The notes under the pieces: generated by a model | The model's database searches: none | Seen by the model: the letters and a program-made list of their open reading frames with translations, nothing else | Told to the model about the DNA's origin: nothing | Made by a program: the position numbers and the translations under genes | Shown here: piece by piece, positions 1 to 64,000 of the stretch | Numbering within the stretch: the first letter of the stretch is position 1 | Layout of the letters: each line of letters opens with the position of its first letter | Source: Vitis vinifera | Lineage: Eukaryota > Streptophyta > Magnoliopsida > Vitales > Vitaceae | Assembly: GCF_030704535.1 (NCBI RefSeq) | Contig: NC_081815.1 | Coordinates: 821,001 to 885,000 of the forward strand | DNA: 64,000 nt | Reading direction: 5' to 3'

Positions 1-679
1 AGGTTTAAGTGTTTTTCTCATCATCAAATCTTTAGAATTACTCATTACATTTGAGATATTTTTCAATTAAAAAATAAAAAAAATAGCTTTATCCAATCAA
101 AAGCTTAATATACAAAAGAAATATCTAATCTTCACTTTTTAATACAAATATTTTTTGTATGTTTCAAACAAATTTTAAACTTCTCTTTTAATTATAAATC
201 TATATATAAATTATATATTTATAATATTATCAGTTTTATCACTATTCAATCACTAATCCCAATATTTTGGGTTCATTGATCAACCTAATTTTTAAAATAT
301 TATCTTATTAATATTTAAAATATTTCATAAAAAATTAGTTAAAAATATCTCAAATTTATTTAACAATAACCTATTTTCATAAGAAATTCTCAAAAAATCA
401 TTTTGGGTCAAAAATAATTTCAATAACAATAAATTACTAAACATGGCCACAACGGGAAAAAAAACGTGGGCATAGCGCGTATGCAAAGAGAGGGAGGGAA
501 GAGGAGTGAGTAAAGAAGGGTGATTGAAATTGGCAGGTAGCAAAGGGGCACATGGAAGAGAGAGGGAGAGAGTGGCCCATCGCCATCGCCAATCCACCCC
601 CAAGCTCCCAACCCCATCTCATCCAGTAGGCGCCGGTGATGGCGCGATTCATGTCACCATCGTCCCTCAAAAAGCTCCT
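1..679. other. AT-rich intergenic DNA with one GC-richer exon-like patch
   Basis: Positions 1-470 are AT-rich with no supportable gene. From about 480 to 720 the base composition changes to GC-richer, with GA-rich leader-like sequence followed by an ATG at 639 (reading MARFMSPSSLKKLLYSRTL..., with a possible GT donor at 721). This could be an orphan first exon, perhaps for an organelle-targeted protein. I can find no following exon nearby, so I do not call a gene. The end of the patch forms one arm of the inverted repeat at 680-998. Confidence 0.3.
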
Positions 680-998
680 GTATTCCCGCACGCTTTGGTC
701 TATCTTCTCTTCTTTTTCAGGTTTTTTCTCTCTTTTTCCACGCGTTTTCATCCTTTCACATTTGCCTTTATAATTATATACGAACTTTCCATAAAGATAT
801 TTCAACTTTGAAATAAAAGTCGGATGACGCTTCCATCATACTCCTAACTGAAAAAAATAATTTGTTATCAAACTAAATTATAAAAAAATTAATTTATAAT
901 TTTCACACCTCCTATGTGAAAGGATGAAAACGCGTGAAAAAAAAAGAAGAAAAAACTTGAAAAAGAAGAGAAGAAAGGCCAAAGCGTGTGGGAATACG
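680..998. repeat. Inverted repeat, two arms of about 82 bp with a 154-bp loop
   Basis: Arm 1 (680-760) and the reverse complement of arm 2 (915-998) match along nearly their whole length. Both share the order TATTCCC.CACGCTTTGG, a pyrimidine tract TCTTCTCTTCTTTTTCA, and CGCGTTTTCATCCTTTCAC, with a few mismatches and small T-run length differences. The loop is AT-rich. Arm 1 is the tail of an exon-like GC-richer patch, so the repeat may be an inverted duplication of a gene fragment. Transcription through it would give a long hairpin. Confidence 0.75.
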
Positions 999-3601
999 AA
1001 CTGATTTCACACCAACCCATAAGATATAAGATTTTTTTTTAATGATTTTAGAAAATATTTTTAATTTTTAAAAAATTAAAAAATTTCAAATATTAAAAAA
1101 ATTAGAAATATTTTTAAAATTATTATCAAACATACTTTTAGTAACCTCATGTATACTAAGAGTAAAATTTGAAAGAGTAATAAGGTAGGTGAGATGAGGT
1201 GGTCTAACAATGATGGTGACCATATAATTATGGGACGATGCCTTATATCTTATGGGCTTTGAACCATTAGAAAATAAAGAAAAAGGTAAGTGTTGTGGCC
1301 TGCAGAGAGAGAGAGTGGTAGATTATTTTGAATCTTTGATTGAAAGTCCCAACCCCACGCCTTTCAACAACAGCCACTATTATACACACACCCATGTGGT
1401 TGTTCAAATCTTTTGAACACCCATCTTACTTTAGTGGGACTTTTGTTTTGAAGTGACTCCCTTAATCTTCTTCTTTAGAGGTGGGACCTTGTACACACAC
1501 CCATGGTAGTAGGATGAATCCCACTCCCTAGACAAATCAATCCCAACCCCGTTTTTATGTGGATTCTGTTCTTGGTGAATCATTTTTTGATAGATTTTTA
1601 GTGTTAGTGGCCTCTGCCTACCCTATATCTTTTAAGGGCTGCCATTATTTTGATGAATAATGTCTTACGTATTGGACCTCCTACGGCCTAATGAGGTCAC
1701 TATGAGATTAGTATAGAGCCACGCCTATGATCACTGACCTTCAAACCACTATAAAATATTCTATTAAATAAGAAATAATCATTATCTAATTTTAAATAAA
1801 TTTTTGTTTGAAGAAATAATGTTCTCCTTTTAACTTTCAAATTAAATTTGTTTAAATTTATATATCACAACTACTTTCAATCAAATTTACAAATAGGAAT
1901 AAAAGCTTTTATTGAACTTGTCGAATAGCTTATGATTTTTTAGAAACCAATCCAAATAAAAGTTAAAAAATAAATCCTTATTTATTTTTTCCATATCATA
2001 GAATTTATATGCCAAATTTTACGTTCCCTTTAAATTTGCTTAAATTCAAGATGATTTCATAAAGCTTTGAAAAGATGGAAAAATATAAAAAGTTATTTTA
2101 AAAATAAATGCCAAAAAGCAAACCTCTTCTCTCCTCTTTCCTAAATTTCATTTAATCATATACTACTAAACGGTATAATATTTTATTTGAATTGATTTCT
2201 TAATTCTGATTGTAATATTCACATTAGATCGATAATTTTTTTTAATGATATATAAATATGAACTTCTTTTTAATTATATAAATACGTCTTAAAATTATAA
2301 GAGCTCTTTAAACCCAAAACAAATAATATTTACATTGTTACATTGATTACGTTTCTTTTCATTATATTATAATTTTGTTTCCTTACAACTTAGGAAACAT
2401 GCAATAAAACGAGCAAGATTTTATCATATCCCAAAACTTGGCATTCATATATTATTACAAACTAACCATCCACGCAAAGCTCCATTGCATAACTTCAAAT
2501 AGAAACAAACATGAATCAAAATCTCTATTCCCTATACCACTAAAAGATCAATAGAGTGACAAGCAAGGTGTTGAAGATTCACATACTGCCACATTGAGAA
2601 TGATGAACCATAATACATTTATGTTGATAACCCAGAATGAAACACAAGCTCTATTGGTAATTGATATATTATTATGTATCTTGGGTATGTGCATTTCAAG
2701 GTTGTATTAATATTCAAAAACCACACTCATATCCCACTTTCTCTGGGCATCTTTTATGGGTTGAAGGCAAAGAGATAACTAAGGAGCTAGGAGTCTGCAA
2801 ATCAGAAAGTTCAGCTCCTGTTGCCTCCTGTTCGCTTGTGAAGAGCACATGGGGAGATGCTCTCATCTTACCCAACAAAAGCTTTGGTTCTTGATCAGCT
2901 GTCTCCCAAAATTTTTCTTATATTTTACTTGGCATCTACCCAGAGAGAAAGAGAGTGGGGGAGTTATTTTATTGTAAATCTAGAGGCAAAGGAGAGACTT
3001 TAGTTAGAAAGGAGTATGATTGCATTCATGTTCTAAGAGGTTTCTCACATCATAATTTCTCTAACAGTGAACTCCAGCTATTAAAATCAATTATTTTTCC
3101 TTTGTCTGATATGCATAGAGCCAAATAATCAGAATAAACAGTATAGGGAATAAGACATTTTGCCAAGATAGATGCCAATGCCAACATCAAAGCAAGGAAA
3201 ATGGTATAAAAGTTGAGCTACTAGTGTTTGCTAAAAACCATCTTTTTAACTTTGGAAATGTTGAAATCAGAAGTGATCTTAGTGTATTGAACATTATGAA
3301 ATTTTTGACAAGATATACTATGAAATCACGAGTTAAGCTTGACTTAAAAAATCTTCAATGACATTACTCATGAGCCTTGGCTTTTATGTTTACTTGTTGG
3401 ATTAGATTTAATCATTTTATTTGAAAATTAATTAATATATAATGATAAAAGTGAAAGTTTTTATGAGATTCGATGTCACACTAATCTTGAGTATATCTCT
3501 AAAGCAATGATGAAGGCCAAGCTGCATTACCCCAACAACCAACAAAACACAACTATAGTAATGACATCTAGAAGCAATGGACTCTATTACATATATGAAG
3601 A
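999..3601. other. Intergenic DNA, no gene seen
   Basis: AT-rich sequence with MITE-like A/T palindromic tracts near 1,020-1,140, a GA microsatellite near 1,303-1,315 and CA-rich stretches near 1,384 and 1,492. A 77-codon reading frame at 2,661-2,894 has no recognisable domain and no gene context, and I do not support it as coding. Confidence 0.5.
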
Positions 3602-3701
3602 CCAATAATATCCAAATATTTTTTTATTTGATAACCGCAGATGCCCCAGCCAGCTTACACGTACCTCGACTAAGCCCATGGGGCCAATAATATCCAAATA
3701 T
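3602..3701 (-). mobile_element. 5'-truncated SINE fragment (Au-SINE-like) with 18-bp target-site duplications
   Basis: The 18-mer CCAATAATATCCAAATAT occurs at 3,602-3,619 and again at 3,684-3,701, bracketing a 64-bp insert (3,620-3,683). Read on the minus strand the insert runs GGGCTTAGTCGAGGTACGTG...GCTGGCTGGGGC...GGTTATCAAAT and ends in an A-rich tail. That is the layout of a target-primed retroposon. The body resembles the 3' end of the plant Au-type SINEs as I remember them; the family name is from memory. Only the 3' end was copied. Confidence 0.7.
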
Positions 3702-5063
3702 AGTGACTTGTATGCTTCTCAAAAAATTTTCTTTCTTTAAAAAAATTCCTTTGTATATTTCCTCTTACATTTTTGGACATCATATCTTCTTAGCTCATTC
3801 ATCCCATACCAATAAAAATATCTCAAATGACAACATGCTGACACTCATGCCGTCTTCCACTAAAACAACATAGCTTTCAATGAATGATAAGAACTCTACT
3901 TTTCAGTTGAAGCACTTAAGCATGAGGATAAGCAAAAAAAAAATTAAAAAAAAAATGATGACAATACATGAAGGGTTCTGCCATCAAGTAAAGAAGCTGG
4001 ACTCAGACTTGGGATTCCATCAAGAATCATTACCCATTTCCCTAATCCACTCATATGGGTTTTTGAAAAGAACAGGCCAATCCTCTGGCTTCAAGCAGCA
4101 CAATGAGAAGCTCTATATGATATAGTACATTTGGACAGCTTATCCCAATGATGCTTGAGGAAAATGGTAGATGAAAGTTAATTATATGACTAGCACTCAA
4201 TAGAAAGGCCTCCATGATATGGAATACAGAAATTAAATATAAAGAAAAGGCACGGAAAAGTAGAGCACAACAGTGATGAATTGAAAGAGGGCTAACTTTC
4301 CAACAAAAGGGGGAGAATAAGTTAATCAGAGTGGTGTACTCAGTGGCAAAGTGGAGAGTGCCATGATTCTATTATGAAAACCCATAGTTAAATGAATGTG
4401 GAGCTTGAATGCAAAACCTTTTAGGGGTCTGAGAATATTTAAATTAATTGGGTGGGTTGGTTAGGTATTTGGAATTCTACCAATGAGGAAAGAGAAATGG
4501 TTATCATTATTACCATGCAATTGCATTTTTGTTTGAAAACTATATTTTATAAATATATAATAAAAAACTACATGATTGAGGACAAATATGAATCTTTTGT
4601 TTTTTTGATAAATGATCACGATAAATTTATAGTTGAGAGTTTTATCTAAATTAAGACACGATTTGAATAAATTGGTCTAACTTAACCCAAATCTAAAATG
4701 ATATTTGTATACGTTTGAATACTTTTTTTTAATAAGCAGATTTAGTTTAAGTTAAAAAATAGTTAGGTTTAAATAAAGTGGTTTTAAAATTGAGTTCTAA
4801 GTTGAGTGAATGATTAGGTTTGGGTCAAGTGTTTTGGATTTAATGTTTATAATATTTGTAAATAACAATATTCATTTCCAAAAAAGATAAGATTTTTTAT
4901 TTTTTTGTTAGTAGCCCAAATATATGAATAGATCTTAAAAAGTTATTATGGGCGGAACCGAACTTTAACCTTAACTAGACTCGTATAAATTAGGCAAGTC
5001 CAAAATGGGCTTTAAAAAGTCAAGAAACGGTGTAATAAAAATAGAGAAGCATGCAAATACCAA
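3702..5063. other. Intergenic DNA, no gene seen
   Basis: AT-rich spacer. Reading frames at 3,880-4,125 and 4,452-4,649 are low complexity and match nothing I know. The last bases, CAA at 5,061-5,063, sit directly before the tRNA and are typical of plant tRNA 5' flanks. Confidence 0.5.
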
Positions 5064-5145
5064 GTCGCTTTGGCCGAGTGGTTAAGGCGTGTGCCTGCTA
5101 AGTACATGGGGTTTCCCCGCGAGAGTTCGAATCTCTCAGGCGACG
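5064..5145 (+). tRNA. tRNA-Ser (GCU anticodon)
   Basis: An 82-nt gene that folds as a class II (long variable arm) serine tRNA. The acceptor stem GTCGCTT pairs with AGGCGAC (one G-T wobble), followed by discriminator G. The D-arm carries TGGCCGAGTGGTTAAGGC (A-box). The anticodon stem 5,090-5,094/5,102-5,106 encloses the loop CTGCTAA with anticodon GCT at 5,097-5,099. The variable arm is about 5,107-5,121. The T-arm contains GAGTTCGAATCTC (B-box). There is no intron. It decodes AGC/AGU serine codons. Confidence 0.97.
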
Positions 5146-5148
5146 ACC

Positions 5149-5153
5149 TTTTT
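5149..5153 (+). terminator. RNA polymerase III terminator (T5)
   Basis: A run of five T starts 3 nt after the tRNA-Ser 3' end, the usual Pol III stop signal. Confidence 0.85.
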
Positions 5154-6687
5154 ATTTATTTTTACCTCTGTCCATGTTAAAATTGGTGACTGCAGAACAA
5201 AGATTTTTCGTGTGAACAAAGTTCTCTTACACTACACATACGGAATAAAGACAAAAAGGGTGGAAAAGGAGCCGGACCTCACCTGAAATACGCCTTCTCC
5301 GCTGGAAAGGTTTCAGTTATGGTAGTGGGCAAAGGCCACCTCTAAGCACCCGCCACATTTCTCTGGATCAATCGGTCCCAGGAATTTGAAAGAGAAGATA
5401 ATAGAGGTGCATATTGGGCCAAACAGAGCCCATAAGTTTTAAGTAATTTCAGGCCTCATTGGGAAGTGAAAACCCCTGGCATATTAGTTGAATAACCACT
5501 TCCATATTGCTGCTGCCCATCACTCATACAAGAGGGAGAAGAAAGTGGGAAGCTCAAGGTCACAAGCCCCACTTTACTAGCATACATATGGGAGTTTCAG
5601 CCTTATTTTGCAACTATTATTGATTTTTCTATTTTTTATTTTTTAAAGAAAACATTAGTTTAAATCTCGTTTTGATAAAGGACCATTTTTAGCACTAGTT
5701 TGAAGAAAATATAAAAAAAGAAGAAGACCAAAATAAATATTTTAATAGCTGAAAAGGCCACTTTAAACCAAAACTCTTGGTCTTGTTGAAACCTTCATAA
5801 CCCAAATCCAAATGCACCAATTCTTATTAAATTACTTTTATATAAGGCTTCCATTAAAAATGTTTTAAGAGTCGCTTGACATTTATATATAAATTTAAAA
5901 AAATACTTTAATAATATAAACCAAAACTCTTAGCCTGGTTGAAACCTTGATAACCCAAATCCAAATGATTTTTCTTTTCAATTAAACCTCTTGCCAAAGT
6001 GAATGTCAGAAGGATTCTTTCAAATTTTAGAGATGATTTCAAAACAATTTTATTTTTATTTTTATTTTTGTAAAAAAGCTTTTAACCACTTTCAAAATCA
6101 CTCCGCACTTCAAGTGAAGTTCAAATTCATCAAAAGCAATGATCAGCTAAGGTAAAGGTCTATTCCCAGTCCGCCAAACCCTTGCAACCCTAATGACAAA
6201 AAGATTTCCGAGGCGTACAATTGTTACATAGTATTCAGCATAAGGGGGAGGGGGAAGCAAACCAATTTTGCATGCACCAGAATGGATTAGCAAAATGGGA
6301 CGAACCGACCGACTGACCAACCACCCGAACCACCACATGGTAACAAGATGAAATAAAATAGGCAATAACATAACAATACAGACGTTCATCCAACAAAGGG
6401 AACAAATTAGAAAAAGGAGGAATCAGCAAACATGGAAAACAATCTGGCTTGCTGCATAATGTTCAAATAAACATACTACACTTCGTATACTGCACTCTGG
6501 TGCATGTCCAATTCTGAATTCAGGGTTAGACAACCAAATGCTTCTTGAGAATTTTAAAACTTAGTTGCATTAACAAAAACAACTTAGATTTAGAGAGATA
6601 GAAATCCAGGACTTGGATAGCAATTTCTTCACATCACTGAAGCAGAAGTTGAATACAGGGTCCAACTGCACAACCACAGAAAGGACT
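5154..6687. other. Intergenic DNA and 3' UTR side of RBX1
   Basis: No gene recognised. The part next to 6,688 must hold the RBX1 3' UTR (minus strand); its end cannot be fixed from sequence alone. Minus-strand reading frames at 6,147-6,429 look like chance frames. Confidence 0.45.
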
Positions 6688-9600
6688 CTAATGACCGTAC
6701 TTCTGGAACTCCCATTCGCTGTTATCTGTGTGGACACAATAAAACAAGCAGAAAGAAAATAAGAAAAGCTAAAAATGTGGACATAATAAAGGCATGGAAG
6801 GGGATTTGGAGTTGCCAAAACGACATACCCAGCGGGCACACTTGACGGGTCTTGAGCCATCGGCTGATGCAGTGGAAGTGAAATGCATGATTGCAAACCC
6901 CTAGAGAAACAAAAAAACCAATTTTAATTTCAACATGTAAGAGAGAATTTCTCGGCAGTATAGCAAGAACTTAAATCTATAAAAAAATATAATACAGGAA
7001 AACAAAGGAAGAACCAAAAAAGTGTGAACCACATGTCCAGCCAGGTTAATCCACACAAGAAGTTACAGACATCTACTTTCAAGTAAAGATCCACAGGCAC
7101 TGTATATAGCTAGTTATAATCTCAGAACCACCAAATTTGCAGGAAGTTTGGCATATTAATGCCCTAATTAACAACCAACTTGGACACCTCCGAAGAGCTC
7201 ACTACTCTCCAAGAAATTAAACCACACACACATTTGTCAGTCAAATAAATGTACATGTGTATCCATGAAAAGGTATTAGTATTAACTATGATTGACACCC
7301 TGTGTGTAATTAGAAGACTTTCAAATCCATGGATCACAAAATTTTAAGTCTCTCTTCATCTTAAAGTCAATTTAAAGAGGTATCTTGGAATAACTTTGGT
7401 TACTCTGTCCACAAATAGCGTTGAAGATACCATAATCCATGAAACCTACTCAGCTCTAAGTTTCATATAATCAGTACTTTACAGGATACTACTGTTATCT
7501 CTGAGATATTAAACAACAAACACATATTGTCAGTCAAACAAATGTAAACATGTGCAGGTATTAGGATTAACCATGTCTGACACCCCTTGTGTCATTAGAA
7601 GACTTTCAAATCCATGGATCACAAAATTTTAGGTCTCACTCCATCTTGATTCAATTTAAAGAGGCATCTTGTAATAACTTTGGTTACTCTGTCCCCAAAT
7701 AGCGTTGAAGATACCATCACCCATGAAACCTACTCAGCTCTAAGTTTCATAATATCAGTGCCTTACAAGATACAACTGTTAGCTTAAAAATAAGAAACTT
7801 CTGTTTTCAAACCAGCCTTAAGTAAACAAGATCTCTTTGAATAAATAATAAAATGAGTACACAAGCAACCACAACAATCATAGCGATTGGATCTTAAAAT
7901 ATTCCCAAAAGTTACACTACAACAGAAAATTTCAAAAGGAGGACAAGGGTAAGTGCTCTTTTAGATCGTCATGCAAGCTTGTTCATATTCAGCACCCTAA
8001 GGTTGACTGGTATAATTTGATTCAGTATCCTGCTATTTTCCTAGGTTTCCTTTCTTTGCTTGGATGGCTTGTAGGTAAGCCTTATTGTCCTATGATAAAC
8101 TAGTAAAAAAGTGTTATTAATAGGTCAAGTAGTCTAGTCCATAGAAGATCATCATAAGATAATATTCACCTTGTTTTGGGCATTTATGTGCCCTTTTGAA
8201 GATGTTGGAGAAATGAAGACATGTTGCTTCTATCTGACCTCTAGAGATTATGTGGCTTAAGGATCATGAGGATCTCATTGGTTGCTCATGTGAAAAAGGA
8301 CTTACCTTATTTGACACCACTATATTTGGGAGGAAAGAAATTGAACCATTTTCAAAAATGAGTAACGGCAAAGAGAAATCTTAGTCTATTACATAATTCA
8401 GGATACTAGGTTGAAGCTTATTGGTTCTTTTGCACAGTAGATGATAACTGCAGAAAGCAAGGATTCTTTTTTTTTTTTTTAAATCATGGGCCATAATTGT
8501 GAATTTTCAAGTAAGAAGAACAATTAACTTAGAAGCCCCCAAAGTTTGGCCGCTTGTGTTGCAAATGTTGCATTGCTAAAGTAGTTAGCACATCCCTCTT
8601 TTTGGTAGTGATGGCGGCCAATGTAGTTAACTTGGTTTTCATTCAAGAGGTTGAAGCTATTAGACAGAGCTCAACTGAAGCCAGAATGCGGTACCTCACC
8701 AATTACCTTATTTTCAGATTAATTGGTTGTCGTAAGCTATTTAGTGAGATTATCATATGGCCGCCTTCAAGCCGTTTATGGCAATAGGATTGTTTCTTGA
8801 GTTGTTTCATTTTTTGTTTTTCCTTATAGGCAGGGTATATTTATTGCAGATTATTTTTCTAAAACTTATAGCAGTGACCAAAATAGATCTTCATTACCGA
8901 GTGAATTCCCCTCTAAGTTACATAAATTACAATAGTTGATGAGCGATCATGTGCTTAAGTGCATCCTAATGTCATGCTATGCCGTGCAACAGCACAAGAG
9001 TGTGCAGATTGTGTCACATTAATCTCTCTTTTCTAATATGATTATCTTTCCTTGCCAAAGAGCACAGGACCACTCAAATTGTCATATTTTCTAACATGAT
9101 TTGCTTTCCCTTACATTAAATTTTCAAAAGATTACATGAAAATAAATTCCCATACATTAGAGTGATTCCCTATAGTATTTATATATACCTAGTCCAAGAT
9201 ACACAGGTACCTGGTAATAGGAGCAGATAAAGGAGCAAAATAATTCTATGCTAATCACCAAAAACTAGGTTTAGAATATCAGATGCATACCCCAAGCTAC
9301 GGTGCATTCCTCGCTCGTGGCACTAGCTTGGTTAGCTTGACACTCGATGCCTAATCAAACCATAAGACATATTAAAAATAAACAAAAAAAAATTCACGTT
9401 AGCGTAATCGGAAAAAGAAAATTGATCGAGTCAGAGAAAATTGGGATCAAATCAGAGAAACAAACTAACATAGATCCATAATATGGTTCCGGCAGATCGC
9501 ACAGTTATCAACAACAATATCTGCGTCCATCGATCAACAAAAGTTAGGATCAAAACCACGAAGACGCGCAAATTTCAAACCCGTAAGAAAAATCGTAAAA

Positions 9601-9773
9601 GAAGTTAGGGTTAGGGTTTAGAGAGAGAGACCCCAAGCCCAAAGGGCAACAGCGTTCCACTTCTTGATTTCAAAGCGCTTAGGCTTCTTGCAGGAGGAGG
9701 AGGAGGAAGGACCGGCGCTGCCGGAAGGCTCGCCGACGGGGACCATGGTGACGTCAGAGTCCAGTGAGGCCAT
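6688..9773 (-). CDS. RBX1: RBX1, RING-box protein 1 (cullin-RING E3 ligase RING-H2 subunit)
   Basis: Five coding exons on the minus strand: 9632-9773, 9470-9520, 9291-9350, 6829-6900 and 6688-6725, all with GT-AG junctions and matching phases, giving 363 nt (120 residues plus stop; plant RBX1 is about 118). The start is [17 protein letters not shown], followed by a Ser-rich stretch, then [19 protein letters not shown], the beta-strand that inserts into the cullin C-terminal domain. The RING-H2 zinc ligands follow: C54, C57, C65, C68, C80, C87, H89, H92, C95 and C106, with D109 in the final ligand position as in other RBX1 proteins. The C-terminus is [14 protein letters not shown]1 recruits the E2 and carries NEDD8/ubiquitin transfer in SCF and other cullin ligases, in nucleus and cytosol. 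Intron 3 is unusually long (2.39 kb) and contains a tandem duplication. Nothing in the frame is broken. Confidence 0.97.
7214..7790. repeat. Tandem duplication of about 290 bp inside RBX1 intron 3
   Basis: Copy 1 (about 7,214-7,505) and copy 2 (about 7,506-7,790) share long blocks, for example ATTAGAAGACTTTCAAATCC, TAACTTTGGTTACTCTGTCC and ATGAAACCTACTCAGCTC, with scattered substitutions and small indels. It is a direct head-to-tail repeat with no obvious coding content. Confidence 0.85.
9605..9620 (-). promoter_or_regulatory. Telo-box in RBX1 intron 1
   Basis: On the minus strand TAAACCCTAACCCTAA lies just inside intron 1, after a CT-repeat that follows the donor site. The AAACCCTAA telo-box is an established element near the 5' ends of plant ribosomal-protein and cycling-cell genes, usually together with site II motifs, which are present here at 9,840-9,852. 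Confidence 0.65.
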
Positions 9774-9839
9774 TGCTCAAACGCTAGGGCACAGTCGCTG
9801 GGACGAATCGGGATAGCTACGTCTGAAACGGAAGGTTAT

Positions 9840-9852
9840 TGGGCCTGGCCCA
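9840..9852. promoter_or_regulatory. Paired site II motifs (TGGGCC / GGCCCA) upstream of RBX1
   Basis: TGGGCCTGGCCCA lies 67-79 bp upstream of the RBX1 start codon, an inverted pair of TGGGCC site II elements separated by one base. TCP-class factors bind such sites in plant growth and translation genes. The position close to the expected transcription start supports a promoter role. Confidence 0.6.
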
Positions 9853-9859
9853 GCTTATA

Positions 9860-10946
9860 TTTGATTTTGTTAGCTATGTGGTCATTATGTGGTAATGGAA
9901 TAGAAAACAATATTTGCTTTTAAGAGCCCCTTTTTGTAATTTCAGAAAGTGTTTTTAATATTCCAAATATTTGAAAATTTTTATATTAAAAATATTAAAA
10001 ACAGTTCCTAAAACCACTATCAAATATACTCTAAATATAAAAAGAAATTGATTTTTTTCAAAAAAAAAAAAAAAAAATGAAACAAAGGGTTCATTGTAAA
10101 CAAAATTTTAAAAAATCACTTGAAGTGATTTCATAAAAATATAGAATGCGTTTTTGTAATAATTTTAGAAAGTGTTTCAAATTTTTTTAACGCTTCAAAG
10201 ATAAAATTTTTCATTTTCAAGAGTTACGGTGCATTTGATAATAATTATAGGAAATGTCTATTTTTTTTAAATATTTAAAAAATTTTATTTTTTAAATATT
10301 GAAAACATTAAAAACACTTTGTATAATCATTCCTAATTGTCAATCACACATTTAAAAAATTTAAAAATATTTTTTAAAATTATTATCAAACACGCTCATA
10401 ATTAATTAATTTAAAAATCACTTTTTAAAATACTTTAATCAAAATAGCCCTCAAACCCGCTCGTAAGTTTGTATTGATAATTCAGGTAGTGTATTCTACA
10501 TAAAATATTTAGATGCATCAGTTTTTATTACAAATTTTTAATTGATGACTGCATTTATATATAATATCCTTATATGCTGACATTGCTCTAATAAGTTAAT
10601 TCACATGAGTTTAGAAAAAAAGGTTTTTTTTACATTAATAGAAAAAATAAAAGAAATTTGAGTTGGAACTTGGAAACCTTGGACCCGTTCTTCCATATTT
10701 GGACCAACCTCAAATTGACCTTGAATTCAAGCAGACCTTTATTTGGGTCTGCAGACTGCAGGTTCCACATGATCAAAATCAACAGTCAAAATCAAACATA
10801 CGAAAACACCATCTTTTATGTTCTCTCTTTAATAATTCCCCCAAAAAAAGAAAAAAAACAAAAGGACAACGGTGAACATGTTCTATAACATCAAAACCAG
10901 TGTAGTAATTTCATCTCCTAGTCTGATTATTGAACCCAGTAAATGT
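9860..10946. other. AT-rich intergenic DNA with degraded MITE-like tracts
   Basis: Blocks near 9,905-10,040, 10,140-10,240 and 10,225-10,400 share phrases such as GTAATAATTTTAGAAAGTGTTT and ATTATCAAACACACTC in direct and inverted form. This is the look of old, palindromic MITEs. Boundaries cannot be set. No gene seen. Confidence 0.35.
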
Positions 10947-11129
10947 TCAGAAGAAGCCAAAACATCCCACAAAATAATACAAGAGACAGAACAAGACAGT
11001 GATGAAGAGGATGACACCCACGAAGAAGACCACCAGATTGGGGGAGGAGCTGCCGCCCACATGCTCCACTCTCCGGCTCCGGCGGCGTTTCTTTTTGAGG
11101 GGCTTGTCTATGCTTTTATCTCTTGGCAT
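10947..11129 (-). CDS. Candidate 60-residue tail-anchored membrane protein, unknown function
   Basis: A minus-strand frame starting MPRDKSIDKPLKKKRRRSRR. Residues 7-20 are strongly basic, a short polar stretch VEHVGGSSSPN follows, then a hydrophobic segment (NLVVFFVGVILFITVLFCLL) runs nearly to the C-terminus CFGFF. This arrangement suggests a small protein anchored by one C-terminal helix with a basic cytosolic head. The region is GC-richer than its surroundings and the upstream minus-strand sequence is pyrimidine-rich like a 5' leader. I do not recognise the family. It could also be a chance frame in a transcript; the overlapping plus-strand frames look less protein-like. Confidence 0.5.
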   Translation of the reverse strand: MPRDKSIDKPLKKKRRRSRRVEHVGGSSSPNLVVFFVGVILFITVLFCLLYYFVGCFGFF

Positions 11130-12436
11130 GCCTTGCCTTGCCTTGTCTTGTCTTCAAAACACCAATCAAAGAGGAAGGGAGACAGGAAGAGAGGGTAAGG
11201 AACTTTTGGAGAATGTTGTGCTCTCCAAGTATGGTTTAAGCTCTTGGAGATGGAGAAACTTCCCAGAAGTTGGTGGGGAAGTTCATGGGCACTGCCCAGC
11301 AACTGCCATGGGCTGTCGTTAGATCCTCAGTTTGGGTGTTTGTGGGTTGACGCTTGAGTTTTGGTTTTAATTTAAACTGCGTTGATCAACGCGGTGGCCG
11401 TGTAGGACTCGTTGAATACAAAGTTTTGACTAATCAAAATCACCCAAAGCTTAATTCTTGAAAACTTTTGGGTTTTGTTTCCTACATACAAATATATCGT
11501 ATACAAAATATTAATTTTTTTATTACAAAAATATGTAAATAATATCTATACGCTTCTTTTCATAACTTTAAGGCATAAATTATTTTACGAATTTTATTAT
11601 GACAAAATATAAATATAAAAATGACGTATCTTCAAAGTATAAAATATTTTTAAATAAATATATAAGACAAATTTAATTAAGAAATTTTTTAGATTTTTTA
11701 ATAAAAATAAATCCATAAAATCTTAAGTTTTTTAATTGCTCTAAATCAATTATAATTTAGAACTATAGTCCTTAGTAGCATGAAATCAGGGTGTGCCCAA
11801 GGGGCATTGGTCTTCGAATAAGGTCTTTTGTTTCATTGACTTATGTCTGGATTTCTCGAAATTCTAGAAGTTCCTTAGCATATCATATGATTTGGATTCT
11901 TCTTCATTATACAGATGTGCTTTAAAATCAACTTGGGTGCATTGACCCAATCCAACTAAACATAGGTTTGGGTTAATTTTTCTTAATTAATTCAGACTTA
12001 ATGAGTTGAGATTAGACTAAGATTCATCGTAAACACATGAAGATGCAAAAGACTTTTACTTCTCTTATTAGAAATAAGAATTTTTCCCCAAGTTACAAAA
12101 AAGTTAGCTTTCCGTCTTATAATCGATTCTTATGTCTACCTCTAATATATATACTTAACCATATCTTCTATGGAGTGAAATAGCCCTGGACCGCCAAAAA
12201 TACAGAGACAGGCCCACATAGCAATCACCATTATTTGAAGGTTGCTGCACTTTCTTCATCATAAATAGTACTGTTCTTGCACCTCCAACTCATTTACGCA
12301 TTCATGAGGGTAAAAACCTCACACTGGCTACTGTCTGCGCTGCCTTCTCGACCACATCTCCTCATTTCTAATGGGACATGGGGTGGGTTAAAGGTTCGTG
12401 AATTCACATGGCATACGGGACACGTGGGAGGCGATT
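11130..12436. other. Intergenic DNA; palindrome and W-box-like sites upstream of the small ORF
   Basis: No gene seen. For a minus-strand gene at 10,947-11,129 this is the upstream side. It contains a perfect 14-bp palindrome GCGTTGATCAACGC at 11,379-11,392 and TTGAC cores near 11,346 and 11,424. Regulatory use is speculative. Confidence 0.35.
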
Positions 12437-12606
12437 TTTTTGAATAGAAAAAATCAAAATATTTTAATTTTTTTATTTAATTAAAACTAATATGCTGATA
12501 TCAATTAATATAATTAATATAAATTTCATTTATATCGATAAATTATTTTTAATTGAATAAAAAAAGTTAAATATTTTAATTTTTTTTATTTAATAAAAAA
12601 AAAACG
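12437..12606. mobile_element. Degraded Tourist-like MITE remnant
   Basis: The sequence GAATAGAAAAAATCAAAATATTT ... AATTGAATAAAAAAAGTTAAATATTTT is an imperfect inverted repeat with the same internal layout as the intact MITE at 61,704-61,924. The terminal GGTGGTG ends are missing or eroded. Confidence 0.4.
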
Positions 12607-13469
12607 TCATCTTAGGATTGCTCATTATAAAAAAAGCATAAAAAATATCTAAGACTTTTTGGTAGGCTACCATGCATGCATATCATATGCTATAGCATTC
12701 TTGTTCTTCAACAGATTTAGTCATGAACCCAAAACGAAGGCACTTTCTTTGATCACTCATCAATCTATTGTAACATCCTATCTAAAATTTAGGCATATTT
12801 ATGTAATTTAGAATTTTATAATGACCTAATTTGATGATTTTTTATGTAATTTAAAAATAAATAAAAGTAAAAGAGTGAAAATAAGTGGGAGATTTTTTGT
12901 CATTATAATTGCCCATGATCTTTATCCGTTTCCACTATTATCAAAAACTAAAAAGATAAAATAAAGAATACGAGAATATTAATGCAAATAGTATTAAGAA
13001 TATCAAATAATAATTTACATAAAAAACCAACTGAAATAATTATTTTTTGAACTATGTTATGTTAGGTGTGAATAACATATTAGGTGTGGATTAACTTCTT
13101 CGTGATCGAGTGCTTCTTAAATTTGAGTGATTTCTTTAAGGTAACGGTTAAGCATGTGATAAGTCATTTTATAATTCCTTATTTGTTTTTAAAGTATCAA
13201 AATATTTAAAATTTTAAAATAGATCAACTAATATTTTTTTATTTAAATTTTCTATGATTTGTTCTTTAATTTATAAAATAAATTGAAAATATCATATGAC
13301 TTGTTAATTTTTGTGTAAGGGGACTTTACTATTAGTGACTCTTGTTAATAGGAGATAAATTATTAAATTATTGACCTTTGTTACCTTTGACCGAGATAGT
13401 GATGTAATGTAACGATAATGAGTAAAAGTGTTATTAGTCAAGTTATTATTAGTGGATCGGACTAAATTG
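12607..13469. other. Outer 5' flank of tandem unit A, no gene
   Basis: Around 12,660-12,850 the sequence is paralogous to 38,740-38,920 (shared CATGCATATCATATGCT, then ATTCTTGT and a CATTTATxTAATTT block). This puts the start of the duplicated unit near 12.65 kb. Otherwise AT-rich and gene-free. Confidence 0.5.
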
Positions 13470-13768
13470 TTTGCTTATTAAAAAATTTTAAATACGAATT
13501 GATTATGTTAAATGTATAATGTTGTTTTATATTTAAATAGAAAGTGCCAAATTTTTGTTCTTTCCAATCTTTACGCATTTTACCGCTCCACCAGAAATTT
13601 CCTCTACTCCTATTATACTCCAACTTGGTAGTTTCCACTGCCTGTTTAGGGTTGAGCCATGAGATTTGACGATGGACTTAAAAAGCCACCTACAAATACT
13701 TTATATTCAATCATTTCGAATAACGCTTGCATTATTTGTGTTACTGTTGACACAAACTTAGACGATGC

Positions 13769-13799
<31 letters not shown>

Positions 13800-15127
13800 A
13801 TGATACCTCCGAAGATTTAATTTTGTATTATACTTAATTCTCTTTATTTTTCTTTATTGAGTTATTGAGTTTATCCTTTTTTTTATTATTCCACTTTTGA
13901 AGAACAAGTGATCTTGATATAAAAAGATCAAGATAGAAATTACATTTTGATTAGAAACAACTTTAGAATTGATTATTTAGTATCTTGACTTAAAGATTAA
14001 TTTCATTTATAACTCCTATAATTTTTTATTTAAATGTTATTATTGAGATACTTTAATTAGTTTTGAATTTATTGGTCAAGATAATTCATGTATTAAGCTC
14101 TGACATGTTAAATGAGTCTGGTACCTTTAGCTTTTGCGTTGGAGGTCTCAAAGCTAGTTTGACTTTCAATTGGGTGGGCTTGGCCGAAGTCCCACTCTCG
14201 AATCACAGCCACAAAAGTTGTTTCCTTGTTAGGAGATATGTCCAAGAAAATTGCAGACTGAGGCCCCATGAACGAGCAAAGTAGCTCAATTATTGAAGCA
14301 CTCATTCATTTAGGTGTCCTGCAACTTCTGTTTATGCATCATCTTTATATAAAAAGTTTCATGGGAGGGCCAAGAGGAGATACATATGATCAGGCATGGA
14401 TAAAAGCATGGTGTTCCCATACACTTTCACATGATAAACAGGGCAAGGATTAATGAGCATTCTTGTAGTAATAACATCAAGAAATATTCCCCAATTGAAA
14501 GAGACTAAGGTACTATTTAGTTTTGTAACTTAATACCTAATGTAATTTACTTTCAATTTTTTTTATTTGTTTTTAGATTTTTTTTATTGAATACAAAAAA
14601 ACCAAAATATTTAATAATAATAAAATAATAAAAAATAAAAAAATAATAAAAAATAATATTTAATAGTATTAAGTCAAATAAAATTCCATTTAAATTTAAG
14701 TAAAAAAGCCAAACACGAAAAGTATTAAACTATAGTATCCAATATTAGCCTTGGCCATTAGTTGAGAAGGTTGCAGTCCTTCATGGGTCTCCAATGACAG
14801 ATTCTTCTGTGTTAAATTTATAAATGTTTTCTCTATGCTCGTGTCATCTTGGTGGACATGGAAGATCCAGCCATTTAAGTAAGACATTTTTATTGGGTTT
14901 TGGTGAATGAATGATATCTTAAATGGGAAGGTGGTTGTCCATTTCTGCGGTGATATAAGCTTTTACCTTATATTTGATTGCGGAAAGTATGAAGGTAGGA
15001 AAAAAAAAATTGTAAAGAAAAATATTTCATTTTATTATATAATTAAAATTTTATATATTTTTAAATTATTTAATGAGAGTTAAAAAAGTGAAATGAATTT
15101 AAAATAATATATAAAAATAATTTATTA

Positions 15128-15168
<41 letters not shown>

Positions 15169-15399
15169 CCTTTTTTCTCTTTATTTTCTTTTTCTATATT
15201 TTTCCTTAATTTTTTTTTTGAAATCAAATATAACCTAGTGTTTAATAAAATATATAAGCTTTTGTAAATGGTTGAATAGTACTACCAAAATGTGATTCGC
15301 ATGGGTTCAATATGTGGTATCCACCAGCTTAATTGCTCACAAATAATCCCCCATTCCTCAAACTTTCACCACCCACAACCACCACCACCACCACCACCA
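13470..15399 (+). repeat. Duplicated 5' flank of P450 copy 1 (paralogous to 34,610-36,410)
   Basis: From AAATACGAATTGATxATGT at about 13,485 through TGAGTCTGGTACCTTTAGC at about 14,114 to the P450 start, this flank parallels the flank of copy 3. Shorter stretches are shared with the flanks of copies 4 and 5. It contains a (TA)n run at 13,774-13,799, a MITE-like element at about 14,511-14,717, and an (AT)n run at 15,132-15,167. No gene recognised; frames at 14,063-14,453 are shared chance frames. Confidence 0.75.
14511..14717. mobile_element. MITE-like element in the copy 1 flank
   Basis: It begins GGTACTATTTAGTTTTGTAACTT and ends TTAAGTAAAAAAGCCAAACAC, imperfect inverted ends resembling the Tourist-type MITE at 54,629-54,905, around an AAT-rich core. 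The paralogous copy lies at about 35,563-35,730, so insertion preceded the unit duplication. Confidence 0.45.
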
Positions 15400-17028
15400 A
15401 TGGAGGCTCCTTGTGTTGTTTTGGCCCTAGTGTGGCTAGCTGCAGCAGCCCTTCTCTCAAAACTTTTCAGTTTCCGGCCACCCCACAAGCAAAACCTTCC
15501 ACCAGGCCCCAAACCATGGCCGATCATCGGCAACCTAAATCTCATTGGCCATCTCCCCCACCTGTCCCTCCACAAACTGTCCCAAAAATATGGACAAATA
15601 ATGCAGCTTCAATTCGGGTCTTTCCCAGTTGTAGTGGCCTCGTCTCCTGAAATGGCAAAGCAGTTCTTAAAGACAAACGATCACCTCTTTGCCTCTAGGC
15701 CTCAGACTGCTGCTGGCAAGTACACTGCTTATAACTACTCCAACATCACCTGGGCACCTTACGGTCCATACTGGCGCCAGGGGCGTAAAATCTACCACAC
15801 AGAGCTGTTCAGTTGGAAAAGGCTCGAGTCTTATGAATATATTCAGGTCGAAGAAAGGCGGGCTTTCATCTCCCGTCTCTATGCATTGTCAGGAAAGCCA
15901 GTCATGCTTAAAGAACATCTCTCTCGCGTTACTCTCAGCGTTATAAGTAGAATTGTACTGGGGGAGAAGTACTTCAATGAGTCTGAATCCGGGAGGTCAA
16001 TAGTCACGGTGAAAGAGTTCCAGGAGATGCTGGATGAGTTGTTCTTGCTTAATGGTGTGTTGAATATTGGGGATTGGATACCGTGGATTGCGTTCTTGGA
16101 CTTGCAGGGGTATGTGAAGAGGATGAAGGTTTTGCGTGATAAATTTGACCGGTTTCATGATCATGTGCTTGAGAAACACAGGGCCAGGAGAGAAGTAGGG
16201 GACTTTGTGGTTAAGGATATGGTGGATATGCTTCTGAGATTGGCTGATGATCCCGATCTTCAAGTTAAGCTCACTACTGATGGGATCAAAGGGTTTACAC
16301 AGGTTACTGTTATATGAGTTCATGAACATATCCAACCATTCCAATTAGGCCTATTCTATTGAAATCTCATGATAATTTTGCTTGTTTTGTTGTTTCATGG
16401 TCAGGACCTAATAGCTGGTGGTACAGATACCTCAGCTACTACTCTGGAATGGGCGATGTCCGAGGTCTTGAGGCAGCCAAACATAGCTAACAAGGCAACC
16501 GAAGAGCTGGATAGAGTTATAGGGAGAAATAGATGGGTGGAAGAGAAAGACATTCCCCAACTTCCTTACATAGATGCAATTGTGAAGGAGACAATGAGGC
16601 TACACCCTGTTGCTGTCCTGCTTGCCCCTCACCTGGCTCTTCATGACTGCAATGTAGCTGGCTATGATATTCGCAAAGGAACCCGAGTCCTAATAAACAC
16701 ATGGAGCATAGGGCGGGACCCCAATCTATGGGATGCACCTGAGGAATTTCGCCCAGAGAGGTTCCTAGGGAAGGCAATTGATGTGAAGGGGCAAAACTTC
16801 GAGCTGCTGCCATTTGGTTCAGGGCGGAGGATGTGTCCTGGCTACAGCCTTGGCCTAAAGATGATTCGATCCAGCTTGGCTAACATGTTGCATGGATTCC
16901 ACTGGAAATTGCCTGGGGATATGAAGGCAGAAGAGCTGAACATGGAGGAAGTTTTTGGACTGGCAACTCCAAGGAAGGTCCCACTTGTTGCTGTCATGGA
17001 GCCTAGACTCCCAAGTCATCTTTACTAG
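15400..17028 (+). CDS. CYP92A-type cytochrome P450, copy 1 (intact)
   Basis: Two exons, 15400-16302 and 16405-17028, joined by a 102-bp GT-AG intron, encode 508 residues. The start MEAPCVV is chosen because copies 3 and 5 start at the same place; the longer upstream frame is leader. The protein has an N-terminal anchor (about 5-22), a PPGP hinge (PPGPKPWPIIGN), the helix C motif WRQGRK, the I-helix oxygen-binding motif AGGTDTS (305-311), the ExxR pair E363/R366 in KETMRLHP, PERF (418-421), and the haem motif FGSGRRMCPG with ligand C445. It is an ER-anchored CYP71-clan monooxygenase. CYP92 members act on terpenoid or phenolic substrates, but the substrate cannot be read here. The TATA position that is TATAAATAG in copies 2, 3 and 5 reads CACAAATAA (15,338-15,346), so expression may be altered. 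The leader has an expanded ACC repeat. The N-terminal part resembles copy 5 and the C-terminal part copies 3/4. Confidence 0.93.
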
Positions 17029-17382
17029 TCGTGCCTTAGACCTATGTTTTCTTAATATTATTCAGTTGTGTGCAATGGTTTTAGTCTGTTAATTCTATTT
17101 CTCCTGTTCTCTATCCATGAATGCATTAGTGGCTTGCTCAATTGATAACAAACCTTACAAAAATGAGGTTACTGATGTTAATAAAAGATACAACTAATGC
17201 CAAACTTTTCAATTGTGTTGACGGTGTATATGTCACAAATGATCTCATTTCTTAGGATTTCATTTTCTTTTCTCATGTGGGGGAGGCAGCCATGAATCAG
17301 TCAGTTGCTTCATTGTTAATCAAAGGAAAATGAGGCGAATGTGAAAGAATTGATTCAGATAACTGAAATGTTCTTCTCATAA
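17029..17382 (+). other. 3' UTR and downstream flank of P450 copy 1
   Basis: Closely matches 42,692-43,041 downstream of copy 4, up to the retrotransposon insertion point. It includes the shared TCTTAATATTATTCAGTTGTG and GGGGGAGGCAGCCATGAATC. No gene. Confidence 0.7.
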
Positions 17383-17387
17383 GTATT

Positions 17388-18195
17388 TGTTGTCACCTCG
17401 CGTATCCGATGGTCCACGTTGCTGCTATATGGATGGACACGTGATTCTCAACACACAAGGGGTTCTTGACTCAGTGGTTGCACCTGCAAAAGGCATCCGG
17501 ACAGGGTGTCCGGACGCACCCTTCGATGGTTTTATTAGCCATGGTGAGAAAGAGAGATATATAAATCAGTTGGCCTTTTTCTAGGTATCAAGAGGTTACC
17601 AGGAGATCTCCCTTTCTTCTTCGTGCGAAAGTATATATATCCAGCTTCAGGGGTACTGTTCCTCTCATTAATGGTGAGGAGATCTTTTCTGTTGTGATGA
17701 TGACAATAGGTGTTAGTAGGAACATTATCATCCTATGAATGGCTGTCAGAGACTATGGTAGGTGATGCGGCCGTCAGAGATCGTGGGAAGCGATTATGCA
17801 GAATGATCGTGGGAAGTGACTTGCTGTCACTTCCTCTTGTCTTCTCATTCTGCAGGTGATGGGATGTGGGCCATGGCTACTTGTTGTGATTGCGTGTAAG
17901 ACTCGCTTTACTTTAATTGACCATCCAGAAGATTTATATCCGGATGGCTCATGCTGACTATCCGGATGTGTTGTGGAGACTATCCGGATGTGTACGCTCT
18001 GCCAGCGTCGTTTGCTCTTCCTTGGATAGGAGAAGATGAAACGTCGTTTGCCTTTCCTTGAGGCGGTCCGGATAGGATAACTGCACCATGCATATCCTTA
18101 GGGGAATCCGGATGATGATGGTCCGACTGATAACACGTGCCACGCGTCACTATGAGCTGCGTGCCACGTGTTTCCCAAGGGGAGGGGTCCCTACA
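17388..18195 (-). repeat. 3' LTR (left copy) of the Ty3/gypsy element
   Basis: Direct copy of 27,073-27,878. On the plus strand it runs TGTTGTCACCTCGC ... GGGGTCCCTACA. It contains several CCGGA-rich short motifs (ATCCGGA, TCCGGAT) typical of this element. Confidence 0.96.
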
Positions 18196-18197
18196 TT

Positions 18198-18210
18198 GCC
18201 CCCCTTTTTA
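18198..18210 (-). other. Polypurine tract of the LTR element
   Basis: On the minus strand AAAAAGGGGGGC lies 2 bp upstream of the 3' LTR, where plus-strand DNA synthesis is primed in this class. Confidence 0.8.
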
Positions 18211-18423
18211 ACTTGCCTATTTTGCCTAAAAAATGGGCGGGTTAAAAATAACTGGCTTTTGAAAACTGAAGAAGTCCCTTCGTCTGACTGGGCCACGTGG
18301 CGAGTGGGGGTGCGGAAGCCAAAAAGGCATTTATGACGAGCCGCCGACCCTGCGTATCCCCAGACAATATGTCGTTTCAATGATAACATGGCTGTTGGTT
18401 TGGCTTTCCGAGGGGCTGTCCTG

Positions 18424-18433
18424 CTATAAATAG
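18424..18433 (+). promoter_or_regulatory. TATA box for the antisense gene inside the LTR element
   Basis: CTATAAATAGGG is a textbook plant TATA box on the strand opposite gag-pol, 470 bp before the ATG at 18,901 and 230 bp inside the element from the left LTR. A pyrimidine-rich leader follows. It suggests that the antisense unit has its own promoter and does not use the LTR. Confidence 0.6.
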
Positions 18434-18900
18434 GGTACTGTACCTCTTTTTGTATTTTTTCCTACTGCATTCTCTTGAGAGTCTTTCTTCTTACTGCTTT
18501 TTCTACGCCCTTTGCTTTTCTGAGAAAAAAACTCCGAAAGCTCTTTTGTACCAGTGCTTTTGTATCGCGACTTTGTTGGTTTGCTGCTGGTGATTTTGTA
18601 TCAAGGCGGTACCCGTTCTTCTTCTTCGGTGCTGTATTTGGTACGTATCTCTTTGCTACTGCCGTTCCTTTGGTTGCGTTTGCTGGTTCTTTACACTTGT
18701 TTTCTGGCTTGCTTGGGCATTGTTTTGGACGAGTCGTTTGCAATTGTTGTTGAATGTTGGTACTTTGTTGTTGTTTGGAGGGGTTTTTGAGGGGTTTTTC
18801 TGACGGCTTTGAGTTAGGGTTTGTGTATTTTCTGATTGCTTGGTCTGAACCGTTTGCATTGTTTTTGCGTGTAGATTTTGCTTTGGCTTTGTGGTAAGAA

Positions 18901-21329
18901 ATGGCTCCAAAAAAGACTGCTTCGTCTGTCCGGGTCAGCGAGGCTGGCGAAAAGGCGATAGATAAACTAAATGCGAAGGAGTTCCGGGAGCGATTCCGCA
19001 TCCCCCATGACGTATTGATAGACCTGGTGAACGAGGAGGCGGCTATGCCTACTGAGAAAGGTGGAAAAAACGCTATCCTCTTCACAAAGGAACAATTCAA
19101 CGCGGGGCTCCGGTTCCCTCTGCCAGCCTTGTTCAAGGAATTCCTCCACTTCTCTCAGATTCCACCCATCTTCATTCATCCCAACCTTGTCCGGGTGCTG
19201 ATGGGATGCAACATTATCAACATGCTGTACAGCCTCGACCTTACGCTACTGGAATTGTTCTTTGTCTATTCCCTGAAGAAAGCAAAGAATGATATCTTCA
19301 GTGTGTCCGCTCACCTGCCTTCCCTTCAAATGGTGACAGAACTGCCAGATTCGACAAAGGGAGGGGTGAAGGGGCTGGTAGCAGTCTGGGGTGGATGGGC
19401 GGGGCTATCGTAGCATCCGTCGAGGCCTTTTTCTCCGAATTATAGCTTAAAAATTCCGGGTAATCTTGTTTTGCGATTTTTTATCCGGATTTTGCTTTGC
19501 TGATTTTTTCTGATTTTTCCGGACAGAATTCTCACCTTTTGTTGCTGACAATGCAGGTTTGGAATTGAGGGGCCACCTTGTGGATTGGGTGGAAAAGGCG
19601 TCATTTGCCTGCGTCTGCAAATTATTTGAAATAGACCCCAAGGAGAGGGCCTACAAAACATTGCTTTCCGCGCGGAATTTGACAGAGGTCGTCCGGGAGC
19701 CCCAGGAATATGTTATCAATATTCTTCCTAGGAAACTGGCAAAGGATGAGATAGTGCCTGGGGAGCATTATACAGTGAAGGAGCTCCCCCTCTATCAGGA
19801 AGCTAAAGAGGCTGACGCTGAAAGGCGGCGAAAGCTCCTGGAGGATAGAGATCAGAAAAAAACTGAAGGCACTATCCGGAAGGCTCCCGGACAGAAGGGG
19901 GGGCCGGACCCTCCTTCAAAGAAAATTCCAGGCAAGAGGGAGAAGCTAGTGAAGAAGCATGGGAAGGATGTGAAGGAACCCACTCCTCCCAAAGAGTTCC
20001 CTCCTCCCCAAACTACCTATGAGAGGGAAGTAATGATAGAGGATCCAGTAAATGCTGCTCCGCACTCTATCTCAAGCGGCCCCGGACGCATGTCGGGGTT
20101 GAATCACTCAGGTCCTTTCTTGGTCGCGGCTGCGCGTCTGGCTAACGTGGCTGAGGAAGCTGCATCTATCAACCGTCCGGGCAACCTTAATCCGGATGCT
20201 GATGCAGCTGAAACGGCCCCGTTGGAGGAAGCGGGAGCAGAAAGCCAAAGTCAGCCTTCCGACGATCCGGATCGCCTGGCTATAGTCCTGGTGAAAGGGC
20301 CTCCCCTCAAGAAGCCGCGTTTGACGCGCGATCTACAGTCCGGACTCTTTGAGCGGCTTCAAGAGCGGCAGCAAGAGATTGAAATTAGCTGCGCTTCTGC
20401 CCATGACGCTCATCCGGATGGAGGCGAGGTGGAGATGGCTACTGAGACCTCAGCCGCTCCGGCAATAATTCCGGCTGAGGATGCATCCGGACCTATGTGC
20501 CCGGACGAAAATATGGGGGCTCCGATTCCGGGACACGAGCTACCCTCTCCTTCCTCATCCGAGGAGGAATCTGCTGATGATGCCGCTCCCGCTAGCCCTT
20601 TCAGCTACGCGGAGTTGGAAGCTAAGTTAAAGCAGATTACTCCTGACTGGAAAGCCATCAAGCCCTCTGCTAAGATGTTTGATATGATAGAAACGGTACA
20701 CCGTTGTCTTGTGTTTTTGCTTTTTGACTTTTTGTTGCACTGATGTGTTTGTTGTAGTATGATTTATGTTTTTGCTTTTCTTGTTTGTGTGTTAGCTGGT
20801 GAGGGGCCTCCGCAGCATGTCTCAACAACACGCTCTTTATACTCAGCTGCTGCAGACCGCAGACTATATGAGGACCTTCTCCTCTCGGCACCAAGAGATT
20901 GAAAATCAACTGCGTCTGAGAATGGAGGAGGCTGAGGCCAGTCTATCCACCATGCGAGAGGAAAATGAAGCCTTTCGGGTGGAGTTGGCTGAGGCAAAGG
21001 GTCGAGAAGAATCAACTGCGGGCCGTCTTCATGAGGCGGAGGGTGAGGCAGCCCGGCTAAGGGATGAATTGAGTCGACTCCGGACAGAAGTTTTGAATGA
21101 AAAGAAACAGAAGGAAGACTTGCAGCTGCGTCTGGATGTGCAAAAAGAGGAACTTGAACGGGAGTTTGCTGTGGAAAGGGAGGAACTTGCAGCGGATTAC
21201 CAGAGACAAGTGGATGATACATTTATCTTTGGGTATCGCTGCTGCATGAAGAAGAACGGTATAAAGCGAGATACCCCTTCAATTCCTCCAAGTGAAGAAA
21301 AGAAGCTCCATGAGAAACCTGCTCCCTGA
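18901..21329 (+). other. Antisense additional ORF region of the LTR element
   Basis: Open blocks on the strand opposite gag-pol lie at 18,901-19,413, 19,559-20,743 and 20,799-21,329. The first block (MAPKKTASSVRVSEAG...) contains FKEFLHFSQIPPIFIHPN, which I recognise as the kind of sequence filed as a 'putative gypsy type transposon' domain in plants. The second block is rich in K, E and P, like a disordered linker. The third is a strong heptad-rich coiled coil (EEAEASLSTMREENEAFR...). The spacers may be introns, as reported for antisense ORFs of this lineage. An AATAAA lies at about 21,426, just before the end of pol on the other strand, so the two units converge. The role of this protein in the element is unknown. 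Confidence 0.75.
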
Positions 21330-21467
21330 TAGTTTATCTCTTCTTGCAATTTTTCTGCTGTAATTTTTCCTTCTGCATATTTTTGTGGTCCGGATGTCTC
21401 TTTGTAATTTACATTTACTCATATCAATAAAACTTACTTCTTTCTCATTTGCACTTGTGTACACTTT

Positions 21468-24400
21468 CTACTGATAATACTGCTTTAAATTAAACACATT
21501 CCATGGTCTGAGTAACGGAGTGCCATCTAGCTTTTGTAAATGATAGGCTCCATTTTCATTTGCCTTAGACACTATGTAGGGTCCTTCCCAATTGGCTTGG
21601 AATTTTCCTGCGCCTACTTCAACAGTATTTTCAAAAACTTTTCTAAGTACTAGCGTACCATTTTTGAAGTTTCTGGGCCTGACTTTTCGATTGTAATGCG
21701 CTGATGCTCTTTGTTGATAATCTGCCATCCGGATGGATGCGCTTTCTCTGACTTCGTCTGCCCAGTCCAAATTTCTTCCTAGTTCCGTGTCGGCGTCTTT
21801 TTGCTTTGCTGCATCAGTTCGGATAGTAGGAAGACCTATTTCAGTGGGAATGACTGCATCCATTCCATATGTGAGGGCAAAAGGAGTATTTCCTGTTGGT
21901 CGTCCGGGTGTGGTTCGATAGGCCCACAGGACGCCGGGTAGTTCCTCCACCCACTTCCCTTTGGCTTGCTCCAGCCTTTTCTTCAAGGCATTGACTAGAG
22001 TTTTGTTTGTGGCTTCCGCCTGGCCATTGCTTTGAGGATAACGTGGCGTGGAGTATGAATTCCGGATATTCAATTCCGAACAGAAATTCCTGAATGCAAT
22101 GCTGTCAAATTGTGGACCGTTGTCAGCTATGATGATTTGGGGAATCCCAAAGCGGCAAACAATGTTCTTCCATACGAACTTGGTAACATCTTTATCTTTG
22201 ATGCTTGCATATGCTTCAGCTTCTACCCATTTACTGAAGTAATCAGTGGCGACAAGAAGGAATTTCTTTTGGGCGGGTGCTGCTGGGAGGGGTCCCACTA
22301 TGTCCATGCCCCACTGCGCGAAAGGCCATGGGCCTGAGACCGATTTTAATGCGACTGATGGTATATGTGGAATGGGAGCGTATCTTTGACATTTATCACA
22401 TTTTTGGACATATGCTGCCGCGTCTTTCTTCATTGTTGGCCAATAGTATCCTTGTGAATGAGCTCTATGTGCTAGGGATCGTCCTCCCGTATGATTTCCG
22501 CATATTCCTTCATGTAACTCAGCTAACACATACTGGGCCTCTGAATGCCCAAGACAGCGAAGATAAGGCCCTGTGAAGGATCGCTTGTACAGGTGCCCCC
22601 CAATCAGGGTGAAACGGGCAGCTTGCACCCGGATTTTGTGCGCTCGTTTAGGATCTTCGGGTAAAGTTCCTGTCCGGAGATATTCTACAATATCATGCGT
22701 CCATTCTTGATCATCCGCTTGGTCTGCTTCAATGGAGTTGCAAGTGGAATTTTCTGCGACAGAGGGATTGACTTGTACATGGATAGGCAATAGAATGGCT
22801 TCTCTGATGGGGAGGGAAGCAGCTATACCGGCCAAGGCGTCAGCGCGCCCGTTGTCAGCTCGCTTAATTTTTTCAATTGTCCACTCGGTGAATTGCTGTA
22901 AGGTGCTTCTTACTTTGGCCAAGTATCGCGCCATGCGTGAGTCCTTAGCCTCATATTCTTTCTGGACATGCCTTACCACTAGTTGCGAGTCGCTGTAGAT
23001 TCGGAGTTTGGAGACGGATAGCGCAAGAGCGAGGTCCAATCCGGACAGGATGGCCTCGTATTCTGCTTCATTGTTAGACGCGGAGAATCCCAGCCGGATG
23101 GCCTGCTCCAGATGTTCCCCAGTTGGGGACTGCAATAAGAGCCCAACTCTAGAGCCTGATGAGCGTGAGGCTCCGTCAACTCGTAGAGTCCACCACTCCT
23201 GTTCACCTGATTCGTGGTGCTGGTCGGGTCTTCGTGAATATTCGAGCACGAAGTCGGCCATTACTTGGCCTTTTTTGGATAATCTGGGTTGGAATTCGAT
23301 TCCAAATTCGCTCAATTCGATGGCCCATTGTAGCATTCGCCCAGTTAAATCTGGCTTGTGTAGAATGCTACGAAGGGGCTGGTCGGTCAGTACAATCACT
23401 GGGTGGGCTTGAAAATAGGGGCGGAGCTTTTGAGCAGCACTTCGAAGAGCTAAGGCTGTTAGCTCCATTTTTGAATACCTGGTTTCTACATTTGCCAAAG
23501 CTCTGCTGACATAGTAGACAGGTTTCTGCTCCTTTGGCGAAGGGCAGCGGAATAGAACGGCGCTGATTGCCCATTCTGAGATAGCTAAATACATATATAG
23601 CTTCTCCTTTGGGATGGGGCTGCTCAAGATGGGCGGATGCATAAGACAGTGTTTAATTCTTTCCAACGCGTTTTGGCAATTGTCCGTCCATCCCTGCGTT
23701 CCAGCTTTTCGTATTGCTAAGAAGAAGGGTCGCAACTCATCAGTGAAGCGGGCTATAAAACGTCCTAACGCAACGAGCTTGCATGTGAGGCCTTGTAACT
23801 CCTTTTTGTTCCTGGGAGGAGGTGTCTCCATGACTGCTTTGACTTGATCCGGGCTGACTTCTATGCCTCTTTGGCTAACCATAAATCCCAGAAATTTGCC
23901 AGCACTCACGCCAAAGGCACATTTGGAAGGATTTAGCTTCATGTCATACTTTCGCAAGAGGTAAAATACTTCTTGTAAATGGAGGATATGCTGCTCTCGA
24001 GTTTTGCTTTTAACCACGATATCGTCAATGTATACCTCGACCGAGCGGCCTATCAGAGGTTTGAAGATTTTAGTCATCAATCTTTGATACGTGGCGCCAG
24101 CGTTTTTGAGTCCGAATGGCATGACTTTGTAGCAATAGAGGCCGTGTGGCGTTATGAATGCTGTTTTTTCTTCGTCATCCGGAGACATGGGAATTTGGTG
24201 ATAGCCGGAGAAGGCATCCAAGAAAGAGAGCATCCCTTGCCCGGAAGTGGAATCCACAATTTGATCTATCCGCGGTAAGGGAAAACTGTCTTTTGGACAT
24301 GCATTATTGAGATTGGTGTAATCAACACAGACTCGCCATTTGCCCTCTTTCTTTGGTACCACTACTACATTTGCCAACCAATCCGGATAAGATACCTCTC

Positions 24401-24551
24401 TGATGAATCCGGCTTCCAACAATTTGTTAATTTCATCTTGGATAACTCTTTGTCTATCCGGGTGAAATCGTCTAATCTTCTGTCGAATGGGTCTGGCTGC
24501 TGGAAAGACGTTAAGCTTGTGAGAGGCGATAGAGGGATGAATTCCCTTCAT
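21468..24551 (-). other. pol region of the LTR element: reverse transcriptase, RNase H, integrase
   Basis: In minus-strand order: a reverse transcriptase with the YIDD active-site box (VEVYIDDIVVKS), a first RNase H region, a second archaeal-type RNase H (VDGASRSSGSRVG... YSDSQLVV), an integrase zinc finger (HTGG... CDKCQ), and a catalytic core containing WGMDIVGPLP, ATDYFSKWVEAE, DNGPQFDS and SNGQAEATNK. The two RNase H regions are characteristic of the Tat clade of Ty3/gypsy elements. Described as part of a fossil element only. Confidence 0.93.
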
Positions 24552-24731
24552 ATCCGAATGTGTTCATGCGAAGATGTCATGGTTACTTCGAAGGATATTC
24601 TATATGCTCTGGGTTTCTTCTTGTGTCATGAGGGAACTGATGTTTGTGAGGTGATCATTCTCTTCTGAGATTTGGATTGTTTGTAAGGGATCTGCTACCG
24701 GGGGATCCTTGTCCACCAGACCCAATAATTG

Positions 24732-27000
24732 CTATTGGTCGCGCGCAATGCTAGGTTCAGGGGGAGATGCATCCTCCTGGTTAGCGACTGCTTCACGTGC
24801 TATTTGGTAGCACTGGCGAGCGGCTAACTGGCTGCCATACAAGTCAGTTTGCCCTTCATTGGTGAGGAAACTCACCATTTGATGATATGTGGAGGGGATG
24901 GCTTTCATGTAGTGAAGCCATGTGCGTCCCAAGATGATATTGAAGGGTGACAATTCTTGCACCACCGAGAATTGCACGTTGAGAGTGACTGGTCCAGCTC
25001 GAACCGGCAGTATAATGTCTCCTAAGGATGTTGTTGATGATCCGTTGAATCCAGATAAGATTCGTCCGGGGTTTTCGAGACCCGCGAGACTATGTCCCAT
25101 ATGGCCAATGACTGATGCTTGTACTAGATCGGCTGAACTGCCTGGATCAACCAAGATACGTCTTACATCAAAATCTCCTATTTCTAGAGAGAGGATGAGG
25201 GCGTCGCGATGTGGCTGTAGCGTCCGGGTGGGATCTACTGGTGGGAAAATGATTGTCCCATCTATGGGGCGAGGGCTCTCTCCAGTAAGACCCGGCCGGA
25301 TGGAATTAATGCGCTCGCGTATTGACGCGGCCCGCAGCAATTTCTGCCTTTTACGCCTGGAATCGTATTCCTCGTCAGACGGGCCCCCATTGATATAGTT
25401 TATCACAGCCTTAGGGGCGACTGGGGCCCTCGGGGCCTCAGAGTTATGATGCTGAGATACATCCCTTCCTCCAGTATCTGAGCGGAGGTACTGTTTTAAA
25501 TGTCCTGCTTTGATGAGCCTTTCAACTAGATATTGGAGGGATCGACACGTCTCTGTTGTATGACCATGGTCTTTGTGGAAGGCGCATTTCTTGCTGCGGT
25601 CTCTTATGGATGGGTCCGTTTCGAGGGGTCTAGGCCACCTGAAGTCGGACAACCCTTGGATCATTGGGAGAAGTTTTTCGTATGATACGGATAGGGGTGT
25701 GACGGGCGGCCTATTCGGACGACTCGGCCCGTCCTGTCTCCGGTCAACTGGTTTTGGACGGTCCGGAGGCTTGGCATGCCTGTCCGCGTTATCTCTAGAA
25801 GCCCGTCCGGCAACCAAAACTTGCTGAGTGGCTGCACGCACGTCATCTTCGAGCATTGAATATTTGTTAGCACGTCTGAACAAATCGTCCATCGTTGTAG
25901 GAGGCTTTTTTGCCAGTGATTCAAAAAATGGAGTGCCTGGACAAATGCTTCTCTTGAAGATTTGTAGGACAGCATTCATGCTGCAAACCTCTATTTGGAG
26001 TACGACTTGGCCAAATCGTTTCACAAATTCCCTCAAGGATTCGTTGTCTCTCATTTTTATGTTCTGGAGGGTGCTGATATTCTGCTTGTGTCGAGCAGAG
26101 CACAAGTACTGTCCCACGAATGCTTCAGAGAGGTCCCTGAAATTGTCAATAGAGTTAGGAGGTAGGCGATGAAACCATGAGAGGGCTTGCCCTTGAAGGC
26201 TGGCAGGGAATACTTTGCATAATAATGCATCGTTGCCAATATCGAGCGTCATAAGCTGTCGATAGTGCATGATGTGATTGAAGGGATCGTTGGTCCCATC
26301 GTATGTGGAAAACTTTGGTACGAGGAATCCTCTTGGGGGCTCGTAATGGGTGATATGAGAGCAAAAGGGCGTGGAGAGCATGTCATCCAGCCTTTTGCTG
26401 ATGAAGCCAATGGGTGGCTCGTTGGGAGGTTTCTCCCAGCTGGTCGTTCCGCTAGGTGTGAGTGAACGTTCCGCATCGCTGGGGTGACCATGGGGTCACG
26501 ATGCGGAGGTACGTTCTGCACCATGGGAGCGATCATAGGATCGGGGCGTGGCGCCCGGGTTGTGGCTGCTGGTGGCCTTGATCTCCCAGGCTCTTGTGGG
26601 CCTAGTCTTGCGCGCATAGAACTTGACAACTGTGATTTTCTATCACGCTGTCTTTTTGCTGAGAAATGAGTGAAATCTGAGCTTTCCTCACGAGGAGCTC
26701 GAGGCATGGGTGTGCGTGGCTCATGGGGCCTTGCGTTGTACGTTCCTGGGATAGCTCCTGTTGACCCAGGATATATTGATTCTGGCTCTGGCTTTGAGTT
26801 TGCCACCTGGCCTTTTGAGCGCTGACGACGAGGAGGTCCTGATGTTGAGGCTTGAATGCGTAACACAGCGTTTTCTTCCCTTAACCTCTCCGTCTCCTAG
26901 AGGAGAGCTTTTAGCTGTTTTTCGCTCGCCAACTGTCTTTTTTCGATGGCTTGACGCCATTCGTGATTATCTTCTTCCTCTCTACCAGATGATCGACTTT
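24732..27000 (-). other. gag-protease region of the LTR element
   Basis: Minus strand. The gag homology includes PKFSTYDGTNDPFNHIMHYR, ALSWFHRLPPNSI and NESLREFVKRF, typical of the plant retrotransposon gag domain. A nucleocapsid-like stretch (KKCAFHKDHGHTTETCRSL) follows, then an aspartic protease with VDPGSSADL. The N-terminal gag segment lies toward 27,000 next to the primer-binding site. Confidence 0.88.
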
Positions 27001-27051
27001 GGGAAGGTGTGGCCATCTTTGCTAGTGACTGAATCAAAATAAAAAGTAAAA

Positions 27052-27071
27052 GTTTCCCACAGACGGCGCCA
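27052..27071 (-). other. Primer-binding site of the LTR element
   Basis: On the minus strand, directly after the 5' LTR, TGGCGCCGTCTGTGGGAAA begins with TGGCGCC. This is the usual start of the tRNA-complementary site in plant Tat/Athila-type elements, and it fixes the orientation of the element. Confidence 0.85.
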
Positions 27072-27072
27072 A

Positions 27073-27878
27073 TGTTGTCACCTCGCGTATCCGATGGTCC
27101 ACGTTGCTGCTATATGGATGGACACGTGATTCTCAACACACAAGGGGTTCTTGACTCAGTGGTTGCACCTGCAAAAGGCATCCGGACAGGGTGTCCGGAC
27201 GCACCCTCCGATGGTTTTATTAGTCATGGTGAGAAAGAGATATATAAATCAGTTGGCCTTTTTCTAGGTATCAAGAGGTTACCAGGAGATCTCCCTTTCT
27301 TCTTCGTGCGAAGGTATATATATCCAGCTTCAGGGGTACTGTTCCTCTCATTAATGGTGAGGAGATCTTTTCTGTTGTGATGATGACAATAGGTGTTAGT
27401 AGGAGCACTATCATCCTATGAATGGCTGTCAGAGACTATGGTAGGTGATGCGGCCGTCAGAGATCGTGGGAAGCGATTATGCAGAATGATCGTGGGAAGT
27501 GACTTGCTGTCACTTCCTCTTGTCTTCTCATTCTGTAGGTGATGGGATGTGGGCCATGGCTGCTTGTTGTGATTGCGTGTAAGACTCGCTTTACTTTAAT
27601 TGACCATCCAGAAGATTTATATCCGGATGGCTCATGCTGACTATCCGGATGTGTTGTGGAGACTATCCGGATGTGTACGCTCTGCCAGCGTCGTTTGCTC
27701 TTCCTTGGATAGGAGAAGATGAAACGTCGTTTGCCTTTCCTTGAGGCGGTCCGGATAGGATAACTGCACCATGCATATCCTTAGGGGAATCCGGATGATG
27801 ATGGTCCGGCTGATAACACGTGCCACGCGTCACTATGAGCTGCGTGCCACGTGTTTCCCAAGGGGAGGGGTCCCTACA
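27073..27878 (-). repeat. 5' LTR (right copy) of the Ty3/gypsy element
   Basis: Direct copy of the left LTR, about 99% identical over 806 bp; every substitution I counted is a transition. It is followed at once by the GTATT target duplication. Confidence 0.96.
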
Positions 27879-27883
27879 GTATT

Positions 27884-28203
27884 CATACACTTTATGCCTA
27901 AAATGTGACCCACTATGAAATACAAGACAACCCTCAGCAAATCTCTATTCATAATATGATCTACAGCTCTACCCACTTTTCTACCTTTTCCTGCTCCTGG
28001 GATGTAAGGAGAGTTTGGATTGTTTCTGAGGTTCTAGCGTAGACTGGTTGGGGATTTTGGTGATATGATCCTATGCCTATGGCCTCAATGGGAACTTTCT
28101 TTTTTTGGGTTTCTTCTGTGCTTCTCCTTCTTCCTTTGTCTCCTCCTTAAGCAAGTCATTTTTGCTTGGGGCGGTGCACACAAAGAGCTCAACAGAATAT
28201 CAT
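27884..28203 (-). pseudogene. RIPK-like kinase 3'-end fragment (unit A)
   Basis: Paralogous to about 47,866-48,190, the 3' UTR and C-terminal end of the complete kinase. Shared tracts include CACTTxATGCCTAAAATGTG and GGGAACTTTCTTTTTT (plus strand). Homology stops at CAT (28,201-28,203), in the middle of the last exon, and an unrelated sequence begins. Only the unstructured C-tail is represented, so it cannot make a kinase. The break is shared with unit D at 43,379. Confidence 0.8.
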
Positions 28204-29435
28204 GTGGGCCCAAGTGACTTGAGTCCAAATTGAGTTTGGTCATTTAGTCCAACCCACTTAGGTCTTAATTAATTAATTAGCTCTAATGGGCTCAAATAAA
28301 TTAATTAACCTAATTCAGAGAGTCAATTTATAAGATTTAGTATAATATTACATTTTTAGTAAAAAACCTTTATTGTATACTTATGAATCATATACCCAAA
28401 ATATCCTTAAAGCATGTGCCACCATGAAATAGGGCTTTAGTGAGAGCCACTTTTGAAGTTGACTCAACTACACTCAAAATCTAATTTTGGCTCCTATATT
28501 CAACAACTTTCAAAATGTTGGCTCTTCAAAATCCAATTCTAAAGTTAACTTAATATTCCATTTCATTAAAGAGGGTTAACTTCACTTTAGTAACCTATGA
28601 AATTACAACGAGACAAAGCTTGAATTTGTGACCTACTATCTTGCATGCAAATTCCCCATGAATTAGTGGTCGTAATATAACAAAGTAATACTATCACTTA
28701 TCAAGATTATCTCTCCAATATTTAAATTAGAGATTTCAGTTATTATGTAATCAACGGATACACTCTAACTCTAAGGAGTATATGCCAAATTTCACTAAAG
28801 GAATTATTGCGGCCACAGATTTTATGATCACATGTCATTTGAATTACCCAAGATGATACATTGTCTTAATTCGATGAGATATCATGGTGCCTCTATTAAG
28901 AATACCTATTGTCACTAGCCTCCATCAATAGTGACTCAATCTTTAGAGATATATGACTACTTTAGGGTCTCATCTATTAGTCAAAACCTCCTATTGATTT
29001 CAATACAAACTCAATATTCCTTCAAGATTGAAAGTTCATGCAATATAGTAACTTATTGAATCATGACAATTGATAACCTTATGTCATGATTCCTAGTATG
29101 TTTAGTCTAGTGTACATTGCATACACTAATGTGCTTACTATGAGAAATTCGTTCTGACAATCAAGACACGTCATCCCTCCAATTAGGAGGTAGTGCATTA
29201 CAGTTTTTATTGGATTACCCAAACCTGTGAATTAACTATAGATAACTTATCTATTTACAAGAAACTTATAACTTGTATCTTTTGTACAACTCTTAATGCA
29301 CCAAAGTCATGTGCAATATAAGAGCTATAAGTTGAATGTTCAAATTAATATTAATACATGAAACGGATAGCAAAAGGACAATTAAGTGTGACTTTAATAC
29401 ATCACGTCTTATTTTTAGGAGTTCAATCCCAACAC
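28204..29435. mobile_element. Degraded LTR-type repeat fragment
   Basis: Non-coding sequence with the texture of an old plant LTR: AATTAATTAATTAGCTCTAATGGG, TCATCCCTCCAATTAGGAGG and an end near GGAGTTCAATCCCAACA. The first 490 bp are paralogous to 43,380-43,870. I cannot find a second LTR or target duplication, so the class is tentative. It is old and broken. Confidence 0.35.
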
Positions 29436-29912
29436 AAACTATGGAGTGCGGGTGACCATTATTACTCTCAAGCTTTCATTTTCCTATCAAAGGACTTCCG
29501 TAGCTATAAAAGTGTCACGGTATACTTTCAATGCTCCACTTCCTGTTCATCCTACTTTTTTCAAGTTATGTCAATCCGTCTTCTAGTCACCATACATCAC
29601 ATGATTTTTCTTTTGAAATCATGGCAAATAATGGGTTTTTTCTATCCCAATTCCATCGACAACGCCAAGCGTTGTTACCACTCAACTATACAATTTAGAG
29701 GGAATCTTAATGACAATTTTTGTTTTTAGGGACAGTTTCTGAAGTGAAAGATACACCATTGTTTTTTAAGCTTTAAGCGTTTAGGTTATGGTTGAACAGT
29801 ACTATCAAATATGATTCACATGAGAGTTGAGACTAATATGTGATTTCCACAAGCTTATTTGCTTATAAATAGTCCCCCATTACTCAAACTTCCACCACCT
29901 CCGATATCAGGA

Positions 29913-31456
29913 TCAAAACTTTTCAGTTTCTGGCCACCCCACAAGCAAAACCTTCCACCAGGACCCAAACCAGGGCTGATCATAAGAAACCTAAACCTCA
30001 TTGGCCATCTCCCCCACCGGTCCCTCCACAAAGTGTCCCAAAAATATGGACAAATAATGCAAGCTTCAATTCGGGTCTATCCCAATGGTAGTGGCCTTGT
30101 CTTCAGAAATGGCAAGGCAGTTCTTAAAGACAAATTATCACCTCTTTGCCTCTAGGCCTCAGACTGCTGCTGGCAAGTACACTGCTTATAACTATTCCAA
30201 CATCATCTGGGCACCTTTCGGTCCATATTGGCGTCAGGAGAGTAAAATCTACCACACAGAGCTGTTCAACTGGAAAAAGCTCGAGTCTTATGAATATATT
30301 GGGGTCGAAGGAAGGTGGGCTTTCATCTCCCACCTCTATGCGTTGTCAGGAAAGCCAGTCATGCTTAAAGACCATCTCTCTCGCGTTACTCTCGGCGTTA
30401 TAAGCAGAATTGTACTGCGGGAGAAGTATTCAATGAGTCTGAATCCGGGAGGTCAATAGTGACGGTGGAAGAGTTCCAAGAGATGCTGGATGGGTTGTTC
30501 TTGCTTAATGGTGTGTTGAATATTAGGGATTGGATACCGCGGATTGCATTCTTGGACTTGCAGGGGTATGTGAAGAGGATGAAGGCTTTGCGCCATAAAT
30601 TTGATAGGTTTTATGATCATGTGCTTGAGAAACACAGGGCCAGTTGAGAAGCAGAGGACTTTGTGGCTAAGGATATGGTGGATATGCTTCTGAGATTGGT
30701 CGATGATCCTGATCTTGAGGTTAAGCTCGGTACTGATGGGGTCAAAGGGCTTACCCTGGTTAATGTTATATGAGTTAGGAACATATCCAGCCATTCAAAT
30801 TAGGCCTATTCTATTGAAATCTCATGATAATTTTGCTTGTTTGGTTGTTTCATGGTCAGGACCTGATTGCTGGTGGTACAGATAGCTCAGCTACTACTAT
30901 GGAATGGGCGATGTCTGAGATCTTGAGGTAGCCAAGCACAGCTAATAAGGCAACTGAAGAGCTGGATAGAGTCACAGGGAGAGATAGATGGGGGGAAGAG
31001 AAAGACATCCCCCAACTTCCTTAATATAGATGCAATTGTGAAGGAGACAATGAGGCTACACCCTGTCACTAGCTGTCCTGCTAGCACCTCACCTGGCTCT
31101 TCATGATTGCAATGTAGCTGGCTGTGATATTCGCAGAGGAACCCAAGTCCTTGTAAACGCATGGAGCATAGGACCCCAACATATGGGATGCACCGGAGGA
31201 ATTTCGACCAGAGAGGTTCCTAGGGAAGGCAATTGATGTGAAGGGGCAAAACTTGAGCTGCTGCCATTTGGTTCAAGGCGGAGGATGTGTGCTGGATACA
31301 GGCTTGGCCTAAAGATGATTCGATCAAGCTTGACTAACATGCTGCATGGATTCCACTGGAAATTGCCTTGGGATATGAAGACAGAAGAGCTGAACATGGA
31401 GGAAGGTCCCGCTTGTTGCTGTCATGGAGCCTAGACTTCCAAGTCATCTTTACTAG
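29913..31456 (+). pseudogene. CYP92A-type P450, copy 2 (pseudogene)
   Basis: Matches the whole two-exon gene except the first 22 or so codons: the start codon and membrane anchor are replaced by a short unrelated stretch. A TATAAATAG box remains at 29,864-29,872. The frame shifts near 30,061 and 30,431. In-frame stops occur near 30,646 (exon 1) and 30,929 (exon 2). Small insertions lie near 31,022 and 31,066, and deletions near 31,170, 31,253 and 31,400, the last removing the EVFGLTTPR block. At least eight lesions are visible. The I-helix text AGGTDSS and the haem loop text are still readable. It most resembles copy 5, so it is an old sister of that copy. Confidence 0.93.
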
Positions 31457-31512
31457 TCGTGCCTTAGACCTATGTTTTCTTAATCTTATTCAGGTTTGTG
31501 CTGTGGTTTTAC

Positions 31513-32280
31513 TGAGGTTCTGGCGTAAAGCGGTTTCTGAATAAATGGTTTGGGATTTTGGTGACCTGATCTTAAGCCTATGGCCTTGATGGGAACTTTC
31601 TTTTTTCGGTTCCTTCTGTGCTTCTCCTCCTTCCTTTATCTCCTCCTTATGCAAGTCATTTTCACTTTGGACTGTGTACATAAAGGGCCCAATAGGAATA
31701 TCTTGGTAGTCCTGGAGAGGCTCCAGGGTCTTAACCACAGTGCTCATTGTTGGTCTATGCTTTGGCATGTGGCTCATGCACCAGTAAGCCAATGCAGCAG
31801 CCTTTTGAGCCCCTGCTTCTGAGTATTGGCCTTCAACTCTTGGATCCATTATTCTGGTGAGCTTCCTGGAATAGTTCAGTTGAGGCCTAGCCCATTCTGC
31901 TAGGTTCTTCTCCCTGTTAGGCCTGGTCTTGTCCATTGATCTTCTCCCAGTTAGTAGCTTCAAGAGCACCACTCCAAAGCTGTAAACATCGCTCATTGCT
32001 GTCAAATGCCCTGCAAACAAGCAAACTTCTTATTTGTACTCCAAAGGAATATGCCCTTAACATTCAATCTAGATTGGATTAAACCTTACTGAATTTCCTG
32101 TGATAATGTACTCTGGAGCAGCTTACCCTTGTGTCCCCATGACTCGGGTTGAAACATGCGTGTCATCGCCTTCAGGGCCGTCTTTTGCTAAACCAAAATC
32201 TTATAATTTGGGAGTATGATCCTGAAAAAGGTATCAACAAAAGGTCAGCGATCATAAACAAAGCCAACAATAATGCTGAA
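31513..32280 (-). pseudogene. RIPK-like kinase fragment, exons 4-5 (unit B)
   Basis: Minus-strand match to exons 4 and 5 of the complete gene. Exon 5 reads [20 protein letters not shown] and continues to the C-tail. Exon 4 (about 32,105-32,228) still shows [20 protein letters not shown], but has stop codons before DFG and before AAPEY, and its splice donor GT has become GA. Exons 1-3, including the ATP-binding loop and catalytic loop, are absent. Homology ends near 32,280 in intron 3. Confidence 0.9.
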
Positions 32281-32579
32281 GTGGATGAATTAGAACTCGC
32301 CACAGGTAACAGTATGATCCCCATTTTATAGGCAGCATGATACCCATTTTATAGCTAACATGGGAATTCGTGTTGTTAGGAATTGGAAGGAACACGAAAG
32401 AAAATCATCATTAATAAGATTCCTTCTATTATTAGCCTGTCAATGAAACTAAGACATGTTATAAGATCATAGATTGTTAGCCCTTGGGGGCTGTCTAACT
32501 ATGTTTTGATGATAACAACATAAGATGAAGTGTACTGAGTTGTTTGAATTAAGAAAAGTTTCAAGTTTTATTGAAAATT

Positions 32580-34600
32580 TCAAAAGAAAGATAAAGATTG
32601 TCTAAAAAAAGATTTGAAGGACACGAAAAAATGAATCCTTAAAGATTTATAAGGTTTAAGAAATTTTGTAAGATGAATCTCTTGCATGTGTTTAGGATTA
32701 AACTGATTTTTATACACTTTTAATGCATTCATTTAGATTTAGGCGACATTTGTTTTTTTAACTTTTTACTGAAAGCAAATTGCTTTCAGATTTCAAATTG
32801 TTTATTTCTTCACTTTTTGTTAATTTATTATTTATTTAAAAAAAAATTTTATTGAATAGAAAAAGATAAAATATTTGATTTTTTTTTTTAAAGTTAAAAA
32901 TAACATTGGTTTTTGTTTATTTTTTAATACTTAATAAAAATGAAATATTAAAAAACAAACAACTTGAGTGCAATTGAAATCCCATATCAATATTAAGATC
33001 AATTTTAATAATATTTATAATGTCCATATAATTTTAAAACATATTTATACAATAAAAAATGGCCTACTATATATAATATGTTAGGAAAAGAAAATTTTTC
33101 TCCACAGAAGTCGAGTTTTACAAAATCCTACCACAAGTCAATAAAAAAAGAAAAATGTTTGACGTAAGTTGAGATTAGAGTTTGAAATTACAAGTAATGC
33201 AAGTGTAAAGTTTTCATTATGCATGTTTGTGCAATTTTCCTTAAATCTTGAAAGTCACGGATAACAAAATATGACCATAATCCACCAATTCATACACTAA
33301 AAAATATCTTCTATAGAGGGAATAGTCCTGAACCATAAAAAATATAGAGACAGGCCGGCCATGGGGTGGGTTCAATTATTATTGAGATCGCTCATGGGGT
33401 GAAACAATTTTATTCTATGCAACTTGATTATTGAGATGGTGATGGGGATAAAAGAAGGTCCACCCTTAATGTCAGGACAAAGAAGCATGTTGCCCATGAT
33501 TTTCTGAAAAGCTAAACATATTCTAAACAGTACTTCTTGCAAGCCCAAAGACACCAAAGTAGTGCATCAGAAGAGCTTGGAAAGAGGTGTTGGGTGCTAG
33601 GTCAATTTTTCGAATAGATCAAAAGAAAGCTAAAGATTGTCTAAAAAAGATTTGAAGGACACCAAAGGATGAATCCTTAAAGATTTATAAGGTCTAAGAA
33701 ATTTTGTAAGATGAATCTCTTGCGTGTATTTAATATTAAATTGATTTTCATACATTTTTAATGTATTCATTTAGACTTAGTTGACGCTTGTTTTTTTAAC
33801 TTTTTGTTGAAAGCAAATTACTTTTAGATTTTAAATCATTTATTTCTTAAATTTTTTTATTAAATAGAAAATAATAAAATATTTGATTTTTTCTTAAAGT
33901 TAAAAATAATATATTAGTTTTTATTTACTTTTTAATACTTAATAGAAATGAAATATTTAAAAACAAACAACTTGAGTGCAATTGAAATCTCGTATCAATA
34001 TTAAGATCAATTTTAATACCATTTATAATGTCCATATAATTTTAAAACATATTTATACAATAAAAAATGGCATACTATATATAATATGTTAGGAAGAGAA
34101 AATTTTTCTCCATAGAAGTTGAGTTTCACAAAATCCTACCACAAGTCAATAAAAAAAGAAAAATGTTTGACATAAGTTGGGATCAGAGTTTGAAATTATA
34201 AGTGATGCAAGTGTAAAGTTTTCATTATGCATGTTTGTACAATTTTCCTTAAATCTTGAAAGTTACGGATAACAAAATATGACCATAAGCCAACAATTCA
34301 TGCACTAAAAAATATCTTCTATAGAGGGAATAGTCTTGAACCATAAAAAATATAGAGACAGGGCGGACATGGGCTGGGTTCAATTATTATTGAGATCGCA
34401 GATGGGATGAAGCAGTTGTATTCTATGCAAACTTGATTATTGAGATGGTGATGGGGATAAAAGAAGATCCACCCTTAATGTCACGACAAAGGCATATTCC
34501 AAACAATACTTCTTGCAAGCCCAAAGACACCAAAGTAGTGCATCAGAAGAACTTGGAAAGAGGTGTTGGGTGCTAGGTCAATTTTTCGAATAGATTGAAG
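32580..34600. repeat. 1-kb direct tandem duplication
   Basis: Copy 1 (about 32,580-33,619) and copy 2 (about 33,620-34,600) run in parallel. Both start with AAAAGAAAGxTAAAGATTGTC, carry a MITE-like A/T block (near 32,750-32,975 and 33,780-33,975) and AACATATTTATACAATAAAA, and end with AGGTGTTGGGTGCTAGGTCA. Copy 2 is about 60 bp shorter. No gene is present. Confidence 0.9.
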
Positions 34601-34609
34601 TAAAATGTT

Positions 34610-36410
34610 TGTTTATGAAAATTTTTTAAATACGAATTGATAATGTGAAAGGTACAGTATTGTTTTATATTTAAATTGAAAGTGTCAATTTTTTGTTTTT
34701 TCTGATCTCCATGCATTACATAACTCCATCAGAAATTCCCGGGGTGAGTAATAGGATTTGACGATAGACTTAAAAAGTCATCTATAGACACTTTATACGT
34801 AATCATTCTAGATAACACTTGTATTCTCTGTATTACCTGATATAAAGTTAATAGATGCTCATTCCTATATATATAATGATATCTCAAAAGATTTAATTTT
34901 TTATTATATTTAATTCTTTTTATTTTTCTTTATTGAGTTATCGAATTGACTTTATTTATTATTCCACTTTTTAAGAACAAGTGATATTGATGTAAAAGGA
35001 TCGGGATAGAAATGATATTTTGATTAGAAGCAACTTTGGAATTGATTATTTAGGATTATTGACTTAAAGACTAATGTCATTTATAACTTCTACAATTTTT
35101 TATTTAAATGTTATTATTGAGCTATTTTAATTAGTTTTGAATTTATTGGTAATGTATTAAGCTCTGACATGTGAAATGAGTCTGGTACCTTTAGCTTTTG
35201 CGTTGGAGACTTTCTATTGGGTAGGCTTGGCCGAAGTCCCACTCTCAAATCACTACCATAAAAGTTGTTTCCTTGTTAGGAGAAATGTCCAAGAAAATTG
35301 CAGACTGAGGCCCCATGAACGAGAAAGGAGGTCAATTATTGAAGCACTCATTCATTTAGTTCTGCTGTGCAACTTCTGTTTATGCATCATCTTTATATAA
35401 AAGGTTTCATGGGAGGGCCAAGAGGAGATACATATGATCAGGCATGATAAAAGCATGGTGTTCCCATACACTTTAACATGATAAACAGGGCAAGGATTAA
35501 TGAGCATTCTTGTAGTCATAACATCAAGAAATATCCCCCAATTGAAAGAGACTAAGGTAGTATTTAGTTTTTTAACTTAATACTCAATGTAATTTACTTT
35601 CAAAATTTTTAAATAGAAAAAACAAAAATATTTAATAATAATAAAATAATAAAAAATAAATGATTTAATATTTAATAGTATTAAGTTAAATAAAATTCCA
35701 TTTAAATTTAAGTAAAAAAGCCAAACACGAAAGTATTAAACTATAGTATCCAATATTAGCCTTGGCCATTAGTTGAGAAGGTTGCTGTTCTCCTCCATGG
35801 ATGCAATGACAGATTCTTCTGTGTTAAATTTATAAATGTTTTCTCTCTGCTTTTGTGTCATCTTGGTGGACACTGGAAGATCAAGCCATTTAAGTAAGAC
35901 ATTTTTATTGGGTTTTGGTGAGTGAATGATATCTCTGAGTGATACACCTTTTTTATTTTTATTTTTAGCTTTTACCTTATGTTTAATTCCTCGAAACTAA
36001 GAAGGAAAGCAATTTTTTTTTTAAATTATCTTCTCATATTAATTATTCTATATAAAATAGGAAAAAAATCAAATATAATTAAAATTAATTAAAAATTTAT
36101 ATATTTTCAAATTATTTAATCTTATTTGAAAAGAATTAAAAAAAAATAAAATGAATTGAAAATAACATATAAAAATAATTTATTAATATTAAATATATTT
36201 TTATTTTTTATTTCCTTCCATTTTTCTTCTTTACTTTCTTTTTCCCTTCCAATCAAACATAATGTTTTAAGTGTTTAATAAAATATTTAAACTCTTGTAA
36301 ATGGTTGAATAGTACTACCAAAATGTGATTCACATGAGTTCAATATATGCTTTCCACCAGCTTATTTGCTTATAAATAGTCCCCCGTTCCTCAAACTTTC
36401 ACCACCATTA
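34610..36410 (+). repeat. Duplicated 5' flank of P450 copy 3 (paralogous to 13,470-15,399)
   Basis: Parallel to the flank of copy 1 over its full length, including GGTACCTTTAGCTTTTGCGT at about 35,185 and the MITE-like element at about 35,563-35,730. The (TA)n and (AT)n runs are much shorter here. No gene. Confidence 0.75.
36371..36379 (+). promoter_or_regulatory. TATA box of P450 copy 3
   Basis: TATAAATAG lies 40 bp before the ATG at 36,411, implying a very short 5' leader. The same box in the same context occurs at copies 2 and 5. Confidence 0.75.
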
Positions 36411-38042
36411 ATGGAGGCTCCTTCTTGGGTTGTTTTGGCCCTAGCATGGCTAGCCTCAGTAGCCCTTCTCTCAAAAGTTTTCAGTTTCCGGCCACCCCAC
36501 AAGCAAAACCTTCCACCAGGTCCCACACCATGGCCGATCATCGGCAACCTAAACCTCATTGGCCATCTCCCCCACCGGTCCCTCCACAAACTGTCCCAAA
36601 AATATGGACAAATAATGGAGCTTCGATTTGGGTCTTTCCCAGTTGTAGTGGCCTCATCTTCAGAAATGGCAAAGCAGTTCTTAAAGACAAACGATCACCT
36701 CTTTGCCTCCAGGCCTCACACTGCTGCCGGCAAGTACATTACTTATAACTACTCCAACATCACCTGGGCTCCTTACGGTCCATACTGGCGCCAAGGGCGT
36801 AAAATCTTCCTCACAGAGCTGTTCAGCTCGAAAAGGCTCGCGTCTTATGAGTACATTCGGGTTGAAGAAAGGCAGGCTTTCATCTCCCGCCTCTACGCAT
36901 TGTCAGGAAAGCCAGTCATGCTTAAAGAACATCTCTCTCGCGTTACTCTCGGCGTTATAAGCAGAATTGTACTGGGGGAGAAGTACTTCAGTGAGTTCGA
37001 ATCCGGGAGGTCGATGTTGACGGTGGAAGAGTGTCAGAAGATGCTGGGTGAGTTGTTCTTGCTTAATGGTGTGTTGAATATTGGGGATTGGATACCGTGG
37101 ATTGCATTCTTGGACTTGCAGGGGTATGTGAAGAGGATGAAGGCTTTGCGCGATAAATTTGATAGGTTTTATGATCATGTGCTTGAGAAACACAGGGCCA
37201 GAAGAGAAGCAGAGGACTTTGTGGCTAAGGACATGGTGGATATGCTTCTGAGATTGGCTGATGATCCTGATGTTGAGGTTAAGCTCACTACTGATGGGAT
37301 CAAAGGGTTTACACAGGTTAGTGTTATTTGAGTTCATGAACATATCCAACCATTCAAATTAGGCCTGTTCTATTGAAACCTCATGATAATTTTGCTTGTT
37401 TTGTTGTTTCATGGTCAGGACCTAATAGCTGGTGGTACAGATACCTCAGCTACTACTCTGGAATGGGCGATGTCCGAGGTCTTGAGGCAGCCAAACATAG
37501 CTAAAAAGGCAACTGAAGAGCTGGATAGAGTTATAGGGAGAGATAGATGGGTGGAGGAGAAAGACATTGCCCAACTTCCTTACATAGATGCAATTGTGAA
37601 GGAGACAATGAGGCTACACCCTATTGTTGTCCTGCTGGCACCTCACCTGGCTCTTCAAGATTGCAATGTAGCTGGCTATGATATTCGCAGAGGAACCCGA
37701 GTCCTAGTAAACACATGGAGCATAGGGAGGGACCCCAACATATGGGATGCACCCGAGGAATTTCGACCAGAGAGGTTCCTAGGGAAGGCAATTGATGTGA
37801 AGGGACAAAGCTTTGAGCTGCTGCCATTTGGTTCAGGGCGGAGGATGTGCCCTGGATACAGCCTTGGCCTAAAGATGATTCAATCGAGCTTGGCTAACAT
37901 GTTGCATGGATTCCACTGGAAATTGCCTTGGGATATGAAGACAGAAGAGCTGAACATGGAGGAAGTTTTTGGACTGACAACTCCAAGGAAGGTCCCACTT
38001 GTTGCTGTCATGGAGCCTAGACTCCAAAACCATCTTTACTAG
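36411..38042 (+). CDS. CYP92A-type cytochrome P450, copy 3 (intact)
   Basis: Two exons, 36411-37316 and 37419-38042, with a 102-bp GT-AG intron, encode 509 residues. The start MEAPSWVV sits 40 bp after a TATA box. All P450 landmarks are present: N-terminal anchor, PPGPTPWPIIGN, WRQGRK, AGGTDTS, KETMRLHP, PERF and FGSGRRMCPG. Exon 1 carries a variant set shared only with copy 4 (ELRFGSF, RPHTAAGKY, FLTELFSSKR, EECQKML), as against the QLQFGSF/RPQTAAGKY set of copies 1 and 5. These lie in likely substrate-recognition regions, so substrate preference may differ. The 3' UTR is interrupted by a 251-bp solo-LTR-like insert. No kinase fragment follows this copy. Confidence 0.95.
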
Positions 38043-38064
38043 TCGTGCCTTAGACCTATGTTTT

Positions 38065-38315
38065 TGAAGATGATCGGAAAAGTGTCCTTCTAGCTCGATT
38101 GCATGGGCTGGTTTTTATATAACAGGGTTGCCTGGCCATGTGGTAGGCTGGTCAGTCATTTTCCTGCCTTTTACAAGAATACAAAAATGCCTTTTGACTA
38201 ATAGGCAAAGGCAGTCAGCTTTCCATCAAGCGTTTGGTGTGTTATTAGTTCACCTCGTCAGGTATTCTTCTTGGAGGGTAGCACGTTGGGGATGTACTGC
38301 TTTTTGGCACCTCCA
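38065..38315. mobile_element. Small solo-LTR-like element in the copy 3 3' UTR
   Basis: Compared with copies 1 and 4, the 3' UTR is split between CTATGTTTT and ATTAATATTATTCAG by a 251-bp insert that begins TGAAGATGATCGG and ends GGCACCTCCA. It is flanked by the 5-bp direct repeat GTTTT (38,060-38,064 and 38,316-38,320). TG...CA ends with a 5-bp target duplication and no internal coding sequence fit a solo LTR of a small (TRIM-size) element. It contains a TATATAA stretch. Only copy 3 has it, so it arrived after the unit duplication. Confidence 0.7.
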
Positions 38316-38320
38316 GTTTT

Positions 38321-39280
38321 ATTAATATTATTCAGTTGTGTGTAATGGTTTTGATCCGTTAATTGTATTTCTTCTGTTCTCTATCCATGAATGCATTAGT
38401 GGCTTGCTTAATTAATAACAAACCTTTGAAAAATGAGGTTACTGATGTTGTCAAAGGATACACATAATTGTATTTAGACACATGGCAGAGTGATCCCTGT
38501 ATAAGAAACAAAATAAGGAATATGGGAGTTTATAGAGATACGACACCTCGTACACTACTACATCTCATCTTCATCAACCCTAGACCTTTATCACCTTTTA
38601 ACATGTCGGCATGCTGCATGCCACTTCTAATTTTGTTGGTGAATAAAGCGTATGTGATTCTATTGGATGATTAGCTTCTTATTGTCAAAAAGGCGCAAAA
38701 AATATCTTACAGTAAGCAAAAAAGATTATCGACAGGCTGCCATGCATATCATATGCTTAAAACATTCTTGTCCTTATTCAAATTCAGTCACTTTCCTTAA
38801 TCTTTCATCAATCTAATTTCTTCCTTAAGTGCTATTCCAACAACCCTATCTTATCTTAAATTTAGAGACATTTATATAATTTGAAATTTTAAAAAGGCTT
38901 TTTTTTAAAAATAAATATTTATATAATTTTAAAATTTTGTGAGAAAACAAATGAGATATTTTCATTATTTTGGTCTTTGCAATCACCCACTATCTTTATT
39001 TATTTCCCATATTATAAAAAATTGAAAAGATAAAATAAAGAAAATAAATACAGAAAGTCTTCAAAGAACAGATTACTTTGTTGTACCATTTAAAAGTAAG
39101 AGTCTAACCTTGATCCATCTTTATATATGTAAATTAAAATTCTAAATATAATTTAGGTGGTGATAAATTTTATTTCAAATTTAAAAACTTAGGAGTATTT
39201 ACAAATGTTCATCATAAAATAAAAGAAAAATAAAAGGAAAGTAAAGAGGCAAGATGGAGATGGGGAAAAAAATTAGGGAA

Positions 39281-39328
<48 letters not shown>

Positions 39329-41100
39329 TAAATAGACATAGGAAAATAATTTTTAGAGTTTTAGTTTAAATAAATAATTGAAAAAAATGGATTATAAATA
39401 TAATTGATAATAAGAGTTTTATATAAATTGGCAATTTCCTATAGATGAAAATAATATTACTTATATAGAAAATTAGGAATTAGAGTATTAATAATTACAT
39501 CAAAGAGAATAATATTAATGCAAATGGTATCAAGAACGTCAAATACTAATTTTTAATTTTTGATAAATAGCCGATTGAAATAATTATTCTTTGAACTATG
39601 TTATGTTATGTGTGGATTAAGTTCTTTATGATCAAGTAATGTTTTTATGAAATGTATTATGATTTTAAATTGGGAATTTCGATCATATGATTTATTGATC
39701 ATTGTGTAAGTGGATTTTAGTTTATAATTTATTATAATGACTTTGAAATTTTGATTATTAGTGGTCTTGCTCAATAGAGTATAAATTATTAACCTTCGTT
39801 ACCCTTGATAGGGGGTAGTGATGCTATGCAATCCTAACCAATAAGATGCTATTAACCTTTGGTATGCTATTGATTGAATGTTGATGGGGGAACAAAATGA
39901 AGCTACCCATCTAGTGCAAATTCCATTATTTGGTTATAGTGTTATTATCAGCGAAATAGAGTAAAATATTTATTTATAAAATCATTTTGAACATGAACTT
40001 CTACTATTAAGTGTATTATATTGTTTTATACTTTTTGAAGTGTCAATTTTTTTTCAAAAAAAAAATGTAAACTTAATTATTAAATTAAATGAGTAGATTT
40101 TTCTTATTGACTTATTTTTTCTTATCGTGTTAAATATCGAATTCACTCTTTTTTTATAATTCCACTTTTCAATTACAAGTGATGCCAATGAAGAGAGATT
40201 GTAATATAATTAAGAGTGTTTTTATTATAAACAGTTTTGAAATAGATATTGTTTATGATTATTAACTTAAGACTAATTGTAGTTGTAACTTCTAAAAATT
40301 AAATTTTATAGAATCATTGAAGTCATCGTTGAGATATTTTAATTATTTTTGGTTTTGCTAGTCAACTTAATTTATGTATTAAGTTATTGGATTTGACATG
40401 TGAAATGGCTGTGATGCTCTTAGCCTTCGGGTTCGAGGTATCAGAGCCATTGTCATCACTTCACGGCCTTCCAACTGGGTAGGCTTGCTCGAAGTCACAC
40501 CCTCAAATCACTAGCATGAAAGCTAGCTTTTACCTTGTTAGGTGAACCGGCTTAGGAAACTGTAAACTGAGATCCAATCAATAAGCAAGAAGTTCAATTA
40601 TTGAAGTTCTTATTCATTTGAGTGCTCTTCGACTACTTTATGTAAAAAATTTCATGAAAGGGCCAAGAGGATATACATATGATCAGGCATGGATGATGCT
40701 TGGTGATCCCATACAGTACTCTCACGTGATATACGGGCCAAGGATTAACGAGTATTCTTGTAGTAATAACGTTAAGATATGAACCCTAATGGAAATACTA
40801 ACTAGAACACGCACGAAAGTATTAAGCTATGGTATCCATTAGCATTGGCCATTAGTTGAAGGTTGCAGTCCTCTATAGATCTCCATTAATGATTCTTTTG
40901 TGTTAAATTTATAAATGTTTTCTCCATACTTTTGTGTCATATTGGTGGACCCTGGAAGATCCGTCCTTACAACCAGCCATATCAGTAAGACATTTTTATT
41001 GGGTTTCTGGTAAATAAATATTAGCATAAATTGGAAGGCGGTGGCTGTCCATTTCTGCAGTGATACACCATTGTCTTTTTTAAGCTTTTAGTATTTAATA
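38321..41100. other. Downstream flank of copy 3 and 5' flank of unit D, gene-free
   Basis: 38,321-38,480 continues the P450 3' flank. 38,740-38,920 is paralogous to 12,660-12,850. 39,480-41,080 parallels parts of the flanks of the other units. A pure (AAT)n microsatellite, about 16 units, occupies 39,281-39,329. No gene seen. Confidence 0.6.
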
Positions 41101-41174
41101 AAATATTCAAGCTTTTGTAAATGGTTGAATAACACTATCAACATGTGATTCACATGAGTTTAATATGTGATTTC

Positions 41175-42691
41175 AACCATGGCCAATCATGGGCAACCTA
41201 AACCTCATTGGCCATCTCCCCCACCGGTCCCTCCACAAACTGTCCCAAAAATATGGACAAATAATGGAGCTTCGATTTGGGTCTTTCCCAGTTGTAGTGG
41301 CCTCATCTTCAGAAATGGAAAAGCAATTCTTAAAGACAAACGATCACCTCTTTGCCTCCAGGCCTCACACTGCTGCCGGAAAGTACACTAATTATAACTA
41401 CTCCAACATCACCTGGGCTCCTTACGGTCCATACTGGCGCCAAGGGCGTAAAATCTTCCTCACAGAGATGTTCAGCTCGAAAAGGCTCGAGTCTTATGAG
41501 TACATTCGGGTTGAAGAAAGGCAGGCTTTCATCTCCCGCCTCTACGCATTGTCAGGAAAGCCAGTCATGCTTAAAGAACATCTCTCTCGCGTTACTCTCA
41601 GCGTTATAAGCAGAATTGTACTGGGGGAGAAGTACTTCAGTGAGTTCGAATCCGGGAGGTCAATGGTGACGGTGGAAGAGTGTCAGAAGATGCTGGTTGA
41701 GTTGCTCTTGCTTAATGGTGTGTTGAATATTGGGGATTGGATACCGTGGATCGCATTCTTGGACTTGCAGGGGTATGTGAAGAGGATGAAGGCTTTGCGC
41801 CATAAATTTGATAGGTTTTATGATCATGTGCTTGAGAAACACAGGGCCAGGAGAGAAGCAGAGGACTTTGTGGCTAAGGACATGGTGGATATGCTTCTGA
41901 GATTGGCTGATGATCCTGATATTGAGGTTAAGCTCACTACTGATGGGATCAAAGGGTTTACACAGGTTAGTGTTATATGAGTTCATGAACATATCCAACC
42001 ATTCAAATTAGGCCTATTCTATTGAAACCTCGTGATAATTTTGCTTGTTTTGTTGTTTCATGGTCAAGACCTAATAGCTGGTGGTACAGATACCTCAGCT
42101 ACTACTCTGGAATGGGCGATGTCCGAGGTCTTGAGGCAGCCAAACATAGCTAACAAGGCAACCGAAGAGCTGGATAGAGTTATAGGGAGAAATAGATGGG
42201 TGGAAGAGAAAGACATTCCCCAACTTCCTTACATAGATGCAATTGTGAAGGAGACAATGAGGCTACACCCTGTTGCTGTCCTGCTTGCCCCTCACCTGGC
42301 TCTTCAGGACTGCCATGTAGCTGGCTATGATATTCGCAAAGGAACCCGAGTCCTAATAAACACATGGAGCATAGGGCGGGACCCCAATCTATGGGATGCA
42401 CCTGAGGAATTTTTCCCAGAGAGGTTCCTAGGGAAGGCAATTGATGTAAAGGGGCAAAACTTTGAGCTACTGCCATTTGGTTCAGGGCGGAGGATGTGTC
42501 CTGGCTACAGCCTTGCCCTAAAGATGATTGGATCCAGCTTGGCTAACATGTTGCATGGATTCCACTGGAAATTGCCTGGAGATATGAAGCCAGAAGAGCT
42601 GAACATTGAGGAAGTGTTTGGACTGACAACTCCAAGGAAGGTCCCACTTGTTGCTTTCATGGAGCCTAGACTCCCAAGTCATCTTTACTAG
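41175..42691 (+). pseudogene. CYP92A-type P450, copy 4 (5'-truncated, splice-site mutant)
   Basis: Exon 1 homology begins abruptly at AACCATGGCC (41,175). The TATA box, leader, membrane anchor and PPGP hinge are deleted and the upstream flank is fused directly to codon 56 or so. An Ile codon has become Met (41,189), giving a frame MGNLNLIGHLPHRS. Exon 1 ends at 41,965 with a normal GT. The acceptor before exon 2 reads TCAA instead of TCAG (change at 42,067), so AG is lost; the nearest AG lies one base on and would shift the frame. Exon 2 (42,068-42,691) is fully open with AGGTDTS, KETMRLHP and FGSGRRMCPG, but PERF is preceded by Phe instead of Arg (EEFFPERF). Decay is recent: both exons are otherwise clean. 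Confidence 0.92.
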
Positions 42692-43036
42692 TCGTGCCTT
42701 AGACCTATGTTTTCTTAATATTATTCAGTTGTGTGCAATGGTTTTAGTCTGTTAATTCTATTTCTCCTGTTCTCTATCCATGAATGCATTAGTGGCTTGC
42801 TCAATTGATAACAAACATTACAAAAATGAGGTTACGGTTAACAAAAGATACACCTAATGCCAAACTTTTCAATTGTGTCGATGGTGTATATGTCACTAAT
42901 GATCTCATTTCTTAGGACTTCATTTTCTTTTCTCATGTGGGGGAGGCAGCCATGAATCAGTCAGTTGCTTCATTGTTAATCAAAGAAAATGAGGCGAATT
43001 TGAAAGAATTGATTCAGATAGCTAAAATGTTCTCCT

Positions 43037-43379
43037 CATAAGTATTCATACACTTTATGCCTAAAATGTGACCCACTATGAAATACAAGACAACCCTCAG
43101 TAAATCTCTATTCATAATATGATCTATAGTTCTACCCACTTTTCTACCCTTCCTGCTTCTGGGATGTAGGGAGAGTTTGGATTGTTTATGAGATTCTGGC
43201 GTAGAGTGGTTTTGAATAAGTGGTTGGGGATTTTGGTGATATGATCCTATGCCTATGGCCTCGACGGGAACTTTCTTTTTTGGGTTTCTTCTGTGCTTCT
43301 CCTTCTTCCTTTGTCTCCTTCTTATGCAAGTCATTTTTGCTTTGGACCGTGCACGCAAAGACCCCAACAGGAATGTCAT
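43037..43379 (-). pseudogene. RIPK-like kinase 3'-end fragment (unit D), with the empty retroelement site
   Basis: Same fragment as at 27,884-28,203: 3' UTR plus the coding end of the last exon, stopping at the same place (CAT, 43,377-43,379). At 43,042-43,046 the single GTATT, with CATAA before it and CATACACTTTATGCC after it, is the uninterrupted version of the site where the LTR element sits in unit A. Confidence 0.85.
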
Positions 43380-44990
43380 GTGGGCCGAAGTGACTTGAGA
43401 CTAAATTGAGTTTGTGTCACTTGGTCCAACCCACTTAAGATCCTAATTAATTAATTAACTCTAATGTGCTTAAATAAATTAACTAACCTAATTCAGAAAG
43501 TAAGTTTATAAGATTTAGTGTAATATTACATTTTTACCAGAATACCTTTATTGTACACTTATGAATTATATACCCAAAATATCCTTAAAGCAAGTGCCAC
43601 AATGAAACAGGAGCTCAAGTGAGGGCCACTTCTGAAGTTGACTCAACTACACTCAAAATCCAATTCTGGCTCCCTAAACTCAACTACTTTCAAAATATTG
43701 GTTCTTCAAAATCCAATTCTGAAGTTAGACTCAACATTCCATTCCATTAAAAAAAGTTAACTACACTCTAGTATCCTATGAAATTACAACGATACAAAGC
43801 TTGAGTGTATGACCTACTATCTATTACATGCAAACTCCTCATGAATTGATATTTGTAATATAACAAAGAATTTAGGTAAAGTCTCTAGAAAACTTTGAAT
43901 GGAAGAGTTTAAGTGTTGATAAATTTTATTTAAAATCGAAAAATTAGGGATATGTACAAATGTTTAGACGAGGTTTATATTTAATAAAAAATAATAAATA
44001 AAAATAAAAAGCCTTTAAAGAACTTTGGTATGAAGAGTTTAGGTGTTTATAAATTTTATTTCAAATAAAAAAAATTAGGAATATATACAAATATTTAGAC
44101 GAGATTCGTATTGAATTGAAAAGAGTACATAAAAGCGGCAATTAGCTAAATGGTTAATATGGCTTGTTGCGTGTTTGGGTGTTGAATGGATGAAACCACA
44201 GACAAATAAAAGGAAAATAAAGAGGCATGGTGGAGAGGAGGAATAAATTTTGGGGACAATAATATAATTAAATATACACACAAATAGATTTTTGAGAGTT
44301 TTAGGTTAGATAAATAATTGAAAAAGGTATATTATTAACGTATTTGGTAATGGAGTTGTATACAAATTGGGAATTGCCTCCATATTAAAATAATATTAAT
44401 GCAAGAGTATTAAGAATGCTAAATAATAATTTTAGATAAATAGCGCATCAAAATTTTTTGAACTATGTTATGCCAGGTAAGTTCACTGTGGTCACGTGCT
44501 TTAAAAATTCGACTGACTTTTATTATATAAGAGTTAATAGTGCAATAAATCATTTTGTAATTCCTAATCAATTTGTAATTAAAGTATTAAAATATTTAAA
44601 TTTTCTAAAGTGGATCAATTAATAATATTCTTCTAAAATGCGATATGATTTGTTCTTTGGTTTTTGAAATAAATTAAAAATATCATATGATTTATTGATT
44701 ATTATGTGAGTGGATTTTAGTTCTCAATTTATTATATATAATGACTTTGAAACTTTGGTTATTGGTGGCGGATAAATTGTTGATCTTCACTACCTTTGAC
44801 GAGGGTAGTAATGTAGTATAACCCTAACCAGTAAGGATGTTATTAGCCTTGGTACACCATATATTAAAAATCATTCCCTCCATCAATAAAATGAATAAAT
44901 TGAGGCTAACTACCTTACGTAAGTCTCACTATTTGGATATAGTGAATCAAAGTAAAATATTTATTTATGAAATTATTTTGAATACGAACC
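43380..44990. other. LTR-like remnant and 5' flank of unit E, gene-free
   Basis: 43,380-43,870 is paralogous to 28,204-28,690 (degraded LTR-type sequence). The rest is AT-rich unit flank paralogous to about 39,100-40,050. Two similar AT-rich tracts with GATAAATTTTATTT and GAxTTTAGGTGT near 43,900 and 44,030 are internal repeats. No gene. Confidence 0.5.
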
Positions 44991-45367
44991 AATAATGCAA
45001 GTGTATTATATTATTTTATATTTAAATTGAAAGTGCCAATTTTTTTTTTAAAGAAATATATCTCAAAAGATTTAATGTTATATTATATTTTAGCCTCCTT
45101 GTTGAACTCTCCTAGAAAACTGTAGAGTGAGATCGAATCAAACGAGCAGGAATTCAATTATTAAAATACTTATTCATTAATAATGCAAGTGTATTATATT
45201 ATTTTATATTTAAATTGAAAGTGCCAATTTTTTTTTAAAAGAAATATATCTCAAAAGATTTAATGTTATATTATATTTTAGCCTCCTTGTTGAACTCTCC
45301 TAGAAAACTGTAGAGTGAGATCGAATCAAACGAGCAAGAATTCAATTATTAAAATACTTATTCATTT
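44991..45367. repeat. Very recent 188-bp tandem duplication
   Basis: 44,991-45,178 and 45,179-45,367 are almost identical (one clear substitution and a T-run length change). Each starts AATAATGCAAGTGTATTATA and ends near TACTTATTCATT. It lies in the 5' flank of copy 5, about 500 bp upstream of the promoter. Confidence 0.95.
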
Positions 45368-45880
45368 GGCTGTATACAAAAATTTCATGGAAGGGCAAAG
45401 AAGATGTAGATATGATCAGGCATGGATGATGGTGTTCCCATACAGTACTCTCACGTGATGAACGGGGCAAGGATTAACTAGAACACAAAAGTATTAAACT
45501 ATACATACAAGATCCGTTAGGGTTTTGGCCATTGGCTGAAGATTGCAGTCCTGTATAGATCTCCATTGATTCTTTTGTGATAAATTTACAAACGTTTTCT
45601 CCATGCTTTTGTGTCATTTTGGTGGACCCCGGAAGATCCATTATTAAAACCAGCCATATCAGTAAGGAATGATAATATATTTTGGAAGGTGGGTGTACGT
45701 CTATTTCTGAAGTGAAAAAGGCACCATTGTTTTTTAATGTTTAAGCGTTTAAGTTATGGTTGATTAATATTAACAAATACGATTCACATGAGAGTTGGGA
45801 CTAATATGTGATTTCCACAATCTTATTTGCTTATAAATAGTCCCCCATTCCTCAAACTTACACCACCACCATCACCACCA
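45368..45880 (+). promoter_or_regulatory. Promoter region of P450 copy 5, with TATA box
   Basis: TATAAATAG at 45,832-45,840 lies 41 bp before the ATG at 45,881. A short leader with ACC/ATC triplets lies between. Upstream sequence parallels the flanks of the other copies. Confidence 0.7.
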
Positions 45881-47510
45881 ATGGAGGCTCCTTCTTGTGT
45901 AGTTTTGGCCCTGGTGTGGCTAGCTGCAGCAGCCCTTCTCTCAAAACTTTTCAGTTTCCGGCCAGCCCACAAGCAAAACCTTCCACCAGGCCCCAAACCA
46001 TGGCGGATCATCGGCAACCTAAACCTCATTGGCCATCTCCCCCACCTGTCCCTCCACAAACTGTCCCAAAAATATGGACAAATAATGCAGCTTCAATTCG
46101 GGTCCTTCCCAGTTGTAGTGGCCTCGTCTCCAGAAATGGCAAGGCAGTTCTTAAAGACAAATGATCACCTCTTTGCCTCTAGGCCTCAGACTGCTGCTGG
46201 CAAGTACACTGCTTATAACTACTCCAACATCACCTGGGCACCTTACGGTCCATGCTGGCGCCAGGGGCGTAAAATCTTCCACACAGAGCTGTTCAGCTGG
46301 AAAAGGCTCGAGTCTTGTGAATATATTCGGGTCGAAGAAAGGCGGGCTTTCGTCTCCCGCCTCTATGCGTTGTCAGGAAAGCCAGTCATGCTTAAAGACC
46401 ATCTCTCTCGCGTTACTCTCAGCGTTATAAGCAGAATTGTACTGGGGGAGAAGTACTTCAATGAGTCTGAATCCGGGAGGTCAATAGTGACGGTGGAAGA
46501 GTTCCAGGAGATGCTGGATGAGTTGTTCTTGCTTAATGGTGTGTTGAATATTGGGGATTGGATACCTTGGATTGCATTCTTGGACTTGCAAGGGTATGTG
46601 AAGAGGATGAAGGCCTTGCGTGATAAATTTGATAGGCTTTTTGATCATGTGATTGAGAAACACAGGGCCAGAAGAGAAGCAGCGGACTTTGTGGCTAAGG
46701 ATATGGTGGATATGCTTCTGAGATTGGCTGATGATCCTGATCTTGAGGTTAAGCTCGGTACTGATGGGGTCAAAGGGCTTACCCTGGTTAGTGTTATATG
46801 AGTTATGAACATATCCAGCCATTCAAATTAGTATATTCTATTGAAATCTCATGATAATTTTGCTTGTTTTGTTGTTTCATGGTCAGGACCTGCTTGCTGG
46901 TGGTACAGATACCTCAGCTACTACTATGGAATGGGCAATGTCTGAGATCTTGAGGCAGCCAAGCATAGCTACGAAGGCAACTGAAGAGCTGGATAGAGTC
47001 ATAGGGAGAGACAGATGGGTGGAAGAGAAAGACATCCCCCAACTTCCTTACATAGATGCAATTGTGAAGGAGACAATGAGGCTACACCCTGTTGCTGTCC
47101 TGCTTGCCCCTCACCTGGCTCTTCAAGACTGCAATGTATCTGGCTATGATATTCGCAAAGGAACCCGAGTCCTAGTAAACGCATGGAGCATAGGGAGGGA
47201 CCCCAACATATGGGATGCACCGGAGGAATTTCGCCCAGAGAGGTTCCTAGGGAAGGCAATTGATGTGAACGGGCAAAACTTTGAGCTACTACCATTTGGT
47301 TCAGGGCGGAGGATGTGTGTTGGATACAGGCTTGGCCTAAAGATGATTCAATCAAGCTTGTCTAACATGTTGCATGGATTCCACTGGAAATTGCCTGGGG
47401 ATATGAAGACAGAAGAGCTGAACATGGAGGAAGTGTTTGGCCTTACAACTCCAAGGAAGGTCCCACTTGTTGCTGTCATGGAGCCTAGACTCCCAAGTCA
47501 TCTGTATTAG
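45881..47510 (+). CDS. CYP92A-type cytochrome P450, copy 5 (intact)
   Basis: Two exons, 45881-46786 and 46887-47510, with a 100-bp GT-AG intron, encode 509 residues starting MEAPSCVV. Anchor, PPGPKPWRIIGN, WRQGRK, AGGTDTS, KETMRLHP, PERF and the haem loop are all present. The haem loop reads FGSGRRMCVGYRLG: Val follows the ligand Cys where copies 1, 3 and 4 have Pro. Exon 2 also has DLLAGG and TMEWAMSEIL. YGPC replaces YGPY before WRQ. Its convergent neighbour, 452 bp away, is the only complete RIPK-like kinase, so this is probably the least rearranged unit of the array. Confidence 0.95.
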
Positions 47511-47961
47511 TCGTGCCTTTCGACCTATGTTTTCTTGATATTTTTCAGTTGTGTGGGATGTTTTTAAACTGTTAATTGTATTTCTCCTGTTCTATATCCA
47601 TGAATGCAGTGGCTTCCTCCATTGATAACAGACCTTTGAAAAATGAGGTTACTGATGTTGTCAAAGGATACACATAATGCCAAACTTTCAATTATGACAA
47701 TGGTGTATATGTCACTAATGATCTCATTTTATAGGACTTCATCTTCTTTTCTCATTTGGGGCAGGCAGCCATGAGTCAGTCAGTTGCCTCATCGTTAATC
47801 AAAGAAAAATGAGGCGAATTTGAAAGAATTGATTCTAATGACTAAAGTGTTCTTCTCATAAATATTCATACACTTCATGCCTAAAATGTGACACTATGAA
47901 ATCAAGACAAATCCTCAACAAATCTCTATTTACAGTATGATCTACAGTTCTACCAGTCAGT

Positions 47962-49859
47962 CTAACTTCCCCTGCTCCTGGGATGCAGGGGAGAGTTTGG
48001 ACTGTTTCTGAGGTTCTGGCGTAGAGCGGTTTCTGAATAAATGGTTGGGGATTTTGGTGATCTCATCCTATGCCTATGGCCTTGATGGGAACTTTCTTTT
48101 TTGGGTTCCTTCTGTGCTTCTCCTCCTTCCTTCGTCTCCTCCTTAGGCAAGTCATTTTCGCTTGGGACAGTGTAAACAAAGGTCCCAACTGGAATTTCAT
48201 TGTAGTCCTGGAGAGGCTCCAGGGTCTTAACCACAGTGCTCATTGTTGGCCTATGCTTTGGCCTGTGGCTCAGGCACTGGTAAGCCAATGCAGCAGCGCT
48301 CTGAGCCCCTGCTTCTGAGTATTGACCTTCAAGTCTTGGATCCATTATGCGGGCAAGCTTCCTGGAATCGTTCAGTTGTGGCCTAGCCCACTCTGCTAGG
48401 TTCTGCTCCCTGTTAGGCCGGGTCTTATCCACTGATCTTCTCCCAGTTAGTAGCTCTAAGAGCACCACTCCAAAGCTGTAAACATCGCTCATTGCTGTCA
48501 AATGCCCTGAAAACAAGCAAACTTATTAGTACTCCAAAGTAATATGCCCTTTTACATTCAATCTAGATTGGATTAAACCTTACTGAATTACCTGTCATAA
48601 TGTACTCTGGAGCAGCATACCCTTGTGTCCCCATTACTCGGGTTGAAACATGTGTGTCATCACCTTCAGGGCCGTCCTTGGCTAGACCAAAATCTGATAA
48701 TTTGGGAGTATGATCCTGAAAATAGTATCACCATAAGGTCATTGATCACAAAGAAAGCCAACAACAATGCTGAAAGTACTCTCAAACAAGGGGGGAGCAG
48801 AAGCTTACAGAGTCCAACAAGATGTTTGAAGCCTTAAAATCTCGATATATAACAGGTTTCTCCGCTTCATGGAGGAAAGCTAAACCCTTTGCAGCCCCAA
48901 GTGCAATTTTCATTCTTGTGGACCATGGAAGAGAAACAGAGTACCCTGCAGCAGATGAGCGTTCACATTTATTCCTCCATTTGAGTGTTTGAAAAAGGAG
49001 AAAACGATTTCCCAACGGAAGAAATTAAGACAAAAAGCAAAGAATTCTTCTTCCCCAACCACGCATACCAAACCCCCCATATGAGCAAGAAAAATTCAAC
49101 AGCTAAGATTATTTCTACTGTTATACACTTTCATATGCAATGAGAACTAAATAAATATCAAAGACTATGACATTTTGGAAACCAGATATAGAATTTTCCA
49201 ATCTAGAAAAACGAAAATGGTGGTGGAAAAATGGAGAGCATACTTCTGAAGAGCTGATTCTCCAAGCTTCCTCGCGGCATGTATTCGTATACCAGGAGCC
49301 TGTGCTCGTCCTCGCAACAATACCCGATCAGCTTGACAAGATGCGGGTGCCTCAGTTGCCCGAGAAAAATCACTTCTGTCTGCAATCAAAGGAAGGAAAA
49401 AACACCATTTCATCACCAACCCATTAAGGAAAATTCAATACTGGAAAATAAAAAGAACGAACTTGAACTCACCAGCCATTCTCGATGGCCCTGCAAGCCT
49501 TCCAAATCCAAAAGCTTGACAGCCACGGGCTGAGCCTTCAAACCAGGGCGGAGCTTGTCATCAATGAAGCCCTTGTGGACGGGGCCGAACCCGCCTTCTC
49601 CGATGAAGTTGTTGGAGGAGAAGTTCTGGCAGATCACCTTCAGCTCAGTCAGCGTGAACACATGAAGGTTTGACCCCATCAGAGAGGTGGACAGATCCTC
49701 AGACAGCGTCGACCCCGGATTACTCAAATCCGATATCGAAATCCTCTGAAACGAGGTCTGCTTCGCCACCACTGCCGCCTTCCTCCGCTTGGACGCCATC
49801 TTTTCCGACCCGTAACATGCCGGGAAAACCGATCTCCACGTGATCTTCTTCACTGCCAT
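47962..49859 (-). CDS. RIPK: RIPK-like receptor-like cytoplasmic kinase (RLCK-VII), intact
   Basis: Five minus-strand exons, 49473-49859, 49244-49379, 48809-48945, 48592-48715 and 47962-48506, all GT-AG and in phase, encode 442 residues. The start [20 protein letters not shown] matches the N-terminus of Arabidopsis RIPK as I remember it. The protein has the glycine loop GEGGFG (87-92), VAVK with K115, the catalytic loop YRDFKASN with D210, DFG at 228-230, [18 protein letters not shown] (activation loop and P+1) and a Ser/Pro/Lys-rich C-tail. RIPK is a plasma-membrane-associated Ser/Thr kinase of immune signalling that phosphorylates RIN4; the role here is by orthology. It lies tail-to-tail with P450 copy 5. 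Three truncated copies lie in the other units. Confidence 0.95.
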
Positions 49860-52800
49860 CTCTCTCCTGTATATTTTCTATACCACCAGCCTACCTCCTC
49901 TCGCCTTTTTCTCAATCAAAAACTATCTCAGGAACAAAGAAAATGGGCCGATGGAAATGGGAATGGGTTCAATGATCTAAATATGGAGAAGGGGTGGGGG
50001 AATATTCAAATCACCACCTGCTCTCTAGACTCTATACAAGGCGCACACTGAGAAGAGGTTTCCAACTCGTTTCTTTTATTTTATGTATTTATTTTTTCAT
50101 TTTAATTTCTTCCTCCACGCAGCATGAAATCTTCAACATTTCTATTTACATGATGATAATGAAAGTGGTGCGTAGATTTTTCTTTTTCTCTCTTTCCTTT
50201 TTTTTCGTTTTTAAAATGACGTTATTGACCTTGAGAGTCTTTGACTTTTTGTTGGTAGACAAATAGAGACCTGGTTTTTGGGTGTGTTTGGAAACTTTCC
50301 AAAGGGCCTTTTATATTCAACACGCTTTGGAGGATTCGATTGGAGATGAACAAAAAGTCTTTATCGAATAATAATTATTAATTATTATTGTTGGCCTTTT
50401 ATTTTCTTTATACCATAAGGGAACAAGTGTGTGTGTGTGCGCCCTTTATAAGTAGTAATCACCAAATGTCAAGACAATGTATTTTGATTCATGACCCTTC
50501 AATCATATATGATGAGATAAAAATAAAAAATTAAAATTAAAATATAAAATAATGAAACTTGAATACAATTTATAAAAATATTTGTAAGTTGTAAAATAAT
50601 GAGACTTTTTAATATAATATTTCACAATTCTTTAATGTATTTCGATACAATACATTGCTGACACGATATCAAAAATCATTTTTTCATTATTATATTAAAA
50701 AAATCATTGCCTAATAATCTAAAAACAATGACATATCTTAACTTTCTTTGTATCCAATTCTTTGAAATTTTGAATTTATTTTTTATTTTTATTTTATAAA
50801 ATAAGAAATTAGATTTGTTGGTCAAAAGCTAATGGGACAAATTAAAAATAAATTATTTTATATATATGGAAAAGCACTTTTTCATATTATATTAAATATT
50901 TTTATCAGTTTTATTTGTATAATAAGATATGAAAACCATGGTTATAATATAATATACCAAGAATATAATTAGATTATAGAAAAATAATAATACAAATAAT
51001 ATGATATGAATATGAGCGGGCCTGAGATTTCAATATGTTGCCCCACCCCCACCTTCTGAATTTTTCCTAGTACGATAATGCTTTAAAAAAATGAAAAAGA
51101 TATTTATTTTCAGACATATTTTGATGGTAATAAAAAATGAAAATAATAATAATAATCAGAGAAAAATAGAGAGGGATAAGAAATCCAGCTGTTGATAGAG
51201 ATAAGGGCAATTCCGTCAACAAGGAATGGCTTGTACTGGCATGGTTCCGTATCTTCTAGAAAAACTTCTCCAATATAAAACCACACAATCCAGTAAAATT
51301 ACACAACCACCCTCCAAGGTTCACTAGAATTCCGAAACTGATCACAGCCGTCCCTTCCACTGACTCCACCAATCAAGCACAATTTAGACGATCCCCGTTC
51401 TCCCATCTCCTTGACCTCAATATCACGGTGGGGTCCACAAAGTGGTAGGTGAAGCGTCACCCAAACACCTCGTCATTATTGCGTCCATGTCAGCAAAGAA
51501 ACTTGGGTACCTGTCCCCAATCGAGGGGTATTTTCGTCAAAGTTAGAGTTGGTAGGGTGGGGCCCATGGCCCTCTTCGTCATTTCAATATGAAAATAGCG
51601 GCGACGGCATCCACATTGAAGTGTAATGCTAAGTCTTAATAGGACCCGATCATTCACCATTACAGCCGTCTGTAATTCGTTTTGAAATGATAGTTTATTT
51701 TATTATTTAAATTAAATGTTTTTTTACTATTTCCATTTTTCACTTTATGATTAAAATAGTTAAAACTATCTCCTTTCCTTTACTTTAAATATTTAAAAAT
51801 AAATAAATTACAGCATGTGGGTTTAATTTTTCTCAACTCAATAGGAGTTTATCAACTTGATAAATAATTTTCGAGATGTGAAAAAAAATTATAGAAAACA
51901 ACTTAAAGTTTAAAAAAAAAAACGATTTCAAAACATTGCGACAAACTCCTATTATAAACTCCTATGGAGTTTACAATCAATTGTCTTATCATAATTATTT
52001 TTTACAATCTTTTAAAACATTTTGAACATGTTTAAAAAATTATTAATAAAAGAAAGGGTTTCAAAACTCGTTATCAGTAAATAATAAGCAACACAAACTT
52101 CTGTGTTTACCCTAATACGAGCCAAACGCAAGTCACTCTTATTGAAGACAGCACGGGATGTCGTGTTAGCAATAACACGAAAAAATTTGTCTTCAACAAA
52201 AAATCTTTTCAATTATAGAAATAATTTATATGTAAAATCTGTAAATTAAAAGAAGTCCTGAGATGAGAAGATTTTTTTCATAGCACAATAATCGACATTT
52301 TATATTTAATTAAATTATTGTCATCTTAAGATTGTAATTTTAAATATATGACATTAATTTCATATTTAGTTTTAACTTAACTAAAAGTAAGCATTTTAAA
52401 CGAGGCCATTACTGTATTTTTGGCATTATTAGCTCAAAAAAATGATGATACCACAAACATATTATATTGATTTTTTATGAAATCAATTTGAGTAGTACCA
52501 AAATAATGATAACTGATTAAGGTTACCAAGACATGTTCAAGTCATAGAACATGATTGCTAATAGGGAAGAAGGATTAAATTACTAAAATTCACTTAATAG
52601 CATCCACTAATCCTTTAGTGGTGGGCTAAGCCTGGTGAACTCATGGTCTTAGGGCAGTCAAGAGAATCCAACCAATCAATACAAGGTAGCCAAGTTAGTG
52701 GTTAATTTTCAAAATAATCCAATCCTAACTCAAACCCCATCTTATAATGAAACCGAACTACTCACTATTTTATGATTAAGTCCACTTCCATTCACCCTCA

Positions 52801-54440
52801 GTTCAAATTGGGTTGGCTAACAATAATGTTTACCATTTCTATAACAACGCACTATGCACTTTGGCTCCAAGTCTTCGTTGAGTTAGTTTTGAAATATTTT
52901 CAAATGAGTTTTCTAACTTTTTAATTGAAAATGATTTTTTGATAGTTAGTTTTGGAAACATATTATTTTTCCAAACAAATTTAAAATGTTTTCAAGTTTT
53001 GTTTTTTTCTTTAGAGTGTTCTAAAAACCAATTAAAAATATAAAGAATGCTTCGAAAACGTTTACATTATCCATAAATGCAGAGCATCGTCATGAATAAC
53101 AAGTTGAGAAAACTCTTTTTTGTATATATTTGTATTTTTAAACAAAATTTCATATTTTGTAATAACTGAGAAATGATTTTAAAATCATTCAAAACATTTT
53201 TCAAAAATTGGATTTTCAAATGTCATCAAACATATCCCAATTAGTTTCTTCACTTTTATAACGTTTCTTACTAGACTTTCACAAGCAACAATGGCCGAAC
53301 GTATTAAAAATGATTAATTAATCGTAAATATAAAAGTATTGCTAGGGTTTATCCATTGATTTTTTACCAATCACACATGGGTTTGACAACGTAATCCTCA
53401 TTCTCCAAAGGTCAAAAAAATTAGGAGCAAATTTGAACAGATCACAACCAACCTCACCTTCCCTATGGAAATTTACCAAACATTCAAAGAATCAAAGTTT
53501 TTGAAAAAAAAAAGGTTTTCTTAGCTTGGTTGACTCTACTTCTTGATCAACAAATGGGGATAACATGGAAGAAAAGTCTTGTGCAAGTGTGAAAGACAGC
53601 TCAATTCCATGTCAACATTACCAGATACTTCTAATGTTAAACTTGGTGTCTTCAACTACTTGATTGGAAGATCTGCATGTGGTTCATATACTCAGTGGTA
53701 TTTTCAACTCTCTTAATAAGTCTCTTGGGCTGAAAAAATCTAAAAATGTAGGCATGGATGCAAGGAACATAGTATGTTGAATCAGCCCATTAATTCGCTG
53801 TGTATGGGTCATTGGTCAATTTTCCTTTACGCGTACTAGCTCCTTCTATAGATGGGTCTTATCTACACGTACAAGCGTATTTCAAGTCATGCATGGAGTC
53901 ACGTGAGACCCACGTCATATCCAACACCCTTTTCATCAACTACACCATATGTGGAATATATACCATCATTTTGAATGTGTTTATCCAAATAATGTTTCCT
54001 TTGAGTAGTATATATGTAAAACCAAGAATATCTTAGTAGTAGCAGCTTACGGAAATTATAGAGATATCAATGGTTAGATTTTATGAAAATGAGGATGAAA
54101 ATTTGGAGAAAAAAAAAAAGGATAAAATAAAAATTAATCAGAACTTATAAAAATGTTAAAAAAAATTCAAGAAATGATAAAATAACAATAATATGTATAT
54201 TTAGGTTGTTTTATTAAAAAAAAAAAAAATAACAATATATGCATGTATGATCAAATTCGTGAGATTGGATAATAATTTGCAGAATTTAAAAAATACATTT
54301 AATACTTAATTTTAATGTATTTAAGGATATAAAAGAAATGATGATAATATATACATTTATATATTTTTTTGTATTTAATTACAATATAAAAAATACAAAG
54401 AAAATTTTGTTACTATTCATGTTGAAGATTTTATTTTAAT
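49860..54440. other. Long gene-free AT-rich stretch
   Basis: 49,860-50,040 is the kinase promoter/leader side. A GT microsatellite lies near 50,429-50,438. A GC-richer patch at about 51,180-51,660, with CCAATATAAAACC (TATA-like) near 51,271, looks promoter-like but has no reading frame after it. The rest is AT-rich with MITE-like tracts. No gene, RNA gene or intact element recognised. Confidence 0.45.
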
Positions 54441-54628
54441 TTTAAGAAGCGTTCGATCGGTCATTCAATTGGAAAAGTTACCAGTTTACGGTTCACTGGT
54501 CAGATCGATAGTCGAACTGTGTCGAACCGGTGATGTTATAAATATATATTTTTTATATGTTATTAAAATTAAAAATTTTAATAAATAAAAATAATAAATT
54601 ATATCTAAATTTGAATAATATTTACTAA

Positions 54629-54905
54629 GGTGGTGTTTGTTTTTTTGGCTTTTTGCTGAAAATCATTTAGTTTTAAAATTTAGGTTGTTTGTTTTTTTAC
54701 TTTTTCATGACTTATTATAAACTTTTTACTAAATAGAAAAAGCCAAAATATGTGACTTTTTCTAAATAGAAAAAATAACACAATAGTTTTTTTTACTTTT
54801 TAATACTTAATAGAAATAAAATACTACAAAAACAAACAACCTAATATTTAATACTATTAAGTATTAAGGTTCTATTTAGAATTAAGTAAAAAAACAAACA
54901 CCACC
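54629..54905. mobile_element. Tourist-type (PIF/Harbinger) MITE, 277 bp
   Basis: It begins GGTGGTGTTTGTTTTTTTGG and ends with the inverted complement CAAACACCACC, flanked by TAA on both sides (54,626-54,628 and 54,906-54,908). A 3-bp TAA target duplication and GG...CC ends are typical of PIF/Harbinger MITEs. There is no coding capacity. Relatives lie at 61,704, 32,750, 33,780, 14,511 and 12,437. Confidence 0.85.
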
Positions 54906-55164
54906 TAAGTTTTTTTATAAAGTTTTTTATCTGTAAATATTAATAATCCAATATTTTCAATAAATTTAAATTTTAATATACAATAAATAAAATAAAAATG
55001 AAAATTTTAAATATTAAACCTATCATTATAATTATAATCAACAAAAAATTAAGAAATTAAATATTAAGATATTAAATATAAAACATAAAATTAAATTTTA
55101 AAAAACAAAAATGGAAGGAAGGCAAGGCGCAGGCACTATGTTTTGACTTTTAGGATAGGATAGG

Positions 55165-55400
55165 AGAGGAGCGGGGTGGGAGAAGGGGGGGGGTTTTCCA
55201 ACGCACGGGTAGGAGCGATGGCGGGGGTTGGTTTCCAGCGCCTTGCGCCAGTGGGGGGTGGTTTCCAGAGCCTTTGGGAGGGCGTGGTTTCCAGTGTCGG
55301 GAGGTGGGGAGCAAGGCATTCCAGCGCGCGTTGGGGAAGGGGGCGGCGGGGGTGGTTTCCAATGCCTTTGGGGGGCGATTTCCAGCGCCAGGGGCAGGAC
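55165..55400. repeat. GC-rich degenerate minisatellite
   Basis: The phrase GGTTTCCAGxGCCTT recurs at irregular spacing (about 25-65 bp), separated by G-runs such as GGGGGGT, GGGGAAGGGGGCGG and GGGGGGC. The block is an abrupt G-rich island in AT-rich DNA. Reading frames across it on both strands are low-complexity Pro/Trp or Gly repeats and do not look like genes. Confidence 0.75.
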
Positions 55401-57523
55401 GACACTCCAGACAACAATGGGAACAGCCACATGGATATTGGAAGGAAAAGAAAAAAAAAAAAAAACCGAACGATTCGTCCTGTTCATCAATCGGACCTCT
55501 GGTTTGATCACTTTCCGATCTAATTATCCAGACCTGACCGAGATCAGACCTAATTTAAAACCATGACAAAAACCTAGTAAAATCACAAAAAGTCAACTAT
55601 TTTCCATGGGTTGACTTTTCTCTTCCTTTTCCAAATTTGTGGATCTCTAAATCCCAATATTTTCTTGGTGAAATTTTAATCCATTGCAAATATTAGGTTT
55701 TCTTATTAATGTTAGTTTTAGAATTGAAAATTTTAAGTTCTCATTGCAATTTTCTTCGAAGTTAATTTAAATTTGTCCTTAAAAAAAAAAAGTTCACATT
55801 ACCTTTATATTATCTATTTTGGTCCATTAACCATAATGACTTTAAAATTGGTCTTGCCAAATTCCCAAGGGGGTGTGTGGAATATGACAATCACCGATAT
55901 ATTACAACCATTCAAAACTTCATATGAATAAATAGTCTATTATCAACATCGCATTCATACACCCTCCTCATGATCCATAGGTTCATAGATGGATAAATTC
56001 TACATGTTTACTTGCAATATGGTAAGTTCTGATAAAGATATTGCTTACTTTAAATTTATCAATCTTAAATCCACTTACACATTAGTCTTTTTTTAGTGTT
56101 GAAAACTTTCTCCCTCTAGTGATACGAATTTATATTGGAATACTATTCTACATAGACATTATTCATTTTAGCTCACCAACCATTTTTTTTTCTAGGTGAC
56201 ATAGACTATCATATTCAACCTCCCATATAAAAATAACTTCCTCAAAACATGAAGTTAATAGGTAATGTTTCACATACATTCTAACTTGGGGATTGACTTT
56301 TAGTATCATTGTGATAATCCATATTAATATTGTCGGTTTCGAGTTCCTTTGTATCTAAATCAAATAATATTTATATAAAGCCATTACAATAGTAGTAGAT
56401 TTGATTTTTAACCAAAAATGTCATATGCCATGACAAGGATATTGCCTCTATACGGGATATTGAATGCGATATCAAGTGCCACTCTATAAGATATATAGAG
56501 GCATTTTAATGGAACAATTAGGTTTAGTAGGTCTAGGCCCATGGGAATGATATTAATTTGGGGTTTTGGATTGGATGAACTTGAGTTGGGTTGAGTTTTA
56601 AAAGCAACAAACTAGGCCCATGGGCTCCATAAGCCTGGTGTGACCATATGATTGGGCCCAATCAGATTGGAATCTTGGCCATCACACTCATTGGCCCCAC
56701 ACCAGATCCCAAAACCCTCATCTTTATTAAAATGTGACAAGGACCCATTTGACATTAATGTCATTCATAGCCCTACATCATTGCAAATGAGGCCTGAACA
56801 TTGACACACATTAGAATAGAACACCACAAAAATCAAATGGCTGTAGGCCATTCAACCAAATCTAATTCTGCAAGGAAAACTAAGTATGGGGTCATTACAT
56901 TGCTTGGTATGTAATAAGGAGTGGGAATAGACGTCTCATTCATTTTCTCTTTTATTCTTATATTTGGATAAATGTTAAAAAGATAGAAATAAAATAAAAA
57001 ATTATTCGGATTTGAATTCATCAAAAGCATGTGGTATTTTGATTCATTAAACTCATTTAATAATATAAAATAACCTAAATTTACTATTTTACCATTTTAT
57101 CTCATTCTTCAAGTTCGATGCTTATCTTCTTTACAAAACTAGAGACTCATTCATCATCCACTTTTATGCAATAAGTGATTTTCCCAATCAATCAAACCTT
57201 CTACGATATTTAGAAAAAAAATTTCAATTTCTAATTTCTAGGGTTTTTAATGAAATTTGAATTCTTTTATTTCCTCTTTTGGAAATAGGAAAAATATTTG
57301 CTAGCTTTAAGAATTTAAATATTACAAAAAAAACTCTCAAATTTTATTTTTTTAAAATAAAAATAAAATAAAAAATTAAAATTATATAGAAGGATATCAT
57401 TGTAAATTTTTTTTTTTCATTTCTTTTCCTATTATTATCAAACATTGGAATGGAAACAAATAATCATTTCAATCTTGCATTCCTAAGTTCATCCAAATAT
57501 TAGAAATGGAATCATCAAATTAT
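55401..57523. other. Gene-free AT-rich DNA
   Basis: 55,470-55,570 carries GATC/CGG-rich phrases (TCGGACCTCTGGTTTGATCA, ATCCAGACCTGACCGAGATC) resembling those at 54,440-54,530 (TTCGATCGGTCA, GTGTCGAACCGGTGATG). Together they may be the ends of one larger old element enclosing the MITE and the minisatellite; I could not prove an inverted or direct match. Nothing else recognised. Confidence 0.35.
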
Positions 57524-57904
57524 TTTCCATGTACTAGATGTAAAAGTTTTTGTATGTTATCTATCCGGTCAATTTAGATTTTTCCTCCCTTAGAATTTGA
57601 CCACCCCCCCCCCCCCCCCCCCCCAATAAAGAAAATGAAAAAAAAAATGATAACCAATCAAACTAATCCACTTGGACTCTTAACCAATCAAACTAATCCA
57701 CTTGGACTCTCACTTTTTTATTTGAATTTTTTTATATTTATATTTAATTATTTAATTATTTGAATTTACAATTCAAATTTGAAGTTGGATCAATACCTAA
57801 CCGATACCTATTCAATACTTTTAATATTTTCCATGTACTAGATGTGAAAGTTTTTGTATGTTATCTATCCGGTCAATCTAGATTTTTCCTCCCTTAGAAT
57901 TTGA
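57524..57904. repeat. Direct repeat pair with C21 tract and a perfect 30-bp tandem repeat
   Basis: 57,524-57,603 and 57,826-57,904 are nearly identical 79-80-bp direct repeats (TTTTCCATGTACTAGATGT ... CCTTAGAATTTGAC). The first ends at a 21-base C homopolymer (57,604-57,624). Between them a 30-bp unit beginning TAACCAATCAAACTAATCC occurs twice in tandem (57,651-57,680 and 57,681-57,710) without a mismatch. Confidence 0.9.
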
Positions 57905-59110
57905 CATGATATTAACCAACCACACACCAAGTCCTACAACAATCCAAAATCATTTTGTTTTACATCAAGATATTAGCCACACACTTTTGAAATACAAAAT
58001 CATTTTGCTTTCTACCATGGAAAAAGGTTGGCCAATAATTATCAAGAAAGTGCAATACAAATAAACACCCTTTTGTCACCCCTTCCATCATATGGTTTGT
58101 CCTTTACCTAATAATAACAATAATGGGGGCAGAACTAGTATGACTGTCCTCTTCCAAATCACATAGGGACAGAATCATATAATAGTTAGGAACACATGGC
58201 TGTTGAAGAGCCCCACCCCTTTTTATCATCAAATGTGTCCACTCAATTTATATATCATCATATCTTTTTCTTGTATTTCTAGAAATAATTATTCATTGGC
58301 TCAACTTTTGCAAGTCTTTTTCTTTTGGGGTTATGGGTCTAGTCTCTTTTGTTATTGAGAGTATCTTATATTCATTATTATTCATTGAAAAGAAAAAAAA
58401 AAAAAACCTTCTCAATAGAGGCGGATCCAAACAAGACCCGATATGCCTAATTTATACTTCTTACAAGGGAAATCGAACTCTTCTAGTAATTGGATTAAAG
58501 TATATGTCTATTGTAGTTCGCAAATTTTACATATCCTTTAAAAGTTGCCATTTCAACAAAAAAAAGAAGAAGAAGAATTGTCAAGCTTTATTTTATCCTA
58601 TTTTTATTTTTTGTTTGGAGATTGAATGCAAATAAGAAAAATTGATATGAATTTATTTGAAATTCTTATCAAATTTAACTCAAAAATTAAATGATTAGAA
58701 AATAAATTATTTTATATGACAAGGAGAGTAAGGGATAACAATATTCTTAAAATGTATCTATCATATAAGTAAAATAGTCTAAAAAGAAAAAATAATGAAA
58801 GATTTTAATGACTTACTTTATTGATTTATTTATTAATATTTTTGTTTTATTTTTGTCACCTTTTAAGAAATTTGTTTATAATGACTTTTTTTTTATTGAA
58901 TAATTCCCACCAAAATCAAAAATCAAATAAGCAATTTCCCTTTTTTTTATTAATATCTTGGTATAATAAAAGGCTGTATTTTGTTTTTAACAAAAAAAAA
59001 AAGTTTTATTGCTTTTTTTTTCCTTCTAAAAAACAAGAGAGTGAGGTGTACCTGTACCGGCACCAACCGTTATAACAGTCCAGTGCCGTGGTCGTTACAA
59101 ACTGAGAATT
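57905..59110. other. Gene-free AT-rich DNA
   Basis: Many A and T homopolymers. Frames at 58,333-58,635 and 58,821-59,075 are low complexity and not supported as genes. Confidence 0.5.
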
Positions 59111-59129
59111 CCACGTCATCAGCTACGTA
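59111..59129 (+). promoter_or_regulatory. ACGT-core elements upstream of the aleurain-like gene
   Basis: CCACGTCATC (59,111-59,120) and TACGTA (59,124-59,129) lie about 140-160 bp before the start codon. ACGT cores are bZIP sites in plants (ABA and stress response). Function is inferred from motif only. Confidence 0.4.
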
Positions 59130-59269
59130 AGCAAGAAACAATGGCATAGGCCCACTAGCAGCCAATAAAAGAAAGGTAACGCTGTCGATTCGATAGTTCA
59201 CGAACCAATCTCCTCCTTTAAAGCCCAATCCAATCCCCCGACGGCCCAAAAGCTCCGGAAGTAAGAAAA

Positions 59270-62985
<3,716 letters not shown>

Positions 62986-64000
62986 GCTGGTGGGCTCTTT
63001 CGAGGTTGTAGATTTGAATTGTTATTGTTCATATCTGAGGTGAGGAGGGGAAGGGTCAGTACACTGATGAAGATGCAAGCTTTTATGTACAAAATAAAAC
63101 CAAAGCATTTGCCCTCTATAAATGGTGGCTATGATGTACTCAACAAACACCCTTGTAATTTTCTATCTATGGTGGTGTGTTAGTTATCAATACATTTCCT
63201 TTGGTATTTAGTATTTACTCCATGCTCTCCTTCCCTTCGCACTAAAAACCCATGCTGTGCATTGTTGAAATTGGCTTATAAATGTCAATCTTTAATTATA
63301 CAGTTAAAAAAATGTCATATGGCCCTAACAGTTACTCCCATCCACGGATGTCCGCAAAAGAACCTGGTACATTTGTTTCTTGTTATCACCTCAGTTAGCA
63401 GGACTTTATTACCATCATAAAGATCAAGTCGTGGCCTATGAAGCAACAGCTGTCTTATTTTGTCGGGACTGACTATAATACAAAGTGTACTTTTCAGTAG
63501 GATTTAGCACCCATTAGGTGATGGTGATGTTATTAAGCATATATTTTCAAGTTCCATTATTTACACCCAACACCTTGGTTCCAGTCGCCTAAACCTTACC
63601 ATACACATTCAACTTAACCTTCTGTTAAATAGATACTACTGTCCTATCTTAGCATTTTTCTTACCATACACATTCAACTTAATCTTTTGTTCAATATATA
63701 CTACTATTGAAACACTAGTTTGGAGCTTCTGGGTCAAGCAAGCAAATTTAAACCTAAAACCTGTATCATAGCCTCCTTAAGCAACCTTTATTTTCACCTG
63801 TATCATAGCCCACAAAAGGAACCTGTTTTTTCTTTTTATTTTCCCTCTTCTTTCCAAAATTACAAATGATTCTCAGCATTTATAGGAAAGAGGTATCAGC
63901 ATGAATTACATGTTGAATGGGGTGAATGAAGCAAAGAAGCTGTATCGCTTTATTGATCCATGTATGTGACTTCAATTTTGAAAATCCAAGTTACATGGAA
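62986..64000. other. 3' flank of the aleurain-like gene, short tandem repeat, no gene
   Basis: 62,986-63,200 is probably 3' UTR (AATAAA-type signals near 63,094). A 65-bp-period direct repeat starts TTACCATACACATTCAACTT at 63,596 and at 63,661. CACCTGTATCATAGCC-like text also repeats near 63,760 and 63,796. No further gene recognised to the window end. Confidence 0.5.

Follow-up and report, generated by a model that had tools for sequence, protein, structure and literature searches.

A candidate spliced antisense gene, decayed in the copy analysed, in a Gret1-like Retand retrotransposon of grapevine

The window (the whole 64-kb stretch of grapevine DNA analysed) contains a Retand-type Ty3/gypsy retrotransposon of 10.5 kb on its minus strand, in which a plus-strand gene sits between pol and the 3' LTR, opposite to gag-pol. 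We think it likely that this is the decayed antisense accessory gene of a Gret1-like Retand element, conserved among copies as a spliced, pol II-type unit with a product predicted to be nuclear and self-associating. A sequence-only reading had placed an antisense coding region here, with a TATA box and a poly(A)-like signal, and this region proved to be real (Table 1). The same reading proposed a self-contained unit from promoter to poly(A) signal, which the conservation of TATAAA, ATG and AATAAA in 74 other copies supports. The three open blocks that it listed are indeed present on the plus strand (18898-19413, 19514-20743 and 20796-21329); on sequence grounds, however, they are the exons of one gene, with phases that agree across two short GT-AG introns rich in T, which had been missed. 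Also missed was the premature stop codon (19411-19413) at which the first block, a genuine open frame, ends in the window copy, while the conserved frame runs on to the donor at 19460. Because of this stop, the window copy is unable to make the full protein and is decayed; intact copies of the antisense gene exist elsewhere in the genome. The exons, of 559, 1139 and 531 nt, add up to 743 codons, plus the stop.

Table 1. Features of the retrotransposon and of its antisense gene, in window positions; fractions refer to the 74 other copies
Feature	Position	Strand	Basis
3' LTR	17388..18195	-	LTR-LTR alignment, TSD GTATT
Candidate antisense promoter region, 3' LTR/PPT to TATA	18196..18424	+	Conservation only, putative
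TATA box TATAAATA of the antisense gene	18425..18432	+	TATAAA in 74/74
Inferred 5' untranslated exon	18457..18640	+	Start assumed ~30 nt past TATA; end at best-kept leader GT
Candidate 5'-leader intron GT...AG, 234 nt	18641..18874	+	GT 73/74, AG 74/74
Exon 1, weak Transposase_28/TRP28 domain, ATG at 18901	18901..19459	+	ATG 74/74; open in 61/74
Intron 1, phase 1	19460..19556	+	GT 73/74, AG 73/74
Exon 2, basic K/E/P-rich linker, NLS-like motifs	19557..20695	+	Open in 49/74
Intron 2, phase 0	20696..20795	+	GT 72/74, AG 73/74
Exon 3, long helix (probable coiled coil), with the stop codon 21327-21329	20796..21329	+	Open in 65/74
Poly(A)-like signal AATAAA, 36 nt from the end of the pol ORF	21426..21431	+	73/74
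pol: RT, RNase H, additional RNase H, integrase	21468..24563	-	Pfam
gag (and protease, by eye only)	24732..26495	-	Pfam PF03732 for gag
5' LTR	27073..27878	-	LTR-LTR alignment, TSD GTATT

The element is flanked on both sides by the target-site duplication GTATT. Its LTRs differ by 8 substitutions and one 2-base gap over 806 aligned positions (divergence 0.010), and at plant substitution rates the insertion would be 0.4 to 2 million years old. An empty version of the site could be aligned in two of the three neighbouring P450 repeat units tested, one with GTATT and the other with a version differing by one base; in the third, no alignment was obtained there. They belong to a tandem array of five related units (15.2-17.3, 29.8-31.5, 36.3-38.5, 41.0-43.4 and 45.9-48.3 kb of the window), the first of which contains a cytochrome P450 gene (Pfam), with the retrotransposon about 360 bp downstream of that gene. 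Pfam domains in pol were RT (69-228), RNase H (318-420), RVT_3 (462-578), H2C2 (673-729) and rve (747-843). Between its RNase H and its integrase, pol thus carries an additional RNase H, the feature by which the available text of PMC6317226 defines Ogre and Retand. The region between pol and the 3' LTR, with the antisense exons, measures 3.27 kb (21467 to 18196). A long region of this kind together with an antisense ORF marks Retand elements, and the range of 2.9-6.6 kb in the available text of the Retand survey PMC11963269 includes the 3.3 kb of the grapevine element.

Conservation was assessed in 74 other copies, of about 3.6 kb each, from the same 495.6-Mb genome. According to nucleotide identity with the window copy over 19557-21329, they fell into 25 near (at least 96%), 3 intermediate and 46 far copies (less than 88%). 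As copies were chosen by their similarity in exon 3, the set is biased toward an open exon 3. At least 149 places other than the window matched this exon; all 46 of those at 69-76% amino acid identity were fetched, and 28 of the 103 at 87% or more. The latter 28 span 93-99%, and the sample contains none between 77 and 92%. With the window copy counted, at least 150 places matched exon 3 (130 of 150 stop-free inside), at least 150 matched the part of exon 1 that precedes the window stop (144 of these without stops), at least 108 matched exon 2 (91 of 108 without stops), and at least 40 matched the promoter and leader; these numbers are lower bounds in which the best candidates were scored, so that intact copies are favoured. 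Synonymous divergence of the near copies was about 0.10-0.12 in exons 1 and 2 against 0.03 in exon 3, and their leader was 99% identical to that of the window. This uneven divergence, with the near-identical leader, suggests that the near copies are mosaic (recombinant).

TATAAA and ATG were present in every fetched copy. AATAAA was found in all copies except one when a short stretch was searched, and in 67 of 74 by strict alignment column. The TATA octamer TATAAATA is by itself unremarkable, since it occurs 20 times in the 64-kb window (7 expected); its conservation across copies makes it more than a chance match. Median identity to the 46 far copies was 0.86 over 18196-18417, whereas the leader reached 0.71 and the exons 0.76-0.79. 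A sigma-70 promoter scan was set aside, as it does not apply to plants. Among the 42 GT of the leader, the one at 18641 was kept best (73/74); among its 13 AG, it was the one at 18873 (74/74). The runners-up were GT 18645 (0.95), AG 18523 (0.97) and AG 18478 (0.96). The candidate intron bounded by the two best-kept sites is indel-rich, with about 48% T. The antisense gene therefore probably has, judging by these conserved dinucleotides, a third intron in its leader.

The antisense frames were then compared for selection. Between near and far copies (300 random pairs), dN/dS was 0.25 for exon 1, 0.25 for exon 2 and 0.19 for exon 3 (0.24 together); it was 0.16 within the near and 0.29 within the far group. 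Differences common to at least five copies were distributed 242:208:515 over codon positions 1:2:3, and those private to one copy 230:193:236, which is nearly even; private differences mostly arose after insertion. As controls, exon 1 read in the shifted frames gave 1.01 and 1.72 (200 pairs), the introns 0.48-0.89 rather than 1 (200 pairs), and the final 51 codons of pol, read in the frame of pol, 0.08. From these values and controls, the antisense protein is constrained, though less so than the end of pol. Constraint was uneven: the first 60 codons of exon 2 were its most constrained part (0.14, a rough value because dS, at about 1.0, is near saturation), the N-terminus encoded by exon 1 was weakly constrained (0.41), and the first 7 codons of exon 3 were unconstrained (0.89). 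We conclude from the codon patterns that the antisense frames are under purifying selection, within one genome; the neutral evolution that the sequence-only reading had named as part of the outcome speaking against its proposal was not observed there, at a dN/dS of 0.24.

Several observations bear on splicing. The T content was 47% in intron 1 and 57% in intron 2, compared to 20-24% in the exons. Among the 25 near copies, the length of intron 1 varied from 97 to 175 nt; 14 of them differed from 97 nt, 10 of these 14 by a number that is not a multiple of three. Despite these changes, exon 1 was open in 24 and exon 2 in all 25. A poly-T tract inside intron 1 expands among these young copies, giving the range of 97 to 175 nt. 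Over the entire set, all three exons were open together in only 41 of 74 copies, exon 2 being broken in 25. In the window, exon 2 has no Met within its first 158 full codons; the same is true of 18 of the 74 copies, and 22 of 74 are Met-free over the first 41 codons, while some copies carry an early Met. Since exon 2 can lack a Met and yet its first 60 codons are constrained, it should be translated as the continuation of an upstream exon; as sequence arguments for splicing go, this Met-free but constrained start is the strongest.

Other explanations of the same region were weighed. The three blocks might be separate, unspliced antisense ORFs, each translated from its own AUG, which is how regions of this type are commonly drawn. 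Separate antisense ORFs of more than 600 bp are reported in the available text of PMC11963269, and the nearly invariant Met at position 8 of exon 3 fits such an arrangement. We judge it improbable, because the start of exon 2 is the most constrained part of that exon even though it offers no Met for 158 codons in the window and in 18 copies, and because the gaps between blocks are T-rich, keep their GT and AG and vary in length in ways that break the frame. Spliced, intron-less genomic copies were not found with two junction probes among the best 40 candidates scored per probe, a point against the spliced gene. Two copies with frames of 604 and 499 amino acids were considered as spliced retrocopies and rejected, as both retain intron 2, which is stop-free there. 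One near copy (L066) had seemed to be devoid of intron 2; it was rejected too, for it has a larger deletion that also takes the end of exon 2. Four near copies have frames of 621-627 amino acids through exons 1 and 2, and the two that were fetched retain intron 1 (123 and 129 nt).

It could also be that the antisense transcript matters as RNA, pairing with the 3' portion of the genomic RNA, feeding siRNA production or disturbing reverse transcription, with the protein being incidental. The overlap of the unit with the genomic RNA is about 3 kb, and antisense control has been described for Ty1 (PMC12786077) and proposed for plant elements (PMC7264820), in the parts of these articles available. 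However, the codon-position bias and the dN/dS of 0.24 require a protein, and the conserved AATAAA would stop the transcript before the pol coding sequence, so that we hold an RNA-only role to be unlikely; RNA and protein roles could coexist. Very improbable, finally, is a function on the sense strand, as a 3' untranslated region or packaging structure of the genomic RNA, of which the plus-strand frames would be a by-product. The region should be part of every genomic RNA, and the LTR-proximal 220 bp are better conserved than the exons, which would fit a PPT or packaging signal too. Against this stand the third-position bias in the plus-strand frame and the values of at least 1.0 in the shifted frames of exon 1; on the reverse strand, no exon was open in any of the 75 sequences.

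The product of the spliced gene would be a chain of 743 residues in which a basic linker connects a weak Transposase_28 domain to a long helix. Exon 1 of the window matched Transposase_28 (PF04195) at 15.2 bits, below the cut-off of 26.2, and 38 of 41 exon-1 peptides matched it at E <= 0.1, the best at 8.6e-5. DNA binding by TRP28 is itself a prediction in the available text of PMC11963269; an AlphaFold run on exon 1 gave no usable model (pLDDT 33) and hence no structural support for it. NLS-like K[KR]x[KR] motifs, which are only suggestive, were present in all 50 sequences with an open exon 2, the window included. For exon 3, AlphaFold2 from the single sequence predicted one helix of about 150 residues (2-153, mean pLDDT 87), and the hydrophobic residues have a period of 3.5, a result reached by 2% of shuffles. 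Profile searches against the PDB returned no matches for exon 1 (E up to 1) or exon 3 (E up to 0.01).

The explanation that we favour, a spliced accessory gene encoding one protein, would work as follows. The layout of the gene is that of a small pol II gene facing gag-pol head-on, with TATA box, leader, three exons and poly(A) signal. It would be transcribed from the integrated DNA by its own promoter, independently of the LTR, and the transcript would end at the AATAAA, just before the pol coding sequence. The RNA would be spliced, exported as an ordinary mRNA and translated. The introns would survive retrotransposition because the genomic RNA is the complement of the antisense transcript and lacks these splice sites. 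The product, expected to be nuclear and self-associating, would have a TRP28 head that putatively binds DNA, followed by a linker that is basic and NLS-like and by a coiled-coil tail. Its most likely function, though uncertain, would be to help the element inside the nucleus, either through control of the element's transcription or by directing its cDNA.

The same gene was found in a well-known element. One copy of the family, at C2:16271237-16281658 (L030, L082 and L083), is 10,422 bp long with LTRs of 824 bp and a TSD of TGTGT; these dimensions were worked out by hand from the coordinates. The start codon of a Myb-domain gene lies 181 nt from this copy, and we take the neighbouring Myb-domain protein to be MYBA1. 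By its published dimensions and its Myb-domain neighbour, the copy is identified as Gret1, the white-berry element. At VvMybA1, Gret1 is given as 10,422 bp with LTRs of 824 bp in the available text of PMC10249860, and it served as a Retand query in PMC11963269. Gret1 is one of the far copies (over 19557-21329, less than 88% identical to the window copy at the nucleotide level); it has the same TATA, ATG and splice dinucleotides, with exons 1 and 3 open and one stop in exon 2. Its antisense TATA box points in the direction opposite to the Myb gene and, by the coordinates, lies some 1.2 kb from the Myb ATG. Transcriptional activity of Gret1 is mentioned in the available text of PMC9097378, which gives no full-length transcripts and does not use the word antisense. 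As for grapevine expression, PMC9316115 concerns methylation in the part available, and that of PMC9669667 holds nothing further on the element.

Antisense genes with their own promoter are already known, so that this part of the proposal is not new: in the available text of a 2020 review (PMC7264820), antisense transcription of Grande starts from a promoter upstream of gene23. Gene23 of maize and teosinte (Gomez-Orte et al. 2013, as cited in PMC7264820) is, like the grapevine gene, an antisense gene between pol and the 3' LTR of a Tat/Retand element. Gene23 has its own promoter and a nuclear protein, whereas the corresponding features of the grapevine gene, the conserved TATAAA and the NLS-like motifs, are suggestive. 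What distinguishes the grapevine gene is that its TATA box, two coding introns, probable leader intron and AATAAA are defined by conservation. In the 2025 survey by Vicient (PMC11963269), TRP28 (Transposase_28) antisense ORFs of Retand elements are treated, in the text available, as separate ORFs of more than 600 bp, and the word intron occurs 0 times; here, a weak TRP28 exon and a coiled-coil exon are joined in one gene. We found no description of introns in Retand antisense genes in the literature searched, although Gomez-Orte 2013 may describe splicing. The conserved spliced structure thus appears to be new. Regulatory roles for such antisense genes have already been suggested (PMC7264820 and PMC11963269, in the parts available).

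Plant LTR elements are generally without introns, Ogre and EVADE being the notable exceptions according to the available text of a 2025 review (PMC12786077). Both resemble the grapevine element in having introns; theirs serve gag-pol expression, whereas those of the grapevine element are on the antisense strand. The HBZ transcript of HTLV is spliced. Like the grapevine gene, HBZ is an antisense accessory gene of a retroelement, and its protein is nuclear (PMC7264820 and PMC11963269, in the parts available); the likeness is one of analogy and implies no homology. The HTLV antisense promoter lies inside the 3' LTR (PMC7264820, text available), whereas the grapevine TATA box is internal to the element, some 230 bp away from the LTR. 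Retand antisense genes lack an established function, and the spliced structure explains the fragmented look of their ORFs. The right protein to study would then be one chain of 743 residues and not several short ones, and exact splice junctions are available to look for in existing grapevine RNA data.

A more general view, to which we give an even chance, is that the genes of Retand elements are split by phase of life: gag-pol would be on the genomic-RNA strand, and the other strand would carry a host-like gene of ancient origin, with introns, that is expressed from the integrated DNA. Since an antisense placement lets introns persist through reverse transcription, introns would be expected across the lineage, and intron 1 may predate the divergence of families that are about 40% identical in exon 1. 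A degraded relative (L001), 39% identical in exon 1, leaves the frame after the same Pro-Gly motif and in the same phase, and its frame resumes after an AG; its donor reads GC, not GT. That intron 1 is shared with this distant relative is a lead, provided by one copy only.

Two further repeats were noted in the window: an imperfect inverted repeat at 61699-61929 (114-nt arms, 82% complementary, 3-nt gap), and a direct repeat of 300 nt at 32812-33111 and 33820-34119, 87% identical and 1,008 bp apart.
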